A stretch of 64,000 bases of DNA from Flavobacteriales bacterium (GTDB lineage Bacteria > Bacteroidota > Bacteroidia > Flavobacteriales_D > Sanyastnellaceae): the NCBI GenBank assembly GCA_027491075.1, contig JAIXWX010000034.1:62001-126000 (forward strand), in the 5' to 3' direction. Below are positions 1 through 64,000 of this stretch, piece after piece. A model generated the notes under the pieces. The model saw nothing but the letters and a program-made list of their open reading frames with translations, had not been told where the DNA came from and ran no database searches. Positions within the stretch are counted from its first letter, which is position 1, and the number at the start of each line of letters is the position of its first letter. The position numbers and the translations under genes were made by a program.

Positions 1-1108
1 CCGCCGCATCTCCGTTTTCAGGACCAATGCCAAAGATGGGTGTACCACTGGCCATATACTCATACATTTTACCGGGCATATTTCCTGCTGCAATATCTGA
101 ATGGGCTAAGATCAACAGCAATAGCGTAGAAGAACGATACAACCCAACCACACTGCTATGGGGTACTGCTGGGTGAAATGAAATGAGGTCATCTAGTTCT
201 TTCTCTTTAATAAAGTCTCTGAATGCATTATTGACAGGCCCAATGAATTCTATTTTTAAATCGGTTACCTCTATCTTTCTCTGATCCAATAAAGACTTTA
301 ATGCCAACACAAATGGTCTGGGATCCCTTAATTCATCGACACTGCCCAAGTGACGAATTAAGAAATAATCGGTTCTTTGCTTGGTGGTACCTTCGAAATC
401 CCTGGCATCATACCCATTGTTGATGAGCTCACATTTTTTGGCTCCCAAAGCAATGAGTCTATCCACGTGATACGGACTAATGCTGATAACTAAATCGGAG
501 TTTTGAAGTACTTTTCTTTCCAATGCTTGATGTTTTCTTCTCGCCCGTTCTTTGGTTTTAAGAACATCTAACAGGTCCCATTCTGACCATGGGTCGCGGA
601 AGTCTGACACCCAAACTAAATTCGGGAATTTCTTTTTCAAATTCAATCCTATCAAATGCATGCTGTGCGGCGGACCAGTGGTGATGATTGCATCTACAGG
701 ATGTTTTTTTAAATAATCTTTTAAAAATTTTATAGATGGGGCAACCCAAGTGACTCGAGGATCTGGAATAAAGTAATTTCCTCTTAAATAGGTGGCAAAG
801 CGTTGAAAGAAAGAGGCATTTCTATCTGAGATAAAGTCTTTTTGCTGTGGTGGTTTTTTTCCGATCAACTTAAAGGCAGATTGAAAAACCTCCACAGGTT
901 CGAAAATCTTCGTTTTGATGATCTCTATGGAAGGATCTACATCTTTCATCAATGATGCGTCTTTCACGTCGAAAGCTGGGTTCTCTGGGGTGTAAACTAT
1001 CGGCTCCCATCCATTGCTTCGCATGAATGCACTCATCTTCAACCAACGCTGAACACCGCCTCCTCCGCTGGGCGGCCAATAGTATGATATAATTAATGCT
1101 CTCTTCAT
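1..1108 (-). CDS. Glycosyltransferase, GT4-like (C-terminus beyond window)
   Basis: About 369 codons are visible, and the 3' end runs off the left edge. The protein opens with KRALIISYYWPPSGGGGVQR, the nucleotide-sugar glycosyltransferase N-terminus common in Bacteroidota, with a Gly-rich acceptor loop. Near the visible end is PGKMYEYMASGTPIFG, which matches the donor-binding glutamate region of GT-B (GT4-type) enzymes. It probably adds a sugar during surface polysaccharide or glycolipid synthesis at the inner membrane. The ATG overlaps the stop codon of the upstream nuclease gene by one base (TAATG), so the two are probably translationally coupled. The substrate cannot be told from sequence. 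Fold assignment is firm; pathway is inference. Confidence 0.85.
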   Translation of the reverse strand, partial: MKRALIISYYWPPSGGGGVQRWLKMSAFMRSNGWEPIVYTPENPAFDVKDASLMKDVDPSIEIIKTKIFEPVEVFQSAFKLIGKKPPQQKDFISDRNASFFQRFATYLRGNYFIPDPRVTWVAPSIKFLKDYLKKHPVDAIITTGPPHSMHLIGLNLKKKFPNLVWVSDFRDPWSEWDLLDVLKTKERARRKHQALERKVLQNSDLVISISPYHVDRLIALGAKKCELINNGYDARDFEGTTKQRTDYFLIRHLGSVDELRDPRPFVLALKSLLDQRKIEVTDLKIEFIGPVNNAFRDFIKEKELDDLISFHPAVPHSSVVGLYRSSTLLLLILAHSDIAAGNMPGKMYEYMASGTPIFGIGPENGDAA

Positions 1109-3864
1109 TATCTATTGCAATATTCGCAATAAAGCGAACCCGATTTGTGCTCAAAGGAATTACACTCTAGCATATCTCTTACAATGTCGCTTATTTTCTT
1201 TTCAAATAAACTCAAAACCTCGGACTGACTCAAATCGTTGTCTCCGAAATCCAATTCCATCCAACCGGATTTATAGTTCTTCATGCTAAAAATGGCGGGT
1301 CGGATGGCCCGGTCTCCCAACGAGTGTTTTGAAGCCATGTGCATATACATCAAAAGCTGGATCACCTTTCCATTGGTATTCATTTGCCCAGTTTTCGCAT
1401 TAAATACACTGAGCTCGTTTTCTTTTACGCGTCCTGTTTTATAATCCAATATTCTCAATGTATCGTTTAGCAAGTCGATGCGGTCTGTCTTTCCGCGAAG
1501 CACGATCGGAAAAGGTAAACCCGATGCTTCTGTTGGAATTTCAGACTTCAAGCTTTCTTCTAAAGCAATGATCTTAAGAGATTCATTGTTCGACTTCCTT
1601 TTCTTCAGCGCATCTATTTCGAAAGCAATGATCTGATGAAGCATTTGTAATGCTAAAGAAACCTGCAACTTGTTTTCACCAAATTGTAAATCCTCTCCGT
1701 TGAAGTATTTTTTAAAAACAAGAAGAAGATAATCTTCTGCATGATTTCTGAACTCTTCTAACTCTTCTATTGTTGGAAAAGAGGAGACGAAAGGAGTAAA
1801 AAAAACTTCGAGTGTTTCGTGTACCACGCTGCCAAACAATGCATGATCGATGCCTTCGTCAATGCCCTCTTCTTCTCCTAATTGTAGAATATAGCGATAG
1901 TAAAAATCGAGTGGGCACTGTATATATTTATTTATTGCAGAAGGACTCAATCCGGACGATATCATTTGTTGAAGTCGTTCTTTACTAAAACTGTCATTCA
2001 TAGCGCGAATACTGGCGGGATGTGTGTCTTTGAAACTCTCTACTCGTATATGTTCGATTTTGTTTTGCGGATACATTTGGCATAATTCCAATTCGAGTTG
2101 TGTGATGTATCTGCTTTGTTCACTTCCCTTGAAATCAGAAGTGATGGCCGAAGTTACAAAGCTAACTTTCTTGGCTCTTTGAATGGCTCTATAAAACGTA
2201 TATCCATAACTTATTTCCTTATCAAACACCAAGGGTAGTTTGTAATAGGCTCTCAAGTCGAAAGGAATCAGACTTTGATCCATTAAGTTTCCTGGAAATT
2301 GATCTTCGTTGGCTCCAACAAAAATGATGTTGGAGAAATCCAACGCCCTTGTTTCTACCATGTTCAAAACCTGAAGTCCTTCTAGTGGCTCTCCTTTGAA
2401 CGTGATGTTTTCTTTACTTATTAAATGTTGAAGTATGACTTGAAGAGAACGTATTTGATTGAGTTCGGGCAGCTCTTGTAGTATGAGTTTCATTTCGAAT
2501 AGAAGCTCTTGCATACGGATCAAGCATTCACTATCAAAAGTGTCTGTTGTTTCTTGATTTAAGAAAACTTCGAGCATCGTTGAAAGTTCGTCCAGCCATT
2601 CGTTGTAGTCGTCAAATGATTTTGTAAGAAAGCTTCTAAGAAAGTTTAGCTCCGGAAAATCTTCGAGCAAGTGCTCAATGTGCTTTGTTTGAAAATAAAT
2701 CCATCGATTTTTGGCAATGGTTTTTCGGATTTGACGGGCGCTACTTCCCATAAGACTTTTGAGCGCGGGCTGTTCAATTACCTTTAGTAGGAATCGGTAA
2801 TAAATGCCTTTATCTTGCTTGGACATGCGGTGATGTTCTAAAATCGCAAGGCTGCGAATAAGATTCATCACGGGAGTATTTTTCAAGGAAAGGCCTAATG
2901 CAATGTTGACCGCGTGTCCTTTGTCGGGAAGATTTTGCAAGATGGGGAGCAACAGTGAGCTATCGCTGATGATGATAGCTGTGTCTTCGATTTCGTTGAT
3001 TGGTATCGCTTCGATGAGTTCTGCTGCGACCAACGCTTGGCCGTATCCTGTGGAGGATTGATAGACATGAATGGATTTGGGTAATTCTTCGAAGAAGTTT
3101 CCAGTAATTCTATCATTAGCCGAGGTGAGTTTGCGTAGGAATTCACCTGCTTCGTGTTGTTTATTCTCCAAGTAATAGCGATCAGCATCCCAACGCAGAG
3201 TAGCCATTTTGGCCTCTTTCAGTTGATCAATAATTTTTTTCTCTGCAATAGAAAGTCCAGAAAGACCACAAATCCAGAGATGGGATATTTCTTGAGGGAT
3301 TTTTCGCAGGGCTACGTCTTTGGATAGAATATGGCAAAGTCTAGCGTAACTGTATTTTCCTTTTTGCTGCTGGGCTTCTTGAAATGCACTATACAATGGA
3401 CCCAAGCGATTCCAGAAATGGAGGTATTCGTTTTGCGAAGAAGAAAGTGGACTTTGATTGAAGCTCCAGTTTTCAATTTCTTTGATATCTCTCAGATCGC
3501 GAAAAAGAGAATCAGGTTGCACCAATGATTGCTCCACATCACCAAAGTCTTGCAATGCTTGAGGTGCCCAGGTAGAAAACGTTTCAAAGTTGTCATGAGC
3601 GTCTGAAAGGATGCTGATATAGCTTTTGTACAACATCAGCATTTGTTCTGTTTGAGAGAGAGTATGAGCATTGGCCAGCGTTTTTATTAGATCTGGCAAT
3701 GTCCAAATTTGTGGAGAGAAAAAGGAAGTTCCAATGTGCTGATAGAGTTCCTTTTTAAGAAATAAGCCCGCGCGCTTGCCTGGAAGGACAATAGCAACAC
3801 TTCTTAAATCAGTTCCATGTTTTTCAACAATTTGACGAGCGATGTCTTTTAAAAATCCGTTCAT
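1108..3864 (-). CDS. AddB-like PD-(D/E)XK nuclease / inactivated helicase
   Basis: This 918-residue protein resembles the AddB/RexB class found in Bacteroidota, the nuclease partner of RecBCD-like double-strand-break resection. The N-terminus carries VAIVLPGKRAGLFLKKEL, a degenerate helicase start typical of this group. The C-terminal nuclease has GKTDRIDLL followed by ILDYKTGR, the D...DYK motif of RecB-family nucleases. Cysteines in YIQCPLDFYY and the terminal YCEYC could hold the iron-sulfur cluster known in AddB. I start it at the ATG ending at 3864 rather than the in-frame TTG eight codons upstream, because family members begin at MNGFLKDIA and a -7-like TACTTTG lies in the extra stretch. 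No AddA partner is in the window. Confidence 0.82.
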   Translation of the reverse strand: MNGFLKDIARQIVEKHGTDLRSVAIVLPGKRAGLFLKKELYQHIGTSFFSPQIWTLPDLIKTLANAHTLSQTEQMLMLYKSYISILSDAHDNFETFSTWAPQALQDFGDVEQSLVQPDSLFRDLRDIKEIENWSFNQSPLSSSQNEYLHFWNRLGPLYSAFQEAQQQKGKYSYARLCHILSKDVALRKIPQEISHLWICGLSGLSIAEKKIIDQLKEAKMATLRWDADRYYLENKQHEAGEFLRKLTSANDRITGNFFEELPKSIHVYQSSTGYGQALVAAELIEAIPINEIEDTAIIISDSSLLLPILQNLPDKGHAVNIALGLSLKNTPVMNLIRSLAILEHHRMSKQDKGIYYRFLLKVIEQPALKSLMGSSARQIRKTIAKNRWIYFQTKHIEHLLEDFPELNFLRSFLTKSFDDYNEWLDELSTMLEVFLNQETTDTFDSECLIRMQELLFEMKLILQELPELNQIRSLQVILQHLISKENITFKGEPLEGLQVLNMVETRALDFSNIIFVGANEDQFPGNLMDQSLIPFDLRAYYKLPLVFDKEISYGYTFYRAIQRAKKVSFVTSAITSDFKGSEQSRYITQLELELCQMYPQNKIEHIRVESFKDTHPASIRAMNDSFSKERLQQMISSGLSPSAINKYIQCPLDFYYRYILQLGEEEGIDEGIDHALFGSVVHETLEVFFTPFVSSFPTIEELEEFRNHAEDYLLLVFKKYFNGEDLQFGENKLQVSLALQMLHQIIAFEIDALKKRKSNNESLKIIALEESLKSEIPTEASGLPFPIVLRGKTDRIDLLNDTLRILDYKTGRVKENELSVFNAKTGQMNTNGKVIQLLMYMHMASKHSLGDRAIRPAIFSMKNYKSGWMELDFGDNDLSQSEVLSLFEKKISDIVRDMLECNSFEHKSGSLYCEYCNR

Positions 3865-3906
3865 ATCAGCTTCCGTTATCCGATACAAAGTAACATCTTT
3901 GCACGC

Positions 3907-4176
3907 ATGAATAGTGTTGATTCTTTTCCACAGTATCGAAGGCTTATCAATGGCAAGTGCTATTATCGAATAGACAGCCCTTCTTCCTTGTTGGAGGTAA
4001 GTGTTATGGGTTCCAGTTGGTGGGAGATCCAGATAGAAGCGAAAATACTACCAGAGAGGCTTTTAGTTCAGGACATATTGAGTTTGGAAGGCGGCCGCTG
4101 GGAGGTAGTCACACCGTTTGAATTCGAAGCGTTTGTCAGTGAATTAGAACGAACCAAGTCGAAAAAGGAAATTTAA
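3907..4176 (+). CDS. Small conserved hypothetical protein
   Basis: An 89-residue soluble protein without signal peptide or membrane segment. It is rich in aromatic residues (YRRLINGKCYYRI, SSWWEIQIEAKILPE) and ends in a charged helix. Similar short proteins of unknown role occur in other Flavobacteriales, from memory and unverified. It is divergent from the AddB-like gene and 68 bases upstream of murB, so it may share the murB transcript. A -7-like CATCTTTG at 3893-3900 sits only six bases before the ATG, which would give a nearly leaderless message. I assign no function. Confidence 0.6.
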   Translation: MNSVDSFPQYRRLINGKCYYRIDSPSSLLEVSVMGSSWWEIQIEAKILPERLLVQDILSLEGGRWEVVTPFEFEAFVSELERTKSKKEI

Positions 4177-4244
4177 CATCGCGGTGTTTGCTTTCGCCAT
4201 CTAGCTGTGGGTGAAGGAGACCAATTACATCGCATTTTTGGATT

Positions 4245-5270
4245 ATGGCAATACACGTGGAGGAGAATGTATCTCTCCGATTATACAATACATTTGGAAT
4301 TGACGTCAAGGCAAAGCATTTTGCGGTAGCAGCTACTTTGGAGGAGGTGCAAGAAATCCTTTCTTTAGATCCGTACAAAGGCAAAAGCCCATTGATTCTC
4401 GGCGGTGGCAGCAATATTCTCTTGCGAGCGGATATTGTAACTCCTGTATTGCTAAATCGACTTAAAGGGATTTCTTTGTTTGCTGAAGATGAAGATTGCT
4501 ATTATGTAAAAGCCAGTGCAGGGGAGAATTGGCATCAGTTTGTTATGTTTTGTATTCAGCATGAATGGGCGGGGGTGGAAAATTTATCTCTGATTCCAGG
4601 TAATGTGGGAGCGAGTCCGATGCAGAACATTGGAGCTTATGGAGTAGAGGTGAAGGATGTTTTTCATTCCTTAGAAGCGTATCATATTTTTGATGGAGTA
4701 GTAAAGGAGTTTAATGCGACCGAATGCGCATTCGGTTATCGGGAAAGTGTGTTTAAAAATAAAGAGAAAGGAAATTGGATTATTCTTTCCGTTACATTCA
4801 AGCTCAGAAAGCGTCCTGTGTTTCATACGAATTATGGAGCTATTCAAGAAGAGCTCGATAAAATGAAGCTCGACAAGATGAGTATCAAAGCGATTTCTCA
4901 AGCGGTTATCAATATTCGATCTTCTAAACTTCCGGACCCAAAGAAGATTGGTAACGCGGGTAGCTTTTTCAAGAATCCAGTAGTTCCAATAGCAGTAGCC
5001 AAAACCTTGAAGGAGTCCTATCCAGACGCTCCCGTTTATCCCATTGATGAACTTACAGCCAAGGTTCCTGCTGGATGGCTTATTGAAAAGGCAGGCTGGA
5101 AGGGAAAGAATCTGGGTTCGCATGGCGTTCATGCTTTGCAAGCGCTTGTGCTGGTCAATTATGGCGGAGCAACCGGAAATGAAGTCTACGCGTTAAGCGA
5201 AGCCATTCTTTCGGATGTTAAACTTCGCTTCGGTATCGTGTTGGAAAGAGAAGTCAACATTCTTCCTTAA
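4245..5270 (+). CDS. murB: UDP-N-acetylenolpyruvoylglucosamine reductase
   Basis: MurB reduces UDP-GlcNAc-enolpyruvate to UDP-MurNAc with NADPH and FAD, the second committed step of peptidoglycan precursor synthesis in the cytoplasm. At 341 residues it has the length of type I (E. coli-like) enzymes. Visible family features include YNTFGIDVKA at the start, the FAD-binding LILGGGSNILL, IPGNVGASPMQNIGAYGVEV, the ECAFGYRESVFK tyrosine region, and GNAGSFFKNP, whose serine is the catalytic proton donor. The C-terminal part (AGWLIEKAGWKGK) is also typical. The ATG at 4245 fits the family start. An upstream small gene reads in the same direction. Confidence 0.96.
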   Translation: MAIHVEENVSLRLYNTFGIDVKAKHFAVAATLEEVQEILSLDPYKGKSPLILGGGSNILLRADIVTPVLLNRLKGISLFAEDEDCYYVKASAGENWHQFVMFCIQHEWAGVENLSLIPGNVGASPMQNIGAYGVEVKDVFHSLEAYHIFDGVVKEFNATECAFGYRESVFKNKEKGNWIILSVTFKLRKRPVFHTNYGAIQEELDKMKLDKMSIKAISQAVINIRSSKLPDPKKIGNAGSFFKNPVVPIAVAKTLKESYPDAPVYPIDELTAKVPAGWLIEKAGWKGKNLGSHGVHALQALVLVNYGGATGNEVYALSEAILSDVKLRFGIVLEREVNILP

Positions 5271-5615
5271 CTCTCTACATTATGGAATTACTTTCCAAAA
5301 TTAGGAAAATAGAAATAAACGTCTGTTTTTTACTATTTTGATTTACAGTATTATAAATCCGCTTTTATTTATTGGTACACAATCTGTGTTTAGAAAGACG
5401 TAAATGAATGTGTTATGACATAATAGTGCGCGAAGGTGGATGATTCGACTTCTTAGCGCTTATATCCAAAATGTTTTGATAAATCTAGGTTAATACCAAG
5501 TGTTTTAAAGTGTTTTTATGTAGCTTTAAATCCGGATGCCTCGTATTGTTCTTATCCGCAAGGGTTCTCTTCCAACAGTACAGGGTAGTCCGGATTTCTT
5601 TTTCTTGATGAAATT
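5271..5615. other. 345-base intergenic region with an inverted repeat
   Basis: No convincing gene or tRNA is visible. A weak hairpin (TTTCC, seven bases, GGAAA, about 5290-5306) lies after murB but has no T-run. AT-rich sequence follows. Close to the downstream kinase is a nine-base inverted repeat, listed separately. The region probably holds the promoter and leader of the hybrid histidine kinase gene. Confidence 0.5.
5528..5597. repeat. Inverted repeat upstream of the hybrid kinase gene
   Basis: AAATCCGGA at 5528-5536 and its exact reverse complement TCCGGATTT at 5589-5597 are separated by 52 bases. Each arm also contains the self-complementary hexamer TCCGGA. The right arm ends 18 bases before the ATG of the kinase. 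It could be a regulator's paired binding site or a long hairpin in the 5' leader that occludes the start region. Its function is inference. Confidence 0.45.
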
Positions 5616-7982
5616 ATGACCGAAGCGCAAGACTATAAAAAACTCTATGATCAGGAAAGAAAATCCCGATTAGAGGCGGAACGCGCGCTGGTTGAAACGC
5701 ATAAACTGTATATTACTACCACTCGCCGATTAGAGAATCTTATCACCAGTTTGAAGGAAGGCGTTCTGGTTGAGGACGAGCACAGGCGTATCATCTTGGT
5801 CAATCAACAATTTTGTGAACTTTTCGGCGTACCCGTTCCTCCTGAAATGATGATCGGTCAGGATTGTAGTCAGTCTGCGGAACTTTCCAAAGGATTGTTT
5901 CGCAATCCAGAGGAGTTTATTAAGAATATTGAAATTCTGCTATTGGAGAAAAAAGCGGTGACCGGTGAGATATTAGAACTTCAAGACGGTCGTTTTTTTC
6001 AGCGCGATTTTTTACCGGTGTATTCAGATGAGGTGTTTTTGGGACACATGTGGAAGTATAGCGATATAACAGATAGAAAGCGCAATGAGCTAGAATTGGT
6101 TTATAACGAAGAAAAGTATCGCGGTATCATAGCGAATATGAACCTTGGCCTTCTCGAGGTTGATACCAGTGAAACCATTTTGTATTTCAACCAGAGTTTC
6201 TTAGATATGTCAGGTTGGGGTGCCGATGAACTGAGAGGCAAAAAGCCATCTGATATTTTTTTAATAGGAGATAATGTAAAGCTCATGTTGGAGAAAAACA
6301 CGCTTCGAAAGAAGGGTATTTCGGATGTGTATGAGGTGGAGCTGAAAGATAAACAAGGTCGTACGCGATGGTGGATGGTGAGCGGCGCGCCTTTGTACGA
6401 TAAATCTGGAGAGTTAAAGGGATCGATTGGAATTCACCTAGATATTACCAAACAGAAAGAGCTTGAACTTGGTCTCACCCTGGCGAATCAAAGAGCCCTT
6501 GAATCTTCTCAAGCCAAGGACTTGTTTTTAATGAACATGAGCCATGAATTAAGAACTCCGATGAATGGTATTATCGGATTTGTGCGCGAGTTGCGACGGA
6601 TCACAACTGATAATATTAGTCTAAAATACCTAGCGAGTATTCAAGCTGCTGCGGAGCACCTGCTCAATATTCTTAACGATATTCTGGATCTCAGTAGAAT
6701 TGACGCAGGTAAGTTGACCATTGATAAGATTGGATTCAAACTTTCAGAAGTAGTAGCTAGGACAATGGAAGTTATTTCACCAAAGTCGGATGAAAAAGGA
6801 TTGCTGCTGACTTGGGAAATTGATGAACGTATTTATGGAGTGCTCAAAGGAGACCCCATTCGATTAAAGCAGATTTTCTTGAATCTTCTTGGAAATTCTA
6901 TCAAGTTTACCGAAAAGGGAAAGGTGTCATTGAATTGCAAGTTGGTGGAAGAAACCCGTGGTAAGCAAATTATTTGCTTCGAAGTGGAGGACTCAGGAAT
7001 AGGAATGGAGAAGGAATTTTTCTCGAGGATGTTTTCGAAATTTTCACAAGAAGACTCGAGCATAACAAGAAACTACGGCGGTACTGGGCTAGGTCTTAAT
7101 ATTTGCAAAGAGTTGATTGATATGATGAAAGGTGCCATTACCGTAGATACCGAGAAAGGAAGGGGCACTAAATTCACTTTCATCCTACCGTTTGAAAAGG
7201 GAATTGATTCAGACATTCCTGAGGATATGGTGCGTCCATTGATATCTCAAGGGGTGTCCGGTGTCAAGGTATTATTGGTAGAGGATAATGCTCTCAATCA
7301 GGAAGTAGCTCGCCTGACATTGCACCACTTAAAAGCCGAGGTAGATGTAGCTGGAGACGGTGAGGAGGCGCTGGAAATGCTTCAAAAGAATGAATATGAC
7401 ATCGTTTTAATGGATTTGCAAATGCCCAAAATTGATGGATATGAAACTACCATCAGGGTGAGGAATCAATTAAAGAGCAATATTCCTATAGTCGCTCTTA
7501 CTGCGAATGCTATCAAGGGAGAAAGAGAAAAGTGTTTGGAGTGCGGCATGAACGATTTTGTTTCAAAGCCTTTTGATGAAGCGGATATACTTCGTGTACT
7601 CGTCAAGTATGTAGAATGTAAAAAAGAGGTAGAAATTCCATCAACAAGACTTTACGATCTTACCAAGCTGCACCAATTGGCACATGGGGACGGAAGCTTT
7701 GTAAAGAAAATGTTGAATCTATTCATTCTTCAATGTGATCAAAGTATCATGGAGTTCAATGCAGCAAGAGAAGCCATGGACCTGGAGTCGATTAAACGCA
7801 CAGCACATCGAATCAAGCCATCAGTTGGTAATTTAAGAATAGATGTTCTATTTCAATTATTGAAATCATTTGAGGAGATTTCTGCTGATTCAAGTATAGA
7901 CGATGAATTGTTTATCAAGATATCTGAAGTGATAGATTTATTGGAGAGAGTAAAACTTCAGATAAGAATAGAATTAGAGTGA
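5616..7982 (+). CDS. PAS-PAS hybrid sensor histidine kinase with REC and HPt domains
   Basis: A 788-residue soluble multi-domain phosphorelay protein with no membrane segment, so it probably senses a cytoplasmic signal. The order is a short coiled N-terminus, PAS 1 (about 40-150), PAS 2 (about 165-285), HisKA with phospho-acceptor His310 in MNMSHELRTPMNG, HATPase with N-box FLNLLGNSIKFTEKG and glycine motifs VEDSGIGM and GGTGLGL, a receiver with phospho-acceptor Asp600 (LMDLQMPKIDG) and Lys651, and a C-terminal HPt with His731 (RTAHRIKPSVGN). All phosphorelay residues are present, so the relay His-Asp-His looks intact. No response regulator is adjacent, so the output partner must be elsewhere. 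The ATG at 5616 lacks a strong ribosome-binding site, as is usual here. Confidence 0.93.
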   Translation: MTEAQDYKKLYDQERKSRLEAERALVETHKLYITTTRRLENLITSLKEGVLVEDEHRRIILVNQQFCELFGVPVPPEMMIGQDCSQSAELSKGLFRNPEEFIKNIEILLLEKKAVTGEILELQDGRFFQRDFLPVYSDEVFLGHMWKYSDITDRKRNELELVYNEEKYRGIIANMNLGLLEVDTSETILYFNQSFLDMSGWGADELRGKKPSDIFLIGDNVKLMLEKNTLRKKGISDVYEVELKDKQGRTRWWMVSGAPLYDKSGELKGSIGIHLDITKQKELELGLTLANQRALESSQAKDLFLMNMSHELRTPMNGIIGFVRELRRITTDNISLKYLASIQAAAEHLLNILNDILDLSRIDAGKLTIDKIGFKLSEVVARTMEVISPKSDEKGLLLTWEIDERIYGVLKGDPIRLKQIFLNLLGNSIKFTEKGKVSLNCKLVEETRGKQIICFEVEDSGIGMEKEFFSRMFSKFSQEDSSITRNYGGTGLGLNICKELIDMMKGAITVDTEKGRGTKFTFILPFEKGIDSDIPEDMVRPLISQGVSGVKVLLVEDNALNQEVARLTLHHLKAEVDVAGDGEEALEMLQKNEYDIVLMDLQMPKIDGYETTIRVRNQLKSNIPIVALTANAIKGEREKCLECGMNDFVSKPFDEADILRVLVKYVECKKEVEIPSTRLYDLTKLHQLAHGDGSFVKKMLNLFILQCDQSIMEFNAAREAMDLESIKRTAHRIKPSVGNLRIDVLFQLLKSFEEISADSSIDDELFIKISEVIDLLERVKLQIRIELE

Positions 7983-7983
7983 T

Positions 7984-8021
7984 TCTTTCCTCAACCCCGC
8001 CTCAGCGGGGTTGCAGAAAGA
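7984..8021. terminator. Bidirectional hairpin between convergent genes
   Basis: AACCCCGC (7993-8000) pairs exactly with GCGGGGTT (8005-8012) around a CTCA loop. After a three-base internal loop the flanking TCTTTC and GAAAGA also pair. It begins right after the kinase stop and precedes the convergent porP/sprF stop, so it can end both transcripts, although the T-tract is weak on either strand. Confidence 0.7.
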
Positions 8022-8053
8022 TGTTTAAAGTTAGGCGGTCATCCAAAGACCTG

Positions 8054-9052
8054 TTAGAATTTTGCGCAAGGCATAATTCGTTTTTTCATCGATTTTTCAT
8101 TTTTCTTCGAAGCCCATTGATAACTCAAGGTGAGCTCGTGTGATCCTGCAGAACTAGCGATGCTTAGTCTACTGATGGTGATATCATAACTGTAACCTAC
8201 TTTGTATTTGCCAGCTTGAAATCCTATCAATGCTGCGAGAGCATCGTGATTCATATAGCCGTAGGTATTGCTCTTCGCTGGTAAGCCTCTGTACCAAATT
8301 CCCAAAATGATTGGACTGAATTCATAGTAAAACCCGAAGTCCAATTGATCGAATTCGTTTTGCATTTGATAATTAGCTGCCAATACAATGAAGTGATCCA
8401 ATTTTGTAAGAGAGTTTCCTTTGATTCGGATTCTTAAACCACCATGTGCACTGTACTTTCTCCCCAGTGGTACATCGTTAAATCCATATACGGATTCATT
8501 AGGAGTATTCAAGTGAAATACAGACATCCCGAACCAAAACTTAGGACCGTAGGTCAACAATCCAGCACCGAAATCAAAGTAAGAGACGGGCTCCATGACT
8601 GGAAACTCTAATGTGGGAACCCCCGTTTCTCTTATCATTTGATCGTAGAAAACGAGCCTATTGAAATCAATGTTTTTATTTACCAACGACATCTCCAAAG
8701 ATGGACGGAAGAACCAATTGCGCTTTATACGTGCTTCGTACGCGTATTGAAAACGCGCAGCCGTCGAACGAAGTGCTCCGCTTCCTGCACGATCGTGATT
8801 TACCAAAATTCCTAAACCGCTTCGAATGGAAGAAATGTATGTGTCATATCCAAAGTTGTACGCTTGAAATGCTCCAGGTATAGCAGACCACTGATTGCGT
8901 ACCTGTGATACTGCTCTGTTCTGAACACTGGCTCCTGCAAATGCGGGATTCATTTGCGTAGGCAGCGCATAGAACTGAGTGAACTGCTGATCCTGTGTGT
9001 ATCCTACCTCAGCAGCGAGAAGAATGAGAAGTAAAAGTAAAATTCTTTTCAT
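8054..9052 (-). CDS. PorP/SprF family type IX secretion membrane protein
   Basis: A 332-residue outer-membrane beta-barrel protein with a signal peptide (MKRILLLLLILLAAEVGYTQ). The segment QQFTQFYALPTQMNPAFAGA is the family hallmark near the N-terminus, and the protein ends in PCAKF, close to the conserved PorP/SprF terminus. In Flavobacterium johnsoniae SprF is needed for secretion or attachment of the giant adhesin SprB, and its gene sits directly downstream of sprB. Here the gene starts 18 bases after a giant PKD-repeat protein with a type B sorting domain, the same arrangement. I infer it is the dedicated partner of that protein. Confidence 0.92.
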   Translation of the reverse strand: MKRILLLLLILLAAEVGYTQDQQFTQFYALPTQMNPAFAGASVQNRAVSQVRNQWSAIPGAFQAYNFGYDTYISSIRSGLGILVNHDRAGSGALRSTAARFQYAYEARIKRNWFFRPSLEMSLVNKNIDFNRLVFYDQMIRETGVPTLEFPVMEPVSYFDFGAGLLTYGPKFWFGMSVFHLNTPNESVYGFNDVPLGRKYSAHGGLRIRIKGNSLTKLDHFIVLAANYQMQNEFDQLDFGFYYEFSPIILGIWYRGLPAKSNTYGYMNHDALAALIGFQAGKYKVGYSYDITISRLSIASSAGSHELTLSYQWASKKNEKSMKKRIMPCAKF

Positions 9053-9070
9053 GTCGTTGCCTTTATAGGG

Positions 9071-12000
9071 TTATCGGATCAATAAGGTTACATCGCCAGC
9101 CTGCTCGAAGCGTTGTCCATCAACAAAACGCGCTCTCACTTTCCATACATACACATCTTGTTTGCACAGTATACCTCTGTAGTAGCCATCCCATCCACGA
9201 TTTACATCGTTGGATTCAAAAAGTAATTCTCCCCATTTATTGTATATCAATAGGTGATATTCAGAAACTCCACTATGCAAAGGGAAGAAGATATCATTGT
9301 CAAAACTATTGGGATTGTATGCACCTCCATTGCCTCCAGTTGCAACTGGAGTGAACGCATTGGGAAACGATATCTCTCCACCTACACGTGCGTAAACAGC
9401 ATCCACAACATGCATCGTGTCTGGACAATTGTATTGATTATTTGCAATAAGTGTAATAGAGTATATTCCTTCTTCTTGATAGTAGTGAATAGGATTGATT
9501 TCGTTGGATGTCTGCTCGTCTCCAAACTGCCATTCATAGTAGTTGGCGTTGGAAGAAAGATTGAGGCAGTATACAGGTTGACTGGGAACACTCACTTCAT
9601 TGGGTGTTACGGTAAAAGCAGCTTGTGCATTGGGGTACACTTGTATGATTTGCTCTTGCACCATAAAGTCTTGTGAACCGTCGTAGCCAGTTACAAACAA
9701 CGTAACGGTGTAGGTGCCTGGTTGATAATACGTATACACTGGATTGGTAGCATTCGCCTGACCGCCATCACCAAATTGCCAGTTACTAATCGCGGCATAT
9801 TGAGATAAATTATTGAACTGTACCGTCAGTGGAGCGCATCCGGATGCGGGTCCGGTAAAGTTCGCAATTGGAACAGGAGGATTTATAGTAATGGTCCGGT
9901 ATGCGGTATCACTACAGAAATTGTTGGCACCAATTAAACGAATCTGGTATGTTCCCCAGTCACCGTAAGTATAACTAGCAGGTTCTTGGATGTTGAGTTC
10001 TGTGCCATCGTCCATTCTCCATTCCCAATTGAGGTTTCCGCCGATGCTAGTGTTGTCTAAAGTTACAGTTGCGTTTGGCCAAGTCTGCTCTTCTGGCGTT
10101 GCATTGAAACTTACTTGGGGAATCGGATAAACACTTACAAAAGCATCCGCAGTATCTACACACCCAAATTGATTTTGCACAACCAATAATACATTGTAGA
10201 TCGTATCTTGATCTGTCCAATTAAAGAAAGTATGTACGGGCTCAAACTCACTGCTGATATCTCCGTCGCCAAAGTTCCATTGATAGGTCCATCCACCGTC
10301 GGTGTTGTTATCGAAGTATACTTGAAGTGGAGAACAGCCTTGTCCTTGAATCGTGAAGTCGGCATTTAATTCCGGTGAAACTTGCACCACTGCTTGGTCT
10401 GTATCGGTGCATCCATTTTCAGTAATGGCGGTAAGAGATACTGTATAATTGGCCAACTGATTATCGAAGTTGTAGAATACTTGTGTGTGCAAAGAGTCGG
10501 CGTTAGTCGAGGTTTCGCCAGTTCCATATACCCAGTAGTAACTGTCTGCACCAATGCTCTGATTGGCGAATTGAACGCTTTGTGGATAACAGCCAAATAA
10601 ACTGTCGATAACAAGGTTGGCAATAGGTTTGTGATAAACGTGAATGTTCAATGAAGAGGTGTCGCTGCAACCGTATAAATTATAGGTGATAAGATTAACT
10701 TGGTAAATCAAGTCATCTGTGTTATTGGTATTAAAGCTGTGGGTTGGTGAAACCAAAGAAGAAACAGACCCATCTCCGAACGACCACAGGTACGAATCTC
10801 CACCAATGCTTTCATTAGTAAATGGAGTTGTGAAAGGTGCGCAGTTAGCGGTATCTGCGGAGAATGCACTAATTACCTGAGGGTACAGAGTAAACTGCTG
10901 GGATGTTGTATCTGAACATCCTATGGCATTGAATGCAGTAAGTGTTACGTTGAATATTTCAAGATTATTTCCTGCTGCAGAGAATACATAAGAATGAATG
11001 CTGTCAGCATTGAGGCTGCTGCTTCCATCGCCATAGTTCCAAATATAATTTACAGCTTGAACGCTTTGGTTGGAAATGAACATCGGTGCGGGCTCACACG
11101 CAGCAGATTCGTTTAGAGTGAATGAAGCGATAGGATTTGGATGAACTTCAATTATTGCTTGTGTTGAGTCTTGACAACCGTAGTTGGATGTCGCTTCCAG
11201 ACTTATAGTATAGTTTACAACTTCTCCATCTCCAATAGGATAGTATACCGAAGGATTTGTCAAATTAGATATTACTCCGTTGCCAAAAGACCAATTGTAT
11301 GAATTCGCATTGGTACTTGTATTGACAGGATTCACCGTAACTGGACTGCATACTGCTGCTGGAATGGTGAAAGAGGCTTCTAAAGTGGGGTAAACTTGGA
11401 TAGGCAATTCAAAAGTATGCAAACATCCTTGAGGAGAAATGGCAGTCAGTACCGTTTCATAGGTTACTACTTCGTCGGTATTATTGGTGTAAATATGCGT
11501 GTGGGTGGTATCTGTAGTGTATGAACCCAAGCCATCGCCGTATTCCCAACTGAACGTAGTTCCATTGATGGAAATATTGGTGAGTTCTACAGCGTGTGGA
11601 CTGCATCCTGCTGTTTCATCCATGCTAAATTGAGAGATGGGACCGGGGTTAACGGTGATAACACTCGTAGCGGTATCCACACATCCAAATGCGGACGTTC
11701 CAATAAGGGTTACCGAATATTCAATCGGTTGTGTAGTGAAGTTGTTGAATGTTTGTATAGGAATGGGACTGTTTGAAGTAATTCCGTTGCCAAAATTCCA
11801 CTCGTAAGCTTGCGCTCCAGAAATCAAAGGCATCGTAACTGTTAATGGACTGCAACCGGTATATCCAGAAAGATCGAAAGAGAAATCGGCGAGAGGATAA
11901 ACGGTGACCGCACGCGATGTTGTATCGTGACATCCGAACGGAGAATATGCAATGAGATTTACATTGAAGGTTTGAATGAAACCTGTATTATTTTCAAATA

Positions 12001-14119
12001 AATGAGTGGGAGAAAATACAGCGGTAGTTGTTCCATCTCCCAAGTCCCACAAATAGGATGATGCATTCAATGAAGTATTGTTGAATGTAATTGCATGAGG
12101 AGAACAACCGGGGGGGGTGTTTCCATCATTGAAATCTGCCAATGCTCCTGCGTGTACCAAAACATAGAGAGTGTCAGTAGTACTGCATCCAAAGGCATTG
12201 GAAGCAGTTAGAATTGCTTGAAATGTGCTGTCTTGATTGCTAATGTTGAAATAGGTTGCTGTTGGAGCAATCTCTGTTGAGAATGTACCATTGCCTAAGT
12301 TCCATTGATAGTTCACTGCATCGATACTATTGTTGCTAAAACTTACTTGCAAAGGAGAACATCCGCTCAAAACATCCTGGCCAATGATTACGTGAGGCTT
12401 TGGTTGAACGCTGACAACGGTAGTAGTCGTATCAGAGCAGAATGCCGTTGCTACAATCAATGAAACGGTAAAGTCTCCAGTAGTGGTGTATTCGTGTGTC
12501 GGATTTTGCATGGATGACGAGAATCCATCACCAAAGTTCCATATATAACTTGTGATTGGACTGCCTGGCGCGGAGGTAGAGGTACTTGTAAATTGTGCGA
12601 TCTCTCCTTCGCATAAGTTGGTGACTGCTATTCCGGCTACGGGTATTGGTCTTACGATGATTTGATCATTGTCTGAATTGGAGCAGCCGTTGCTATTGGT
12701 TACAGTTAATGATACAGGATGGGGTCCTGGTGTATTGTAGTACACCGGTAGTGGTGTCTGTAGATTTGAAGTGCTCGGTGGTACATCGAAGGTCCATGCC
12801 CAAGAAGTCACTCCTGGACTCGTTGTAGCGGTGTATTGCACCGTCAATTCTCCACAGCCTTCAGAAGGCGATTTAAGAATGTTGACAGTGGGTCTCGGAA
12901 GGACGACAATGGTTACACTTTCTGTATCTGAACATCCTCCAGTGGCTCCTGAAATAGAGACTCTAGTGGATACAGTGAATGTTCCAGCTTGGTTGAATAC
13001 ATAGGTTATGTTTCCACTACCTGTGTTGATCCAATTGTTATTCACTCCAAAATTCCATTGATATGCGTTTCCTCCAGTAGATTGTTGGAAGAACGTAACA
13101 CTTTGTCCTTGACAAATGGTGTCTTGACTCGCAGTAAGTCCTGCAACAGGAGGGGGTACAATTTGAATAGTAATGGAGGTTGGAGCAATGCCACAGAAAT
13201 TACTGTCCAATAGTTGTACGGTATATGTTCCGATTCCCGGATAATGCATCGTTTTTGGGAAGGTGGGTGGCCATGGAGTCCAATCAATAATGGAGTCGTG
13301 TCCTAGGTTCCAGTAATCACCAAAGTTCCAGTATTCATAGCGCTGATAAATATTTCCTTGAAATAAACAATTGCGTTCTGTAGTATTAGTAAATGTTACT
13401 GTGGTATCTGGATAGCATAGTAAGGTGGCACTTGCAGAAATGCCTGGATCATCCAAATCCCAAATACGGATCGGGTTAAATGTAGCTTCTGACTCACCTC
13501 CTTGAATCGTGTTGCAATAGTTCTCTGCGGTCAATCTCACAATGGTCTCGCAATCTACTGTTCCTACATCGTAAAGATGACTTATCGTTTGTTGCCAGTT
13601 GGTATGATCAAAAACGAGGGGTGCACTACCGTCGCCGAAATCCCATTCAAACATTGTTGTTTCAGATACATTCGTAGAGCTATTGATGAATTCCATGACT
13701 TGAGGAGCACAAGCTTGCGTGAGTCCTCCAATTGGAATTTGAATGGATGCACTAGTGGCTTCTTCCATTACAACAACCCCTTGTATTTGACATCCAGTTG
13801 CTGTTTCGGTGATGGTAACAACGAATGTGTCTACTGCTGCGGTGTAGAGGTGATTAATGATTTGAGGAGAATTCCAAGATGTCCCGCTTTGAATGGGAGA
13901 ACCGTCTCCCCAATTGATGCTGTAGGCTCCCCAATTATTAGGGGATTGGAGATTAAAACTAAAATTACTACCAGTACACGAGTACCAGTAAGGCTCGTTG
14001 TTGCTTGGATTGCCGAAGAAATCAAATACGGTTGGACATTGACTAAAGGAAACCTCATGGACCAATAGAAGAATGGTGGAGATAACGATTGTTCGAAGTA
14101 TGCCGTAGAGTTTCATCAT
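9071..14119 (-). CDS. Giant PKD-repeat cell-surface protein with T9SS type B sorting domain
   Basis: A 1682-residue secreted protein. After a signal peptide (cleavage near SFSQ) the body is about 18 tandem PKD-type domains of roughly 80-90 residues, each marked by a variant of WNFGDG (WDFGDG, WSFGNG, WEYGDG, WVYGTG and others) and a following HxY or xYTV strand. The last 90 residues (from about ISFPNAFTP, with LLIYNKWGELLFES and GWDGYYRG) form the gliding-motility-associated or type B T9SS sorting domain, which attaches cargo through a PorP/SprF-type partner. That partner is encoded immediately downstream. Probably a surface adhesin or filament, in the manner of SprB. Two adjacent ATGs (14119 and 14116) are both possible starts. 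Confidence 0.9.
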   Translation of the reverse strand: MMKLYGILRTIVISTILLLVHEVSFSQCPTVFDFFGNPSNNEPYWYSCTGSNFSFNLQSPNNWGAYSINWGDGSPIQSGTSWNSPQIINHLYTAAVDTFVVTITETATGCQIQGVVVMEEATSASIQIPIGGLTQACAPQVMEFINSSTNVSETTMFEWDFGDGSAPLVFDHTNWQQTISHLYDVGTVDCETIVRLTAENYCNTIQGGESEATFNPIRIWDLDDPGISASATLLCYPDTTVTFTNTTERNCLFQGNIYQRYEYWNFGDYWNLGHDSIIDWTPWPPTFPKTMHYPGIGTYTVQLLDSNFCGIAPTSITIQIVPPPVAGLTASQDTICQGQSVTFFQQSTGGNAYQWNFGVNNNWINTGSGNITYVFNQAGTFTVSTRVSISGATGGCSDTESVTIVVLPRPTVNILKSPSEGCGELTVQYTATTSPGVTSWAWTFDVPPSTSNLQTPLPVYYNTPGPHPVSLTVTNSNGCSNSDNDQIIVRPIPVAGIAVTNLCEGEIAQFTSTSTSAPGSPITSYIWNFGDGFSSSMQNPTHEYTTTGDFTVSLIVATAFCSDTTTTVVSVQPKPHVIIGQDVLSGCSPLQVSFSNNSIDAVNYQWNLGNGTFSTEIAPTATYFNISNQDSTFQAILTASNAFGCSTTDTLYVLVHAGALADFNDGNTPPGCSPHAITFNNTSLNASSYLWDLGDGTTTAVFSPTHLFENNTGFIQTFNVNLIAYSPFGCHDTTSRAVTVYPLADFSFDLSGYTGCSPLTVTMPLISGAQAYEWNFGNGITSNSPIPIQTFNNFTTQPIEYSVTLIGTSAFGCVDTATSVITVNPGPISQFSMDETAGCSPHAVELTNISINGTTFSWEYGDGLGSYTTDTTHTHIYTNNTDEVVTYETVLTAISPQGCLHTFELPIQVYPTLEASFTIPAAVCSPVTVNPVNTSTNANSYNWSFGNGVISNLTNPSVYYPIGDGEVVNYTISLEATSNYGCQDSTQAIIEVHPNPIASFTLNESAACEPAPMFISNQSVQAVNYIWNYGDGSSSLNADSIHSYVFSAAGNNLEIFNVTLTAFNAIGCSDTTSQQFTLYPQVISAFSADTANCAPFTTPFTNESIGGDSYLWSFGDGSVSSLVSPTHSFNTNNTDDLIYQVNLITYNLYGCSDTSSLNIHVYHKPIANLVIDSLFGCYPQSVQFANQSIGADSYYWVYGTGETSTNADSLHTQVFYNFDNQLANYTVSLTAITENGCTDTDQAVVQVSPELNADFTIQGQGCSPLQVYFDNNTDGGWTYQWNFGDGDISSEFEPVHTFFNWTDQDTIYNVLLVVQNQFGCVDTADAFVSVYPIPQVSFNATPEEQTWPNATVTLDNTSIGGNLNWEWRMDDGTELNIQEPASYTYGDWGTYQIRLIGANNFCSDTAYRTITINPPVPIANFTGPASGCAPLTVQFNNLSQYAAISNWQFGDGGQANATNPVYTYYQPGTYTVTLFVTGYDGSQDFMVQEQIIQVYPNAQAAFTVTPNEVSVPSQPVYCLNLSSNANYYEWQFGDEQTSNEINPIHYYQEEGIYSITLIANNQYNCPDTMHVVDAVYARVGGEISFPNAFTPVATGGNGGAYNPNSFDNDIFFPLHSGVSEYHLLIYNKWGELLFESNDVNRGWDGYYRGILCKQDVYVWKVRARFVDGQRFEQAGDVTLLIR

Positions 14120-14205
14120 GCTTGTTTTCTACGAGAAGGTTCTATACAGGGTTCGCTTTTTCGACGAAAAAGTAGTTTTTAACCGATTGATTCATTGAAA
14201 TGAAT

Positions 14206-14224
14206 GTTCAATTAAAACTTGAAC
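14206..14224. promoter_or_regulatory. Dyad GTTCAA-N7-TTGAAC abutting a -7 box
   Basis: GTTCAA at 14206-14211 and its exact reverse complement TTGAAC at 14219-14224 flank a seven-base spacer and directly precede the TACCTTTG box. The position fits a repressor or activator operator for the YkgJ-like gene. Function is inferred from geometry only. Confidence 0.4.
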
Positions 14225-14232
14225 TACCTTTG
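14225..14232 (+). promoter_or_regulatory. Bacteroidota -7 promoter element TACCTTTG
   Basis: The octamer matches the TAnnTTTG consensus of Bacteroidota sigma-ABfr promoters exactly. No clear -33 TTG lies 17-23 bases upstream. Transcription would start near 14238-14242, downstream of the longest possible reading-frame start (TTG 14219), which argues for the TTG at 14255 as the real start. Confidence 0.5.
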
Positions 14233-14254
14233 TATCCATAAAATTGATAATCAA

Positions 14255-14740
14255 TTGAATGAAGAATTGAGTAAGTGGTTAGAGCGTGGCAGGAACAATA
14301 AAAAGGAGAATAAGAAACTCTTGAAATCCTGGGAAAAAGTCAAATCACTGGATACATATTTTCATCCAGCGCACGAAGAAGTTTTTGAGAAGGTAGACTG
14401 TCTTCAGTGCGCTAATTGTTGCAAAACAACCAGTCCAATTTTCAGGGATGTGGACATTGATCGTATTGCAAAGCATTTGGGAGTAAAGCCATCAGAGTTC
14501 ACTTCAAAAAATTTACACATTGACGAAGACGGTGATTGGGTTTTGAATTCATCTCCGTGTCTTTTTTTAGATGAAAACAATTATTGTAAGATTTACGAAG
14601 TAAGGCCCAAAGCGTGTCGAGAGTATCCGCATACCGATCGCAAGAACATGTTTCAAATAATGGACTTGACCTATAAAAACACTTTGGTATGCCCTGCTGT
14701 GAATGTTATGATCGATAAGATCAAAAAGAATATCAATTAG
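14255..14740 (+). CDS. YkgJ-family cysteine cluster protein
   Basis: About 161 residues. The cysteines fall in CLQCANCC, SPCLFL, NYCKIYEVRPKACREYPH and a final VCPAV, the CxxCxxCC...C...C pattern of the YkgJ/UPF0153 family, thought to bind zinc or an iron-sulfur cluster. Its biochemical role is unknown. No in-frame ATG exists near the start; I choose TTG at 14255 because the product then begins MNEELSKWLERG, which I recall as the usual family start, and because the -7 box overlaps the longer alternative from TTG 14219. The stop (TAG 14738-14740) overlaps the stop of the convergent dihaem peroxidase gene. Confidence 0.8.
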   Translation: MNEELSKWLERGRNNKKENKKLLKSWEKVKSLDTYFHPAHEEVFEKVDCLQCANCCKTTSPIFRDVDIDRIAKHLGVKPSEFTSKNLHIDEDGDWVLNSSPCLFLDENNYCKIYEVRPKACREYPHTDRKNMFQIMDLTYKNTLVCPAVNVMIDKIKKNIN

Positions 14741-15855
14741 TGGGGATCTGCAAATCGCGGATCATTGATGAAAGTAGTATCGGTAAGTGTTTTTAGGAAA
14801 GCAATCAAATCAGCTTTCTTTTGATCAGACAATTGAAGACCTCCTGAGGTATATTTCATGAAAGGATCGATAGTACTAGAAGGAACGCCTCCGCTGTCGT
14901 AATGATCAATCACTTGCTCAAGAGTTACGAAGCGTCCGTCGTGCATGTAGGGTGAGGTCAACTCAATATTTCTTAAAGTAGGTGTTTTAAACTTCCCGCT
15001 ATCTAACGCATTTAAGGTGACTAAAAATCTTCCTGGGTCGTTTTCGAAGGAAGCATCTAGACCGTTGTTATGGAAGAGATAATCGGTCATTTGCATCGCG
15101 CCGAATCCATGGCAATGGAAGCAATCAGCTCCACCTTGAAAGAGAGGATTGATTTCAGGATCTCCACCTTCGGTGATAAACAGATTGAATCCTCGTTCTT
15201 CAGCGAGCGTGAAAGAGGACAGTCCAAGGCGTTGTTGATCGAATTTAGAATTGCTACTCACCATGATTCTTAGGAAACTTGCAATGGCTTTGGTCACTCT
15301 TTCTACTGTTACGTCGGCAGACCCGAAAGCCTTTCCAAACATGGGCGGATATTTAGGATCTGCGGCAATATCAGCTATGGCTTGCTCCCATGTATTGTCC
15401 ATCTCTATCGGGTTTTCAATGGGTTCTAAAATTTGTTGCTCTAAAGTGAGTGCTCTTCCATCCCAAAAGAAACTTGTCGACCAGCCCATGTTTACCAAGG
15501 GCATAGATTGTCGAGTGCCCATAGCTCCTGTAATGCCTTCGGAAAACTGATTGGGGTCACTGAATCCATGTTCTGGAAGATGACAAGAACCGCAGCTTTG
15601 CGTGTGATTACGGCTGAGTTTTTTTTCCCAGAACAAATAGCGTCCAAGTTCAATACCCTCGTAAGTGAGAGGATTGTTGGCAGGAATATCCATGGGGGGG
15701 AAGAAGGGGGGGCTTTGAAAGGGATAAGGAGTTGCTTGCTCAAACTGATCTGGCTTTTTATAAAGGTCCTCTTCATTGTCTCTGCGACATGCCACCACCA
15801 ACACGACAAGAATAATCGTAATAACGAGGCGGTGATGTATGTTTTTTCGGATCAT
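14737..15855 (-). CDS. Dihaem cytochrome c peroxidase / MauG-MbnH family lipoprotein (second copy)
   Basis: A 372-residue lipoprotein (lipobox ending VVAC23) with two c-type haem sites, CGSCH at 88-92 and CFHCH at 245-249. TSFFWDGRALTLEQQ and GKFKTPTLRNIELTSPYMHDG are signatures of the bacterial cytochrome c peroxidase/MauG superfamily. Members either reduce peroxide or carry out long-range oxidation of a partner protein. It is the third gene of an operon behind an MbnP-like protein and another dihaem protein; its ATG overlaps the preceding stop by four bases (ATGA). The retained WDGR motif is closer to classical peroxidases than in its upstream paralog. The specific substrate is inference. 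Confidence 0.88.
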   Translation of the reverse strand: MIRKNIHHRLVITIILVVLVVACRRDNEEDLYKKPDQFEQATPYPFQSPPFFPPMDIPANNPLTYEGIELGRYLFWEKKLSRNHTQSCGSCHLPEHGFSDPNQFSEGITGAMGTRQSMPLVNMGWSTSFFWDGRALTLEQQILEPIENPIEMDNTWEQAIADIAADPKYPPMFGKAFGSADVTVERVTKAIASFLRIMVSSNSKFDQQRLGLSSFTLAEERGFNLFITEGGDPEINPLFQGGADCFHCHGFGAMQMTDYLFHNNGLDASFENDPGRFLVTLNALDSGKFKTPTLRNIELTSPYMHDGRFVTLEQVIDHYDSGGVPSSTIDPFMKYTSGGLQLSDQKKADLIAFLKTLTDTTFINDPRFADPH

Positions 15856-16880
15856 TGTTCTAAGGAAAGCAAAGTATGATTTTGTACAAAATTCCAATCA
15901 GTAAGGGTTTTCAAAAAGGCCAGTAAATCTTCTTTTTGGCCCTGAGTCAGCTCCAAAGGGCGGACTCGAAAGTCTTTAGCAGGATGATTCTCTCCTCCTT
16001 TATTGTATAACTCAATTACCTCCTCTAATGTTGCAATTGAACCATCATGCATGTAAGGAGCTGTCAGTTCAATATTACGCAAAGTTGGTGTTTTGAATTT
16101 ACCGTTGTCAGCCTTGTCATAAGTGACTCTTTCTCTTCCCGCATCTTCGTATGTTTTGTATAAACCAATGTTGTAAAAATCACCATCCGTAAACAAAGGC
16201 AATGTGTGGCACTTAGCGCATGCTGCTTTTTCACTGAAGAAAATGGCTTTTCCATTTTTCTCACTATTGGTAAAAGCAGATTCGTCTTTTTGATAATACC
16301 ATCTATCAAATCGGGTATCGAAAGAAATAAAAGACCTTTCGAAACACGCAATGGCTCTTACAATCACGTATTCATCCAAATCTCTTTGATACGCTTCTTT
16401 GCTGAGTTGGTTGAGAATTGGATCTTTTCTCAATCTTTCTGCGGCCTCTGGCAAAGGCATGTCCATTTCTATGGTATCTTGAATTGGAGCAAGCACTTGC
16501 ATCTCTAAGGAGGGCACGCCTCCCTCTGCCATGAATGCTTTTGACCATGCGAGATTTGCGAGTGTCGGAGCGTTTCGTTTTCCTGGTTTTCCGTGTGCTC
16601 CTGTACTCGTTTTCTTTCCGTCTGTGAAGGCTGAACTAAGGGCGTGACAACTCGCACAGTTTTGAGTTTCATTGCGTGAAAGCCGTTTGTCATAAAAAAG
16701 TCTTCTGCCTAATTCAATGCGAGCCGTTGTAGGCTGATTGTCTTCGGGAATGGGAATGGACGGGACGTAGGATGGATGTTTATACTTTACTTCCGAATTG
16801 GATTTTACTGCAGTATTGTTTCTGCACGCGTAAATCCACGTGATTAAAAATGCTAGAAGAAAAACAGAGGCCCATCTCAT
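15852..16880 (-). CDS. Dihaem MauG/MbnH-like cytochrome c peroxidase family lipoprotein (first copy)
   Basis: A 342-residue lipoprotein (probable lipid-attached Cys19) with haem motifs CASCH (75-79) and CAKCH (221-225) and the shared FKTPTLRNIELTAPYMHDG block carrying the distal residues. Where classical peroxidases have FWDGRA it reads AFMAEGGVPSLEMQ, a substitution pattern I associate with MbnH-type proteins. MbnH enzymes oxidise a tryptophan of MbnP to kynurenine to make a copper site. Its immediate upstream neighbour is an MbnP-like lipoprotein whose stop overlaps this ATG by four bases, which strongly suggests a functional pair. Assignment to the superfamily is firm; the MbnH role is inference. 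Confidence 0.87.
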   Translation of the reverse strand: MRWASVFLLAFLITWIYACRNNTAVKSNSEVKYKHPSYVPSIPIPEDNQPTTARIELGRRLFYDKRLSRNETQNCASCHALSSAFTDGKKTSTGAHGKPGKRNAPTLANLAWSKAFMAEGGVPSLEMQVLAPIQDTIEMDMPLPEAAERLRKDPILNQLSKEAYQRDLDEYVIVRAIACFERSFISFDTRFDRWYYQKDESAFTNSEKNGKAIFFSEKAACAKCHTLPLFTDGDFYNIGLYKTYEDAGRERVTYDKADNGKFKTPTLRNIELTAPYMHDGSIATLEEVIELYNKGGENHPAKDFRVRPLELTQGQKEDLLAFLKTLTDWNFVQNHTLLSLEQ

Positions 16881-17656
16881 TCGGCATCAAATGCGAATGC
16901 TAATTTATTTACAAATCGTGTTGCTAATGCAGGGTTGTTGGAGGTATGGGTCAAAAAATCTACTTGTAAGTCTATGGGGTCATCAGGACCGGCTATGAGT
17001 TTTTCTACTCTCAAAACAACTGGAATGGTATAAGTATTTTCTTTTTCAAAGTTCTTGGCAATGACAAAGTTGGCTGTGCGATAATTGTAGTCGTCGCCAC
17101 TGTGAAACGCGAATGGATCGGTGAGGGGCGCTCCAGGTGTTCCGGTAAAGTCGCAGCGACCTTCGAATTTGGTGAAAATGTAGCCAGTGTTCCAGGTCCA
17201 AAACATGCCTGTCGAGCCTTGTATGCTCAATGGATGGTTATTCGGATAAGTAGTAGGGTCTATGTTTTTGTTGATATTTTGCGGCACACCTAATCCCATA
17301 GACATCCCAATGAATTGGCCAACGGGGGCTTCTACCTCTATGGTTGAAGGATTAGCGAAGTTAATCAGGGCGATGTCTTTTACAGTGACTACGTCATCAT
17401 TTGCGCTATAGAACTTGATATTACTAATATAGGATTTCATCTCCTCTATCTGAATTCGGTACCCTTGTTCAGTGGTATACACCTCACCAAGTTGGAGGGG
17501 TGTGCCATTGTAGGTAGCGGAAAACTGGAAAATTACTTTTGGGGCATCGCTCTCTGGAGCAGTGGGAGCTTCATTTTCCTTTTTGTCCTCTCCGCAACCG
17601 GCTAGAATGATTAAAAAGAGCAAAAGCAAATAAGAAATAGCAGATATAGGTTTCAT
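16877..17656 (-). CDS. MbnP-like copper-binding lipoprotein
   Basis: A 259-residue lipoprotein (lipobox LAGC21) whose body is a beta-rich domain with the MbnP/CorA-family pattern: EMKSYISNIKFY, the tryptophan motif GMFWTWNTGYIFTKFEG (Trp153, Trp155) and PFAFHSG (His185). In methanotroph MbnP/MopE-CorA proteins one tryptophan is converted to kynurenine by the partner dihaem protein MbnH and helps bind copper. Here two dihaem proteins follow in the same operon with ATGA overlaps. The start is the ATG at 17656; an in-frame TTG nine bases upstream is less likely. No methanobactin genes are present, so a role in periplasmic copper handling or redox is inference. Confidence 0.8.
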   Translation of the reverse strand: MKPISAISYLLLLFLIILAGCGEDKKENEAPTAPESDAPKVIFQFSATYNGTPLQLGEVYTTEQGYRIQIEEMKSYISNIKFYSANDDVVTVKDIALINFANPSTIEVEAPVGQFIGMSMGLGVPQNINKNIDPTTYPNNHPLSIQGSTGMFWTWNTGYIFTKFEGRCDFTGTPGAPLTDPFAFHSGDDYNYRTANFVIAKNFEKENTYTIPVVLRVEKLIAGPDDPIDLQVDFLTHTSNNPALATRFVNKLAFAFDAE

Positions 17657-17975
17657 GATTTGCAATACACAATTGTGGCATTAAACCCTAAAGATAATCT
17701 ATTTGTTGTATGGATAAACCGAAGTTATAAAGTTAAGTCCCCATTCCCGTTCCCGACCTGTTATTTTTTTGAATAACATAGTTGAGTTTATTCCAACAGG
17801 CTGAATTTTTGAAGTATCCGTTAGGTTATATTTGTCTGGAAGCCCGCAGTGCTGTATTCGTTGTATGGATTTGCGGTGGAATGGAAAATTAGAAATTATA
17901 ATTGAAAGGTAGACGTTAAGAATGCTGCTTTTCGAAATGAACGTAAAGTGCAACGTGTAAGGTAAATCGAATTAT
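17657..17975. other. 319-base divergent intergenic region
   Basis: It separates the MbnP-like operon from the membrane protein gene. On the plus strand a perfect TATATTTG -7 box lies at 17827-17834, with TTTG at 17808-17811 (15-base gap, shorter than usual), implying a leader of about 135 bases for the gene at 17976. I see no gene, tRNA or clear terminator here. Confidence 0.45.
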
Positions 17976-18920
17976 ATGACGTTATCCCAGTTTTTTGAGA
18001 ATCTACATTCTAAACTTCTTTCAAAAGAAACCAAGGACAAAGGCGAGCAGGTAATCTTATGGATTGCGCTTCTTAGTTTTATCATTCACCTGCTGATTAT
18101 TGCATTGGCGCATTTCCAAATTATTGCGGTGAATGAATATTCAAATTTATTGAATAATCCTATTGCAGCTATTTATACGCCTTTTTCTTTCATCTTGGTA
18201 TATGAAGTTTATCTGTTAATTTATTATCTACCGAAGTCAACATCAACATACATACTCAAGCAGTATGAGATTATAGCTTTAATTATTATTCGAAGATTAT
18301 TCAAGGATCTTTCGGAACTGTCGCTTTCCTCCGACTGGTTCAGCATAAATAATGATTTACAGTTTACCTATGATTTAGTAGCATCTGTCTTGTTGTTTTA
18401 TTTGATCTACCTTTTCCATATTCAAAAAACAAAGACATATGGAGTATTGGAAAGCTCGAATGAACGCTCTATAAGTCTGGCGAAATTTATACGAGCAAAA
18501 AAGTGGATAGCAACCGCATTGGTTCCGATTCTCTTAATTATCGCCATTTACTCTTTCTGTGACTGGTTCGTAGGAATATTTGAATCGAGTGAAGTGAATC
18601 ATGTTTCATTTAAAAACATAAACAATATTTTCTTTGAACAGTTTTTTAATATCCTCATCGTTGCCGATGTGATTCTGTTGTTGTTTTCGTTTTTTCATAC
18701 AGATGAATTTCATAAAGTAATTCGAAACTCGGGTTTCATCATATCAACGATATTAATCAGAATATCTTTTTCCGTAACTGGAGTAATAAATCTGCTGTTA
18801 ATAGTTGCTGCCATTTTGTTTGGGCTGCTGGTATTGTATATTCATAATAAGTTTGAGAAAAAATTGGCAGATGATAGGGCAGTATTCGATGAATTGAACA
18901 CTAATCTCCCTCGATCTTAG
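17976..18920 (+). CDS. Hypothetical multi-pass membrane protein
   Basis: A 314-residue protein with about seven hydrophobic segments (around residues 26-48, 62-85, 98-106, 130-148, 177-197, 220-240 and 262-292) and a basic/acidic cytoplasmic-looking N-terminus and C-terminus. A pair of hydrophilic loops (KTKTYGVLESSNERSISLAKF and ESSEVNHVSFKNINN) separate the membrane clusters. I recognise no catalytic motif or known transporter signature. A methyltransferase gene follows 49 bases downstream in the same direction, so the two may share a transcript. No function is assigned. Confidence 0.65.
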   Translation: MTLSQFFENLHSKLLSKETKDKGEQVILWIALLSFIIHLLIIALAHFQIIAVNEYSNLLNNPIAAIYTPFSFILVYEVYLLIYYLPKSTSTYILKQYEIIALIIIRRLFKDLSELSLSSDWFSINNDLQFTYDLVASVLLFYLIYLFHIQKTKTYGVLESSNERSISLAKFIRAKKWIATALVPILLIIAIYSFCDWFVGIFESSEVNHVSFKNINNIFFEQFFNILIVADVILLLFSFFHTDEFHKVIRNSGFIISTILIRISFSVTGVINLLLIVAAILFGLLVLYIHNKFEKKLADDRAVFDELNTNLPRS

Positions 18921-18969
18921 TGCGAGTTGATGAGGGGGGGTATTTTTTCTATTTTTAAAAATTGTTAGG

Positions 18970-19653
18970 ATGACTTCAGAATTGATTCAAGATATTATAA
19001 AATGGGATGTGAAATCTTGGTCGTCGGCGCTTTATTTCTGGGAGAAGAATGTAGATTGGTTAAATGTAGAGAAGGGTTTGGAGATAGGAGGGCGGGCAGG
19101 CGGGCTTTCTTTATGGCTAGCATTGAAAGACATCCATGTTGTGTGTTCGGATTTAGAGAGTGTGCAGGATGCTGCTAGCGAACTCCATCAGAAGTATAAG
19201 GTTACTGAGTGTATAAAGTATCAAGACATTGACGCAACGAAGATTCCCTATGAGAATTATTTTGATGTCATAGTTTTTAAGTCTGTAATTGGAGGCATCG
19301 GTAGAAATGATAACTTCGAGATGCAGAAAAAAACGTTTCAAGAAATTTACAAAGCACTGAAGCCTGGAGGTAAATTGTTATTTGCGGAAAATTTAATCGC
19401 CTCTCCTTTTCATCAATTTTTTAGAAAGCGTTTTTTGAATTGGGGAGACTCATGGAGGTATATGTCTTTAGATGAAATGAAAGAGTGCTTGGCGATTTTT
19501 TCATCCTATTCTATAAATACGACGGGCTTTTTGGCCACATTTGGGAGAAATGAAAAACAGAGGAATGTGCTGGCTACTTTTGATGAAGCAGTTTTTAATA
19601 GAATGAGCGTTCGAGATTGGAGGTATATTGGTTACGGTATTGCTGTAAAATGA
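18970..19653 (+). CDS. Class I SAM-dependent methyltransferase
   Basis: A 227-residue soluble protein with a Rossmann-type methyltransferase core: motif I GLEIGGRAGGLSLWLA (about residues 36-51, binds SAM), an acidic VVCSDLES at the end of beta 2, FDVIVFKSVIGG for motif II/IV, and ALKPGGKLLFAENL for motif III. The C-terminal part (RDWRYIGYGIAVK) is not distinctive. The substrate is unknown. Its neighbour upstream is an unknown membrane protein, suggesting modification of a membrane or envelope component, which is only inference. Confidence 0.8.
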   Translation: MTSELIQDIIKWDVKSWSSALYFWEKNVDWLNVEKGLEIGGRAGGLSLWLALKDIHVVCSDLESVQDAASELHQKYKVTECIKYQDIDATKIPYENYFDVIVFKSVIGGIGRNDNFEMQKKTFQEIYKALKPGGKLLFAENLIASPFHQFFRKRFLNWGDSWRYMSLDEMKECLAIFSSYSINTTGFLATFGRNEKQRNVLATFDEAVFNRMSVRDWRYIGYGIAVK

Positions 19654-19674
19654 TGATTATTAAAATAGTGAATT

Positions 19675-20211
19675 TTGAGAACTCTTAACATTTTATACAT
19701 TCTCGCGCTGATTTTGAACTTATCTAATTCTACCTATTCACAAGAGGTGGACTGTAGAGATTTTTTAGTGCTAGGCATGAGCCCCAACTCCCAAAATCCT
19801 AATGAATATTTTGTAATTATCCAGTTTTCTGCCAGTGGGGATGTGTTTATAGATTATCCTTAGGTTTCGGCTGTAATTGATTGCGCTGGCGATACCATTG
19901 CAATCTGAGAAATTTCTCTAGACACCTGTTCCTTATCATTTGGGTCAAATAACATAGTCGATATTTCTAGTAATGCTGAAAGTAAGTTCTTGATTTATCC
20001 AAATCCTGTAAGAGACATTATTACAGTCACATCGAATAGTGGAGAGGAAGAAACAAATTATGTGATCTACGACGCACTGGGAAAGGAAGTGCTCAAGGGA
20101 AGATTGAATTCTTTGAATTAAATAATTTCTGTAGAAGAACTTCCATCTGGGATGTACTTCATGAGATTTAAAAATGAATCGAACGAAACGAAACGGTTTA
20201 TTAAAGAGTAG
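19675..20211 (+). pseudogene. Decayed T9SS cargo gene with three in-frame stop codons
   Basis: One continuous frame encodes a signal peptide (RTLNILYILALILNLSNS...YSQ), a short Cys-containing body (QEVDCRDFLVLGMSP, VSAVIDCAGDTIAI) and a T9SS type A sorting domain (FLIYPNPVRDIITVTS, IYDALGKEVLKG, ELPSGMYFMRFKNE) up to the final TAG at 20209. It is interrupted by TAG 19861-19863, TGA 19906-19908 and TAA 20119-20121, with no frameshift. No in-frame ATG starts it; TTG 19675 directly follows an in-frame stop. Each internal stop is one C-to-T change from Gln or Arg. The body also seems shorter than related secreted proteins I recall, suggesting an internal deletion after GDTIA. I judge it a recent pseudogene. 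Confidence 0.8.
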
Positions 20212-20232
20212 ATTAAGATAGGACTTTCTACG

Positions 20233-22710
20233 CTAGAGTGGATCAACATCAATTGAAATACGCGTACTTAAGAAACTTTTTTCGGAAGTTAGCTCTTTAA
20301 GGAGAGCATATATCTGGGCTTTTCTCAAGTTCAATTGCTTGTTTTTGGGTTGTTTTAGTAGCACTTGATAAATGTAATAATCGTTGATTCGAGGGATCAG
20401 ATTTTTTTCTGGACCCAGAACCAATTCTTCACCAAGAGCGATGATTCTCTTAACCGCCTCTTGAGCTGCTTTTTGTGCAACAGATTCCTCCTTGTGCCGA
20501 ATATTTATTCGGGTGAGTCTGACAAAAGGAGGATAAATGAATTGCCTTCTTTCTTCTATTTCTTTTTCATAAAGAAGATCATATTCGTTGCGCTGAATGA
20601 TGTCGAAGAGCCAATGGTCGGGTTTGTAGGTTTGAATAATTACTTTTCCCTTTTTATCCCGTCTTCCGGCTCTGCCGCTAACTTGTGTGATGAGCTGATA
20701 ACTGCGTTCAATGCTTCGATAATCAGGGAAATTCATCATCTTATCGGCATTCATAATTCCAACTAAAGAGACATTGTCAAAATCGAGACCTTTAGTAACC
20801 ATTTGGGTACCAACAAGAATATCGATTCTTCTCGTTTCGAAATTTTCAATGATGGTTTGATGACTATTTTTATTCCGTGTCGTTTCTAAATCCATTCTTT
20901 GCACCGCCGCGTCTGGGAATATTTCTTGGATATCTTCTTCGATCTTTTCAGTTCCAAAACCGAGCATTCGTAAATCATTGCTACCACAAGATGAACAGGT
21001 TTTAGGTGGACTCATGTGGTATCCACAATAATGACAGCGCAGAGAATGTTGGTATTTGTGATAGGTGAGGCTCACGTCGCAACGCGAGCACATGGGCACC
21101 CATTGGCAATCTGCGCACTCCCACAGCGGTGTATATCCTCTTCTATTTTGAAATAGAATAATTTGTTCTTTTTTCTCGAGCGCTTCGCGCATGGCTTCAA
21201 TCATGACGGAAGTAAAACTTCCCTGCATGGATTTATTCTTCAGATCTCTTCGAATGTCGGCCAGCTCAATAGCAGGAAGACTTACACCCCCGAATCGTTC
21301 TGTCATTTTCACTAATCCATAACGGTCATTGTGGGCATTCCATGTGGTTTCTATGGCAGGTGTTGCACTACCTAGAAGTGCTTTGGCCTTGAATAATGAG
21401 GCGAGAACGATAGCCGTATCTCTCGCGTTGTACCTTGGGGCGGGATCGTATTGCTTATAACTATTTTCATGCTCTTCATCCACTATGATTAAGCCTAATC
21501 TTCGAAAAGGTAAAAAGATGGAACTGCGGGCACCTACGATTAAGTCGTATTCTCCAGGTATATGCGACATTACTTTTTTCCATACCTCCGTTCTTTCATT
21601 GTCGCTATAGCCGCTGTGATAAATACCAACATGCTTTCCGAAGTGTGCACGGAGACGCTGAATGATTTGGGTGGTTAAAGCAATTTCAGGGAGAAGAAAT
21701 AGAACTTGTTGTCCCTTGCGAAGTGTTTCTTCTATCAAATGAATGTAGACTTCTGTCTTTCCGCTAGAAGTTACACCGTGTAACAATATTACTTCCTTTT
21801 GCTCAAATTGATCCTTGACTTCTTGAAGGGCTCGTTCTTGTGAGTCGGATAGTGGTTTTGCCGATAGAGCGGGAATATCCATAGAAGATAGTCTTCCTAC
21901 TTCTACGGTGCGGAGTTCAAGAATTTTTTTCTCAATGAAATACTGTACGCTGGTATTATTGGCTTTTGCTACTTTTTGGAGGTGCAGCCGATCTACTTGC
22001 TTATGCTTGCCTTCATCGTAAGCAGACAATTGAAGAAAGGACAGTAATACATCGCTTTTTTTATGGGCATTTTTTTTCTCAAAAAGGTCAAACCATGTTT
22101 TAATTTTTTCATCCGAATTCGCTTCGGGGCCTAAGGTCAAGAAGTCGACTGTTCTTGGTTTGAACTTTTCTTTTATTTCATCTTCAGCAGCGATTATTTT
22201 TTTATCGATCAGAGATTTAATTATGGATCTTGGATTCTTAAGTTGAACCACCTCAGCCACTTCATCTATCGTAAGTGCTCCTCGATGGATCATAGCTTCT
22301 ATGATTGCATTTTCTTTTTCAGAAATGATTTCTGCTGCTTCAACTATCCTTGATAAGACAAACTTTGTTTCGCTGCTTAGTTTTAATCCACCGGGGAGCG
22401 CAGCATTCATGACGTCGCCCATGGTTGCGCAATAATAACTGGCCATCCACTCCCATAATTGCAATTGCTCGTTGGTTACAATGGGCGACTCGTCTAAAAT
22501 CTCTTCTATGTAACGGGCTTCATAGCCTGTAGGAACGTTGTTGTGAATGGCACAAACAACACCAGAGTAGCGCTTGGATTTACCAATAGTAACAATGACC
22601 CTTACTCCTATTTGTAGCAGATTATTCATCTCCCTAGGGAGACGGTAAGTAAGCACTTTGGGCAATGCCAAAGGAAGAATGATATCTGCAAAAAAAGTCT
22701 CGCGTTCCAC
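20233..22710 (-). CDS. priA: Replication restart helicase PriA (primosomal protein N')
   Basis: An 825-residue 3'-5' superfamily 2 helicase that reloads the replisome at stalled forks. Visible parts are the N-terminal 3'-DNA-end binding domain (FADIILPLALPKVLTYRLP), Walker A LLHGVTSSGKTEVY, the DEEH box in LIIVDEEHENSYKQYD, the GSATPAIE motif III, the paired zinc-binding cysteines (CADCQWVPMCSRC, LRCHYCG, TCSSCG) inserted between helicase lobes, and the TQMVTKGLDFD and QVSGRAGR motifs. The start is GTG at 22710; TAATTTGCACCC lies immediately upstream and resembles a -7 box, so the message may be nearly leaderless. Confidence 0.96.
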   Translation of the reverse strand: MERETFFADIILPLALPKVLTYRLPREMNNLLQIGVRVIVTIGKSKRYSGVVCAIHNNVPTGYEARYIEEILDESPIVTNEQLQLWEWMASYYCATMGDVMNAALPGGLKLSSETKFVLSRIVEAAEIISEKENAIIEAMIHRGALTIDEVAEVVQLKNPRSIIKSLIDKKIIAAEDEIKEKFKPRTVDFLTLGPEANSDEKIKTWFDLFEKKNAHKKSDVLLSFLQLSAYDEGKHKQVDRLHLQKVAKANNTSVQYFIEKKILELRTVEVGRLSSMDIPALSAKPLSDSQERALQEVKDQFEQKEVILLHGVTSSGKTEVYIHLIEETLRKGQQVLFLLPEIALTTQIIQRLRAHFGKHVGIYHSGYSDNERTEVWKKVMSHIPGEYDLIVGARSSIFLPFRRLGLIIVDEEHENSYKQYDPAPRYNARDTAIVLASLFKAKALLGSATPAIETTWNAHNDRYGLVKMTERFGGVSLPAIELADIRRDLKNKSMQGSFTSVMIEAMREALEKKEQIILFQNRRGYTPLWECADCQWVPMCSRCDVSLTYHKYQHSLRCHYCGYHMSPPKTCSSCGSNDLRMLGFGTEKIEEDIQEIFPDAAVQRMDLETTRNKNSHQTIIENFETRRIDILVGTQMVTKGLDFDNVSLVGIMNADKMMNFPDYRSIERSYQLITQVSGRAGRRDKKGKVIIQTYKPDHWLFDIIQRNEYDLLYEKEIEERRQFIYPPFVRLTRINIRHKEESVAQKAAQEAVKRIIALGEELVLGPEKNLIPRINDYYIYQVLLKQPKNKQLNLRKAQIYALLKELTSEKSFLSTRISIDVDPL

Positions 22711-22778
22711 GGGTGCAAATTAATGCAGAGCGGTGAACGCGAGACAGACTTGTTATATGATTTTGGAATAATTAATTC

Positions 22779-25700
22779 CTATCTCACCATGATCTTCTCC
22801 GTATAGACAGAATCTATTGTTCTAGCTTGGACAATGTACATTCCTGTAGCCAAAGAAGAAGTAGGTAAATCAAAGTTATAGGCTGCACCACCTATGGTAT
22901 CCCCGCGATAAACGGCATGCACCATTTGGCCGCTCATGTTATACACTTCTATGATCACTTCCACTGCTTCTGGAGCTTTCCAAGTGATGTTGAACTCAGT
23001 TTCTGTCTCAGGAACTACTTTGAAAGGAGCGAAAGTAAAATTATCTCCATTTTCTACCAGAGTAATTACTTGCACATAACAAGTTTGATTCCCGGCGCAG
23101 TCAACAGCACACCAAGTACGTTCTACACTCGGACAAAGACTTACTCCAATAAATTCTTCTTGGAAGTCGACGGGAAGATTTCCTCCACATACATCTTCTG
23201 CACTCAATGCAGGGACAGGAGGTAGATTGTCTGAACAAGAGATGATTAAATCTTCTGGAGTGCCAACGAGAACAGGAGCGGTGTTGTCTTCCGCAATAAC
23301 AGTTTGAGTGAATGAAGATTCATTGCCACATGCATCGGTTGCAATCCATGTACGCGTGAACAAAAATCCACACTCGAATACTTCTGTTGTTGCGGCTAGT
23401 GAAACTGGAACTAGGCCGCTACAGTTGTCTTGTGCAAAAATGAAAACATCTGGAGCATCTTCTCCACACTCAATGAAAACTTCTGATGGAGGAAGATTCT
23501 GCAATACTGGAGGAGTGGTATCTATTAATTGAACAGTTTGAGTAAGGGTAGATACATTACCACACGCATCGATCGCGGTATAGGTGCGCTCAAGCAAACC
23601 ACCGCAGCCAGGTTCAATTTCTATATCTTCAAAAAATAATTCAACACTTGAGCAAGCGTCTTGAACATTCACCAAAGGCGATTGATTGTTGTTACAAGTG
23701 ATTTGAATGAATGATGGTGTATCAAAAAACGCTGGCGCTGTATTATCGGTGATAGTAATGGTCTGCGCATAAATGGTAGAGTTTCCACAATTATCAAAAG
23801 CGCGATACAGCCTGAAAATGGTACTTTCACCAGGACATTCTCCAGGGAATGTTAAGTCTGTTGTAGAAACAATTACCTGACCCGCACATTGATCTATTGC
23901 GATCACTGTTTCGGGTTGAGGAATGGTTTCTCCGCATTCCAAATTGATATCAGCGGGGAAACTTTGAAGAACAGGAGGAGTGGTGTCACTGAAAATGATG
24001 GTTTGTGAAAACTCAGAACTGTTGCCGCATTCGTCGGTTGCAATCCACGTCCTCACCACTGTGTTCTCACATTGATTTCCTGTATTGGTTTCAGAATAGC
24101 TCAAATTTACAGAGCCGCCTGTGCACTCATCTACTGCAATGGGCTCAATGAAAGGAGCGATTTGTCCACATTCCAATTCCACTATGGCATTAGGAGTGGA
24201 AGTAAATTCTGGAGCCGTGTTATCGATTACTTGAATTTCCCATGTTTGAATAAAACCATTTCCACACTCGTCTTGTACAAACCAGCGGCGTACAATAACA
24301 TATTCGTTCTGACAATCGCCTTGAACTACAAATGGCTCTAGTGGAAGAATATTTACGCTGCTGCAGTTATCTGTATATTCAGGAGTGAAGTTTTCAGGAA
24401 TGTTATTGCAATTTACGACAATAGATTCTAACGGACTCGTCAATTGTGGTGCTTCTAGGTCACGAATTGTAATTGTCTGAGTGAAGCTAGTAGTATTGCC
24501 GCAAGCATCGCTAGCAGTATATACTCGAGTGAAACTGCCTGCGCAATCGAACAGTGGTTGATCAATTACCGTAGTCGTCGTCTCAGAACAATTATCAGAA
24601 GCGATAGGAGCCACAATATCTCCAGCGACACAATCAAAGACGTATTCTAAAGGAGCTTGAGAAAAAACAGGCGCTTCGTTGTCTTCGAATGTGAATAAAA
24701 TTTGCGTCTCCGCCGCGTTACCGCATCCATCTGTTGCGATGAAAGTACGTGCTACTTGGAAACCGCATTCGAGTGGGGTGATAAGATCGCTATACGTTAC
24801 TTCAACACTAGAACAAGCATCGTCTGCAGCGGGTAATTGTACTTCGCTATCTAATTCTCCGCATGAGAAGGTTCCACCTTCTGGTACAGATATAAATACA
24901 GGAGGAGTATCGTCAACGTAGGTAATGGTTTGACTTTGTTCTGCCACATTTCCGCATCCGTCTGTGCTGGTCCAGGTGCGAATCACAACAAAACCGCATT
25001 CATTCTCGAAGGTTTGAGCAGAAAGACTCACTACACTCAATCCGTCGCAGTTGTCGATGGCAAAAACGTTGTCGCCAGGTGCGTCCGTTCCGCATGAAAG
25101 AGTAGTGTTTGCTGGAATATTGAAAAGAACTGGAGCAGTATTATCTTGAGCGGTGATGGTCCAAGTTTGGATAGTGGTATTGCCACATTCATCCATGAGC
25201 GTATACACACGTTGAATGATAAATTCATTGCCGCAATCGCCTGGATTGATGATCTCTTCCATTGAGAGTTGAGCGTTACCGCAACCTTCTGTAAATTCAA
25301 TTACAGGTTGGGCACTTTCATCCCACAAGCCACACTCCACAGTGATGTCTGATGGAAACACTGTGAACTCAGGTGCTCCTAATCCAAACAACTGAAGTGT
25401 TTGAGTGGCGTTTGAAGAATTGCCGCATCCATCAGTTGCAGTGTAGGTACGAAGGATGGTTCCGTTGCATCCTTCTTCTAGAATTTCATCGGTGAAAGTG
25501 ATAGTAAACGAACTGCAATCATCATTGGCAGTGACGAATAGCTGATTAATTTCTTCGCAGTTCACTTCTATTTCAGACGCATACTCTTCAAACATCGGAG
25601 CTGTGATATCGCTGGCTAGCCATACTTGATTGGTGTAAGAGCTGTTTCCACAAGCATCGGTAGCTCTCCAGTACTTAGTAAAATCAGTAGTGCCGCACTC

Positions 25701-26456
25701 GTCGCTTATCTCGTTGCATGCTGCATTAGCATTGATATCTCCATGACCTGAAATAGTATTGCCATTTACATTTCCATTGTAAAAGAACCAACCACTGATT
25801 CCATTCGCCATGTTCTTATTGTTGGCGGCTATGCCCACTTGAAAACCGTAATAGTAGTTGGAGGGCTGATGAGTGAGTTGGAGTGTGCTTCCTGCTAGGT
25901 CGCCAGTACCGGAGAGATAACAGAATCCAGGTGCCATTTCATAGTAGGCCCAGTCTAAAAAATTATTTCCTGCGATATTCAAATCGTCTTTATATGATCT
26001 CCCTTGAGAAGACCAGCCTGACCAGTCGGTGCCATTGTGAAGCAACATAAACACGTCAAATCCCCAATTGGAGTTTGCAGCCGAACGAATATGTCCAGTA
26101 ATCAAGGCGTAACCGCCTTCCATCTGAGTCAGTGTTCCTACTTGATCAAAATTCCAAACCACATTGCTAGGATGCACTCCTGGAAGCCAAATGGCCCAGT
26201 CTTGTCCAGGACCAAATGCAGTAGTGAGATCACAAGAATGAGTGACCTGTCCTGTAGGCACCACTATGGATTGGACGGATGCGATCGCGCAGCAATCTGA
26301 TAAGGCATTCACTTCTGAGAACTCCGGAGAGGAGATGGAGCAGTCCGCGTTGATGACCGAAGGAAACTCCGAGAAAGAGGGCAAGCATTGGCTTTGTGCA
26401 AATGAAAATGCCAAGCACAGCAATGCCGAACATAGAAAGTTTAGGTTTGATTTCAT
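22779..26456 (-). CDS. Secreted HYR-like repeat protein with T9SS type A sorting domain
   Basis: A 1225-residue exported protein with signal peptide (cleavage near FAQSQ). Residues about 50-270 look like a lectin-like or laminin G-like module without a motif I can name. From about 270 to 1130 there are about 11 tandem Ig-like units of 75-85 residues, each opening with a variant of DNTAPVF/DTTPPVL and containing ATDACGNSS and spaced cysteines, as in HYR-type surface repeats. The C-terminus (EVYNMSGQMVHAVYRG, SLATGMYIVQART, EKIMVR) is a T9SS type A sorting domain, so the product is probably surface-anchored. No neighbour explains its function. Confidence 0.87.
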   Translation of the reverse strand: MKSNLNFLCSALLCLAFSFAQSQCLPSFSEFPSVINADCSISSPEFSEVNALSDCCAIASVQSIVVPTGQVTHSCDLTTAFGPGQDWAIWLPGVHPSNVVWNFDQVGTLTQMEGGYALITGHIRSAANSNWGFDVFMLLHNGTDWSGWSSQGRSYKDDLNIAGNNFLDWAYYEMAPGFCYLSGTGDLAGSTLQLTHQPSNYYYGFQVGIAANNKNMANGISGWFFYNGNVNGNTISGHGDINANAACNEISDECGTTDFTKYWRATDACGNSSYTNQVWLASDITAPMFEEYASEIEVNCEEINQLFVTANDDCSSFTITFTDEILEEGCNGTILRTYTATDGCGNSSNATQTLQLFGLGAPEFTVFPSDITVECGLWDESAQPVIEFTEGCGNAQLSMEEIINPGDCGNEFIIQRVYTLMDECGNTTIQTWTITAQDNTAPVLFNIPANTTLSCGTDAPGDNVFAIDNCDGLSVVSLSAQTFENECGFVVIRTWTSTDGCGNVAEQSQTITYVDDTPPVFISVPEGGTFSCGELDSEVQLPAADDACSSVEVTYSDLITPLECGFQVARTFIATDGCGNAAETQILFTFEDNEAPVFSQAPLEYVFDCVAGDIVAPIASDNCSETTTTVIDQPLFDCAGSFTRVYTASDACGNTTSFTQTITIRDLEAPQLTSPLESIVVNCNNIPENFTPEYTDNCSSVNILPLEPFVVQGDCQNEYVIVRRWFVQDECGNGFIQTWEIQVIDNTAPEFTSTPNAIVELECGQIAPFIEPIAVDECTGGSVNLSYSETNTGNQCENTVVRTWIATDECGNSSEFSQTIIFSDTTPPVLQSFPADINLECGETIPQPETVIAIDQCAGQVIVSTTDLTFPGECPGESTIFRLYRAFDNCGNSTIYAQTITITDNTAPAFFDTPSFIQITCNNNQSPLVNVQDACSSVELFFEDIEIEPGCGGLLERTYTAIDACGNVSTLTQTVQLIDTTPPVLQNLPPSEVFIECGEDAPDVFIFAQDNCSGLVPVSLAATTEVFECGFLFTRTWIATDACGNESSFTQTVIAEDNTAPVLVGTPEDLIISCSDNLPPVPALSAEDVCGGNLPVDFQEEFIGVSLCPSVERTWCAVDCAGNQTCYVQVITLVENGDNFTFAPFKVVPETETEFNITWKAPEAVEVIIEVYNMSGQMVHAVYRGDTIGGAAYNFDLPTSSLATGMYIVQARTIDSVYTEKIMVR

Positions 26457-26552
26457 TGTAATGAGGTTAGATTAAGCTCAGAACAAATTAAAGTATTATT
26501 AATGAGTTAGTTTACATTAAGAAACGGGATGTTATCAACTTTTTTGCTAACC

Positions 26553-26585
26553 AAAAAAAAACCACCTAGCCGAAGGCCAGGTGGT
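26553..26585 (-). terminator. Rho-independent terminator after clpP
   Basis: On the minus strand ACCACCT and AGGTGGT form a seven-base stem extended by GCC/GGC across one mismatch, with a TTC loop, followed by a run of nine T (26553-26561). It lies 24 bases after the clpP stop and is a textbook intrinsic terminator. Confidence 0.9.
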
Positions 26586-26609
26586 CATAATATCCTGATA
26601 ACAAATAAA

Positions 26610-27290
26610 CTATTTCTTCTTTTCTAAAACTTCGTCAATCATGCCGTAGTCCTTTGCTTCTTGGGCTATCATCCAATAATCGCGGTCACTGTCTCCCCAT
26701 ACTTTATCATAGGTTTGGCCGCTGTGGGTTGCAATGATATCGTAAAGTTCTTTTTTCAACTTTTGAATTTCGCGAGCAGTGATTTCAATATCGCTGGCTT
26801 GACCTCTTGCACCTCCTAATGGTTGATGAATCATCACTCGAGAGTGCTTCAAACCAGTGCGTTTTCCTTTTTCTCCTGCGCAAAGCAAAACTGCCCCCAT
26901 AGATGCAGCCATTCCTGTGCATATCGTGGCTACGTGAGGATTAATGTATTGCATGGTGTCGTAAATGCCTAATCCAGCATATACACTTCCACCTGGGGAA
27001 TTGATGTAAATCTGAATGTCTTTTTTCGAGTCTGCGCTTTCTAAAAAAAGCAATTGTGCTTGAACGATATTAGCGATATAATCATCGATTTCGGTTCCTA
27101 GGAAAATAATTCTGTCGGCCATTAATCTTGAAAACACATCTACTTCACGAAATGGCATGTTTCGCTCTTCAATAACGGTTCTGGTCATCATTTCAGGACC
27201 GTACATGTGGCTGATCACATCAGAGGCCACAGTACTATTGATTCCATGATGCTTCACCGCGTAATTGGTAAATTCTTTGCGGGTAATCAT
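26610..27290 (-). CDS. clpP: ATP-dependent Clp protease proteolytic subunit
   Basis: A 226-residue serine protease subunit that assembles into the tetradecameric Clp chamber with ClpX or ClpC. The catalytic triad is visible: Ser130 in GMAASMGA, His155 in RVMIHQPLGG and Asp204 in DRDYWM. IYINSPGGSVYAGLGIYDTM is the oxyanion-hole and substrate groove region. The frame stays open 67 codons further upstream, but that extension is low-complexity and basic; the ATG at 27290 gives MITRKEFTNYAVKHHG, matching the usual Bacteroidota start. CGAATGTA at 27312-27319 (TACATTCG on the coding strand) is a plausible -7 element. Confidence 0.95.
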   Translation of the reverse strand: MITRKEFTNYAVKHHGINSTVASDVISHMYGPEMMTRTVIEERNMPFREVDVFSRLMADRIIFLGTEIDDYIANIVQAQLLFLESADSKKDIQIYINSPGGSVYAGLGIYDTMQYINPHVATICTGMAASMGAVLLCAGEKGKRTGLKHSRVMIHQPLGGARGQASDIEITAREIQKLKKELYDIIATHSGQTYDKVWGDSDRDYWMIAQEAKDYGMIDEVLEKKK

Positions 27291-27376
27291 AATATTATTG
27301 TTTGTTTGGGACGAATGTATAAAGAAGGAGGCGACAATCGCCGAATTCGTGTTTTTTATGAAAAACAATGGAATGT

Positions 27377-28654
27377 TTATACTTTTTCTAACAGACCTTT
27401 TTCGACGAGTGCTTCCAATGGTTTTTTGAAGGAAAGCATATCTGCGCCATACTTCTCTGCTATGTCTAATAGGTCGTTTGAACCATCGCAAAAATTCAAT
27501 AGAAAAAGCATGCGATCTAGGAAATCTCGTGGACTTTCATGTGTCAGAGAGGAAGGATAAAGCCCCCTTTTACCCAATTGGGGTTCGCCATACATTAATG
27601 TATTTCGATAGAAGTCATTTAATTCTATAAGCTGAATGATATGAAAATAGGACGCAATACTTTCCCAAAGCGCATCGAAATCTATAAAACTCTTATTGTC
27701 TAATGAAGTATGGTAATAAGGGTATTCGTAGTAAGGAGTGCGCATTAAACTTCCTATGGGCAAATTAAAGCCGGGAGAACAATATTGTCTTTCATCGCTT
27801 CCATCTGGACGGAAATTTCGAACAATGCTGTTGGGAGCGGCGAATTTTAAATAGTGTTCCGCTGCTTTGTCGGAAGTACTGGATCCTCTTCGTGAACGTT
27901 TGTAGTGGTAAGGTCCAGCATCTCCACAGCAAGTGAGTACAAAACCCGCTTGAGTATGGTTTTTCATGTACTCCCCATGTTCATGCAGGTAGCAAATAGC
28001 ACCTATGGTCTCAGGAATGAATACAAACCTGTAGGTGTATTTTCTTTGGGAAAGATTCGCAATTTTGTGATATAAAAAAGCCAGTGCCAAAGGACCGGAA
28101 AGTTCATTGTTGGCCATACTTGGATGGCAGACATACGTAGAAAAAAGTACCTCTTTTTTGGATTCACCAGGAAGAATCAAATCTCCATAGGTCATTGAAC
28201 CTTGCTTTAATTCTGAATCAATGTACACTTGGTATTCTCCTGCTTCTAAATCTTGATAGTTATTGTAATCAATACAAAAACCCCAATTTTCTTTGTAATA
28301 GGAAGTAACATAAGGTATGGCTTCTGGAAGGTGCGGCAGGGTATGCAAGTGCTGTTTTAATTCCTCCAACGAGACTACTTTATTAATAGGAACGCTGTAA
28401 TTGACTACATGTAGATTGTTGACTTTGAAGTCGCATATGCGTCGGCCATTGGGATCAATGATGTAGGCTTCGCGTATGTTCCATTCTTTGGGAACCGTCC
28501 AATCAAAAACTTCTGTTCCTGTGGCTACTTCGTGTAATTCAAGTGGAATAACTTCACGGAGGATTTCTAAGGTTTGACGAAGTCCATCGCCAGTTATACT
28601 GCGACAGATAGGCCATAGCTTATCGAAGTAAGTTTCTAAATCCTCTTTTTTCAT
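27377..28654 (-). CDS. DUF4910/DUF2172 aminopeptidase-like zinc protein
   Basis: A 425-residue soluble protein of the DUF4910 family (formerly DUF2172), related in fold to M28 zinc aminopeptidases. LWPICRSITGDGLRQTL opens the domain; STYVCHPSMANNELSGPLA carries the putative metal-binding His and Asn/Glu, and FIPETIGAICYL and YYHTSLDN hold further ligands. The last 80 residues look like the winged-helix tail common in the family. Members recur in surface-polysaccharide and nonulosonic-acid clusters, but their substrate is unknown. The ATG overlaps the stop of the upstream SpsF-like gene by four bases, and it is the last gene of the Wzc-led operon. Confidence 0.85.
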   Translation of the reverse strand: MKKEDLETYFDKLWPICRSITGDGLRQTLEILREVIPLELHEVATGTEVFDWTVPKEWNIREAYIIDPNGRRICDFKVNNLHVVNYSVPINKVVSLEELKQHLHTLPHLPEAIPYVTSYYKENWGFCIDYNNYQDLEAGEYQVYIDSELKQGSMTYGDLILPGESKKEVLFSTYVCHPSMANNELSGPLALAFLYHKIANLSQRKYTYRFVFIPETIGAICYLHEHGEYMKNHTQAGFVLTCCGDAGPYHYKRSRRGSSTSDKAAEHYLKFAAPNSIVRNFRPDGSDERQYCSPGFNLPIGSLMRTPYYEYPYYHTSLDNKSFIDFDALWESIASYFHIIQLIELNDFYRNTLMYGEPQLGKRGLYPSSLTHESPRDFLDRMLFLLNFCDGSNDLLDIAEKYGADMLSFKKPLEALVEKGLLEKV

Positions 28655-29406
28655 CTGACTTTTTTGTCTTCTTTTAAACTTTTAATATATCCTTCTCCCT
28701 TCACACTGTCATTGTTTAAATTTAGCAAACCCGGATTTTTTTGAAGAAAAGCGATGAGTTCAGTAATGGTAAAATCATTGCCAAGTTGCTCGAATAGCGC
28801 ATTGTTTAGTGAAAAATCACTGGGCGTATCTACACTCAGTTTAAATGTGAAATCATCACTGAATTTCCTCCACCCACAAACAAATTTTCCAGATTTTTTA
28901 ATGTAGGGAGTAACATGTTCCCGCTCGCTCAGAAAAGAAGATTCTTTCCATGCTTCCACAAGGGAGGCGTAGGAGAATACTTCGGAGGTAATGCCGTCTT
29001 CGTAGTATTCCGGTCCTTGATTTCCATTAGAAAAATAATCTAACCGATATCGCTGGTATTCCCTTATTGTAAAATCTACAACTTCTCCATGATGCGTTGG
29101 ATTATCGCAGCAAATACGAACTAGAGTGGATGGGGTTTTTGCAAGAGTTAAAATAGCTTGATAGAATCGATCTAAAACATCCCATTCAGATCCTCTAAAA
29201 CATCGAACATTTCGCTTGGTACAAATAGCCTCAATAGCGGCATCTTCCAGATTATCGGTGGTTACCACGATCCATTCATCGACCAGTCGTGACTGTTGAA
29301 GTCGAGTCAAGCATAATTCCAGAAGAGTAGTGGTGCCAATGTTCATCAGTACCTTTCCCGGAAGACGAGTGCTTCCCATTCTGGCCTGTATGATACCGAC
29401 AATCAT
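28651..29406 (-). CDS. SpsF-like cytidylyltransferase-type nucleotidyltransferase
   Basis: A 251-residue protein opening with IGI-type IIQARMGSTRLPGKVL, the nucleotide-binding signature of the SpsF/CMP-NeuAc synthetase-like group, followed by VVTTDNLEDAAIE and VRICCDNPTHHGEVVD, which supply the acidic metal site. Such proteins activate an acid sugar with CTP or act in spore-coat-like polysaccharide synthesis. Its start overlaps the GT2 gene stop by four bases and its stop overlaps the DUF4910 start, so it is embedded in one operon. The sugar substrate is unknown; no sialic-acid synthase is in the window. Confidence 0.84.
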   Translation of the reverse strand: MIVGIIQARMGSTRLPGKVLMNIGTTTLLELCLTRLQQSRLVDEWIVVTTDNLEDAAIEAICTKRNVRCFRGSEWDVLDRFYQAILTLAKTPSTLVRICCDNPTHHGEVVDFTIREYQRYRLDYFSNGNQGPEYYEDGITSEVFSYASLVEAWKESSFLSEREHVTPYIKKSGKFVCGWRKFSDDFTFKLSVDTPSDFSLNNALFEQLGNDFTITELIAFLQKNPGLLNLNNDSVKGEGYIKSLKEDKKVR

Positions 29407-30044
29407 GAACGATGCTTGTTTTGCAGAAGGTCTTGATGTTTGTCCATTGCATCGGCATCTTTCGTTAGATTGCTATCGTGCATCCTATATCGATACAACG
29501 GAATAATTAGGTTGTAAATATTGTATTTCTCTGTCCAACGAATGCGTAAATCTTCTTCTTCTCTAGCTCGAAATTGTTCATCGTACAATCCAATCTTATA
29601 GAGAAAATCTTTTCTAAACATGATGCCGCAAGCGATGGGCTTTTCCTCTGCGCTAATATGTCCAATTCGGCCTCCTCTTTCGTCTACTAAGTAGTAGTCT
29701 GTAGAAACGGCATCTAGTCTATTATTTTCATCTAAAAATAACTTCTGAATTTTCAATAAATCTCTATGGATATAATCATCGGCATCAAGAAAAACGATGA
29801 ACTGGCCTTTTGCTTTTTTGATTCCAAAATTTCTTGCGCCCGCCAATCCAAGATTTTGCTCTAAATTGAAAACACGCACCTCTTCTTCATAATTGGCAAG
29901 AATTTCGGCAGTGTGATCAGAGGAGGCATCGTTCACCACGATGATCTCATATTCGCTCCTACCCAGTGATTGATCCAATGCACTTCTAATTGCCCTCTCA
30001 ACGTATTGGGCATAATTATGTGCCGTGATGATTATACTTACCAT
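29403..30044 (-). CDS. Glycosyltransferase family 2
   Basis: A 213-residue GT-A enzyme. VSIIITAHNYAQYVERAIRS is the family N-terminus, IIVVNDASSDHTAEIL binds the nucleotide, FIVFLDADDYIHRD carries the DXD metal motif, and AREEEDLRIRWTEKYN is the C-terminal acidic catalytic segment. It adds one sugar to a growing surface glycan on the cytoplasmic face. It is short for GT2 proteins but looks complete. It starts six bases after the Wzc-like gene stop and overlaps the next gene by four bases. Confidence 0.9.
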   Translation of the reverse strand: MVSIIITAHNYAQYVERAIRSALDQSLGRSEYEIIVVNDASSDHTAEILANYEEEVRVFNLEQNLGLAGARNFGIKKAKGQFIVFLDADDYIHRDLLKIQKLFLDENNRLDAVSTDYYLVDERGGRIGHISAEEKPIACGIMFRKDFLYKIGLYDEQFRAREEEDLRIRWTEKYNIYNLIIPLYRYRMHDSNLTKDADAMDKHQDLLQNKHRS

Positions 30045-30050
30045 GCGCTA

Positions 30051-32471
30051 CTATTTCGGTTTGCGTTTACCTTTCTTCTTATCGTCCTTATCAAATTCAC
30101 CATAGCCGCCATAAGTGTAACCATAGCCGTAGCCGTAGCCATAGCCGTAGCCATAACCATAGCCATACTTATAGGCATATTTTCCGTAATAGTATTTCCA
30201 GCGCTTCTGTTTGATGTTGTTCAACATCAATAGACAGTTTTCAATATTGTTTTGACGCAACAAATCTTCCAAGTACCGGACACCTTGCTTAGTAGCCTTC
30301 TCAGTATTCAGAATGAATATTCCTAAATCCACTTTCTTGATCAGAATCAATGAGTCACTAATCAAAGAAATCGGCGGAGTATCAATGATGATGTAATCAT
30401 AGATAAGCTTGTTCTCTTCGATCAATTCATCTACTTTGGAACTCATTACCAATTCGGAAGCATTAGGAGGAATAGGTCCTGCAGGTATCACATCTAGATT
30501 TTCGATCTGCGTTGGCACAACGGAATCTTTATAATTCGTTCTGTTGATCAAATAACTAGAGATACCGCTCACATTCTCAATTCCAAAGATCTTGTGAGCT
30601 TTCGGTTTATGTAAGTCAAAGTCGAGCAATAGTACTTTTTTGGAAGCCTTTGCTAAAACACTGCCTAGGTTCACACTCACAAATGTTTTTCCTTCCCCGG
30701 GATGAAGTGAAGAAACCATTATTACTTTAGGACCTTCCGTATTAAGAACATATTGAAGATTGGTTCGAATACTTCTGAAAGCCTCTGAGACATTCCCGCG
30801 TGGATTATTGATGAGGGCAATCGGTTCCACATCAATGTCTGGGTGATTGGGAATACCTCCAAGAATATTGATCTTGGTCAAGCTCTTGAGTTCTGCGGTA
30901 TTTTCAATTCGTTCGAAGAACAGCATTCTGATGAAACCTACCAAGAGCGCAAGGCCGAGAGCAATTCCTAATGCCAAATACATTGCTGCTTTTTTATCGG
31001 GGCCTACAACCCCCAATGAACGGGCGGTTTCAATAACGCTGGTTTGCGGGATAATAGCAGCTCGTGCAATAACGGTATTGGCTTTTTTCTCTAAAAGAAA
31101 TGTATATAAACCTTCGTTTACTGTCAATTTACGTTCAATACTCAAAAGGTCTCTCTCTGATTGGGGGATATTCTTTAGTAGATCCTCTAATCGAAACACT
31201 TCACTCTGCACATCTTGTTGGCGTTCCTCCATGGCTTTCTTGGCGTCGCGAGTGTAACGGTAAATATTGTTTTTCACCAACTTGATTGAACTATCTACCC
31301 GCGCCAAGCGGCGATCGCTGTCTTTATAGTCTACTACCAATTCTGATCTTTTTACACGCAATTCAAATAATTGCATAATGAGATCTTTTAAAAGATTGTC
31401 TTCTTTTTCCAAATAGGTGAGAGGAGGTAGCACCGGACTTTCTCGCTCTCTGTATAAGAACTCTTCAAGCCCTTTCAAGGCTTCATAGCGCAGTCGGAGT
31501 TGTTGTTGCTCCAACTCTACCTTGGTCAATTGTTCGAATGCAGCCGACTGCTCCCTGTTCAAGTCAAGAATTTCTCTTTGCTCCTTATAAGAGTTCAGAG
31601 AACCTTCTAATGAGTCAAGAATATGAGTGATTTCTGCCAACTGTAAATCAATGAATCTCTCTGTGTTTTTGTTGATGGTGATTTGGTTGGTAAGGGTGAA
31701 ATCGATGTATTCTTTGGCCAAAGTGTCTAGGAACATTTTTGCACGAGATGGCAATTCGTCCTTTAGTGTGAGCGTCAGAATACTGGTGTATTCCATATTT
31801 TCAATGCTCAAATTGCCTTTGTACTTGTTTACCAAATACTGTGGAGAGTGCACCTTGAATTGGAAATTCTGTTCTTGCACTGTGCGCAACCACGTTTCAT
31901 CCAAGCGAGGAGATAATTCTACTTGAATCGCAAAATTGACATCCTCATGGTATTTTCCAAATTCAAGTTCGTAGGTCTGTTTTTTGTTTTGTAATTGATA
32001 GCTGAGCTCATAACGTTTCAAGTCAAGCACCCTCAAATTGAAAGGAATATTGAACAATGCAGGGTCTAGACGTCTCCAATCACATTTGATGTTGATCGCG
32101 TCGAAATGGTCTACTTGCAATACTTTCAAGCGGCCTACCAAGTAGTAGGATTGAGAATAATCTACTTTCTCCAAAACACGATTGAGCATGTCATAAGAAG
32201 AAAGAATTCTCTTTTGATTGGTGATGTCTTGAAGGACTGAATAATAACCTAAATTGTTAAGAAGCTTGGTTTGATAGTCATAGGTTTCGGATGACTTTAA
32301 AAGGATTTCTGTTTTGGCAGCATAAATACTCTGCTTTCGGTGATTGAGCACATAGGCAATCACGAACGCGATTAAACAGAATCCCATCATGAGATACCAG
32401 TTCTTCCCAATAAACTTAATAATAGGTCTTAAATCATCTGCGTCGAGAAAACTGGTCTTGGCTTGTGACAT
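30051..32471 (-). CDS. Wzc-like polysaccharide chain-length tyrosine autokinase
   Basis: An 806-residue inner-membrane protein that controls export and polymer length of capsule or exopolysaccharide. It has an N-terminal Wzz domain between two membrane helices (about residues 30-50 and 500-520), a long coiled-coil periplasmic part, and a cytoplasmic BY-kinase: Walker A SSLHPGEGKTFVSVNLG, Walker A' VLLLDFDLHKPK, Walker B YDYIIIDTPPIS. The C-terminal tail is an exceptional Tyr-Gly tract, the expected autophosphorylation cluster. It heads an operon with a GT2, an SpsF-like and a DUF4910 gene, and faces an exosortase operon across a shared promoter region. Confidence 0.92.
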   Translation of the reverse strand: MSQAKTSFLDADDLRPIIKFIGKNWYLMMGFCLIAFVIAYVLNHRKQSIYAAKTEILLKSSETYDYQTKLLNNLGYYSVLQDITNQKRILSSYDMLNRVLEKVDYSQSYYLVGRLKVLQVDHFDAINIKCDWRRLDPALFNIPFNLRVLDLKRYELSYQLQNKKQTYELEFGKYHEDVNFAIQVELSPRLDETWLRTVQEQNFQFKVHSPQYLVNKYKGNLSIENMEYTSILTLTLKDELPSRAKMFLDTLAKEYIDFTLTNQITINKNTERFIDLQLAEITHILDSLEGSLNSYKEQREILDLNREQSAAFEQLTKVELEQQQLRLRYEALKGLEEFLYRERESPVLPPLTYLEKEDNLLKDLIMQLFELRVKRSELVVDYKDSDRRLARVDSSIKLVKNNIYRYTRDAKKAMEERQQDVQSEVFRLEDLLKNIPQSERDLLSIERKLTVNEGLYTFLLEKKANTVIARAAIIPQTSVIETARSLGVVGPDKKAAMYLALGIALGLALLVGFIRMLFFERIENTAELKSLTKINILGGIPNHPDIDVEPIALINNPRGNVSEAFRSIRTNLQYVLNTEGPKVIMVSSLHPGEGKTFVSVNLGSVLAKASKKVLLLDFDLHKPKAHKIFGIENVSGISSYLINRTNYKDSVVPTQIENLDVIPAGPIPPNASELVMSSKVDELIEENKLIYDYIIIDTPPISLISDSLILIKKVDLGIFILNTEKATKQGVRYLEDLLRQNNIENCLLMLNNIKQKRWKYYYGKYAYKYGYGYGYGYGYGYGYGYTYGGYGEFDKDDKKKGKRKPK
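30121..30168 (-). repeat. Eight tandem TAYGGY hexamers coding for a Tyr-Gly tract
   Basis: Eight consecutive hexamers of the type CCATAG/CCGTAG (plus strand) encode alternating Tyr-Gly near the C-terminus of the Wzc-like kinase. Third-position T/C variation means the repeats are not identical copies, but slipped-strand length variation is still possible and would change the number of phosphorylatable tyrosines. Confidence 0.85.
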
Positions 32472-32495
32472 CGGCTAGAATTAGTGTACGGAGGG

Positions 32496-32503
32496 CAAAT
32501 ATA
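32496..32503 (-). promoter_or_regulatory. -7 element TATATTTG for the Wzc-led operon
   Basis: On the minus strand the octamer TATATTTG matches TAnnTTTG exactly and lies 24 bases before the ATG at 32471. The -33 region does not contain a clear TTG, so strength is uncertain. Confidence 0.5.
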
Positions 32504-32580
32504 ATAGGGAATGGGCACATTTATCGGTCATTATCATGAATCAAATTCAAACTGAATGGTGCGCCATTGAAATTTCTGTC

Positions 32581-32588
32581 TATTTTTG
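32581..32588 (+). promoter_or_regulatory. -7 element TATTTTTG for the exosortase operon
   Basis: TATTTTTG matches TAnnTTTG exactly and ends 26 bases before the ATG at 32615. It is divergent from the -7 element of the Wzc-led operon, about 78 bases away, so the polysaccharide and exosortase operons share one control region. Confidence 0.5.
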
Positions 32589-32614
32589 TTGAGCCTTAGT
32601 TATAGAGTCACTCG

Positions 32615-32836
32615 ATGAAAACACTGAAGTTAATTGTTTTAATAGCTATATTGTTAGCACCAGCATTGCTAATGGCTCAGCCACCAGATCCTCCTGGAGG
32701 AGGCTCTCCTCCTTGCGGCCCTCCGTTTGGTCCAGCGTGCATCCCCATTGACGGCGGAATAGGATTTCTGATCGCAGCGGGTGTGGCATTGGGTGGAAAA
32801 AAGGCGTATGACATGGCTCGCAGTAAATCGAAATAA
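32615..32836 (+). CDS. PID-CTERM exosortase substrate (73 residues)
   Basis: A tiny exported protein: signal peptide (residues 1-21, cleavage after LMA), a Pro/Gly-rich spacer 22-43 with Cys34 and Cys42, then the sorting signal PIDGG (44-48), a hydrophobic helix (about 49-61) and a basic tail (KKAYDMARSKSK). This tripartite C-terminus is the PID-CTERM signal of Bacteroidota exosortase systems. After both processing steps only about 22-24 residues would remain, possibly with one disulfide. The stop overlaps the exosortase ATG by one base, so it is almost certainly the cognate substrate. The function of the peptide is unknown. Confidence 0.82.
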   Translation: MKTLKLIVLIAILLAPALLMAQPPDPPGGGSPPCGPPFGPACIPIDGGIGFLIAAGVALGGKKAYDMARSKSK

Positions 32837-33360
32837 TGTTTCGAGGATTATTTCAAAATCCATTCTCCAGGTTCTTAATTCTTAGTAGTATCCTCTATTT
32901 GAGTTGGTACTTCACTTATGAGTTCTATCTAAAGGATCAAACTTTACTCAACGAATACGTCATCGACCATATCGTACGCAGTTCCGAGGCCATCCTCCGA
33001 TTCATGGGCTATGATTTGAATTACTACGATGATGGCAACTTAAGAGTCAGGCTTGGAATCCTTGGTAGCGGAGGAGTGGTGATCGGTGCACCTTGCGACG
33101 GGATTGTTCTACTTGCTCTCTTCACGGTTTTCATGATTGCCTACGCGGGCCCTCTGAAACACAAAGTGTGGTATCTACCCATGGGTTTGCTGGTGATCCA
33201 TTGGCTAAATATTGGTAGGGTTGTAGCATTGTCAATAATTGTAGCGACTTCGAGAGAGTGGTTTACATTTAACCATGATTATACCTTTACCTTATTGGTA
33301 TATGCTGTGGTATTCTTGCTATGGTATATTTGGATTATAAAATTCTCTGGAAAAAAATGA
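32836..33360 (+). CDS. Exosortase, XrtX-like
   Basis: A 174-residue integral membrane transpeptidase-like protein. The catalytic triad of exosortases is visible: Cys87 in GAPCDGIVLLALF, Arg128 in NIGRVVALSI and His147 in FNHDYTFTLLVY, each near the end of a membrane helix. Exosortases cut their substrates at a C-terminal motif, probably joining them to a lipid or glycan. The name XrtX is from memory of the PID-CTERM pairing and is less certain than the exosortase fold; XrtF is the alternative. It lies between its likely substrate and an associated membrane protein, with one-base and four-base overlaps. Confidence 0.88.
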   Translation: MFRGLFQNPFSRFLILSSILYLSWYFTYEFYLKDQTLLNEYVIDHIVRSSEAILRFMGYDLNYYDDGNLRVRLGILGSGGVVIGAPCDGIVLLALFTVFMIAYAGPLKHKVWYLPMGLLVIHWLNIGRVVALSIIVATSREWFTFNHDYTFTLLVYAVVFLLWYIWIIKFSGKK

Positions 33361-33890
33361 GTCGTATCCAGTGGTTTTTTATAGTTGTATGTATGATATC
33401 CATGGGTTTTTTTCAAGAATGGGTCAAAGTGAACATTAATTTTACCCTAGAGCAAGCCCCGCGAGTGGATGGTTTCTATTCTTATACGCATGAAGAAAGA
33501 AGTACATACCTAGAAGAGTTGAGGAGAAATAGGCCTTTTGATTATTATCATAGCCACTATCCCATAAAGGCTTTACAATATTTCAACGAGGGAAGTTTGA
33601 GAAAATTGAAATGGGTGATGACGGTTGTTTTTGTAGGGTGGTTTTATTGGATCAACAGATGGTTGGTGAGCAAGTTAATAAAAGATCCGAGGGGCAGGAG
33701 ATGGTTGTTGACGACTTACGTGCTTTCTTTTATCGGAGCCTTCATTATTTACACAATGGGATGGGTTTTTGGATCTAATGATTTATTTTATAACATTAGT
33801 AGAAAGATGGTTGGTGCGTTGCAATCCCCGGTGCCCTTGATGATGAATTGGGCAGGGTGGCAACTTTACGTTCAACAAAGAAAACAATGA
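33357..33890 (+). CDS. Exosortase-associated membrane protein
   Basis: A 177-residue membrane protein starting at ATG 33357, which overlaps the exosortase stop by four bases. There is one N-terminal helix (WFFIVVCMISMGFF), a soluble loop of about 60 residues rich in charged and aromatic residues (NINFTLEQAPRVDGFYSY), and three further helices. The pattern fits the XrtX-associated membrane protein usually found beside this exosortase; I have not verified this. Its role is unknown, perhaps presenting substrate or lipid. It has no catalytic motif I recognise. Confidence 0.72.
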   Translation: MSRIQWFFIVVCMISMGFFQEWVKVNINFTLEQAPRVDGFYSYTHEERSTYLEELRRNRPFDYYHSHYPIKALQYFNEGSLRKLKWVMTVVFVGWFYWINRWLVSKLIKDPRGRRWLLTTYVLSFIGAFIIYTMGWVFGSNDLFYNISRKMVGALQSPVPLMMNWAGWQLYVQQRKQ

Positions 33891-34375
33891 ATACTGAGAT
33901 ATCAATGGATTTGCCTGATACTGCCCGCGTATGGGTTTATATTGCTAATAGGGCACTGAGCAATGCTGAGGTGGAGAAAAGTAAGTCACTTTTGGTAGAT
34001 TTCATGAAGGGGTGGACTGCTCATGGCGCTGCGTTGACCGCTGATGCAACAGTGTTGTACAATCGCTTTGTGATACTTTCTGTGGATGAAAAAAGAGCAT
34101 TGGCAAGCGGTTGTAGTATTGATAAAAGTGTTCATTTTATGAAATCTCTGGGAGAAATTCTGGGAGTAGATTTTTTTGATAGAATGTTGACGCCATACTT
34201 AGATAATGAGACCATTCAATGCGTAGGACTTCATCAATTTTGGGCACTCAGAAAAGCCGGTGTAGTAACTGATGAGACGATTGTTTTTAATCCACTTGCA
34301 AAATCGTTAGGGGAGTTTCGTCAGCAGTGGGTAATTCCATTCAAAAATTCTTGGCACGCAGAAATGTGGAAATAA
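33887..34375 (+). CDS. Conserved Bacteroidota protein of unknown function
   Basis: A 162-residue soluble protein containing ARVWVYIANRALSNAE, YNRFVILSVDE and ASGCSIDKSVHFMKSLG, strongly conserved in Bacteroidota from memory and sometimes annotated as an ABC transporter ATPase although no Walker motif is present. I reject that label. The conserved Cys in SGCSID and the charged pocket might be functional. Its ATG overlaps the upstream stop by four bases, making it the last gene of the exosortase operon, but it is widespread outside such operons, so it may be a passenger. Confidence 0.7.
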   Translation: MNTEISMDLPDTARVWVYIANRALSNAEVEKSKSLLVDFMKGWTAHGAALTADATVLYNRFVILSVDEKRALASGCSIDKSVHFMKSLGEILGVDFFDRMLTPYLDNETIQCVGLHQFWALRKAGVVTDETIVFNPLAKSLGEFRQQWVIPFKNSWHAEMWK

Positions 34376-34384
34376 CAAATTAGG

Positions 34385-34477
34385 CTTGCACTTTCAACTT
34401 CAATCATTTTTTTAATCAAATTCTTGCACGGTATTCAAAAGATACTAAATTAGACCCTGCTATCTCTTGGGTGCAAG
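34385..34477. promoter_or_regulatory. Three copies of CTTGCAC/GTGCAAG upstream of the P-domain protein gene
   Basis: CTTGCAC occurs at 34385-34391 and 34423-34429, and its exact complement GTGCAAG at 34471-34477, all within the 164-base gap before the gene at 34540. This could be a cluster of transcription factor sites. No match to a known Bacteroidota box is claimed. Confidence 0.3.
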
Positions 34478-34539
34478 TCTTTGTGCTTAAAAAAAATAGC
34501 TTGACCTTTATAAACCGTTAGTAACCAAAACCAAACCAA

Positions 34540-37500
34540 ATGATCCAAAAGTTTACAAAACTTTGGGCATTGACCTTTTTCATTTCCTTTGCTTTCATTG
34601 GCACATGGAGTGGTCTAAGCGCTCAAACTTTTTCAAATCCAGCGACCATTACAATTAATACAGTAGGACCTTCAACTCCTAGTCCGTCTGTCATTAACGT
34701 CACTGGTGGACCGTCTTCTATTGCTGTTGTTTCGGTGACCTTAAATAACGTGAGTCATACATGGCAGAACGATATCGATATCTTATTGGTCGCACCCAAT
34801 GGAGAGTCGCTGGTGTTAATGTCGGATGCTGGACCTGACTTTGGCAGTTTTACTGCTCAAACGTTTATTGTCGCTGACTTTGCGGGGGTGCCCTTTCAAG
34901 AGTTGGCATTGAATACTGCAGGATCTTATCGACCGACGAATTATGGAACGGGAGATCTGTTTACAAACTTTGTAGGAATCGTAGGAAACTCTGCGCCTGC
35001 TGGTACAGCTACTTTCTCATCTGTTTTCGGTGGGGACAACGCAAACGGAAACTGGAGTCTCTTTATTCAAGACGACGTCGGAGGGGATGCGGGATCTGTG
35101 GCGGGATGGAGCATAACATTTGCAGGGGCCATCAATGGCTGCACCGACGCAAATGCTTGTAATTATAACCCCGCTGCTACGGCAAATGATGGAACTTGCA
35201 TCTTTCCTGGATGTACAGATAATGGCGCGGTAAACTACGATCCAGCCGCCGGCTGCGACGATGGTTCATGCTGCTTTAGCAATATTGTTACACTTAATAT
35301 GTTTGACGATTTTGCCGGATGGCAAGGCGCGGTAGCAACTATTACCGACGCTTTCAGTGGAGCCTCATTCGGGACTGCTACTTTACCTGGAGGAACATTG
35401 GGAAGCGCAGAATTCTGCTTACCAGATGGTTGTTACTTTATTGAGGTAATCGCTGGAACATGGCCCACTGAGGTGTCATGGGAAATTGTTACCGCAGCAG
35501 GTGTCGTGGCAGAAGGCGGTGCACCAAGCAATGTTTTGTTCACTGTAGGAAGCGCTGATTGTGTTTTGGGTTGTACGAACAACGGTGCTACCAATTATAA
35601 TCCAAGTGCAACTGTAGATAACGGTACTTGTTTGTTCTGTTCTCCAGGACAACAAGTATTGCAAATTAATATGTTTGACTCTTTCGGTGACGGTTGGAAT
35701 GGAGCACAATATTTCATTCTTAATTCAGCGAATCAAACCGTTGCCTCTGGCGACCTAGATGGTGCTTTGGCTGGTAATGGAGTAACTGAAGGCTTTGATG
35801 TAGTTTGTTTGCCAGCGGGTTGTTATAATATAAGTGTTACAGGAGGTCAATATCCTACTGAGGTGTCATGGAGCTTAACAGATGTAAGTGGTAACATCGT
35901 TGCTCAAGGCGATAATCCCGATGCCAGTCTTGTTGCATTTCCATGGGCGGGTGCGCAAGGATGTGTCGTACCTGGTTGTCAAGATCCAAATTGTAATAAC
36001 TACAATCCACTTGCAACAATCGATGATGGCTCTTGTGAATGCCCTCCAGCAAATGATGATTGCGCGGATGCAGTAGCTATTGGTTGTGGTGTAACCGTTT
36101 CTGGATCTACCATTTTCGCCAATGATGATTCTGCGGTAGCAGGTTCATGCTTGGGAATAGAAATAACATCTCCTGGTGTATGGTATACACTCATCGGAGA
36201 TGGAAGTCAATTCAATTTAAGCACTTGTGCCTCTGCTGTGGATACTAAAATCAATGTATATGCTGGAAACTGCAACAACTTAACCTGTGTAGCAGCGAAT
36301 GACGACGATCCTGCCTGTGCTGGTTTTGCTTCCACCGTAAACTTTACATCGCTGCCAGGCATACAATACTATGTGCTTGTTTCTGAATTTGGTCTCGGTG
36401 TAGGTATAGACTTTGAACTGGTAGTAGAGTGTATTGATTGTACTGGTCAATCTCCAATTAATGATCAGTGCAGTTCCGCACTACCTCTTCCCGATGGGGC
36501 TCAACTTTCGGGCTCTTTATGCTGTACCAATGCGGATGATATTTCTGAAGTAAATGCATTTGCGAGCGGTTATGGTGTGTGGTATGCCATGAATAGTGGT
36601 AATTTCGATACCTTCGATTTTAACCTCACCAATGTGTCTGGAGGTAATGTTGGTCTTATTGTTTACTCCTCTGCTTCTGGCAACTGCTCCACATTGGATC
36701 TTGTTGCTCTTTGTGGTCCTGTTGCTGGTCAATGCGCTGGCGATTTATATGCTGCAAACATTCCAGTTACACAGAATACGCAATATTATTTCTTGGTTTA
36801 TACCACTCAACCAGGTGCATGTGGAGAGTATACCTTCAGTGCAGATCTGACAGGAGTAGGATGTACTGATCCATTCGCTTCGAACTATGAACCCATAAAC
36901 ACCATTGAGGACGGAACTTGTACTTATGATGGTCCACCGATCAATGATCTTTGTGCTGATGCATTTCCATTGGTTTGTGGCGTTCCTTCATCAGGTACTA
37001 CAGCGCTTTCAACAGCTACTGGATCTACCACCGCATGCGGAATATCCAATGGCGACAATGGAGTTTGGTATTCTTATGCAGGAGATGGACAAGTCGTAAC
37101 GTTGAGCACATGCGGTTCTGTTATTGACAGCCGAATTGAAGTATTTTCATCCAACAATGGCTGTGCTGGTCCATTCACTTGCGTGATTGGCGAAGACAAT
37201 GATGCTTCTGACGATGGCTGCGGCTTCTTTGACGGTGATGACGCCGATGTTCAATTTGTTTCACAAGTCGGGGTAACCTACTATATCTACATCTCTGCAG
37301 GTTCAGTGGATACCAATGGTGATTTTCAAGATGATCTATTTGACGGTGGTTTCGTCATCGATGTCCAATGCGCTCCATTGACACCCGGTTGTCAAGACGA
37401 TTGTGCATGCAATTACAATCCTGCGGCCAACCAAGACGATGGATCATGTGATTATTTCTCTTGTGTTACATGCGCTGAAGGAACTCCCTTTATGTTCGAT

Positions 37501-38508
37501 ATGCAGGACAGTTATGGAGATGGATGGAACGGAAATACCTATACTATTACAGACTTGGAGGGCAACGTGATTGCTGAAGGTTCGCTTGATGATGCTCAGT
37601 GCTCTACTGACAACGATAACTTTGTAGGCCCAGAATTCGGATTTGACGTGTTCTGTCTTGCTGATGGTTGTTACGAAATAGAAGTAGGTGGTGGTTTCTT
37701 CCTTTTGGAAATCAGCTGGACACTCATGGATTCACAAGGAAATGTGGTCTTAGCTGGAGAAGCTGAAACAACTTCATTTACCATTGGAGCTGGCCTTTGC
37801 GGATGTACAGACCCAGGGGCTTGTAACTACGATCCGCTTGCTACAGATGACGACAACTCCTGTGAATACAACTCCTGTGCGGGTTGTACAGACGTTACTG
37901 CTTGCAACTTTAATCCAGCAGCTACTATTTCGAATCCTGCCTCTTGCTGTTTTGAAAACTGTTTGACTTTCTTAATGAATGACCAGGCTGGAGATGGGTG
38001 GAATGGAAATACTGCAGTTATTACTGATGCTGGAACGGGAGATATTCTTGGCACTGCTACCCTTGCCAATGGTGCTTCTGGTATTGCCACATTCTGCGCT
38101 GGTTCTGGTTGTTACACTATTACTGTTGGAGGTGGTACATGGATGAATGAAGTGAGTTGGACTCTTCTTGGAACGAATAGTGGAGTAGTCACTGGAGGCG
38201 CTGGAGGCGCAGCTCAACAGTTTAGCATAGGTGATAGTAACTGTTCTCCAGGTTGTACAGAACCGTTTGCGTGCAATTACGATCCCGAAGCGGGATTAAG
38301 CGATTGTACATTATGTGAGTACACATCATGCCAAGGATGTACATATTCTCAAGCAGATAATTATGATCCAGCGGCAATAATTGATGATGGATCTTGTATC
38401 ATCACCGCTGTATCATCATGTCCGGAAGACTTAAACCAAGACGGGTTGGTCGGAGTTGCCGATCTACTTCAGTTGCTCGGAGCATTCGGAACTACCTGTC
38501 CTGAATAA
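34540..38508 (+). CDS. P-domain surface protein with Cys-rich repeats and dockerin-like tail
   Basis: A 1322-residue exported protein (signal peptide ending near LSAQT). Residues about 30-195 resemble the proprotein convertase P/Homo B domain (VTLNNVSHTWQNDIDILL, GNWSLFIQDDVGGDAG). The rest mixes ten 20-25 residue Cys-bounded units of the type GCTDPGACNYDPLAT with DDGSC, four larger modules with MFDSFGDGWNGAQY-like cores, and three PPC-like modules (WYTLIGDGSQFNLSTC). It ends not in a T9SS domain but in DLNQDGLVGVADLLQLLGAF, a dockerin-like Ca-binding loop. It is probably extracellular. How it is anchored is unknown. Confidence 0.83.
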   Translation: MIQKFTKLWALTFFISFAFIGTWSGLSAQTFSNPATITINTVGPSTPSPSVINVTGGPSSIAVVSVTLNNVSHTWQNDIDILLVAPNGESLVLMSDAGPDFGSFTAQTFIVADFAGVPFQELALNTAGSYRPTNYGTGDLFTNFVGIVGNSAPAGTATFSSVFGGDNANGNWSLFIQDDVGGDAGSVAGWSITFAGAINGCTDANACNYNPAATANDGTCIFPGCTDNGAVNYDPAAGCDDGSCCFSNIVTLNMFDDFAGWQGAVATITDAFSGASFGTATLPGGTLGSAEFCLPDGCYFIEVIAGTWPTEVSWEIVTAAGVVAEGGAPSNVLFTVGSADCVLGCTNNGATNYNPSATVDNGTCLFCSPGQQVLQINMFDSFGDGWNGAQYFILNSANQTVASGDLDGALAGNGVTEGFDVVCLPAGCYNISVTGGQYPTEVSWSLTDVSGNIVAQGDNPDASLVAFPWAGAQGCVVPGCQDPNCNNYNPLATIDDGSCECPPANDDCADAVAIGCGVTVSGSTIFANDDSAVAGSCLGIEITSPGVWYTLIGDGSQFNLSTCASAVDTKINVYAGNCNNLTCVAANDDDPACAGFASTVNFTSLPGIQYYVLVSEFGLGVGIDFELVVECIDCTGQSPINDQCSSALPLPDGAQLSGSLCCTNADDISEVNAFASGYGVWYAMNSGNFDTFDFNLTNVSGGNVGLIVYSSASGNCSTLDLVALCGPVAGQCAGDLYAANIPVTQNTQYYFLVYTTQPGACGEYTFSADLTGVGCTDPFASNYEPINTIEDGTCTYDGPPINDLCADAFPLVCGVPSSGTTALSTATGSTTACGISNGDNGVWYSYAGDGQVVTLSTCGSVIDSRIEVFSSNNGCAGPFTCVIGEDNDASDDGCGFFDGDDADVQFVSQVGVTYYIYISAGSVDTNGDFQDDLFDGGFVIDVQCAPLTPGCQDDCACNYNPAANQDDGSCDYFSCVTCAEGTPFMFDMQDSYGDGWNGNTYTITDLEGNVIAEGSLDDAQCSTDNDNFVGPEFGFDVFCLADGCYEIEVGGGFFLLEISWTLMDSQGNVVLAGEAETTSFTIGAGLCGCTDPGACNYDPLATDDDNSCEYNSCAGCTDVTACNFNPAATISNPASCCFENCLTFLMNDQAGDGWNGNTAVITDAGTGDILGTATLANGASGIATFCAGSGCYTITVGGGTWMNEVSWTLLGTNSGVVTGGAGGAAQQFSIGDSNCSPGCTEPFACNYDPEAGLSDCTLCEYTSCQGCTYSQADNYDPAAIIDDGSCIITAVSSCPEDLNQDGLVGVADLLQLLGAFGTTCPE

Positions 38509-38531
38509 GGCCGAAAAGTAATTCATACCTC

Positions 38532-38570
38532 AAAAAAGGTTATTCCTACCAAAAGGGATAACCTTTTTTT
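38532..38570 (+). terminator. Rho-independent terminator after the P-domain protein gene
   Basis: GGTTATTCC (38538-38546) pairs with GGGATAACC (38555-38563) with one G-T wobble, an eight-base loop between and seven T immediately after; an A-run before it gives a bidirectional look. It lies 29 bases after the stop. Confidence 0.85.
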
Positions 38571-38611
38571 ATTTGTGGCGTACAAATCCCCAATACAACA
38601 ATTTGTGGATC

Positions 38612-40903
38612 ATGAATAACACGCTACTGTCATTACTTATCGCTGTACTCCCCCTAGTCGGCAGAGCTAATTTTTTACCAGATTATCTCCTTAGAGATCG
38701 TCAAGGAAGCACTACTTTGTTTACAGAGGTTTCTTCAGAAATGCTGCCAACTTGTGCTTTTAATAGTATCACCGTACAAATCGGCACTAGCTCATTTCCT
38801 GATGAAGTGAGTTATATCCTAACGGATGATAACGGCACTGAGTTTCTTAACATCACCGGAGGCGGCGCACCTGCCTCTTATGAATTGTGCCTTCCAAATG
38901 GATGCTATTCTTTTCAAATGTTTGATGCATTCGGCGACGGATGGAATGGCGCTACCTATTCAATTCAATTCACCGGTGGTGCGAGCATTATATCAGGTAA
39001 TTTCCCAAACATTCCCGCATTCAGTGCATTTGAGAAAACGGAATACGTTTTAATAGGGCCAGGAGTTCTGGGTTGCAATGATCCAGGTGCCTGCAATTAT
39101 GATCCTTTGGCAACGTGCAATAATGGCTCTTGTGATTATACTTCTTGCATTGGGTGTATGAATAGTCTCGCTTGTAATTACAACGCTTCAGCAACTATTG
39201 ATGACGGAAACTGCTGTACCGAAAATTGTCTGACAATTGAAATGTATGACATGGTGGGTGATGGTTGGGACGACGGTGTGTACAACGTCCGCGATGAAGC
39301 AAATACAATCATAGCTACTGGAACTTTGGGATATCCACTGTTCGATGATATCGAAAGCCTCTGTCTGCCAGATGGTTGCTATTCACTTACCATAGAAGGT
39401 AGCGGATACCCCGAAGAAATTACATGGACTTTGAATGGAGCAGAAGGAGGGCCATACAGTGGAGATGGACTGGATAATAACTTTATTTATTTCAGCGTAG
39501 GCTCTGGGGCGTGCTATGGCTGCACGGATCCTGCGGCATGCACTTATAATCCTTTTGCTTTCATTGATGACGGATCGTGTATCAATGGACCTTGTGTTGC
39601 ATTTGATAATCCATGGACGGCGAATGCCATTACATTGACAAACTTTCCAACTTGTACTACATTAAACAGAACGCTCGTAGGAGCTACTGCCACTGCCGTT
39701 GCTACATCAGCGGACGTGACTGGTGAAGATATCTGGTTCAGCTTTACCTCCCCAACAAATGGTGCTCGATTCGTTGTAACCAGCACAAGTGCGGATATCG
39801 TTTTGGAAATTTTAGACGATAATTATCAGACAGTGGAAAGTGTAAATTTAGTGGCAGGAATTGGTGGAGAAGTGCTCAACACAGATGATTTAGTAGCTGG
39901 TGAATCGTACTATTTGGGTGTGAGAAATTTCAACTCAGCAATCGGAACAGGTGCATTTAGCTTGTGTGCCATGAGTTTGAGAAGCAGCAGATGTCCTGTA
40001 AATCTGGGTCCTTATCCGTTGTGCTCTTCTTTGAAGGCAGCACACGCAGGAACTACAAGCTATAACTTTATTTTCACAGACCTCTCTGATATGAGTGTAC
40101 ACGCTGCCACCCAGTGGAGTTCAACATCCATTCTTCTCAATACTATCAATGGGCTTCAATACGGAGGTATCTATGAACTTTCAGTACAGTCAGTATTTAC
40201 CTTACAAAATTCATTAGGTCAAAATGAGGTCATGTACGTAAATCCTAGCTCAAGTTGTGTAATTACAATTGATGATGCTCCAACAGTAGCGGTGAACAGT
40301 TCATGGAGTTGTTCTAATTATGGACCAATAAATCGCAACACTTGGATTTCGTTTAATCCCCGTATCTGCACAGTCATTGGTTACGAAATTGAATTGATCA
40401 ATCAGAATGGAATGCAAGGTCCAATTTATTTCCAGAGTATGACTACCAGTAGATTCTTTCGCTTCCTAGATATACCAGCCGCATTGAACGGCAATCTTTA
40501 TAATTGTCGTATTCGTCCTTTGTTTAATGGATACGAGGGAGAATGGGGACCTGTAGTATGTTTAAGAGTCGCGGGAAGTGCTTCTTTCTGGACAATCTCC
40601 AACGATACAGAGTCAGTTTTCTCATCGGTGTCTTCTTCGGAGTTAAACTTCAGCGCGTCGGTGTATCCAAACCCAAACGATGGTCATAAAATATCAATGA
40701 TCATTGACACAGAATCAGAGGAAGAAGTATTTGTGAGCGTCTTCGATATGATGGGAAGATTGATACATTCTCAACGCGTGATAGCGGATGGAATAACTAA
40801 TGCAGAGTTGGATGCAGATTTAAATCTTGCCTCAGGTATGTACAACGTAACTTTCGTTGCTGGAAATAGCAAGCACACCGAACGGCTTATCGTAAGAAAG
40901 TAA
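38612..40903 (+). CDS. Cys-repeat surface protein with T9SS type A sorting domain
   Basis: A 763-residue exported paralog of the preceding gene's repeat modules. From the ATG at 38612 (an upstream in-frame TTG at 38573 would bury the signal peptide) there is a signal peptide, two GDGWNG/GDGWDDG modules, three GCTDPAACTYNPFAF-type Cys units, a PPC-like domain (EDIWFSFTSPTNGARF) and a variable region with GNLYNCRIRPLF. The last 90 residues (SVYPNPNDGHKISM, VFDMMGRLIHSQRV, LASGMYNVTFVAGN) are a T9SS type A sorting domain. It likely reaches the surface by T9SS, unlike its upstream neighbour, which has another tail. Confidence 0.85.
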   Translation: MNNTLLSLLIAVLPLVGRANFLPDYLLRDRQGSTTLFTEVSSEMLPTCAFNSITVQIGTSSFPDEVSYILTDDNGTEFLNITGGGAPASYELCLPNGCYSFQMFDAFGDGWNGATYSIQFTGGASIISGNFPNIPAFSAFEKTEYVLIGPGVLGCNDPGACNYDPLATCNNGSCDYTSCIGCMNSLACNYNASATIDDGNCCTENCLTIEMYDMVGDGWDDGVYNVRDEANTIIATGTLGYPLFDDIESLCLPDGCYSLTIEGSGYPEEITWTLNGAEGGPYSGDGLDNNFIYFSVGSGACYGCTDPAACTYNPFAFIDDGSCINGPCVAFDNPWTANAITLTNFPTCTTLNRTLVGATATAVATSADVTGEDIWFSFTSPTNGARFVVTSTSADIVLEILDDNYQTVESVNLVAGIGGEVLNTDDLVAGESYYLGVRNFNSAIGTGAFSLCAMSLRSSRCPVNLGPYPLCSSLKAAHAGTTSYNFIFTDLSDMSVHAATQWSSTSILLNTINGLQYGGIYELSVQSVFTLQNSLGQNEVMYVNPSSSCVITIDDAPTVAVNSSWSCSNYGPINRNTWISFNPRICTVIGYEIELINQNGMQGPIYFQSMTTSRFFRFLDIPAALNGNLYNCRIRPLFNGYEGEWGPVVCLRVAGSASFWTISNDTESVFSSVSSSELNFSASVYPNPNDGHKISMIIDTESEEEVFVSVFDMMGRLIHSQRVIADGITNAELDADLNLASGMYNVTFVAGNSKHTERLIVRK

Positions 40904-40913
40904 GCAAGTATAC

Positions 40914-42272
40914 TTAGTCTTTCTTTTGATCGATAAGATATACCAGTGAAGCCATTGCAGCAGCTCCTAGAGTATGTTCGCGCTTGTTGACATTTTCGAA
41001 AACATCATTGTTACTATGATGAAAGTCAAAGTAACGTTGTGAATCTACTACCAATCCGTATAACGCGGTGGAGTCACTGCGAAGTGGACCAATGTCTACA
41101 CCGCTCCAACCTGATTTGAAATGAAATAATTGATAGGGCTCGAAATATCGAGCCCATTCTTTTAGCTCTGCTAAATGCGCATCCGTGCCCTGAAGGCTAA
41201 AGCCCTGTGGTGTAAATCCTCCACCATCGCTCTCTATGGCGGCGATATGTTCTTCACTACGTACCTTTGCGCTATCCGCATACGTTTCGCCACCATCGTT
41301 TCCAAACTCCTCGTTCATGAACAAGACCACACGTAAAGTATGTCTTGGCTGATAGTTTAGTGCTCTGAAAATACGTCCCACTTCTATACTTTGTGTAACT
41401 CCCGTACCATCATCGTGCGCTCCTTCGCCGATATCCCACGAATCGAGATGTCCACCGACTACAATATACTTCTCTGGAAATTCTGTTCCTCGTAATTCAC
41501 CTATTACATTCCCTTGAATAATTCTTTCCTTGAGAGAACACTGAAGGTGGAGTGATAATTCTAATTCAGGGTTTTGCTGCAGCGCTTTTGAAAGGGCACG
41601 AGCATCGACACTGCTAAGGGCAGCCGCAGGAATGGGCGTTATATCTGCGTCATAACTGGTGCTTCCTGTGTGAGCATAGGCGTCATCGGCCAGCGTCAAT
41701 GACCGTATAATACAAGCTGCAGCGCCTTTTCGAGATGCCTCACTGGGGCCATGTCCACGAATATCCCAAGCTCCTCCATAAGCAGCTCCAGTATTTATCA
41801 ATAGCGGATCCATGGCTTTATTGAAGAAAACTATTTTACCTCGCACAGCCTCATCAGGAAAGTCTTTCAAAGCTTGAATGGATTTCACTTCAATTACTTT
41901 AGAAGTAATGGGATCCTTTGATCCAACACTTCCTCCTAATGCAACTGCCACGGGCCGGACCTCAGTGCCATTCAATTTATAAAAGCATTCTTCTTTCGGT
42001 CCACGCTGCCATTGAGGAACAGAAACGGGTTGAATGTAAACAGAATCAAACCCGTATCCCTGCATCGTATTTTTTCCCCATTCCATGGCGCGGGCTGCAG
42101 ATTCACTTCCGGCTAATCGATGACCAATTTTCTTACACAAATGATTTAATTGATCATAACATTCTCCATTGCTTAATGCTTCAGTGTATATGTCTCGAAT
42201 GAATAAAGAGTCTTTCTGTGAAAAAGAAAGTCCATACCAAAGAGTGAAAAGTAGAACGATCCAATACTTCAT
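40914..42272 (-). CDS. M28-family zinc carboxy/aminopeptidase with PA insert
   Basis: A 452-residue exported peptidase (signal peptide ending near SFSQ). The M28 zinc site is complete: GGHLDSWDIGEGAHDDGTG gives the first His and bridging Asp, MNEEFGNDGG the catalytic and ligand Glu, ESDGGGF the second Asp, and FHHSNNDVF the last His. A PA-type insert (GKIVFFN, ASRKGAAACIIRS) sits between the N-terminal part and the catalytic core, as in carboxypeptidase Q-like proteins. It probably degrades peptides in the periplasm. It starts two bases after the upstream SDR stop, so it is cotranscribed with it. Confidence 0.92.
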   Translation of the reverse strand: MKYWIVLLFTLWYGLSFSQKDSLFIRDIYTEALSNGECYDQLNHLCKKIGHRLAGSESAARAMEWGKNTMQGYGFDSVYIQPVSVPQWQRGPKEECFYKLNGTEVRPVAVALGGSVGSKDPITSKVIEVKSIQALKDFPDEAVRGKIVFFNKAMDPLLINTGAAYGGAWDIRGHGPSEASRKGAAACIIRSLTLADDAYAHTGSTSYDADITPIPAAALSSVDARALSKALQQNPELELSLHLQCSLKERIIQGNVIGELRGTEFPEKYIVVGGHLDSWDIGEGAHDDGTGVTQSIEVGRIFRALNYQPRHTLRVVLFMNEEFGNDGGETYADSAKVRSEEHIAAIESDGGGFTPQGFSLQGTDAHLAELKEWARYFEPYQLFHFKSGWSGVDIGPLRSDSTALYGLVVDSQRYFDFHHSNNDVFENVNKREHTLGAAAMASLVYLIDQKKD

Positions 42273-42274
42273 AA

Positions 42275-43033
42275 CTACAGCATGTATGAGCCATTATTAA
42301 TATCGATGCCTTGGCCTGTCATAGAGTTTTGTTCACCAGAGAGAAGAAACTTAACCATTGCGGCGATTTCACTAGGTTGAGAGATCCTTTGCAATGGCAC
42401 CAAACTCATTTGAAAGTCGAACATTTTTTGATAGTCGTCTCCTGTCTTATCTGCAAGCATTTGAATTCCCGCCTTTGCCATTTCTGTTTCAACCCAGCCT
42501 GGCGTGATGGCGTTAACTAGAATTCTTTCTGCACCCAATTGAACGGCAAGACTGCGGGTGAGCCCAAGTAATCCGGTTTTTGCAGTACAATATGCAGTAT
42601 AATTTGGAACACCAAATCTTCCCAAGCAGGATGAAGTCATGACAATGTGTTTGAAAGCTTGAGATGATTTGCGCACAAAAGGAAGAGATTCCATTATCGT
42701 AACGTAGGTTCCAGTTAGATTAATGGAAAGAATTTCCTCCCAACGGTCATCTTCTCCGTAGTGATTTTCACCACCTACCCCAGCATTCGCGAAAATTCCT
42801 TCAATAGTTAGATTTTCTATTCTGGATAAAAAAGATCGAAGTGCTTTGGCATCCCTTACATCCAATGCAGCGGTAAGATGTTGCTGGGGATGTTGGAGGC
42901 TAGACAGTGTTTGCTGAAGATTTGCTTCAGTTCTAGAAATCAAAATCAAGCGAGTGTTTTGATCTTTCGAAAGCATTTGAGCGGTTGCTCTACCAATGCC
43001 TGTACCTGCACCAGTAATTATTATTGTTCTCAT
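42275..43033 (-). CDS. Short-chain dehydrogenase/reductase
   Basis: A 252-residue classical SDR: nucleotide loop TGAGTGIGRA, NAGVGG, catalytic Ser in MTSSCLGRFG and the YCTAK pair, with TPGWVETEMA after it. The TGAGTGIG and the length point to an NAD(P)(H)-dependent reductase of an unknown carbonyl substrate. The M28 peptidase gene follows after two bases in the same operon, although the two have no obvious common pathway. Confidence 0.88.
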   Translation of the reverse strand: MRTIIITGAGTGIGRATAQMLSKDQNTRLILISRTEANLQQTLSSLQHPQQHLTAALDVRDAKALRSFLSRIENLTIEGIFANAGVGGENHYGEDDRWEEILSINLTGTYVTIMESLPFVRKSSQAFKHIVMTSSCLGRFGVPNYTAYCTAKTGLLGLTRSLAVQLGAERILVNAITPGWVETEMAKAGIQMLADKTGDDYQKMFDFQMSLVPLQRISQPSEIAAMVKFLLSGEQNSMTGQGIDINNGSYML

Positions 43034-43049
43034 AAATATAAATAATGGT

Positions 43050-43057
43050 CAAAAATA
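43050..43057 (-). promoter_or_regulatory. -7 element TATTTTTG for the SDR gene
   Basis: On the minus strand TATTTTTG matches TAnnTTTG exactly and lies 16 bases before the ATG at 43033. It faces away from the plus-strand -7 element 13 bases further on. Confidence 0.5.
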
Positions 43058-43070
43058 GCCCCTTCAGCGG

Positions 43071-43078
43071 TAATTTTG
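43071..43078 (+). promoter_or_regulatory. -7 element TAATTTTG for the nitroreductase gene
   Basis: TAATTTTG matches TAnnTTTG exactly and ends 22 bases before the ATG at 43101. It is part of a 67-base divergent control region, so polymerase binding at the two promoters probably excludes each other. Confidence 0.5.
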
Positions 43079-43100
43079 GCGGAAAGAAGAATAGAGCTGT

Positions 43101-43688
43101 ATGAGACACAATTTAAGTGAGGTAACAGAGATAATTCGCAATCGAAGGTCTGTTACGCCTGAGAATTTTTCAAATCGGAAAGTACATAGAGAACAAATAG
43201 AGCTTTTATTGAATAATGCCATTTGGGCGCCATCACATGGAATGACGCAGCCTTGGCGTTTCAAGGTGTTCACAGATGGTGGACTGGAAAGATTAGCCGC
43301 TTTTTTGCCTATGTTGTATAAATCTCAAACTACTCCAGAATCGTTTAAACAAGCTAAATTTGAAAAAATAGGAGCAAGACCTCTACTATCTTCGGTTGTA
43401 ATTGCGGTATGCATGGAACGAGATCCTACAAGGAAAATAGAGGAAATAGAGGAAGTCGAAGCTGTTGCTTGTGCAATTCAAAACATGCATCTTACATGCA
43501 CTGCGTATGGATTGGGGGCGTTTTGGTCTACTCCGAAGTTGATTTACTCTCAAGAGATGAATGACTTTTTAGGCTTGAAGCCTGAGGATAAATGCCTCGG
43601 ATTATTCTATGTTGGATATACAGAAATGGAATGGCCCAAAAGCCATCGTAAGCCAGTTGAATACGTCACTGAATGGATAGGAGAATAA
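43101..43688 (+). CDS. Nitroreductase family protein
   Basis: A 195-residue FMN-dependent oxidoreductase. IIRNRRSVTPENFSN and NNAIWAPSHGMTQPWRFKV carry the FMN phosphate- and ring-binding residues of the nitroreductase fold, and AIQNMHLTCTAYGLGAFWST is the family helix-turn segment with the dimer interface. These enzymes reduce nitro groups, quinones or flavins with NAD(P)H; the natural substrate is unknown. The next gene starts 16 bases before its stop. Confidence 0.92.
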   Translation: MRHNLSEVTEIIRNRRSVTPENFSNRKVHREQIELLLNNAIWAPSHGMTQPWRFKVFTDGGLERLAAFLPMLYKSQTTPESFKQAKFEKIGARPLLSSVVIAVCMERDPTRKIEEIEEVEAVACAIQNMHLTCTAYGLGAFWSTPKLIYSQEMNDFLGLKPEDKCLGLFYVGYTEMEWPKSHRKPVEYVTEWIGE

Positions 43689-44431
43689 AGTACATACTCG
43701 TTTCATGCGGAATGTTGCTTGCTTCCTTGGGGCACGCTCAAATGAATGTAACCACCGTAGGCTTGCAGTTTAAACCCATGTTTACAAGTAAGTTTTTTGG
43801 AACTGGTCCTGAAACAGCCGAGAGCCGAGACTTGTCAGTTACCCTTACACCGCGATTCGGAATGAATATGGGAATGGTCATCAGAAGAGGACTTACCAAA
43901 AATTGGAGCTTTGAAACGGGTATTTGTTTCGTTCAGAGAAACTTCCAACTGGAATTCGATTATCCAGAATTGAATGAGGTTCAAACGTTGAACTTTCGAT
44001 TTATTGGATATGAGATTCCATTGCAAGGAATGATTTATGTGAGGTTGAGCGATAAACTTTTCATGAACGCAAGTGCTGGAATGAGCATCGATATGTATCC
44101 GACGGATATTGGAGGTCAAACGGATACAAGAAGGGACAGTATCAATTATGATTTCTTCATGGATACATTCCGAAGAAATTGGGTACAGATTTCTATTTTG
44201 GCCAATTATGGTTTTGAATACCGAACGAAAGACCAAGGGTATTTTTATATAGGAGGATCGTTTCACCGACCCTTTAGCAATATCGCAACTACTCAAGTGC
44301 GAATGGAAAGAGAAACGTTTCCAACAAGAGCGGAGTTCGAACTTTCTGGAACGTACTTAACGATAGATTTTCGCTACTTTTTTCACGAAGATCCAGAAAG
44401 AAAAAAGGCGAAAAAGAAAAAAACCGCCTAG
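43673..44431 (+). CDS. Outer-membrane beta-barrel (porin-like) protein
   Basis: A 252-residue exported protein with signal peptide (ILVSCGMLLASLGHAQ) followed by alternating beta strands of the outer membrane OmpA/PorT-like barrel type (FGMNMGMVIRRGLTKNW, YEIPLQGMIYVRLSDKL, DQGYFYIGGSFHRPF, TYLTIDFRYFF). The C-terminal aromatic strand is followed by a basic tail of Lys residues. Its start overlaps the nitroreductase gene by 16 bases, so it is probably cotranscribed. Cargo or ligand is unknown. Confidence 0.78.
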   Translation: MDRRIKYILVSCGMLLASLGHAQMNVTTVGLQFKPMFTSKFFGTGPETAESRDLSVTLTPRFGMNMGMVIRRGLTKNWSFETGICFVQRNFQLEFDYPELNEVQTLNFRFIGYEIPLQGMIYVRLSDKLFMNASAGMSIDMYPTDIGGQTDTRRDSINYDFFMDTFRRNWVQISILANYGFEYRTKDQGYFYIGGSFHRPFSNIATTQVRMERETFPTRAEFELSGTYLTIDFRYFFHEDPERKKAKKKKTA

Positions 44432-44447
44432 TAAAAACTAGACGGTT
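44422..44447. terminator. Hairpin between convergent genes
   Basis: AACCG C CTAGT AAAA ACTAG A CGGTT forms two paired blocks around one mismatch and an AAAA loop, with an A-run before and CTTTTCT after. It overlaps the stop codon of the barrel protein gene (44429-44431) and faces the yceI-type gene, so it serves both strands. Confidence 0.75.
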
Positions 44448-44479
44448 CTTTTCTCCTACCAAAACCTATAAATATCGTA

Positions 44480-45091
44480 TTACGCTTTCTTGTTTGCTAC
44501 TAAGTTAACAGTAAGACGCATGTTGTTGCTAATTGCTTTGTCACCTAAAGTGCCAAAGAAAGTTTCAGAACCGTATCGAACATCAAACTGTGAGCGATCT
44601 ACGTTCAGGGTTCCATTGATAGTGACATTGCTGTCCGTGCCGCCCACTTTTGCTGGGAAAGAAACATCTTTTGTAACGCCCTTGATGGTGAGTTTCCCAT
44701 TGATGGTATGCGTGTTGCCTGAGGCATCTTTAGTTGCACTCACAGACACTACTTCGAAATTGGCATCTGGAAACTTTGCCGTATTGAAGAAGTCCTCAGA
44801 CTTTAAGTGATTGATTAAGTTTGCATTCATGTCTTTGTCGGAAAGGTCGGTACAAGCGATGCCGTTCATATCTACCTTTACCTTACCTGTTGCGATGTTT
44901 CCGCCTTTTACAGTGACTTGACCACTTGAAACTCGGATGGTTCCGTCGTGTCCGCTTCCAGTGGCTTTTTCACCATGCCAACCAATACTGGAGGCTTTGT
45001 AATCTACATTGAATACACCATCTTTTAATTGGGCGATTGAAGCTGTTGCGCTAAATGCAATAACAGCTAAGGATAAAATGACTTTTTTCAT
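44480..45091 (-). CDS. YceI family protein
   Basis: A 203-residue exported protein (signal peptide to ASIAQ) with the YceI lipocalin-like barrel: VDYKASSIGWHGEKATGSGHDG, DMNANLINHLKSEDFFNTAKFPDANFE in two blocks, and TINGKLTIKGVTKDVSFP. YceI folds bind isoprenoid-like lipids, and members respond to acid or alkaline stress. It lies three bases behind a MarR-family gene and is probably autoregulated with it. Confidence 0.93.
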   Translation of the reverse strand: MKKVILSLAVIAFSATASIAQLKDGVFNVDYKASSIGWHGEKATGSGHDGTIRVSSGQVTVKGGNIATGKVKVDMNGIACTDLSDKDMNANLINHLKSEDFFNTAKFPDANFEVVSVSATKDASGNTHTINGKLTIKGVTKDVSFPAKVGGTDSNVTINGTLNVDRSQFDVRYGSETFFGTLGDKAISNNMRLTVNLVANKKA

Positions 45092-45094
45092 TGT

Positions 45095-45598
45095 TTATGG
45101 ATTTATTGTAATTGATTTATTGAATTGTAATTTGGAGCTTTCTCCTTGGGATTCTCGCATTTTGTCCAATAACGTATTGATCAATTCTGCTTCTTTAATA
45201 CTCAAGCCCTCTAAAGCCTTAGCGGCGTTTTTCATGGGCTCGTCTACCTCAGAGAGTAATTTCAAGCCGTTATTAGTTATCCTCACTTCAACCTGGCGTC
45301 TGTCATTAGAACATACAGAACGCTCTACTAGCTGCTTTTCTTGGAGTTTGTCTACTATTCGAGATGCATTACTGCTTCTGTCGACCATGCGTTCTATCAA
45401 ACAATTCACGGACAAAGGCTGGCCTTTTTGTCCTCTGAGAATTCGTAAGATGTTGAATTGTTGGATCGTGAGGTTATAGGGCTTTAATACATGCTGATGC
45501 GTCAAGCTCAGCCAGCTGGAGGTATAGATAATATTCACTGCTAGCTTATGATACTCGCTGGTAAACTTCGGTTGTTGTATGGCTTGCTCTATTCCCAT
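45095..45598 (-). CDS. MarR-family transcriptional regulator
   Basis: A 167-residue winged-helix repressor. KPYNLTIQQFNILRIL, GQKGQPLSVNCLIERM and SSNASRIVDKLQEKQLVERS supply the helix-turn-helix, and SNDRRQVEVRITNNG the beta wing, of the MarR fold. The start is ATG at 45598; seven extra codons upstream are unlikely. It is followed by the YceI gene after three bases, and a two-copy palindromic operator candidate lies 26-52 bases upstream of its ATG. I infer that it represses itself and yceI until a ligand or oxidant relieves it. Confidence 0.9.
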   Translation of the reverse strand: MGIEQAIQQPKFTSEYHKLAVNIIYTSSWLSLTHQHVLKPYNLTIQQFNILRILRGQKGQPLSVNCLIERMVDRSSNASRIVDKLQEKQLVERSVCSNDRRQVEVRITNNGLKLLSEVDEPMKNAAKALEGLSIKEAELINTLLDKMRESQGESSKLQFNKSITINP

Positions 45599-45623
45599 TT
45601 TAAATGAATCACAGGGCAAATAT

Positions 45624-45650
45624 ATGTAGATACATTTAATGTTGTTACAT
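45624..45650. promoter_or_regulatory. Tandem palindromic operator ATGTAGATACAT / ATGTTGTTACAT
   Basis: Two 12-base near-palindromes, ATGTAGATACAT (45624-45635) and ATGTTGTTACAT (45639-45650), identical at 10 of 12 positions, are separated by TTA and flanked by TAT and ATA. They share the half-site ATGT-N4-ACAT and a 15-base repeat period. The site is upstream of the MarR-YceI operon. Confidence 0.6.
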
Positions 45651-45811
45651 ATAAATTAAAAAAGGTGTTAAAAAATAGGTTTCGGTACCGAGGGCGAAAA
45701 ATGTGGTACAGGTGTGCACATGAATGGCATGAGATTGTAAAACTAAGTCATTGAAACTGAAACCAATTTGTTTGTTGGAGCGTATCAACGTTAAATTAAA
45801 ACTCAAAAGAC

Positions 45812-46336
45812 ATGAAGAGATTGGCAACCCTAGGTTTCTTCCTTGTTAGCTTGATGGTGTTCGCGCAGCCGCCAGAAGGAGAGATGTTCAATTTCTTCGG
45901 GAAGGTGACCAAAATGACCATTCAGGACTCAGTGGAGAAACCTTTGGATGGAGTTCTCGTAGAATTCTGGTCGAATGGCAAGTTGATAGGCAGCACCACT
46001 ACCGCTCAAAAGGGGAAGTACACATTAAACCTGCCCTTCCAAGTTTCTTATACAGTAATGTATAAGTCACAAGGCTTAGTGACGAAGCTCATTGAAGTGA
46101 ACGTAGAAAAGTTTTTTGACGAAGCGGAGAAGAACATGCTTAAGATGCAAATAGATGTAGCACTTTTTCGCAATGATGGTTTTGCGGACTTGGAATTTTT
46201 AAGCACCGAGCCTGTAGCGAAGGCAACTTACATTCCGCGCAAGAAAACGCTCGTTTGGGACGAGAAGTACCATCAATCAATGAAGAACAAGGTGGTAGAT
46301 GTATTAAAAAAGTACGATACAGCAGCTAAAAAATAG
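45812..46336 (+). CDS. Exported carboxypeptidase-regulatory-like protein, first of a tandem pair
   Basis: A 174-residue protein with signal peptide (to MVFAQ) and a beta-sandwich of the carboxypeptidase regulatory-like kind: FFGKVTKMTIQDSVEKPLDG, VEFWSNGKLIGSTTTAQKGKY, NLPFQVSYTV. The C-terminus is basic and helical (KNKVVDVLKKYDTAAKK). No catalytic residues. A paralog follows 20 bases downstream with the same layout, so the two are probably a duplicated pair in an operon. Role unknown. Confidence 0.72.
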   Translation: MKRLATLGFFLVSLMVFAQPPEGEMFNFFGKVTKMTIQDSVEKPLDGVLVEFWSNGKLIGSTTTAQKGKYTLNLPFQVSYTVMYKSQGLVTKLIEVNVEKFFDEAEKNMLKMQIDVALFRNDGFADLEFLSTEPVAKATYIPRKKTLVWDEKYHQSMKNKVVDVLKKYDTAAKK

Positions 46337-46356
46337 AACAACAAATACCGATTATC

Positions 46357-46878
46357 ATGAGAAATTTTTTAATAGCTATGGCGCTTCTTTTGGCTTTCCC
46401 ACTGTGGGCCAAAAAGCGAGAGTTGGCAGAAGATAAATTTATCCTCACGGGAAAAATTTATGAAATGGATATCTTCAACGAAACGGACAAAGAAGCAGGA
46501 GAGGTTCAGATTGTAATCTACCAGAATCGAGAAATTTATGTCTCATTTGTCGGAGCAAAAGGCAATTATGAGTTTGTCTTACCTATAGGACATGAGTATG
46601 AAGTATGGTTTGGGGGGAGCCAATATGTAAATAAGAAAGTCTATGTGGATGCTCGACCAATGAAGAAAAGAAAGAGCGGTTATGAATGCGTCATTGACAT
46701 TGGATTGTTTAAGCCAATAGCCAACTACGAATTTGCCTGTCTCATTGATCACTTCGTAAAAGTGAGATGGGATCAGGAGTATGCCCAACTTTTGCCAGAT
46801 TATGAATATTGCGATATAAAAGCCCGAGAACTACAAAAAGCCATTAAAAGAGCGAAAAAAGTAGGCGGTGGTTACTAA
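46357..46878 (+). CDS. Exported carboxypeptidase-regulatory-like protein, second of a tandem pair
   Basis: A 173-residue protein with signal peptide (to FPLWA) and the same fold as its upstream neighbour: ILTGKIYEMDIFNE, VQIVIYQNREIYVSFVGAKG, YEFVLPIGHEYEVWF. Shared arrangement of the glycine turn (KGKY / KGNY), the LP strand and a charged C-terminal helix shows tandem duplication with strong divergence. Cys in SGYECVIDI and YEFACLI are unique to this copy. Function unknown. Confidence 0.72.
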   Translation: MRNFLIAMALLLAFPLWAKKRELAEDKFILTGKIYEMDIFNETDKEAGEVQIVIYQNREIYVSFVGAKGNYEFVLPIGHEYEVWFGGSQYVNKKVYVDARPMKKRKSGYECVIDIGLFKPIANYEFACLIDHFVKVRWDQEYAQLLPDYEYCDIKARELQKAIKRAKKVGGGY

Positions 46879-46903
46879 TAAAGAATATACATCATAACTT
46901 CGC

Positions 46904-46937
46904 ATCCCGGATATCTAATATTCCGGGATTTTTATTT
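46904..46937 (+). terminator. Rho-independent terminator before the ABC transporter gene
   Basis: ATCCCGGA (46904-46911) pairs exactly with TCCGGGAT (46922-46929), followed by the T-rich TTTTATTTT. The only likely start codon of the next gene, a TTG, lies at the end of this T-tract. Confidence 0.75.
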
Positions 46938-48775
46938 TGGAAAAAGAAGAAAAGAAGAAAATTTCACTGTCGGCCTTGAGAAAATCTCTAGCCGTTTTTA
47001 AGTATTTGAAAAAGCACCAATGGCTATTTCTTACCGGTTTGCTTCTCTTGGTTATCTCGGGTTTGTTGGTCATTGTGATTACTGCCTTGTTGGGAAGACT
47101 CGTTAATCCCACAGGAAATAGTGAGCTTCCGGGTGGACAGCTTACTTCTGTTTTAGCAGAATATCTTCCCATCAATACCTCATGGGGAACAACAGGGGTT
47201 ACCTTATCTATTCTAGTGGCATTACTCATCATTCAAGGTGTGCTTTCCTTTTTTCGAGTATATATTTTTGCCTATGTCACTGAAAATGCGATGTATGATT
47301 TGCGAAAAGATGCATTTAATACTATCATTCGCTTGCCCATGCAGTTTTTTAATGAGCGTAGGGTAGGAGATCTCAGCAGTAGACTTTCTTCGGACATCAG
47401 CACCATTCAAGAAACGCTTACAGTTACATTGGCAGAGTTTATTCGGCAAACAGTGATTATTGTTGTGGGTATTGGTTGGTTGGTATCGTATTCGTATAAA
47501 CTGACCTTGGTGATGCTGGTTACGCTTCCTGTGATGATTGTTTTCATTGCGCTTTTTGGAAGATTTATTCGAAAGCTGGGAAAGGAAACACAGGATAAGG
47601 TAGCTGAAAGTAGCATTATTGTAAATGAGAGTTTCACTGGAATTGTTAACGTTAAAAGTTTCAATAACGAATCATTCGAGTCGCACCGCTATGAAAGAGG
47701 CATCGCTGCTATTCGAAAAGTGGCCATGAAAGGTGCAATCTGGAGGGGAGTATTCGGAACTTTTATTATCGTGTTTTTATTTGGAGCCTTGGGATTGGTA
47801 ATGGGAGTAGGTGCTTGGCTAAGAGACAGCGGGGAGTTGCCAGGAGAGGTTCTCAGTCAATTTATTTTTATCACTGGTTTAGTAGCAGGTAGTATCGGAG
47901 GCTTGGCGGCACAAATGGGTTCACTCAGTAGGTCATTGGGGGTAATCGAGAATGTTATGGAGATTCTGGACAACCACACTGAAGACATTCCAATTGAACA
48001 ATTGCCTTTGAAATCAAAATTGGATGGATCAATGGCTTTCAATAATGTGAATTTTCATTATGCTTCCCGACCAGATATTCAAGTTTTAAAAGATGTTTCT
48101 TTTGAAGTAAAACCAGGACAACAGATCGCTCTTGTGGGAAGCAGTGGATCTGGAAAATCTACTATCGCCTCGCTTTTACAGCAATTCTATAATCCACAGA
48201 GCGGAGAAATCTTATTCAACGGGAAATCCGCCTCCCAATTTACGCTGAGCGAACTAAGATCTCAGATGGCCTACGTACCTCAAGAGGTAATATTATTTGG
48301 AGGTACCATCAAAGAGAACATAGCCTATGGAAAGCCTGATGCCTCAGATAGTGAAATAGAAGAAGCTGCAAGAAAAGCCAATGCCCTTCAGTTTATTGAG
48401 GCGTTTCCTGAGAAAATGAATACAATCGTTGGGGAAAGAGGGATTCAACTTAGTGGGGGTCAAAGGCAGCGCATTGCTATTGCACGCGCCGTATTGAGAA
48501 ATCCGATCATCCTAATTTTGGATGAAGCAACCAGTGCGCTAGATAGTGAAAGCGAACAACTCGTTCAATCGGCATTGGATAATCTAATGAAAGGAAGAAC
48601 GTCCTTGGTCATAGCCCATCGATTATCTACCATCCGAAACGCAGACAGAATAATGGTCCTGGAACAAGGTCAGATTGTAGAGCAAGGCCCACACGATGAG
48701 CTCATTGCTCGTCAAGATGGAGTTTATAAAAGACTCACCGAGATCCAGTACCGCATAAATGAGGATTTGGCTTAA
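46937..48775 (+). CDS. MsbA/BmrA-like ABC exporter
   Basis: A 612-residue half-transporter: six-helix membrane domain (residues about 25-310) fused to an ATPase. Walker A GSSGSGKST, Q-loop YVPQEVILFGG, signature LSGGQRQRIAIARA, Walker B ILILDEATSALD and the switch histidine IAHRLSTI are all present, so it is active in outline and works as a homodimer. The class exports lipids or drugs. The start TTG 46937 directly follows a terminator T-run; the next choice in frame is TTG 46976. I find no cognate substrate evidence. Confidence 0.9.
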   Translation: MEKEEKKKISLSALRKSLAVFKYLKKHQWLFLTGLLLLVISGLLVIVITALLGRLVNPTGNSELPGGQLTSVLAEYLPINTSWGTTGVTLSILVALLIIQGVLSFFRVYIFAYVTENAMYDLRKDAFNTIIRLPMQFFNERRVGDLSSRLSSDISTIQETLTVTLAEFIRQTVIIVVGIGWLVSYSYKLTLVMLVTLPVMIVFIALFGRFIRKLGKETQDKVAESSIIVNESFTGIVNVKSFNNESFESHRYERGIAAIRKVAMKGAIWRGVFGTFIIVFLFGALGLVMGVGAWLRDSGELPGEVLSQFIFITGLVAGSIGGLAAQMGSLSRSLGVIENVMEILDNHTEDIPIEQLPLKSKLDGSMAFNNVNFHYASRPDIQVLKDVSFEVKPGQQIALVGSSGSGKSTIASLLQQFYNPQSGEILFNGKSASQFTLSELRSQMAYVPQEVILFGGTIKENIAYGKPDASDSEIEEAARKANALQFIEAFPEKMNTIVGERGIQLSGGQRQRIAIARAVLRNPIILILDEATSALDSESEQLVQSALDNLMKGRTSLVIAHRLSTIRNADRIMVLEQGQIVEQGPHDELIARQDGVYKRLTEIQYRINEDLA

Positions 48776-48828
48776 TATTCTTGTAAATTGCACCCCTGAA
48801 CCTTTTCCGAGACGCAGAGAAAGTAACC

Positions 48829-49917
48829 ATGAAGAAAAAAGCATTGATCACAGGTATTACCGGACAAGACGGGGCATACCTAGCAGAACTACTCCTTTCA
48901 AAAGGATATGAAGTACACGGTGTGAAAAGAAGAAGTTCTCTTTTTAACACGGATAGAATAGATCACTTGTATAAAGACCCACACGAGGTGGGTGTATCGA
49001 TGAAACTCCACTATGGAGATCTCACTGATTCTACAAACTTAATTCGATTGGTACAGGAAACAGAGCCGGATGAAATTTATAATCTAGCAGCTCAAAGCCA
49101 TGTTCACGTGAGTTTTGAAACCCCAGAATACACGGCAAACTCAGACGCTACCGGTACTTTACGATTGCTAGAGGCTATGCGCATTATAGGTCTAGAGAAA
49201 AAAACCAAGTTTTATCAAGCTTCGACCTCTGAGTTATACGGTAAAGTGCAAGAAGTGCCTCAATCCGAAACAACTCCATTTTACCCTAGAAGTCCATATG
49301 CCGTAGCAAAGCTTTATGCATTTTGGATTACGAAGAATTACAGAGAAGCTTATGGCATGTTTGCCTGCAATGGAATTCTATTCAACCACGAATCTCCATT
49401 GAGAGGTGAAACGTTTGTGACTCGTAAGATCACTCGCGGCGCTGCAAAAATTCATCTTGGGCTTCAGGAGAAAATTTTCTTAGGAAATCTGGATGCTCAG
49501 CGTGACTGGGGCCATGCAAAGGATTATGTAGAGGGCATGTGGGCGATGTTGCAGCAGGATGAGCCAGATGACTATGTATTGGCTACCGGTAAAACCTATA
49601 GTGTTAGGCATTTCTGCGATCTTGCTTTCGCTCATGTAGGTATAGAACTGGAGTGGAGTGGAGAAGGGGTTAACGAAAAAGGAATCAATAAAAAAACAGG
49701 GAAGGCGGTAATTGAAATAGATCCAAAATATTTCCGTCCTACAGAGGTAGAATTACTCATCGGAGATGCTTCTAAAGCGAAAAATAAACTGGGATGGGAG
49801 CCGAAAACAAGTCTGGAACAACTTGTGGCAGAGATGATGAAAGCGGATGTTGACTTGTTTACACGCGATCAATATCTTTTGGCGGGCGGACACAAGGTGA
49901 TGAATTATCATGAGTAA
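48829..49917 (+). CDS. gmd: GDP-mannose 4,6-dehydratase
   Basis: A 362-residue extended SDR that converts GDP-mannose to GDP-4-keto-6-deoxymannose, precursor of GDP-fucose and other deoxyhexoses. [17 protein letters not shown] is the NADP site, [18 protein letters not shown] the typical gmd loop, and the catalytic STSELYGKV and [14 protein letters not shown] (Tyr/Lys) are in place. [17 protein letters not shown] and the [13 protein letters not shown] block complete the signature. The GDP-fucose synthase gene that usually follows is not adjacent; the next gene is an acyltransferase. Product probably feeds surface glycan synthesis. Confidence 0.97.
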
Positions 49918-49922
49918 TTGAA

Positions 49923-51224
49923 ATGTCATTGATTAAAAACGGAACTTTACTATATGCCGTATTGCGCCCGATCTTACGATCGGGTGCACGCATTTTTATG
50001 CGGAGAATTCACATTTCTGGAATGGAGAAATTCCCGCAAGACAAACCAGTGATCCTCATATCGAATCATCAGAACGCAATGCTCGACCCAGTTTTGCTTT
50101 GCGTATTTGCTCCCAAGCAATTGCATTGGCTTGCTAGAGCAGATGTCTTTAAAAATCCTTTGATTAAAAAAGTTTTGTTTAAGATAAATATGATGCCAGT
50201 GTACCGGGAACGGGATGGGGTCGAAAATTTAAGAGACGAGAACAACAAGGTTTTTGAAGAATGTTTTTCGAGACTTGGAAATGGTGCCGTAATTAGCCTC
50301 TTTCCCGAAGGCACGCATAGAGGAAGAAAGGAGTTAATACCGTTTAAGAAAGGTCTTGGAAGGCTTGCTACGGGAGCTCTGGAGAGTAAAAAAATATCTC
50401 CAGATTTGTGCATTCTTCCAGTTGGATTGGACTATTCGAGCTACTATGATTTTGGTCCGGAGCTCTTGATAAAAGTGGGAGATCCCATTCGGGTTATAGA
50501 TTTCTACACCGAAGAGAACTCGCTCTCTTCGGCCAATGATATCTTGTTAGAGAGTGCATCCGCTTTAAATAATCTAATGATAAACATTATAGGAGACGAG
50601 TGGTATGACGAAATGATTGCGCTTCGGGATATTTGTTTTGTAGCATCTGGAGAAAGTAGATTGGATAAACAGTTCGACTTTTATAGAGCATTTACTGAGA
50701 ATGCCCGAAATGGGTTTATGCAACAGCATCAATCGGACATTGAGGTGTATTTGAAGGGAGTTACGAGATACGCTCTAGATGAAAGAGAATCTTCTGTTGA
50801 TTCGACAGAACAATTTTTAAGACTGTCTCTTCTCGCTTTATTCCTTCCAGTATATCTTTTAGGAAGAACTTTCTATTTTCCAATAGAGCGCCTGATCAAT
50901 GGCTTTGTTCGAAAGAATGTAAAGGATCCGCTTTTTTATAACTCCATAAGATTGGCTTTTTGGACCATACTTGGTCCTATCTATACGGTGGTTGCAGTGT
51001 CAATAATTGGTATAATCGCGTCATGGACTTTAAAGAATACCTTTATTATAATTGCACTAGTAATGTTGTCAGGACGAATTGCATTGGAGTGGGTCAGATT
51101 GTTACAAAGGTGCAGAAATGCTAATAAGTGGTTGAAGTTTGTAACCTCGAAGAGCGAAGAAGCGAACCAATGGATAAGTGCTCGCACCAACATTCTTAAC
51201 GCATTATGTTCCTTTAAGAAATAA
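49923..51224 (+). CDS. PlsC-type 1-acyl-glycerol-phosphate acyltransferase
   Basis: A 433-residue membrane-associated acyltransferase. The catalytic HX4D motif is ISNHQNAMLDP and FPEGTHRGRKELIPFKKG is the second PlsC block. The C-terminal half holds two or three membrane helices (about 290-308, 344-365, 368-385), longer than minimal PlsC. It follows gmd after five bases and precedes the VOC gene by five bases, so all three may be one operon. It probably acylates lysophosphatidate or another lipid; substrate not certain. Confidence 0.88.
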   Translation: MSLIKNGTLLYAVLRPILRSGARIFMRRIHISGMEKFPQDKPVILISNHQNAMLDPVLLCVFAPKQLHWLARADVFKNPLIKKVLFKINMMPVYRERDGVENLRDENNKVFEECFSRLGNGAVISLFPEGTHRGRKELIPFKKGLGRLATGALESKKISPDLCILPVGLDYSSYYDFGPELLIKVGDPIRVIDFYTEENSLSSANDILLESASALNNLMINIIGDEWYDEMIALRDICFVASGESRLDKQFDFYRAFTENARNGFMQQHQSDIEVYLKGVTRYALDERESSVDSTEQFLRLSLLALFLPVYLLGRTFYFPIERLINGFVRKNVKDPLFYNSIRLAFWTILGPIYTVVAVSIIGIIASWTLKNTFIIIALVMLSGRIALEWVRLLQRCRNANKWLKFVTSKSEEANQWISARTNILNALCSFKK

Positions 51225-51229
51225 TTTTC

Positions 51230-52288
51230 ATGTTTAAAAGAATCAATGGCTTACAGCACATCGGAGTTGCAGTGAGTAATATGGACGCTTCACTGCGCTT
51301 TTACAGGAAGTTTTTTGGATTAAACATTCCTTTTTTTGACTCTGTGGCCGAAGCTCCTTTGATGCGCTATTACTGCAATGGTGAAACCATTACGAAAAGA
51401 GCGAGCATGATTATGAATTTGCAAGGCGGTTGTGCAATTGAAGTTATTTCCCCAACTTCATTTCAAGCCAAGAAGGCAAAATTTGAATGGGGTGTTGGAG
51501 ATCTTGGAATAACTATCACACAAGTGAAATGTAAAGATATCCGCGCCTCTCATGAATTTTGTAAGGCTCATCAGGCACCAGGTCTCTCTGATATTGCAAT
51601 GGATCCAGAGGGAAGGCCAACATTTTATATGAAGGATTTGGATGGAAATATGTGGCAGTTTCTTCAAGGAACCCAATGGTATACTAGAAACGAGCATCAC
51701 AGCGGCGGGGTGGTAGGTTGCAGTACAGGGGTGAGAGATATGGAAAAGGCATTCAAGCTTTATAAGGAAATTCTTGGCTTTGATGAAGTGATTTACGATG
51801 TCACAGGTACATTTGAAGATTGGAACAATCTTCAAGAAGGCCAAGGTAAATACAGAAGGGTACGCCTCTCACAAAGCGCACAACCAGGTGGTGGTTTTGC
51901 TAAAGTCACCGGTAAAACTTACATTGAACTTATTCAAGCTTTGGATCGAGAACCTAAGTTCATATTTGAAGACAGAATTTGGGGAGACTTGGGCTTTGCG
52001 CACATCGGTTTTGATGTCAAGGGAATGAGCGAATTAGGTAAGGACTTGGAAGAAAACGGATACGGCTTCACCTGCGACAGCAATGACGCGCTCAGCATGG
52101 GCAATACAAAAGTACATTGCACATATATTCATGACGATGATCGTACTTTAATAGAGATGATCGAGGTTTACAAAGTACCGATCATTGAGAAGTGGGGCGT
52201 TTTCTTAAATGTAGAAAAACGCGATCCTTTGAAACCGCTGCCCGATTTCATGCTCAAGGCATTGCGATTTAGCAGAATTAAAGATTGA
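51230..52288 (+). CDS. Two-domain VOC (glyoxalase/dioxygenase) family protein
   Basis: A 352-residue protein with two tandem vicinal-oxygen-chelate units: the first begins LQHIGVAVSNMDASLRFYRK, the second GGVVGCSTGVRDMEKAFKLY and closes with LGFAHIGFDVKGM and TLIEMIEVYK. Metal ligands His/Glu seem kept at IGVAV... and the IELIQ/IEMIEV Glu positions. Members include extradiol dioxygenases and isomerases; the reaction cannot be told here. Cotranscribed with the acyltransferase. Confidence 0.8.
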   Translation: MFKRINGLQHIGVAVSNMDASLRFYRKFFGLNIPFFDSVAEAPLMRYYCNGETITKRASMIMNLQGGCAIEVISPTSFQAKKAKFEWGVGDLGITITQVKCKDIRASHEFCKAHQAPGLSDIAMDPEGRPTFYMKDLDGNMWQFLQGTQWYTRNEHHSGGVVGCSTGVRDMEKAFKLYKEILGFDEVIYDVTGTFEDWNNLQEGQGKYRRVRLSQSAQPGGGFAKVTGKTYIELIQALDREPKFIFEDRIWGDLGFAHIGFDVKGMSELGKDLEENGYGFTCDSNDALSMGNTKVHCTYIHDDDRTLIEMIEVYKVPIIEKWGVFLNVEKRDPLKPLPDFMLKALRFSRIKD

Positions 52289-52307
52289 TGATTTCCTGAG
52301 CAATTTT

Positions 52308-52742
52308 TTAATTATCGTAGTAAGTGAAATCGTCCACGATCTTTCCATTTTCAATGGTGAATATGGTGCAAATGGGAAGTGAGAATTTACTTCCATCTTC
52401 TGATGTTCCTGTGCTCACAAACTCTACGATTACATGCTTGTCTCCACTGGTATAGAGGTGGACAATTTCATCTCTAATATCTGGAAATACGGTTTGTAGG
52501 TTTTGATATTTTGACTCGATTTGTTCCTTTGTTTGAGACACGGGCACTTGTCCTAAAGATGGATCTAAGAAAAGTGCTTTGTCTGCATATATGGCTGAAT
52601 AAGCCTTCCAGTCGTGATCGTTGAAATGACGAAAGAGTTCTTCGATGAGTTTTTTGTTTTGTTCCTCCTTAGCAGAAAGGCCATTTAAACAAGATGTGAG
52701 CCCTAGAGAGGCAATTAAAAGAGCAGATAGAATGGTCTTCAT
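52308..52742 (-). CDS. SnoaL/NTF2-like lipoprotein
   Basis: A 144-residue lipoprotein (lipobox LTSC18) with an NTF2-like cone: NKKLIEELFRHFNDHDWKAY, EQIESKYQNLQTVFPDIRDE, HVIVEFVSTGTSEDG and ICTIFTIENGKIVDDFTYYD. The fold hosts many enzymes and binding proteins and gives no specific role. It is convergent with the VOC gene. Confidence 0.83.
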   Translation of the reverse strand: MKTILSALLIASLGLTSCLNGLSAKEEQNKKLIEELFRHFNDHDWKAYSAIYADKALFLDPSLGQVPVSQTKEQIESKYQNLQTVFPDIRDEIVHLYTSGDKHVIVEFVSTGTSEDGSKFSLPICTIFTIENGKIVDDFTYYDN

Positions 52743-52790
52743 ACGAGTAGTATCCGGTGGTGACGAAGGTAAATAAAAACCTCGAATTTG

Positions 52791-53588
52791 TCACCTAGCA
52801 GACCATTTGCGCAGTAGTTTTTCGAAATAGCTTGGAAAAAAGCGCTTCACGACAAGACCCAGGGCTTCTTTCTTTCCTATCGAAATCTCAAATTTCTTGT
52901 TTAGTACTCCTTCGATGATTTTTTCTGCAACAAATTCTGGGGTCAGGCCTCCAGCCTGATTAGCATCCATGGCACCAGTGGATGATCCGGTGTGGTCAAG
53001 GGCATTTTTGGATATTTCCGTTGCGGTAAAACCTGGTAAGACAAGAGTGACACTTATTCCTTGTTGCTCTACTTCCATACGAAGGCTTTCATAGTATCCG
53101 TGCAGAGCATGTTTGGAGGCAGAATAGGCAGATCGAAGATAAAATCCCCATTTTCCTACGAGGCTCGAAGTGACGATAATGTGTCCAGAGCCTGCTCTAA
53201 TCATCGCAGGCAATACCTGCTTGGAGAGCATAATGTTTCCGAAAAAATTCACCTCAAAAATCCTACGATCTACTGAGATCGGGGTTGAAATCGCCTCACT
53301 GCGTTGGCTGATTCCGCCATTATTAAACAAGTAGTCGATACTTGGAAATTGAGCAATAACGGCCTGAGAGGTGGTTAAAATACTGTTTTCCTCTCCTAAG
53401 TCGAGGGGAAATAAATATGTTCTTTCTGCATTGCAGCGCAACTTAACACGCTCAAGTTCAGACATTCTTCTCGCGCTGAGTATCAATGTTGCCCCCAAAG
53501 AGCTTAATTTCACGGCAAGAGCCTCACCAATGCCACCAGAGGCACCAGTGATCCATACAACCTTACCTTCGAATTTCTTCGCTTTCAT
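52791..53588 (-). CDS. Short-chain dehydrogenase/reductase
   Basis: A 265-residue classical SDR: TGASGGIGEALA for the cofactor, NNGGISQRS, catalytic Ser in VTSSLVGKWG and YSASKHALHGYYE (Tyr/Lys), and LPGFTATEISK. NADP preference is suggested by the SARRMSEL loop after beta 2. The substrate is unknown. It runs divergently from the two-component system and ends 49 bases from the SnoaL-like gene's start on the same strand. Confidence 0.88.
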   Translation of the reverse strand: MKAKKFEGKVVWITGASGGIGEALAVKLSSLGATLILSARRMSELERVKLRCNAERTYLFPLDLGEENSILTTSQAVIAQFPSIDYLFNNGGISQRSEAISTPISVDRRIFEVNFFGNIMLSKQVLPAMIRAGSGHIIVTSSLVGKWGFYLRSAYSASKHALHGYYESLRMEVEQQGISVTLVLPGFTATEISKNALDHTGSSTGAMDANQAGGLTPEFVAEKIIEGVLNKKFEISIGKKEALGLVVKRFFPSYFEKLLRKWSAR

Positions 53589-53669
53589 GGGACGAATTAA
53601 ACACTATTTTTGGAAAGTATGCAACAAAGAGTACCTATTAGGTAGCTTAGTGTTAAGCCTTAATTAACC

Positions 53670-53697
53670 TTGTCTTAACCATGAGAATCTAATTTCG
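53670..53697 (+). promoter_or_regulatory. Promoter TTG-N17-TAATTTCG
   Basis: TTG at 53670-53672 and TAATTTCG at 53690-53697 (one mismatch to TAnnTTTG) are separated by 17 bases, within the range for Bacteroidota promoters. The ATG of the response regulator follows at 53725. Confidence 0.45.
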
Positions 53698-53724
53698 TGC
53701 CGTCAAAAAACGCAGCGATTGTCC

Positions 53725-54402
53725 ATGAGCAAACAAAAAATACTTTTGGTAGATGACGAACAGGATATTCTCGACCTGATCGGATTTAATCTAGAAAAGG
53801 AAGGGTTCGATATTCAGACAGCCTCTAATGGTAAGCAGGCGTTGGATATTGCCCGGAAATTTTTACCAGACCTTGTCTTGTTGGACGTAATGATGCCAGG
53901 AATGGACGGTATGGAAACCTGTCGTGAACTTCGTGATGATGCCCAATTGAAAAATGTTCTCATAGCGTTTCTTACTGCACGAAGCGAAGACTATTCGCAG
54001 ATTGCAGGGTTTGATGCGGGTGCCGATGATTATATTTCAAAACCAATCAAACCACGTGTTTTGGTGAGCCGAGTCAAGGCTCTTTTAAGAAGAAACACGG
54101 GCGCGGAAGTGGAAATAAAAGAAGTTCCACTGCATGGAATTGTTATCGATAAAGAGCGATATGTTGTTATTAAAGACGGTATTCAACTCAATTTACCTAA
54201 AAAGGAATTCGAATTGTTGGCCTTACTGACCTCCGCTCCTGGAAGGGTTTTTACCAGAGAGAACATCTTGGCCAGTGTTTGGGGAAATGACGTGATTGTT
54301 GGGGATCGTACAATCGATGTGCATATTCGAAAGCTCCGAGAAAAACTTGGAGATGATAATTTTAAGACTGTTAAAGGAGTTGGTTATAAATTTGAGCCAT
54401 AA
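53725..54402 (+). CDS. OmpR/PhoB-type response regulator
   Basis: A 225-residue two-domain regulator: receiver with phospho-acceptor Asp54 (LVLLDVMMPGMDG), acidic pair at Asp10-Asp11, Lys in YISKPIKP, and a C-terminal winged helix (FELLALLTSAPGRVFTRENI, GDRTIDVHIRKLREKLG). The start is ATG 53725, two codons into a possible TTG alternative. The stop overlaps the kinase ATG by one base (TAATG). It controls unknown genes; the PhoB-like pairing suggests envelope or nutrient response. Confidence 0.94.
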   Translation: MSKQKILLVDDEQDILDLIGFNLEKEGFDIQTASNGKQALDIARKFLPDLVLLDVMMPGMDGMETCRELRDDAQLKNVLIAFLTARSEDYSQIAGFDAGADDYISKPIKPRVLVSRVKALLRRNTGAEVEIKEVPLHGIVIDKERYVVIKDGIQLNLPKKEFELLALLTSAPGRVFTRENILASVWGNDVIVGDRTIDVHIRKLREKLGDDNFKTVKGVGYKFEP

Positions 54403-55451
54403 TGGTTCAAAGGACACCCAAAAGTGTAGCTCTTACTTCTTCAGCGCTCATCACAGGTTTGCTGGCTGTTTCCTATTTTTTAGTGGTCTTTTTACTGGAT
54501 AGAGAATTTGAATGGGTTTGGCTTATTCTCTTTTTATCCCTTGGGCTTGGGATCAGCTACCTCATTATATTTTATTTCATAGAAAAATTTCTTTACAGCA
54601 AAGTCAAAATCATTTACAAAACTATTCATAGCCTTAAGTCAACTGGAGGTGACTTGAAGCCTGCTATACGTATGTCAGAAGACGTTTTAGGCTTGGTGAA
54701 TAAGGAAGTGGCCGATTGGGCAGAACAGAAAATCAAGGAGGTAAAAGAATTGAGGGCTACCGAAAATTTTCGAAAAGAATTCATCGGGAATCTGGCTCAC
54801 GAGTTAAAAACCCCAGTATTTAATATTCAGGGATACGTGGACACACTTCTAGATGGAGAGTTAGAAGATGTTGATCTCACTCGGAAATTTCTGCAAAAAG
54901 CATCCAATAACTGCGATCGCCTAGGTGACTTGATTAAAGATTTGGATCAAATAACGCGTTTCGAAAGTGAGGGAATGGTTTTGGAAATGGAGAAATTTGA
55001 TGTGGTGGATTTGGCAAGAAGAATGATGGATTCACTCGAACAACAGTCCAATGAAAGAAGAATTATGCTGAGACTTAAAAACATCAATGAAAAACCTATC
55101 TGGGTGGAAGCGGATAAGAAGAGAATAGTTCAAGTTTTTACAAATCTTATAGTCAATAGCATTAATTACGGAAAGGAAGAAGGTGAAACAAGAATTCGCT
55201 TTTATGATATGGATGACAACATACTGATTGAGGTCGCCGATAATGGCTTAGGGATAGCCAAAGAACATCAGCCGCGTATTTTTGAACGTTTCTATCGCGT
55301 TGATAAATCCCGCTCAAGAAATGAAGGAGGAAGTGGACTTGGTTTGGCTATCTGCAAGCATATCATTGAAGCGCATAAGCAAACCATTAGTGTGAGATCT
55401 ACCGAAGGAGTTGGAAGTACTTTTGCCTTCACTTTGAAGAAAGCGCGCTAG
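54402..55451 (+). CDS. PhoR-like sensor histidine kinase
   Basis: A 349-residue membrane kinase with two N-terminal helices (about 12-32 and 38-60), a short linker, HisKA with His133 (FIGNLAHELKTPVFNIQGY), N-box FTNLIVNSINYGKEEG, D-box VADNGLGIAKEHQP, F-box FERFYRVD and G-box GGSGLGLAICKHII. There is almost no periplasmic loop, so it probably senses within the membrane or via another protein. Partner is the regulator just upstream. The stop abuts the convergent hydrolase stop with no gap. Confidence 0.93.
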   Translation: MVQRTPKSVALTSSALITGLLAVSYFLVVFLLDREFEWVWLILFLSLGLGISYLIIFYFIEKFLYSKVKIIYKTIHSLKSTGGDLKPAIRMSEDVLGLVNKEVADWAEQKIKEVKELRATENFRKEFIGNLAHELKTPVFNIQGYVDTLLDGELEDVDLTRKFLQKASNNCDRLGDLIKDLDQITRFESEGMVLEMEKFDVVDLARRMMDSLEQQSNERRIMLRLKNINEKPIWVEADKKRIVQVFTNLIVNSINYGKEEGETRIRFYDMDDNILIEVADNGLGIAKEHQPRIFERFYRVDKSRSRNEGGSGLGLAICKHIIEAHKQTISVRSTEGVGSTFAFTLKKAR

Positions 55452-56105
55452 TTATAATCGAACTGTTTTTTCTGATACAAAGTAATTGTTTTCTTTTTCT
55501 GAACCGATGGTAGTTGCTTCACCATGTCCAGGGAAAACCGAGTAATCATTCGGTAGCTTGTATATCTTTCCTTGAATTGAGCTAATTAGATCTTGAGCGT
55601 TGCAGCCGGGTAAATCAACTCTTCCAACGCTTCCTTTAAAAAGAACGTCTCCGCCAATGACCATACGTTGTGAGTGGATCACTAAAGCGAGGTGTCCGGG
55701 AGAGTGGCCAGGAACATATAACAATTCGATTTTATCCTTTCCGAATTCGAACGAATCTGACTCATCGATAAAACGATCCGGAAGAGGGCAGCCCGAATAG
55801 GGAATACCGTACATCAGCGATACAGATGCAGATCGCTCAATCATGACTGTTTCATGTTGATGCGCATAAAATGGAATTTGAAATGTTTCCACTAAAAACT
55901 TTACGCCTAGGATATGATCAATATGACAGTGGGTATTTAATATGAACAGTGGAGTGAGATCATTTTTAGAAATAAAATTCAACATCACGTTTTCCTCTTC
56001 TTGGTCCATCATACCGGGATCAATGAAGATCGCTTCTTTATTTTCATTGACAAGAACATAAGAGTTCTCTTGAAATGCATTGAAGGTGAATAAGTGGAGT
56101 TTCAT
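55452..56105 (-). CDS. Metallo-beta-lactamase-fold hydrolase, glyoxalase II-like
   Basis: A 217-residue hydrolase with the dinuclear metal site: LNTHCHIDHILG (HxHxDH), YVPGHSPGHLALV, GGDVLFKGSVGRVDLPG and FPGHGEATTIGSE. Short glyoxalase II-like proteins hydrolyse thioesters such as S-lactoylglutathione or persulfides; the exact substrate is unsettled here. Convergent and contiguous with the PhoR-like kinase gene. Confidence 0.92.
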   Translation of the reverse strand: MKLHLFTFNAFQENSYVLVNENKEAIFIDPGMMDQEEENVMLNFISKNDLTPLFILNTHCHIDHILGVKFLVETFQIPFYAHQHETVMIERSASVSLMYGIPYSGCPLPDRFIDESDSFEFGKDKIELLYVPGHSPGHLALVIHSQRMVIGGDVLFKGSVGRVDLPGCNAQDLISSIQGKIYKLPNDYSVFPGHGEATTIGSEKENNYFVSEKTVRL

Positions 56106-56242
56106 GCTGCGAAAATAGGAGCTATTTTTTTAAGAAAAATTTTATAAAAAAACGGAATCATTGTAAAAAAGGCTAATATTGATGTTATCCATAAACAATG
56201 ATGCTTTTCATTGATTTGTTTTGCAGCGCAATTCACGAAGCA

Positions 56243-57367
56243 ATGAAACAACTACAGAAAAATAAATACCTTCTCTCCCTAAGTGTTTTAGTATTATCAA
56301 TATTGTTGATTACGGTATTTGGTTTTAAATCTTCTGCTGGAAATGAAGGGGAGAACTATTCCCAGGAAATACCGGAACTGGTTCCTTTGGTGAATGTAGT
56401 ACAGCAGGATGTAGAGGCCAATTTAGAATATGTTTCTTCTATTGAAGCCGTTCAGAACGTGGAAATACGTGCTCGGGTGGAAGGCTATTTGGAAGAAACC
56501 TTTGTCGATGAGGGAATGCAAGTGAAGAAAGGGCAATTGTTATTTAGAATAAATCAAGAAGAATATCAAGCAGAATTGCAGAAAGCGGTGGCACGCAGGA
56601 AGAGTGCAGAAGCGGAAACACGTGCCTCTGAAGTTGAAGTCGAACGAGTGAAATTGCTCGTAGAAAAGAACGTTGTCAGTAAAACAGAATTGCAAGTCGC
56701 TCAAGCAAGGTTGGAGGTGGTGCGCTCTCAAATAGAACAGGCAAAGGCAGAAGAGTCGGCTGCTAGAGTGAAACTGTCGCATTGTGAAGTGCGTTCTCCT
56801 TTCAATGGTCGTATCGATCGAATTCCACATCGTCTTGGAAGTTTAATTTCGGAAGGTACCTTGCTGACAACTATCAGCGACATGGAAGCCGTGTTTGCTT
56901 ATTTTAGAGTAAGTGAATTGGAGTACCTTGAGTATTTTAAAAGCAATAAGGATAGTATTTTCGAGGAAAGCGTGCAACTTATTCTCGCAGATGATTCAGT
57001 GTATCCAATTGAAGGAGAAATTGAAACAATGAGTGGTGAGTTTGATGAGGGTACTGGAAATATAGCCTTGCGTGCGCGATTTAAAAATACAAATCACCTT
57101 CTCAAGCATGGATCGACAGGGAAGGTACGTATCAAAGAGCGTATGAAGAATGCCATGGTGATTCCTCAAACGGCGGTATTGGAAATTCAAGATAAAAATT
57201 ATGTTTTCTCGGTTGATCCCAACAATACAGTGTACATGAAGAGCTTTGTGGCGCAGGCGCGACATGGAGATATTTATATTGTACGAAATGGTTTGAACCT
57301 CGGCGATCGTATTGTAGCTGAAGGTGTACAGAACCTCCGCGAGGGAAGCGTTATACGCCCGAAGTAA
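56243..57367 (+). CDS. RND efflux periplasmic adaptor (membrane fusion protein)
   Basis: A 374-residue adaptor of the AcrA type. I start it at ATG 56243, before the membrane anchor (KYLLSLSVLVLSILLITVFG); an upstream ATG at 56198 adds 15 unlikely residues. The biotinyl-lipoyl-like motif IRARVEGYLEETFVDEGMQV, a coiled-coil hairpin (about 95-165) and RSPFNGRIDRIPHRLGSLIS are typical. It bridges the inner-membrane pump and outer-membrane channel encoded next. No regulator is next to the operon. Confidence 0.93.
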   Translation: MKQLQKNKYLLSLSVLVLSILLITVFGFKSSAGNEGENYSQEIPELVPLVNVVQQDVEANLEYVSSIEAVQNVEIRARVEGYLEETFVDEGMQVKKGQLLFRINQEEYQAELQKAVARRKSAEAETRASEVEVERVKLLVEKNVVSKTELQVAQARLEVVRSQIEQAKAEESAARVKLSHCEVRSPFNGRIDRIPHRLGSLISEGTLLTTISDMEAVFAYFRVSELEYLEYFKSNKDSIFEESVQLILADDSVYPIEGEIETMSGEFDEGTGNIALRARFKNTNHLLKHGSTGKVRIKERMKNAMVIPQTAVLEIQDKNYVFSVDPNNTVYMKSFVAQARHGDIYIVRNGLNLGDRIVAEGVQNLREGSVIRPK

Positions 57368-57397
57368 TTTTTCTAATCACCAATATTCTTTTCTACT

Positions 57398-60300
57398 GTG
57401 CTACGCTTATTCATCGAGCGACCGATCTTGTCGTTGGTTATTTCTTTGCTTATCACTCTTGCGGGTGGATTGGCTTTCATGGGGCTTCCTGTTACGCAGT
57501 TCCCTGATATTGTTCCTCCTTCAGTGACTGTTACTGCCAAGTACACGGGTGCGAATGCCGAAGTGTGTGCCAAGGCAGTCGCAACTCCTATAGAAAGGGC
57601 TATCAATGGTGTGCCTGGAATGACGTATATGTCGTCCGTGTCGAGCAATAACGGAACAACCCTTATAACGGTTTACTTCAGCGTAGGAACAGATCCTGAT
57701 TTGGCTGCGGTTAATGTACAGAACAGAGTGTCCACAGTATTGGATGAACTTCCAGCAGAAGTGATTAAAGCTGGCGTGCAAACGGAAAAGGAAGTTAATT
57801 CGATGCTTTTGTATCTAAATCTTTATAGTGATGATGCAGCAGCAGATGAAAAGTTTGTCTACAATTTTGCAGACATCAATATTCTGCCAGAATTAAAGCG
57901 AATAGACGGTGTAGGTTTTGCCGAAATCATGGGCTCACGCGATTATTCCATGCGTGTATGGTTGAAACCGGATAAGTTAATGAGTTATGCGATCAGCGCT
58001 GAGGAAGTGATTCAAGCGATACAAGCTCAAAATGTAGAAGCGGCTCCAGGAAAAACAGGGGAGAGTTCGGATAAACTTTCTCAAGTAAATCAATATGTAC
58101 TGCGGTATACGGGAAAGTTTTTTCTCCCTGAGCAATACCAAGATCTGATCATACGATCCAATGCCGATGGCTCCTTATTGCGCTTAAAGGATATAGCAGA
58201 TGTGGAATTCGACTCCTTTAGCTATCATATGGACTCGAAGACCGATGGACGACCGTCTGCTTCTATCATGTTAAAGCAGCGACCTGGCTCGAATGCACGA
58301 GAGGTCATTGAGAATGTTAAAAAACGAATGGCGGAATTGGAACAGTCGGCCTTTCCTCCAAAAATGAAATACAATGTGGCTTATGATGTATCGCGTTTTT
58401 TGGATGCGTCCATTGCAGAGGTGATTCGGACGTTAATAGAGGCATTTCTTCTAGTGTTCATTATCGTTTACCTCTTTTTACAAGATTTTAGATCAACGTT
58501 GATTCCTGCTTTGGCTGTTCCCGTAGCATTGATAGGAACTTTTGCGTTTATGGATATGCTCGGTTTTAGTATCAATTTGCTTACACTATTCGCAATGGTA
58601 CTGGCCATAGGTATAGTGGTCGACAACGCGATTGTCGTTGTGGAGGCGGTGCACGCTAAAATGCATGAGAAACATCTGAGTGCATTTGAAGCCACTGTGG
58701 AAGCAATGAAGGATATTGGTGGAGCTATTGTGGCTATCACTTTAGTGATGTCAGCGGTCTTCATTCCTGTTGCATTTATGTCGGGGCCCGTTGGAATTTT
58801 CTATCGACAATTTTCTTTGACCTTGGCGATTGCCATTGGGATTTCGGGAATTAACGCACTCACATTGACTCCCGCACTATGCGCTATCTTACTAAAGCCT
58901 TCACATGGAGAAAAAAAGGGATGGCTTGGACGATTTTTTAAAGGCTTTAACAAGCGATATGACGCACTCAACGCATGGTATGAGCGTTTGGTGCAACGCA
59001 TCGGTGGTAAGCCTATTTGGACCTTGGGTTTATTTTTATTCTTTGTGGCAGCGACTTGGGCCGTAGCTGTCGTTTTGCCTAAAGGATTTATACCGACAGA
59101 AGATCAAGGTGTATTGTATGTAAACGTAACTACTCCTCCTGGTGCTACAGTAGAACGCACAGGAAAAGTATTGGATGAGTTGGCAGCTATTTGCAAACAG
59201 AATCCAGTCATTGAAAATATTACCTCCTTGGGTGGATATAGCTTGATTACCGAATCGGCGGGAGCATCCTATGGAATGGCAATGATTAATTTGAAACCAT
59301 GGGATCAACGAGAGGAAAGTGTCAAAGACATTATTTCTTATTTAGAAAAGGAAAGTGAACGCATATCGGATGCGAAAATTGAGTTTTTCCCTCCTCCAAC
59401 CGTCCCAGGATTTGGAAACAGCAGTGGCTTTGAATTGAGATTGATTGATAAAAGCGGTAGTGGAAATCTTCAACGTTTGGACGAAGTGGCAAATACATTT
59501 TTAGAAAAAGTCATTGCGCGCCCAGAAGTGGAGAATGCTTTTACCTCTTTCGATCCAAACTTTCCGCAGTATATGTTGAAAGTAGATTATGACATGGCTG
59601 CGAAGTTGGAAGTAAGCGTGGACAATGCAATGAATACACTTCAAACGTTGATAGGTAGTTTTTATGCTTCTAATTTCATACGCTTTGGTCAAATGTATAA
59701 GGTGATGGTACAAGCAGGTCCAGAGTACCGTTCCAAGCCAGAGGATGTTTTGAAAATGTATGTGAAGAATGCAAAAGGTGAGATGGTTCCGTTTTCATCA
59801 TTCCTTTCTATAGAAAGAGTATATGGGCCAGAACAGATCACGAGATACAACATGTTTAACGCAACCATGATCAACGGTGAACCCTCAAAAGGATATAGTT
59901 CTGGAGATGCTATTAAAGCGATAGAAGAAGTAGCACAACAAGAATTGCCACGAGGGTTTGTTTATGAATGGTCGGGTATGACAAGGGAGGAAATTCTCTC
60001 CGGTAATCAAGCGATTTTTATATTCATCATTTGCTTGGTGTTTGTATACTTATTGTTGGCGGCACAATATGAGAGTTTCTTACTTCCATTTCCTGTGTTG
60101 CTTTCACTGCCCACAGGGATATTCGGGGCATTCGGCTCGTTGTATTTATTGGGCCTTGAAAATAACATTTACGCTCAGGTAGCCTTAGTCATGTTGATTG
60201 GTTTGCTAGGAAAGAATGCCATCCTAATTGTCGAGTTTGCAGTCATTAAGCAAAAAGAAGGAATGTCTGTATTGGAAGCTACGATTAAAGGAGCAGGAGC

Positions 60301-60514
60301 TCGATTGCGTCCAATTTTGATGACCTCGCTTGCCTTCATCGCAGGTTTGATTCCGCTGGTGATTGCATCTGGTCCAGGAGAAATGGGGAATCGATCCATT
60401 GGTACTTCAGCAGCTGGTGGTATGCTGATAGGTACTGTTTTCGGTCTATTGGTGATTCCTGGTTTGTATTATGTTTTTGCTCTTTGGCAAGAAAAAATCA
60501 AAAGAAAAGTATGA
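57398..60514 (+). CDS. RND efflux pump, AcrB/HAE1 type
   Basis: A 1038-residue inner-membrane proton antiporter that exports drugs or other hydrophobic compounds. FIERPILSLVISLLITLAGG opens it, GLPVTQFPDIVPPSVTVTA is the family porter start, and the proton-relay aspartates lie in GIVVDNAIVVVEAV. The second half repeats the layout (FIFIICLVFVYLLLAAQYES, LLGKNAILIVEFAV). The start codon is GTG at 57398. It precedes the channel gene, whose ATG overlaps its stop by four bases. Confidence 0.96.
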   Translation: MLRLFIERPILSLVISLLITLAGGLAFMGLPVTQFPDIVPPSVTVTAKYTGANAEVCAKAVATPIERAINGVPGMTYMSSVSSNNGTTLITVYFSVGTDPDLAAVNVQNRVSTVLDELPAEVIKAGVQTEKEVNSMLLYLNLYSDDAAADEKFVYNFADINILPELKRIDGVGFAEIMGSRDYSMRVWLKPDKLMSYAISAEEVIQAIQAQNVEAAPGKTGESSDKLSQVNQYVLRYTGKFFLPEQYQDLIIRSNADGSLLRLKDIADVEFDSFSYHMDSKTDGRPSASIMLKQRPGSNAREVIENVKKRMAELEQSAFPPKMKYNVAYDVSRFLDASIAEVIRTLIEAFLLVFIIVYLFLQDFRSTLIPALAVPVALIGTFAFMDMLGFSINLLTLFAMVLAIGIVVDNAIVVVEAVHAKMHEKHLSAFEATVEAMKDIGGAIVAITLVMSAVFIPVAFMSGPVGIFYRQFSLTLAIAIGISGINALTLTPALCAILLKPSHGEKKGWLGRFFKGFNKRYDALNAWYERLVQRIGGKPIWTLGLFLFFVAATWAVAVVLPKGFIPTEDQGVLYVNVTTPPGATVERTGKVLDELAAICKQNPVIENITSLGGYSLITESAGASYGMAMINLKPWDQREESVKDIISYLEKESERISDAKIEFFPPPTVPGFGNSSGFELRLIDKSGSGNLQRLDEVANTFLEKVIARPEVENAFTSFDPNFPQYMLKVDYDMAAKLEVSVDNAMNTLQTLIGSFYASNFIRFGQMYKVMVQAGPEYRSKPEDVLKMYVKNAKGEMVPFSSFLSIERVYGPEQITRYNMFNATMINGEPSKGYSSGDAIKAIEEVAQQELPRGFVYEWSGMTREEILSGNQAIFIFIICLVFVYLLLAAQYESFLLPFPVLLSLPTGIFGAFGSLYLLGLENNIYAQVALVMLIGLLGKNAILIVEFAVIKQKEGMSVLEATIKGAGARLRPILMTSLAFIAGLIPLVIASGPGEMGNRSIGTSAAGGMLIGTVFGLLVIPGLYYVFALWQEKIKRKV

Positions 60515-61947
60515 GAATTAGAATGAACATTCTAGGAGTGTGGAGTATCCTACTCTTCAGTGCTTGCAGTATTCCTAAGGTGGCGATGGAGACGGAGAGT
60601 TTGAAAATGCCGAGTGATTTTTCTAATGCTGCACAGGACACCGTAAGCGATGGCGTTCTTCCGTGGACATCCCTTTTTTCTGATACCATTCTCAAAGGCC
60701 ATATTGAACAGTCCCTGCTGCATAATCCTGACATGCGCAGCATCATGCAACGGGTTGAAGCTGCCGCGGTAGAAAGTGTTGCACAGAGAAATGCGATCAT
60801 TCCTGAAGTGGGAGCTGTTGTAGGAGCAGGGACCGTACGTTTTGGAGACTATACGGTGGATGGAGTGGGAAATTTTGATACAAACCTCAGTGATAACGTG
60901 GACGAGTCAAGGCGTATTCCGAATCCTGTGCCTGATTTATTATTGGGTTTAAATACCTCTTGGGAGGCAGGATTGTGGGGAAAATACAAGAATAGAAAGC
61001 GCAGGGCACAAGAACAACTGCTTGCAACTGCAGAGGGAAAAAGATGGTTTCAAACGATGTTGGTGGCTCAAGTATCAAAATACTATTATGACTTGGTGGC
61101 TTTGGACGCGGAGATACGAATGATCGATCGATCCGTTCAACTTCAAGAATCCGCATTGGAGGTGGTAAAGATTCAAAAAGAGGGAGGAAGAGTCAATGAA
61201 TTGGCCGTAAAACAGTTTGAATCCCAACTTTTGGATTTTAAGGCCCTAGAAAAATCCAAACGATTGGAGAGGGTGCTTCTGGAGAATGAAATGAACGCAT
61301 TGATTGGAAATTTTGGCGGTGAAGTAAGAAGAGCAGACTCCTTGCAATGGCATGATTTACCATTGATGCTAAGGACGGGAAAGCCCGAAACTCTTTTAAA
61401 GCAAAGGCCTGATGTCAAAGCAGCGATGCACGAGCGAGAAGCGGCGCTCGCCAACGTGAGAGTGGCACAGGCCTACTTCTATCCCGACCTCTCGTTTCAA
61501 GGATTCTTCGGAGTCAATTCCTTTAGGCCCGATGTCTTATTCACCTTGCCCGCGTCAATGGCTTTTACAGCATTGGGTGGATTAGCAGCTCCGATAATCA
61601 ATCGAAACACTATTAAAAGAAATCATCGGGTGGCCATTGCAGAATACAATCAATCGCATTTTTCTTACAAAAAATCTCTCCTTTTGGCCTTCCGTGAGGT
61701 GAATGATGAATTACAGAAAATCAGTTATTTCGAAACTATCGCTGATTACAGAAACGATCAGCGCACGGTGATGGCAGAGGCAGAAAATGTTTCAGCAGAA
61801 CTTTTTACAACGGGATACGCGAATTATGTAGAATTACTAATGATTCGCAACTCAAGATTGGCTGCTGAAATAGAGTACATTGAGGCAGTTCGAGATCGTA
61901 TTCAAGCCACCATTGGCCTTTATAGAGCCTTAGGTGGGGGACAATAG
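60511..61947 (+). CDS. TolC-like outer-membrane efflux lipoprotein
   Basis: A 478-residue NodT-type outer-membrane factor. From the ATG at 60511 it has a lipobox ending FSAC19 and two internal repeats of the OMF fold: TSWEAGLWGKYKNRKRRAQE then QRPDVKAAMHEREAALANVR and VAQAYFYPDLSFQGFFG, plus the closing ASMAFTALGGLAAPI. It makes the outer duct of the tripartite pump. It is the last gene of the RND operon, which is therefore complete. Confidence 0.92.
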   Translation: MRIRMNILGVWSILLFSACSIPKVAMETESLKMPSDFSNAAQDTVSDGVLPWTSLFSDTILKGHIEQSLLHNPDMRSIMQRVEAAAVESVAQRNAIIPEVGAVVGAGTVRFGDYTVDGVGNFDTNLSDNVDESRRIPNPVPDLLLGLNTSWEAGLWGKYKNRKRRAQEQLLATAEGKRWFQTMLVAQVSKYYYDLVALDAEIRMIDRSVQLQESALEVVKIQKEGGRVNELAVKQFESQLLDFKALEKSKRLERVLLENEMNALIGNFGGEVRRADSLQWHDLPLMLRTGKPETLLKQRPDVKAAMHEREAALANVRVAQAYFYPDLSFQGFFGVNSFRPDVLFTLPASMAFTALGGLAAPIINRNTIKRNHRVAIAEYNQSHFSYKKSLLLAFREVNDELQKISYFETIADYRNDQRTVMAEAENVSAELFTTGYANYVELLMIRNSRLAAEIEYIEAVRDRIQATIGLYRALGGGQ

Positions 61948-62021
61948 TTTTGACTTTTTTCCTCAACTCCCTTGAACTTCTGGGGGGGTAAGAAGTTGAT
62001 TCTTTTGTACTTTAGCTATCT

Positions 62022-64000
62022 ATGCGGAAACTGTTGCCAATAACCGTTTTGTTTTTTACACTCATACTGGCTTTTGCTAGTAAGGCGCAGTTTTACCAAG
62101 GGTCAAACATGGAGTTTGGGAAGAATAGAGTGCAATGGCGAGAGTTTGACTGGTACTATTATCCAACAGAGAACTTCGAAGTCTATTATTATCAAGGTGG
62201 AGAAAATCTTGCTCAGTATGTTCTTGTATCGTCTGAAAAAAACCTGAAAGAAATTCAGAAGTTTTTTGATTACTCGATGGAGGATAAGATTCAAGTGCTT
62301 TCATACGCAAAGCAAAGTGAATTTCGACAAAGCAACATCGGAATAAGCAATGATGATCAATACAATATTGGTGGAGCGGCACGCATCATGGGCAATAAGA
62401 TGTTTGTCTATTACGAAGGCGATCATGCACTTCTTGAACTGCAAATCCGGGAAAGTCTTTCTCGTGTCGTATTCAGTGAAATGATGTACGGAGGTGATTG
62501 GAAGGATGTATTGAAAAGTACCGCACTCCTTAGTATGCCAAAATGGTACGAAGAAGGCATTATATCTTATGCTGCTGCGCAAAAGAATTTGGATGCAGAA
62601 CTTTTTATAAGTGATCTTGCAAGAAAGAAAAAAGTTCCAAGTATAAATCGACTAATAGGAAAAGATGCTATGTTGGCTGGACATGCATTTTGGAACTTTA
62701 TTGCAGAGGTCTATGGGCCGAACGTGATTCCGAATATTCTTTACATGACTCGTCTGAGTAGAAACGTCGAAAGCGGATTTTTATACGTACTCGGGCTTTC
62801 ATTGGATTCCGTCATTAAGGAATACAATAACTTTTATAAAGAAAAATATGGTGGAGTTAGAAGTGAAAAGATTCCTGGTCTGCCCGCTGCACCAGGGAAA
62901 GACGCTACCAAAGCGGAGGTGAAGAAATATAAAAAAGCGTCGAAGTTGCTTGGTGACTTACCGGTAAAGTACAAAAAGAAATACCAATATAGCCAATTTA
63001 AACTGTCGCCGGATGCATCGAAAATGGCGTTTGTAACCAATGAAATGGGACAGTATAAGATTTGGATTTACGATTTCGAGAAAGAAAAACTACGGAGAAT
63101 AGTCAAGAAAGAGTACAAGTTGGATCGACTAGTGGATGAAAGTTTTCCAGTTCTCTCTTGGCATCCCAGCAGTGAGGCGTTGACTTATGTTTTTGAGAAA
63201 AAAGGAAGAGCATTCATCGGGACATATCAATTGCCAGAAAAGAAAGCCATTGAAAAAGAGCTTTTCAGAATTGAGAAAGTGATCGATATGCAATACAGCA
63301 AAGATGGTAAAAAGATAATTTTTAGTGGAGTTAATAAAGGAAGAACAGACTTGTATTTGTATCAGGTTATAGGAAACAATCAGCAACAACTGACCAATGA
63401 TATATTCGATGACCTGCACCCGCGTTTTTTGGATAACGATAGAAAAATAATTTTCGCCTCCAATAGACCAGATGATACCTTGCGCACAGAAGGTTATGGT
63501 GAGCTGGAGCTTTTGACAAAAGATATTTTTATTTACGATCTAGAGAATAAGGATTTTCTTTTGGAAAGGGTAACGAATACGCCTCTTGCTGATGAGAAAT
63601 TACCATTTGAGTATAGTCCTAAACAGTATACCTATTTAAGCAATGAGAGCGGGGGCATTTACAATAGGATGACTGCGCGTATCGATAGTACGATTGCTAG
63701 CATTGATACTACGATCAATTATCGATACTTCACTTCAGCTTCAAGGTTGAGCAATTTTCCTCGATTTCCAAGGGAGTATAGTTTCAATGCTGTTACCGGG
63801 GATTATGTGTTGCTTTTCAAAAAAGATAACCGTCCGATTGTTTATCTCGGTAATAGAACAATGGATGCGGCTCAGGCGGACAGCGGGGGAGACACAATGG
63901 GCGCGGGTCTAGCTACGGGTAAAGTTGAAGTTTACACTATGTCAGAGGATAGTTTAGCGGATGATGAAATTGATATCAATAACTATGTTTTTGAGGACGA
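62022..64000 (+). CDS. Large exported TolB-like beta-propeller protein (C-terminus beyond window)
   Basis: About 659 codons are visible with no stop before the window edge. ATG 62022 begins a signal peptide (LFFTLILAFASKAQ); an N-terminal part with LSMPKWYEEGIISYAAAQK, resembling a peptidase-MA-like module, is followed by propeller blades of the TolB/PD40 type (FKLSPDASKMAFVTNEMGQY, DGKKIIFSGVNKGRTDLYLY, DDLHPRFLDNDRKIIFASNR). Such proteins are common in Flavobacteriales. The role is unknown; the export signal suggests a periplasmic or outer-membrane place. Confidence 0.82.
   Translation, partial: MRKLLPITVLFFTLILAFASKAQFYQGSNMEFGKNRVQWREFDWYYYPTENFEVYYYQGGENLAQYVLVSSEKNLKEIQKFFDYSMEDKIQVLSYAKQSEFRQSNIGISNDDQYNIGGAARIMGNKMFVYYEGDHALLELQIRESLSRVVFSEMMYGGDWKDVLKSTALLSMPKWYEEGIISYAAAQKNLDAELFISDLARKKKVPSINRLIGKDAMLAGHAFWNFIAEVYGPNVIPNILYMTRLSRNVESGFLYVLGLSLDSVIKEYNNFYKEKYGGVRSEKIPGLPAAPGKDATKAEVKKYKKASKLLGDLPVKYKKKYQYSQFKLSPDASKMAFVTNEMGQYKIWIYDFEKEKLRRIVKKEYKLDRLVDESFPVLSWHPSSEALTYVFEKKGRAFIGTYQLPEKKAIEKELFRIEKVIDMQYSKDGKKIIFSGVNKGRTDLYLYQVIGNNQQQLTNDIFDDLHPRFLDNDRKIIFASNRPDDTLRTEGYGELELLTKDIFIYDLENKDFLLERVTNTPLADEKLPFEYSPKQYTYLSNESGGIYNRMTARIDSTIASIDTTINYRYFTSASRLSNFPRFPREYSFNAVTGDYVLLFKKDNRPIVYLGNRTMDAAQADSGGDTMGAGLATGKVEVYTMSEDSLADDEIDINNYVFED

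Follow-up and report, generated by a model that had tools for sequence, protein, structure and literature searches.

An exosortase X system with a peptide-sized PID-CTERM cargo in a Flavobacteriales bacterium, and the genetic pairing of PID-CTERM genes with type IX secretion cargo

The window studied here, a stretch of 64,000 nucleotides from a Flavobacteriales bacterium (all coordinates without a locus prefix are positions in it), carries a genuine and well conserved dedicated exosortase system, in which the gene of a PID-CTERM microprotein directly precedes that of an exosortase X (XrtX). A tiny cargo is a property of the whole PID-CTERM family, phylum-wide. There is also a strong link between PID-CTERM genes and the cargo of type IX secretion, which the original prediction for this operon had missed. 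We hold with moderate confidence that XrtX forms a dedicated system in which the peptide would be conjugated to an envelope glycolipid, partnering a type IX surface protein or a polysaccharide. Exosortases have been known since 2006, and with NCBI already curating the XrtX and PID-CTERM families this is not a new kind of system. The micro cargo, a lineage-specific Cys pair and the type IX pairing appear undescribed in the literature that we searched, which covered few subscription journals and in which no experiments on any XrtX or PID-CTERM protein were found.

The genes of the operon (Table 1) overlap throughout, by TAATG between the microprotein and XrtX and by ATGA at each of the two following junctions. 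The microprotein consists of a signal peptide (residues 1-21), a Pro/Gly linker, PIDGG (44-48), a transmembrane helix and a basic tail; Cys34 and Cys42 lie within a 22-residue Pro/Gly-rich stretch, with P44-I45-D46 next. It scores over the cutoff of the PID_CTERM model NF046080 (36.5 bits against 26, E 2.9e-9, residues 44-66 of 73). The exosortase is a borderline member of NF046081, exceeding the cutoff of 170 by 0.6 bit (170.6 bits; 170.1 in the genome search), and its next best model, XrtF (TIGR04128), stays at 85.4 bits, under the cutoff of 90. All 26 diverse relatives compared keep C87, N125, R128, N146 and H147 unchanged, and the AlphaFold2 model has a pLDDT of 94; neither a search by sequence for solved relatives of XrtX nor a fold search of the PDB with XrtX and with its membrane partner gave a match. 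This partner reaches 53.2 bits with NF046082, under the cutoff of 75 (E 2.6e-14, best stretch 77-168), and is best described as related to the XrtX-associated family by position and sequence, without being filed as a member. Most loci of the order keep it next to XrtX, and K84, Q155 and S156 (numbered from base 33360) are invariant. Gene order, overlaps, both Cys residues, PID at 44-46 and the exosortase residues Cys87, Arg128 and His147 were all as originally predicted when the open reading frames were read, and neither a lack of profile matches nor unrelated substrates together with absence of the peptide from relatives was seen. The inclusion of the fourth gene in the system, on the other hand, had to be abandoned, as the gene is widespread in the order (93 of 100 genomes, many of them without XrtX) and adjoins XrtX in no family other than that of the window. 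Its product (33887-34375, plus strand), which had no credible Pfam or NCBIfam match, contains an SGCSID motif.

Table 1. Features of the exosortase locus and its surroundings, and the PID-CTERM-like microproteins of XrtF genomes
Feature	Position	Strand	Remarks
Wzc-type chain-length protein / tyrosine kinase	30051-32471	-	Head of divergent polysaccharide operon; Pfam match
PID-CTERM microprotein	32615-32836	+	73 aa; matches NF046080
Predicted mature peptide Q22-D46 (QPPDPPGGGSPPCGPPFGPACIPID)	32678-32752	+	Putative cleavage sites
Exosortase X (XrtX)	32836-33360	+	174 aa; NF046081 match
XrtX-associated membrane protein	33357-33890	+	177 aa; NF046082 under cutoff
Conserved unknown gene (fourth gene)	33887-34375	+	162 aa; in operon by position
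Secreted repeat protein	34540-38508	+	1322 aa; P_proprotein domain; directly downstream of operon
Secreted protein	38609-40903	+	764 aa; type IX sorting domain TIGR04183, 42.5 bits, E 4.9e-11
PID-CTERM-like microprotein	L171:7253-7495	-	XrtF genome
PID-CTERM-like microprotein	L180:5789-6133	+	XrtF genome
PID-CTERM-like microprotein	L181:5207-5407	+	XrtF genome
PID-CTERM-like microprotein	L184:5339-5587	-	XrtF genome
PID-CTERM-like microprotein	L185:6217-6435	-	XrtF genome

Enzyme and substrate occur together far beyond chance. In a phylum sample of 296 genomes, PID-CTERM matches were present in 49, in numbers from one to nine, and every one of these genomes also encoded an XrtX-family protein, compared with 41 of the remaining 247. 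Among 80 XrtX loci fetched independently from named genomes, which were mostly metagenome-assembled and came from Flavobacteriales and other Bacteroidota, 54 carried a microprotein directly upstream of XrtX, in 53 of these cases with at least two Cys. A scan of the window's own genome (3.02 Mb, 99.7% complete) gave exactly one PID-CTERM match, adjoining XrtX, and within its family such a match is present in 62 of 101 genomes, exactly one in all but two. In the loci read for this family the PID-CTERM gene lies directly ahead of XrtX. Genus g6 is the exception (L099:7952-8296 and L101:7417-7758, both on the minus strand): there the PID protein is gone from XrtX, longer and Cys-rich, with 10 Cys in the mature part in L099, and the final 4 bases of a large secreted gene overlap with its gene. 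No plasmid copies of the system were found. The idea of a private enzyme for a single cargo holds in the window's family and not in other orders, which often have several substrates; a genome there encodes one to nine PID-CTERM proteins, most of them at a distance from XrtX, so that “single-substrate” is a local description.

The small size of the cargo is much more widespread. We compared 79 distinct PID-CTERM proteins, 33 from the window's order and 46 from other orders, which share a tiny design with, in nearly all, a Gln start, and a Pro/Gly-rich linker. The median length from signal peptide to PID was 22 residues in the window's order and 13.5 in the others; mature parts are roughly 11-26 residues long, with a minority reaching up to about 56, although the signal cleavage sites come from a simple rule, so that single lengths may be off by several residues. 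The mature part begins with Gln in 31/33 and 46/46 proteins, respectively. At least two Cys are found in all 33 mature parts from the window's order and none at all in the 46 from other orders, so the Cys pair was rejected as a general PID-CTERM feature; it is lineage-specific and cannot be essential to the general mechanism. The predicted mature product of the window, about 22-25 residues, Pro/Gly-rich and with the conserved Cys pair, agrees well with what had been proposed from this stretch. With a cargo so small across the phylum, an ordinary sorted protein is unlikely, and the modified peptide itself is likely to be the product.

The genes next to PID-CTERM genes located away from XrtX point to a possible partner for this peptide. 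The same-strand gene just upstream usually codes for a large secreted protein: 38 of 48 such neighbours encode the type A type IX sorting domain TIGR04183 (35 of 48 by the Pfam equivalent) against a background of 48 to at least 150 TIGR04183 genes per genome (roughly 2-4.5% of genes), counts that are not fully independent since some genomes contribute several pairs and related genomes share pairs. A comparison within the same loci found a type IX neighbour for 24 of 28 PID genes versus 10 of 255 other genes, and is the weaker of the two tests because its profile was built from the PID neighbours themselves. The domains of the type IX partners vary (kelch, lectin-like, fibronectin III, passenger repeats). 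PorU was present in all 14 genomes checked. Pairing of a PID gene with a large secreted gene is also found in the window's order (L082, L084-L086, L088, L096, L249 and L255), and in L249 and L255 the PID gene is on the other side of XrtX, yet right behind the type IX gene. A 995-aa frame (L175:5121-8102, minus strand) was considered as a fused Rosetta stone for the type IX partner and rejected; it is an MSEP-CTERM protein (TIGR04286, 742.6 bits), unrelated to the partners, whose tail also scores over the PID-CTERM cutoff (28.8 bits), possibly a change of sorting enzyme.

In the window's own family this pair is broken. Here the gene upstream of the PID gene is the divergent Wzc, while large secreted genes, one of them type IX, lie downstream, so that the type IX link is indirect for the window copy. 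The product of 34540-38508 or that of 38609-40903 could be the surface partner, a guess from position. The former, kept downstream in most loci of the family, had no type IX domain in the profile search, and its candidacy as a homologue of a PID partner of the same family was dismissed, the match being confined to 20 C-terminal residues (E 0.017); a comparison of the type IX protein at 38609 with L085 gave no match. The tail of the 1322-aa protein (38392-38505, plus strand), DLNxDGxVxxxDLLxLLxxFGxxC, recurs at six further places in the genome and is similar to how the L099 PID partner ends; it may be an unrecognised sorting tail. Elsewhere in the window (19993-20208, plus strand), a type IX sorting domain match with an internal TAA, where the surrounding DNA contains no long open frame, is likely the remnant of a secreted-protein gene.

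XrtX is also located among genes for polysaccharides or nucleotide sugars. In the window's order it faces Wzc accompanied by ABC exporters (Wzm/Wzt-like), glycosyltransferases and sugar genes; Wzc is divergent from PID-XrtX in most relatives and in 54 of the 80 independently fetched loci. The Wzc protein of the window has a Pfam match to AAA_31, with Wzz and GNVR both below their own cutoffs, and its C-terminal end (30051-30200, minus strand) is a long YGYGYG-type Tyr/Gly tail, as in tyrosine-kinase chain-length proteins. The divergent polysaccharide operon noticed at the outset is thus real. However, dependence of one on the other did not stand, as Wzc relatives are common in genomes without XrtX (for example, in family f4 at 44-46% identity); Wzc was rejected as a strict companion, the link is one of synteny, and both Wzc and the fourth gene are hitchhikers or loose companions. 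In four genomes of one other family (L137, L142, L148 and L150), the only one where this was seen, XrtX is inside a nucleotide-sugar operon with two nucleotide-sugar dehydrogenases, an oxidoreductase, an acetyltransferase and an aminotransferase that resembles wbpA-B-D-E, a “Wbp-like” label given by gene order and family level and not by equivalog matches. The Wbp/Vim pathway of Porphyromonas and Tannerella supplies the sugar through which type IX cargo is joined to its lipid anchor, and whether it also serves CTERM-type sorting systems was said by the same authors to need further work (PMC7468200). For archaeosortase A, reasoning of this kind from gene neighbourhood, with artA beside pssA, correctly pointed to lipid-pathway genes required for anchoring (PMC7157517).

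Another explanation is that XrtX has no role in type IX secretion and joins the peptide to the polysaccharide of the Wzc operon or to its lipid carrier, as proposed for PEP-CTERM/EpsH. The gene content around XrtX in the window's order would fit, and 90% of EpsH homologues are near polysaccharide genes (PMC1569441). We nevertheless consider it unlikely, given that Wzc does without XrtX so often, that PID genes in other orders sit with type IX cargo and not with polysaccharide genes, and that disruption of EpsH left the polysaccharide itself unaffected (PMC1569441). The microprotein might also be no substrate at all, remaining uncleaved as a membrane protein with two helices and serving as a regulator or helper of XrtX or of the export machinery. 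Its two hydrophobic segments with a short loop, and the almost complete lack of cargo to be sorted, would be as expected, but the conserved Ala-Gln signal peptidase site, the tripartite sorting tail and the many PID-CTERM copies far from XrtX make this improbable. Slightly less credible still is a released peptide, a small pheromone or other signal sensed by the cell and freed by the XrtX cut. Tiny size, N-terminal Gln, a Cys loop conserved in one order and a dedicated processing enzyme would all suit such a signal; nevertheless, no conserved receptor or regulator was present in the loci examined, it would be odd for a signal to exist in as many as nine similar copies in one genome, many of which follow different type IX genes, and those relatives of the enzyme that have been characterised serve to anchor their targets (PMC11980579, PMC7157517). 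The signalling role once suggested for this peptide found no particular support.

We return to the conjugation of the peptide to an envelope glycolipid. The microprotein would be exported by Sec and cut by signal peptidase after Ala21, leaving an N-terminal Gln, with the C-terminal helix holding it in the inner membrane. XrtX (Cys87, Arg128, His147), together with its small membrane partner, would then cut at or near PIDGG, and the active-site Cys would hand the peptide of ~25 residues to an amine-bearing envelope lipid or glycan, while a disulphide between Cys34 and Cys42 probably closes a small loop adjacent to the newly formed C-terminus. The pairing of XrtX with the microprotein and its processing are well supported, the cut site being a prediction; conjugation, the nature of the conjugate, the disulphide, the location and the role are what we infer. 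As the whole XrtX cargo amounts to some 11-26 residues, the modified C-terminus of the peptide is directly readable by mass spectrometry, making the question of the acceptor testable.

A side result concerns XrtF. Five genomes with an XrtF exosortase (199-239 bits, cutoff 90) have a PID-CTERM-like microprotein, scoring below the PID-CTERM cutoff in one of the five, that is convergent to what we take, from reading its sequence, to be a riboflavin synthase-like gene. The targets of XrtF have been stated to be unknown, and in Flavobacterium johnsoniae losing XrtF or its partner gene strongly lowers biofilm (PMC10936215), which makes the microprotein beside the riboflavin synthase-like gene a candidate substrate. 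A bolder and rather doubtful generalisation is that XrtX and XrtF are inner-membrane ligases placing a micropeptide of about 11-26 residues on a Wbp-type anchor glycolipid, which would give particular type IX cargo a cognate surface partner or anchor by a second route beside PorU and A-LPS. The statistical tie, both with type IX cargo and with a pathway like that of the anchor sugar, joins two surface-sorting systems, a connection previously raised only as a question (PMC7468200).

Among known systems, the closest is XrtX/PID-CTERM itself (NF046081, NF046080, NF046082), with substrate and enzyme over their cutoffs beside an XrtX-associated-like protein, although the enzyme passes by such a small margin, the partner falls below its model and the order carries a Cys pair that other orders lack. 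XrtF of F. johnsoniae (TIGR04128; PMC10936215) is the closest other exosortase, also from Bacteroidota and adjoined by a small partner gene, but no substrate gene was found beside it in the loci read, and the window protein is under the XrtF cutoff. PEP-CTERM/EpsH (PMC1569441) shares the tripartite C-terminal tail, the polysaccharide setting and an enzyme that crosses the membrane several times and whose invariant residues would suit a transpeptidase; however, EpsH has a median of eight diverse targets per genome and at least eight transmembrane helices, while the window XrtX has 174 residues and one micro-substrate. The MrtJ/JDVT-CTERM pair (PMC11980579) is likewise a two-gene unit of a sorting enzyme and a single target, with an enzyme of the unrelated CPBP type. 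Finally, type B type IX cargo and its cognate SprF/PorP-like partner (PMC9143113) provide a parallel for a large surface protein adjoining a dedicated partner, although there a beta-barrel goes with a type B CTD, whereas the PID system combines a micropeptide with a type A CTD.

Follow-up and report, generated by a model that had tools for sequence, protein, structure and literature searches.

A tandem palindrome before a marR–yceI gene pair of Flavobacteriales as a candidate operator of the encoded MarR-type regulator

Described regulators and the marR–yceI locus

Several regulatory systems have been described with which the marR–yceI locus can be compared. MhqR of Staphylococcus aureus is described as a MarR-type repressor of its own operon, and in Bacillus subtilis MhqR, YodB, and CatR are described as jointly controlling azoreductases, nitroreductases, and ring-cleavage dioxygenases (PMC6798810). 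The MhqR operator is given there as one 9-9 inverted repeat (TATCTCGAA-aTCGAaATA) at -6 to +12, and YodB, CatR, and QsrR (MarR/DUF24) are credited with control of quinone reductases, nitroreductases, and dioxygenases (PMC6798810). MgxR (Bxe_B3018) of Burkholderia xenovorans is reported as a regulator that shares its operon with a YceI-family gene; it binds its operator in the ligand-free state and is released by the electrophile methylglyoxal, by which the operon, including the regulator's own gene, is induced (PMC4349456). For the MarR-family protein Rv2887 of Mycobacterium tuberculosis, two dimers are reported to bind a 30-bp duplex from almost opposite sides, each covering 15 bp, and its authors describe each dimer as sitting independently (PMC5526998). 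Among the open-access publications listed in literature searches, no title or abstract opening describes an operator of the kind reported below in Bacteroidota, which is weak evidence of absence.

The window, i.e., the whole 64-kb stretch of DNA that was analyzed, encodes on its minus strand a MarR-type regulator (marR, 45095–45598; 167 aa, P0001) and a YceI protein (yceI, 44480–45091; 203 aa, P0002), assigned by the Pfam models MarR (PF01047; 42.9 bits, cut-off 24.6) and YceI (97.8 bits, cut-off 23.7), respectively. The yceI gene begins 3 bp past the marR stop codon, and this two-gene unit is predicted to be co-transcribed. No NCBIfam model reached its cut-off against P0001. The AlphaFold2 model of P0001 has a mean pLDDT of 92.5, and its best 50 listed structural matches (Z 14.4–16.4 over 127–154 residues) are mostly named MarR-family proteins, several of the top ones solved with DNA; P0001, as modeled, has the winged helix–turn–helix fold of the MarR family.

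The locus resembles that of MgxR in that a regulator and a YceI-family gene stand in one operon. Burkholderia xenovorans belongs to another phylum, its other operon partners differ, and the likeness drawn here concerns operon make-up and, as proposed below, induction by an electrophile. With MhqR (Bacillus subtilis, Staphylococcus aureus), the likeness lies in the types of enzyme gene that follow related sites in the family of genome G534, and the difference in the operator, which here comprises two 12-mers of ATGTA type, at a predicted position of -38 to -12, and is thus distinct in sequence, number, and place; YceI and pirin, frequent at the tandem sites, are not named for MhqR in the part of its account considered here (PMC6798810). 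The regulator may work like MhqR. YodB, CatR, and QsrR belong to another family: P0001 matches MarR models, whereas no DUF24/HxlR (YodB-type) model is found among its Pfam matches at E 0.001. Beyond the preliminary description of this DNA, the present analysis adds the promoter box, the breadth of conservation, and further sites in other genomes.

The tandem site and its conservation

Upstream of marR lie two putative operator palindromes of the form ATGT-N4-ACAT, the promoter-proximal ATGTAGATACAT (45624–45635; ATGTATCTACAT on the minus strand) and the promoter-distal ATGTTGTTACAT (45639–45650; ATGTAACAACAT on the minus strand). The minus strand thus reads ATGTAACAACAT, a 3-bp gap, ATGTATCTACAT, and then TATATTTG without a break. 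Two 12-base palindromes sharing 10 of 12 bases are present in the sequence and at the positions given by the preliminary description; the 15 bases it placed between them run from start to start, with an intervening gap of 3 bases (TTA), the framing triplets lie at 45621–45623 (TAT) and 45651–45653 (ATA), and the nearer palindrome begins, as described, 26 positions from the marR ATG (45598–45596, minus strand). By eye, the palindromes are internally imperfect, with five of six and four of six symmetric pairs.

In the window, bare ATGT-N4-ACAT is not enriched (two observed vs. 1.35 expected), which is compatible with chance palindromes in AT-rich intergenic DNA. These two occurrences are the palindromes of the tandem, side by side and the sole sites of the window, and none of 1000 dinucleotide shuffles of the window yielded a pair starting 42 bp or less apart. 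The exact tandem occurs once in the whole 3.0-Mb genome. Searches of this genome with the tandem pattern at up to three mismatches gave about as many matches as the reversed control (16 vs. 14 per strand), as did WTGTANNTACAW (18 vs. 20 per strand); neither search revealed a second site or any sign of a wider regulon in this genome. Nor did these searches show sites before azoreductase, nitroreductase, or ring-cleavage dioxygenase genes there. Because the operator is single in this genome, the local regulon is probably marR–yceI alone. Some 800 bp past yceI, the opposite strand carries a nitroreductase-family gene (window 43101–43688, plus strand), which has no ATGT-N4-ACAT site of its own in the window.

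Conservation was examined in two sets of marR homologues. The first comprises 150 genomes, the window's own included, of which 73 encode a homologue of P0001 at E 1e-10; 70 of 76 listed matches were examined, leaving out those in G053 (two), G062, G100, G105:C196, and G113. Mismatches to the tandem were scored over 16 positions with the same 3-bp gap. Among 52 yceI-linked marR genes (yceI within the retrieved stretch; window included), the tandem is exact in 12, present with up to two mismatches in 41, and with up to four in 47, compared with none, none, and two, respectively, in coding-stretch controls (one per locus; n = 52). No tandem is recognizable at five of the 52, or, at up to four mismatches, before any of the 18 homologues without yceI in this set. 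The second, named set stems from a protein-based search of a wider range (best 80 of 592 matches, six of the 80 repeating the first set). Here the tandem (up to four mismatches) precedes 40 of 44 marR genes immediately followed by yceI (five of the 44 being repeats; controls 0/44), 5 of 14 whose yceI lies at another place in the stretch, and 8 of 22 for which no yceI was found; carriers include Hymenobacter, Pontibacter, Adhaeribacter, Dyadobacter, Arcicella, Emticicia, and Ignavibacteria. At up to three mismatches, 38 of the 44 loci accommodate the 3-bp gap, and 20 the next best of 21 gaps tried, probably owing to shifted registers. No gene family recurs as third operon gene in most loci of the named set (at most 13/44). 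A phylum-wide search for the exact tandem matched 3 of 395 genomes, with one reversed-control match (G449); three of its four places are marR–yceI promoters (the window's and two more), and the fourth, L207, lies before an azoreductase-like gene.

The comparison of orthologous upstream regions that the preliminary description proposed has thus been made and finds the tandem in place, and the candidate autoregulatory operator that it put forward gains support from this conservation, with the same 3-bp gap and beside a promoter box. Conservation with a fixed gap also speaks strongly against chance palindromes, as do reversed patterns, which found nothing in 120 genomes of the G534 family or, with the box pattern, in 150 genomes of the window's relatives, and one match each in two other searches; chance is scarcely credible as an explanation.

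Some homologues have other sequences at this place. Five of seven homologues examined in family f9 (L053, L054, L060, L063, L064) carry a different, TACCATGGTA-like palindrome (by eye) in the same position, a possible switch of operator specificity; at L053 and L060 the next gene resembles a TonB-type receptor (by eye). In family f10, L033 and L041 are followed by a gene that resembles an aldehyde dehydrogenase (by eye), and have TTGTATCAACAA upstream in place of the tandem.

Predicted promoter and leader, and MarR lineage

A predicted -7 promoter box, TATATTTG (45617–45624, minus strand), has as its first base the last base of the proximal palindrome. From the position of the box and the sigma-A consensus of Flavobacterium psychrophilum, TAnnTTTG at -12 to -5 (PMC9723704), transcription is predicted to start (+1) at 45612 on the minus strand, and the operator would span -38 to -12. 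The ATG lies 18 nt past the box, giving a predicted leader of 14 nt. Within window positions 45596–45624, a GTG is located at the predicted +1, out of frame with marR.

We aligned 47 homologous promoters that had been selected for a tandem with up to four mismatches. In 39 of the 47, the last T of the proximal palindrome is also the first base of the TAnnTTTG box, a register in which the operator would overlap the predicted promoter of the regulator's own operon. The TGT and ACAT positions of the proximal palindrome are invariant, and the distal palindrome is less strictly conserved. This asymmetry bears on whether one long inverted repeat, bound by a single dimer or a tetramer, is the unit, instead of two dimer sites: the two 12-mers jointly do form a 16+1+16 inverted repeat (81% complementary), but the stricter conservation of the proximal 12-mer, and loci with a good proximal and a poor distal site (L035, L042, L048), argue for two dimer sites and make a single unit unlikely.

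The start codon lies 4 nt past the place of the box in 33 of the 47 promoters (L065 among them has an imperfect box). With the box at -12 to -5, the start codon would therefore coincide with +1, and many marR mRNAs of the window's order are predicted to be leaderless; in F. psychrophilum, leaderless mRNAs account for just 5.5% (PMC9723704). At six loci (L055–L062 and neighbors), the operator is 4 bp closer, and the start codon again follows 4 nt past the box; five of the six boxes are perfect (by eye). In the named set, the register of the box is the same in 18 of 40 promoters and one base off in 11, with the box elsewhere in four and not found in seven. The operator is often 20–30 nt from the start codon in this set, with distances from 4 to >30 nt across other groups. 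Since the distance to the start codon varies while the operator is kept beside the promoter box, a DNA rather than an RNA element is favored, and the operator appears to go with the promoter, not with the start codon. At L039 and L051 (genus g7), a third palindrome-like copy (TTGTACAGACAT, ATGTACCAACAA) follows the -7 box, ahead of a start codon that is 27–29 nt away.

The same geometry weighs against two further possibilities, activation by the MarR protein instead of repression, and an element acting in the mRNA leader. Activation is compatible with the sequence, but the tandem would extend over the -33 region, and it touches the -7 box; in many relatives, moreover, the whole tandem is upstream of a start codon predicted at +1, and would lie outside the mRNA. 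Both are very unlikely. Repression is the reading suggested by operator position and regulator family.

An association of the operator with yceI adjacency, as opposed to MarR lineage, was not supported on the MarR tree, where four independent pairs on supported branches gave a median sign-test p of 1 (quick tree). The distribution of the operator on this tree matches the MarR lineage, and its association with yceI is not independent of phylogeny. Some MarR genes without yceI retain the operator beside pirin genes (L154 and L136 by Pfam, L189 by eye), which is why we assign the operator to the regulator. Pirin homologues also adjoin MarR homologues in G044:C3, G097:C72, and G124:C14, which hints that this link extends beyond the operator-bearing group. 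The recognition-helix residues S76, N77, S79, and R80 occur in 86 of 87 operator-bearing rows, and were rejected as predictors of the operator, given that 25 of 56 operator-less rows share them. C96 is retained in 80 of the 87 rows with the operator and in 45 of the 56 without it.

Sites in other genomes and the proposed response

Among the window's relatives, a pattern including the box (up to three mismatches) matches 34 of 150 genomes, with no reversed-pattern match. Opposite-strand repeats aside, all but one of the places listed are before this marR; the exception, in G042, is located 7 bp upstream of a pirin gene, where both the box and the 4-nt spacing recur. Without the box, the pattern matches 28 of 150 genomes, with one reversed-control match (G002) and the same single pirin exception. 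Most pirin genes of these relatives are without the site: among the best 30 loci, one has it with one mismatch, one with three, and one with four.

Sites are more numerous in the family of genome G534, where 113 of 120 genomes match, many of them more than once, and no reversed pattern does. We read 91 sites, namely 28 loci and 60 regions among the places listed for this family, and three loci from the phylum-wide exact search. They precede marR (38), separate yceI (18), pirin (11), azoreductase (8), WrbA (7), luciferase-like monooxygenase (4), glyoxalase/dioxygenase-type (2), and nitroreductase (1) genes, with two unassigned (L223, L301). Thus 89 of the 91 fall within eight gene classes, which were named after the fact and by cluster, with profiles run only on representatives; where a site lay between two divergent genes, it was counted with the quinone-type gene. 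On the representatives, azoreductase models stay below their cut-offs and WrbA and monooxygenase models exceed theirs, and the dioxygenase-type class is based on its two sites and a general Glyoxalase/dioxygenase profile. At L289 (site between 1396 and 1671), a nitroreductase gene on one side faces a divergent superoxide dismutase-like gene (by eye) on the other.

As an outside test, all 35 places were examined in 11 genomes of three other genera, selected for more than one match. All 35 precede members of four of the eight classes, namely yceI (17), marR (8), nitroreductase (6), and pirin (4); five representatives were checked by profile, and the nitroreductases include L380, L383, and L386, which lack a blastp label, and L388, with a weak one, counted as such by their alike sequences and because L383 passes the Pfam profile. 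Sites arising by chance would not single out these gene classes, although the related genomes are not independent. The repeated placement of the tandem before genes of quinone and reactive-chemical type in the G534 family is new, and resembles the quinone-stress regulons of Firmicutes.

Several operons with the site in one family would also be expected if another, wider regulator owned the sites and marR were merely one of its targets. The near confinement of the site to this marR in the window's relatives runs counter to this, as does the rank of marR promoters as the largest site class (38/91); since all 120 genomes of the G534 family contain marR homologues, the family offers no negative group. 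We regard ownership by a wider regulator as quite unlikely. Taken as a whole, the evidence is best explained if the two palindromes serve as operator for the MarR-type repressor whose gene follows them (probability about 0.88), and autoregulation by this MarR is the most likely reading of the tandem.

In the mechanism we propose, two MarR dimers would bind next to each other at about -38 to -12, covering the -33 region and reaching over the edge of the -7 box; RNA polymerase would be kept from the promoter, marR–yceI would be off, and an inducer would release the repressor. The 15-bp spacing would allow the two dimers to occupy nearly opposite faces of the DNA, the geometry reported for Rv2887, whose own site is described as GC-rich, read indirectly, and palindromic on one side only (PMC5526998). 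Because the Rv2887 dimers, in a similar geometry, each sit independently, the cooperativity suggested in the preliminary description is not to be assumed (PMC5526998). The inducer is most likely a quinone or similar electrophile, at even odds or slightly better, as in a related family the same site stands before yceI, pirin/quercetinase, azoreductase, WrbA quinone reductase, nitroreductase, dioxygenase-type, and monooxygenase genes; the suggestion is carried over from that family because the window's own genome has no second site.

More broadly, we give an even chance to the view that this MarR, spread across Bacteroidota, is dedicated to sensing quinones or electrophiles, and that it is an MhqR analogue with a tandem operator of its own and YceI as core target; in the window's order, the repressor mRNA would be mostly leaderless, and the operator would directly adjoin both promoter box and start codon. 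YceI proteins are widespread, and we know of no settled role for them. A site shared by yceI with azoreductase, WrbA, nitroreductase, pirin, and dioxygenase-type genes would assign YceI to a chemical-stress response that can be tested.
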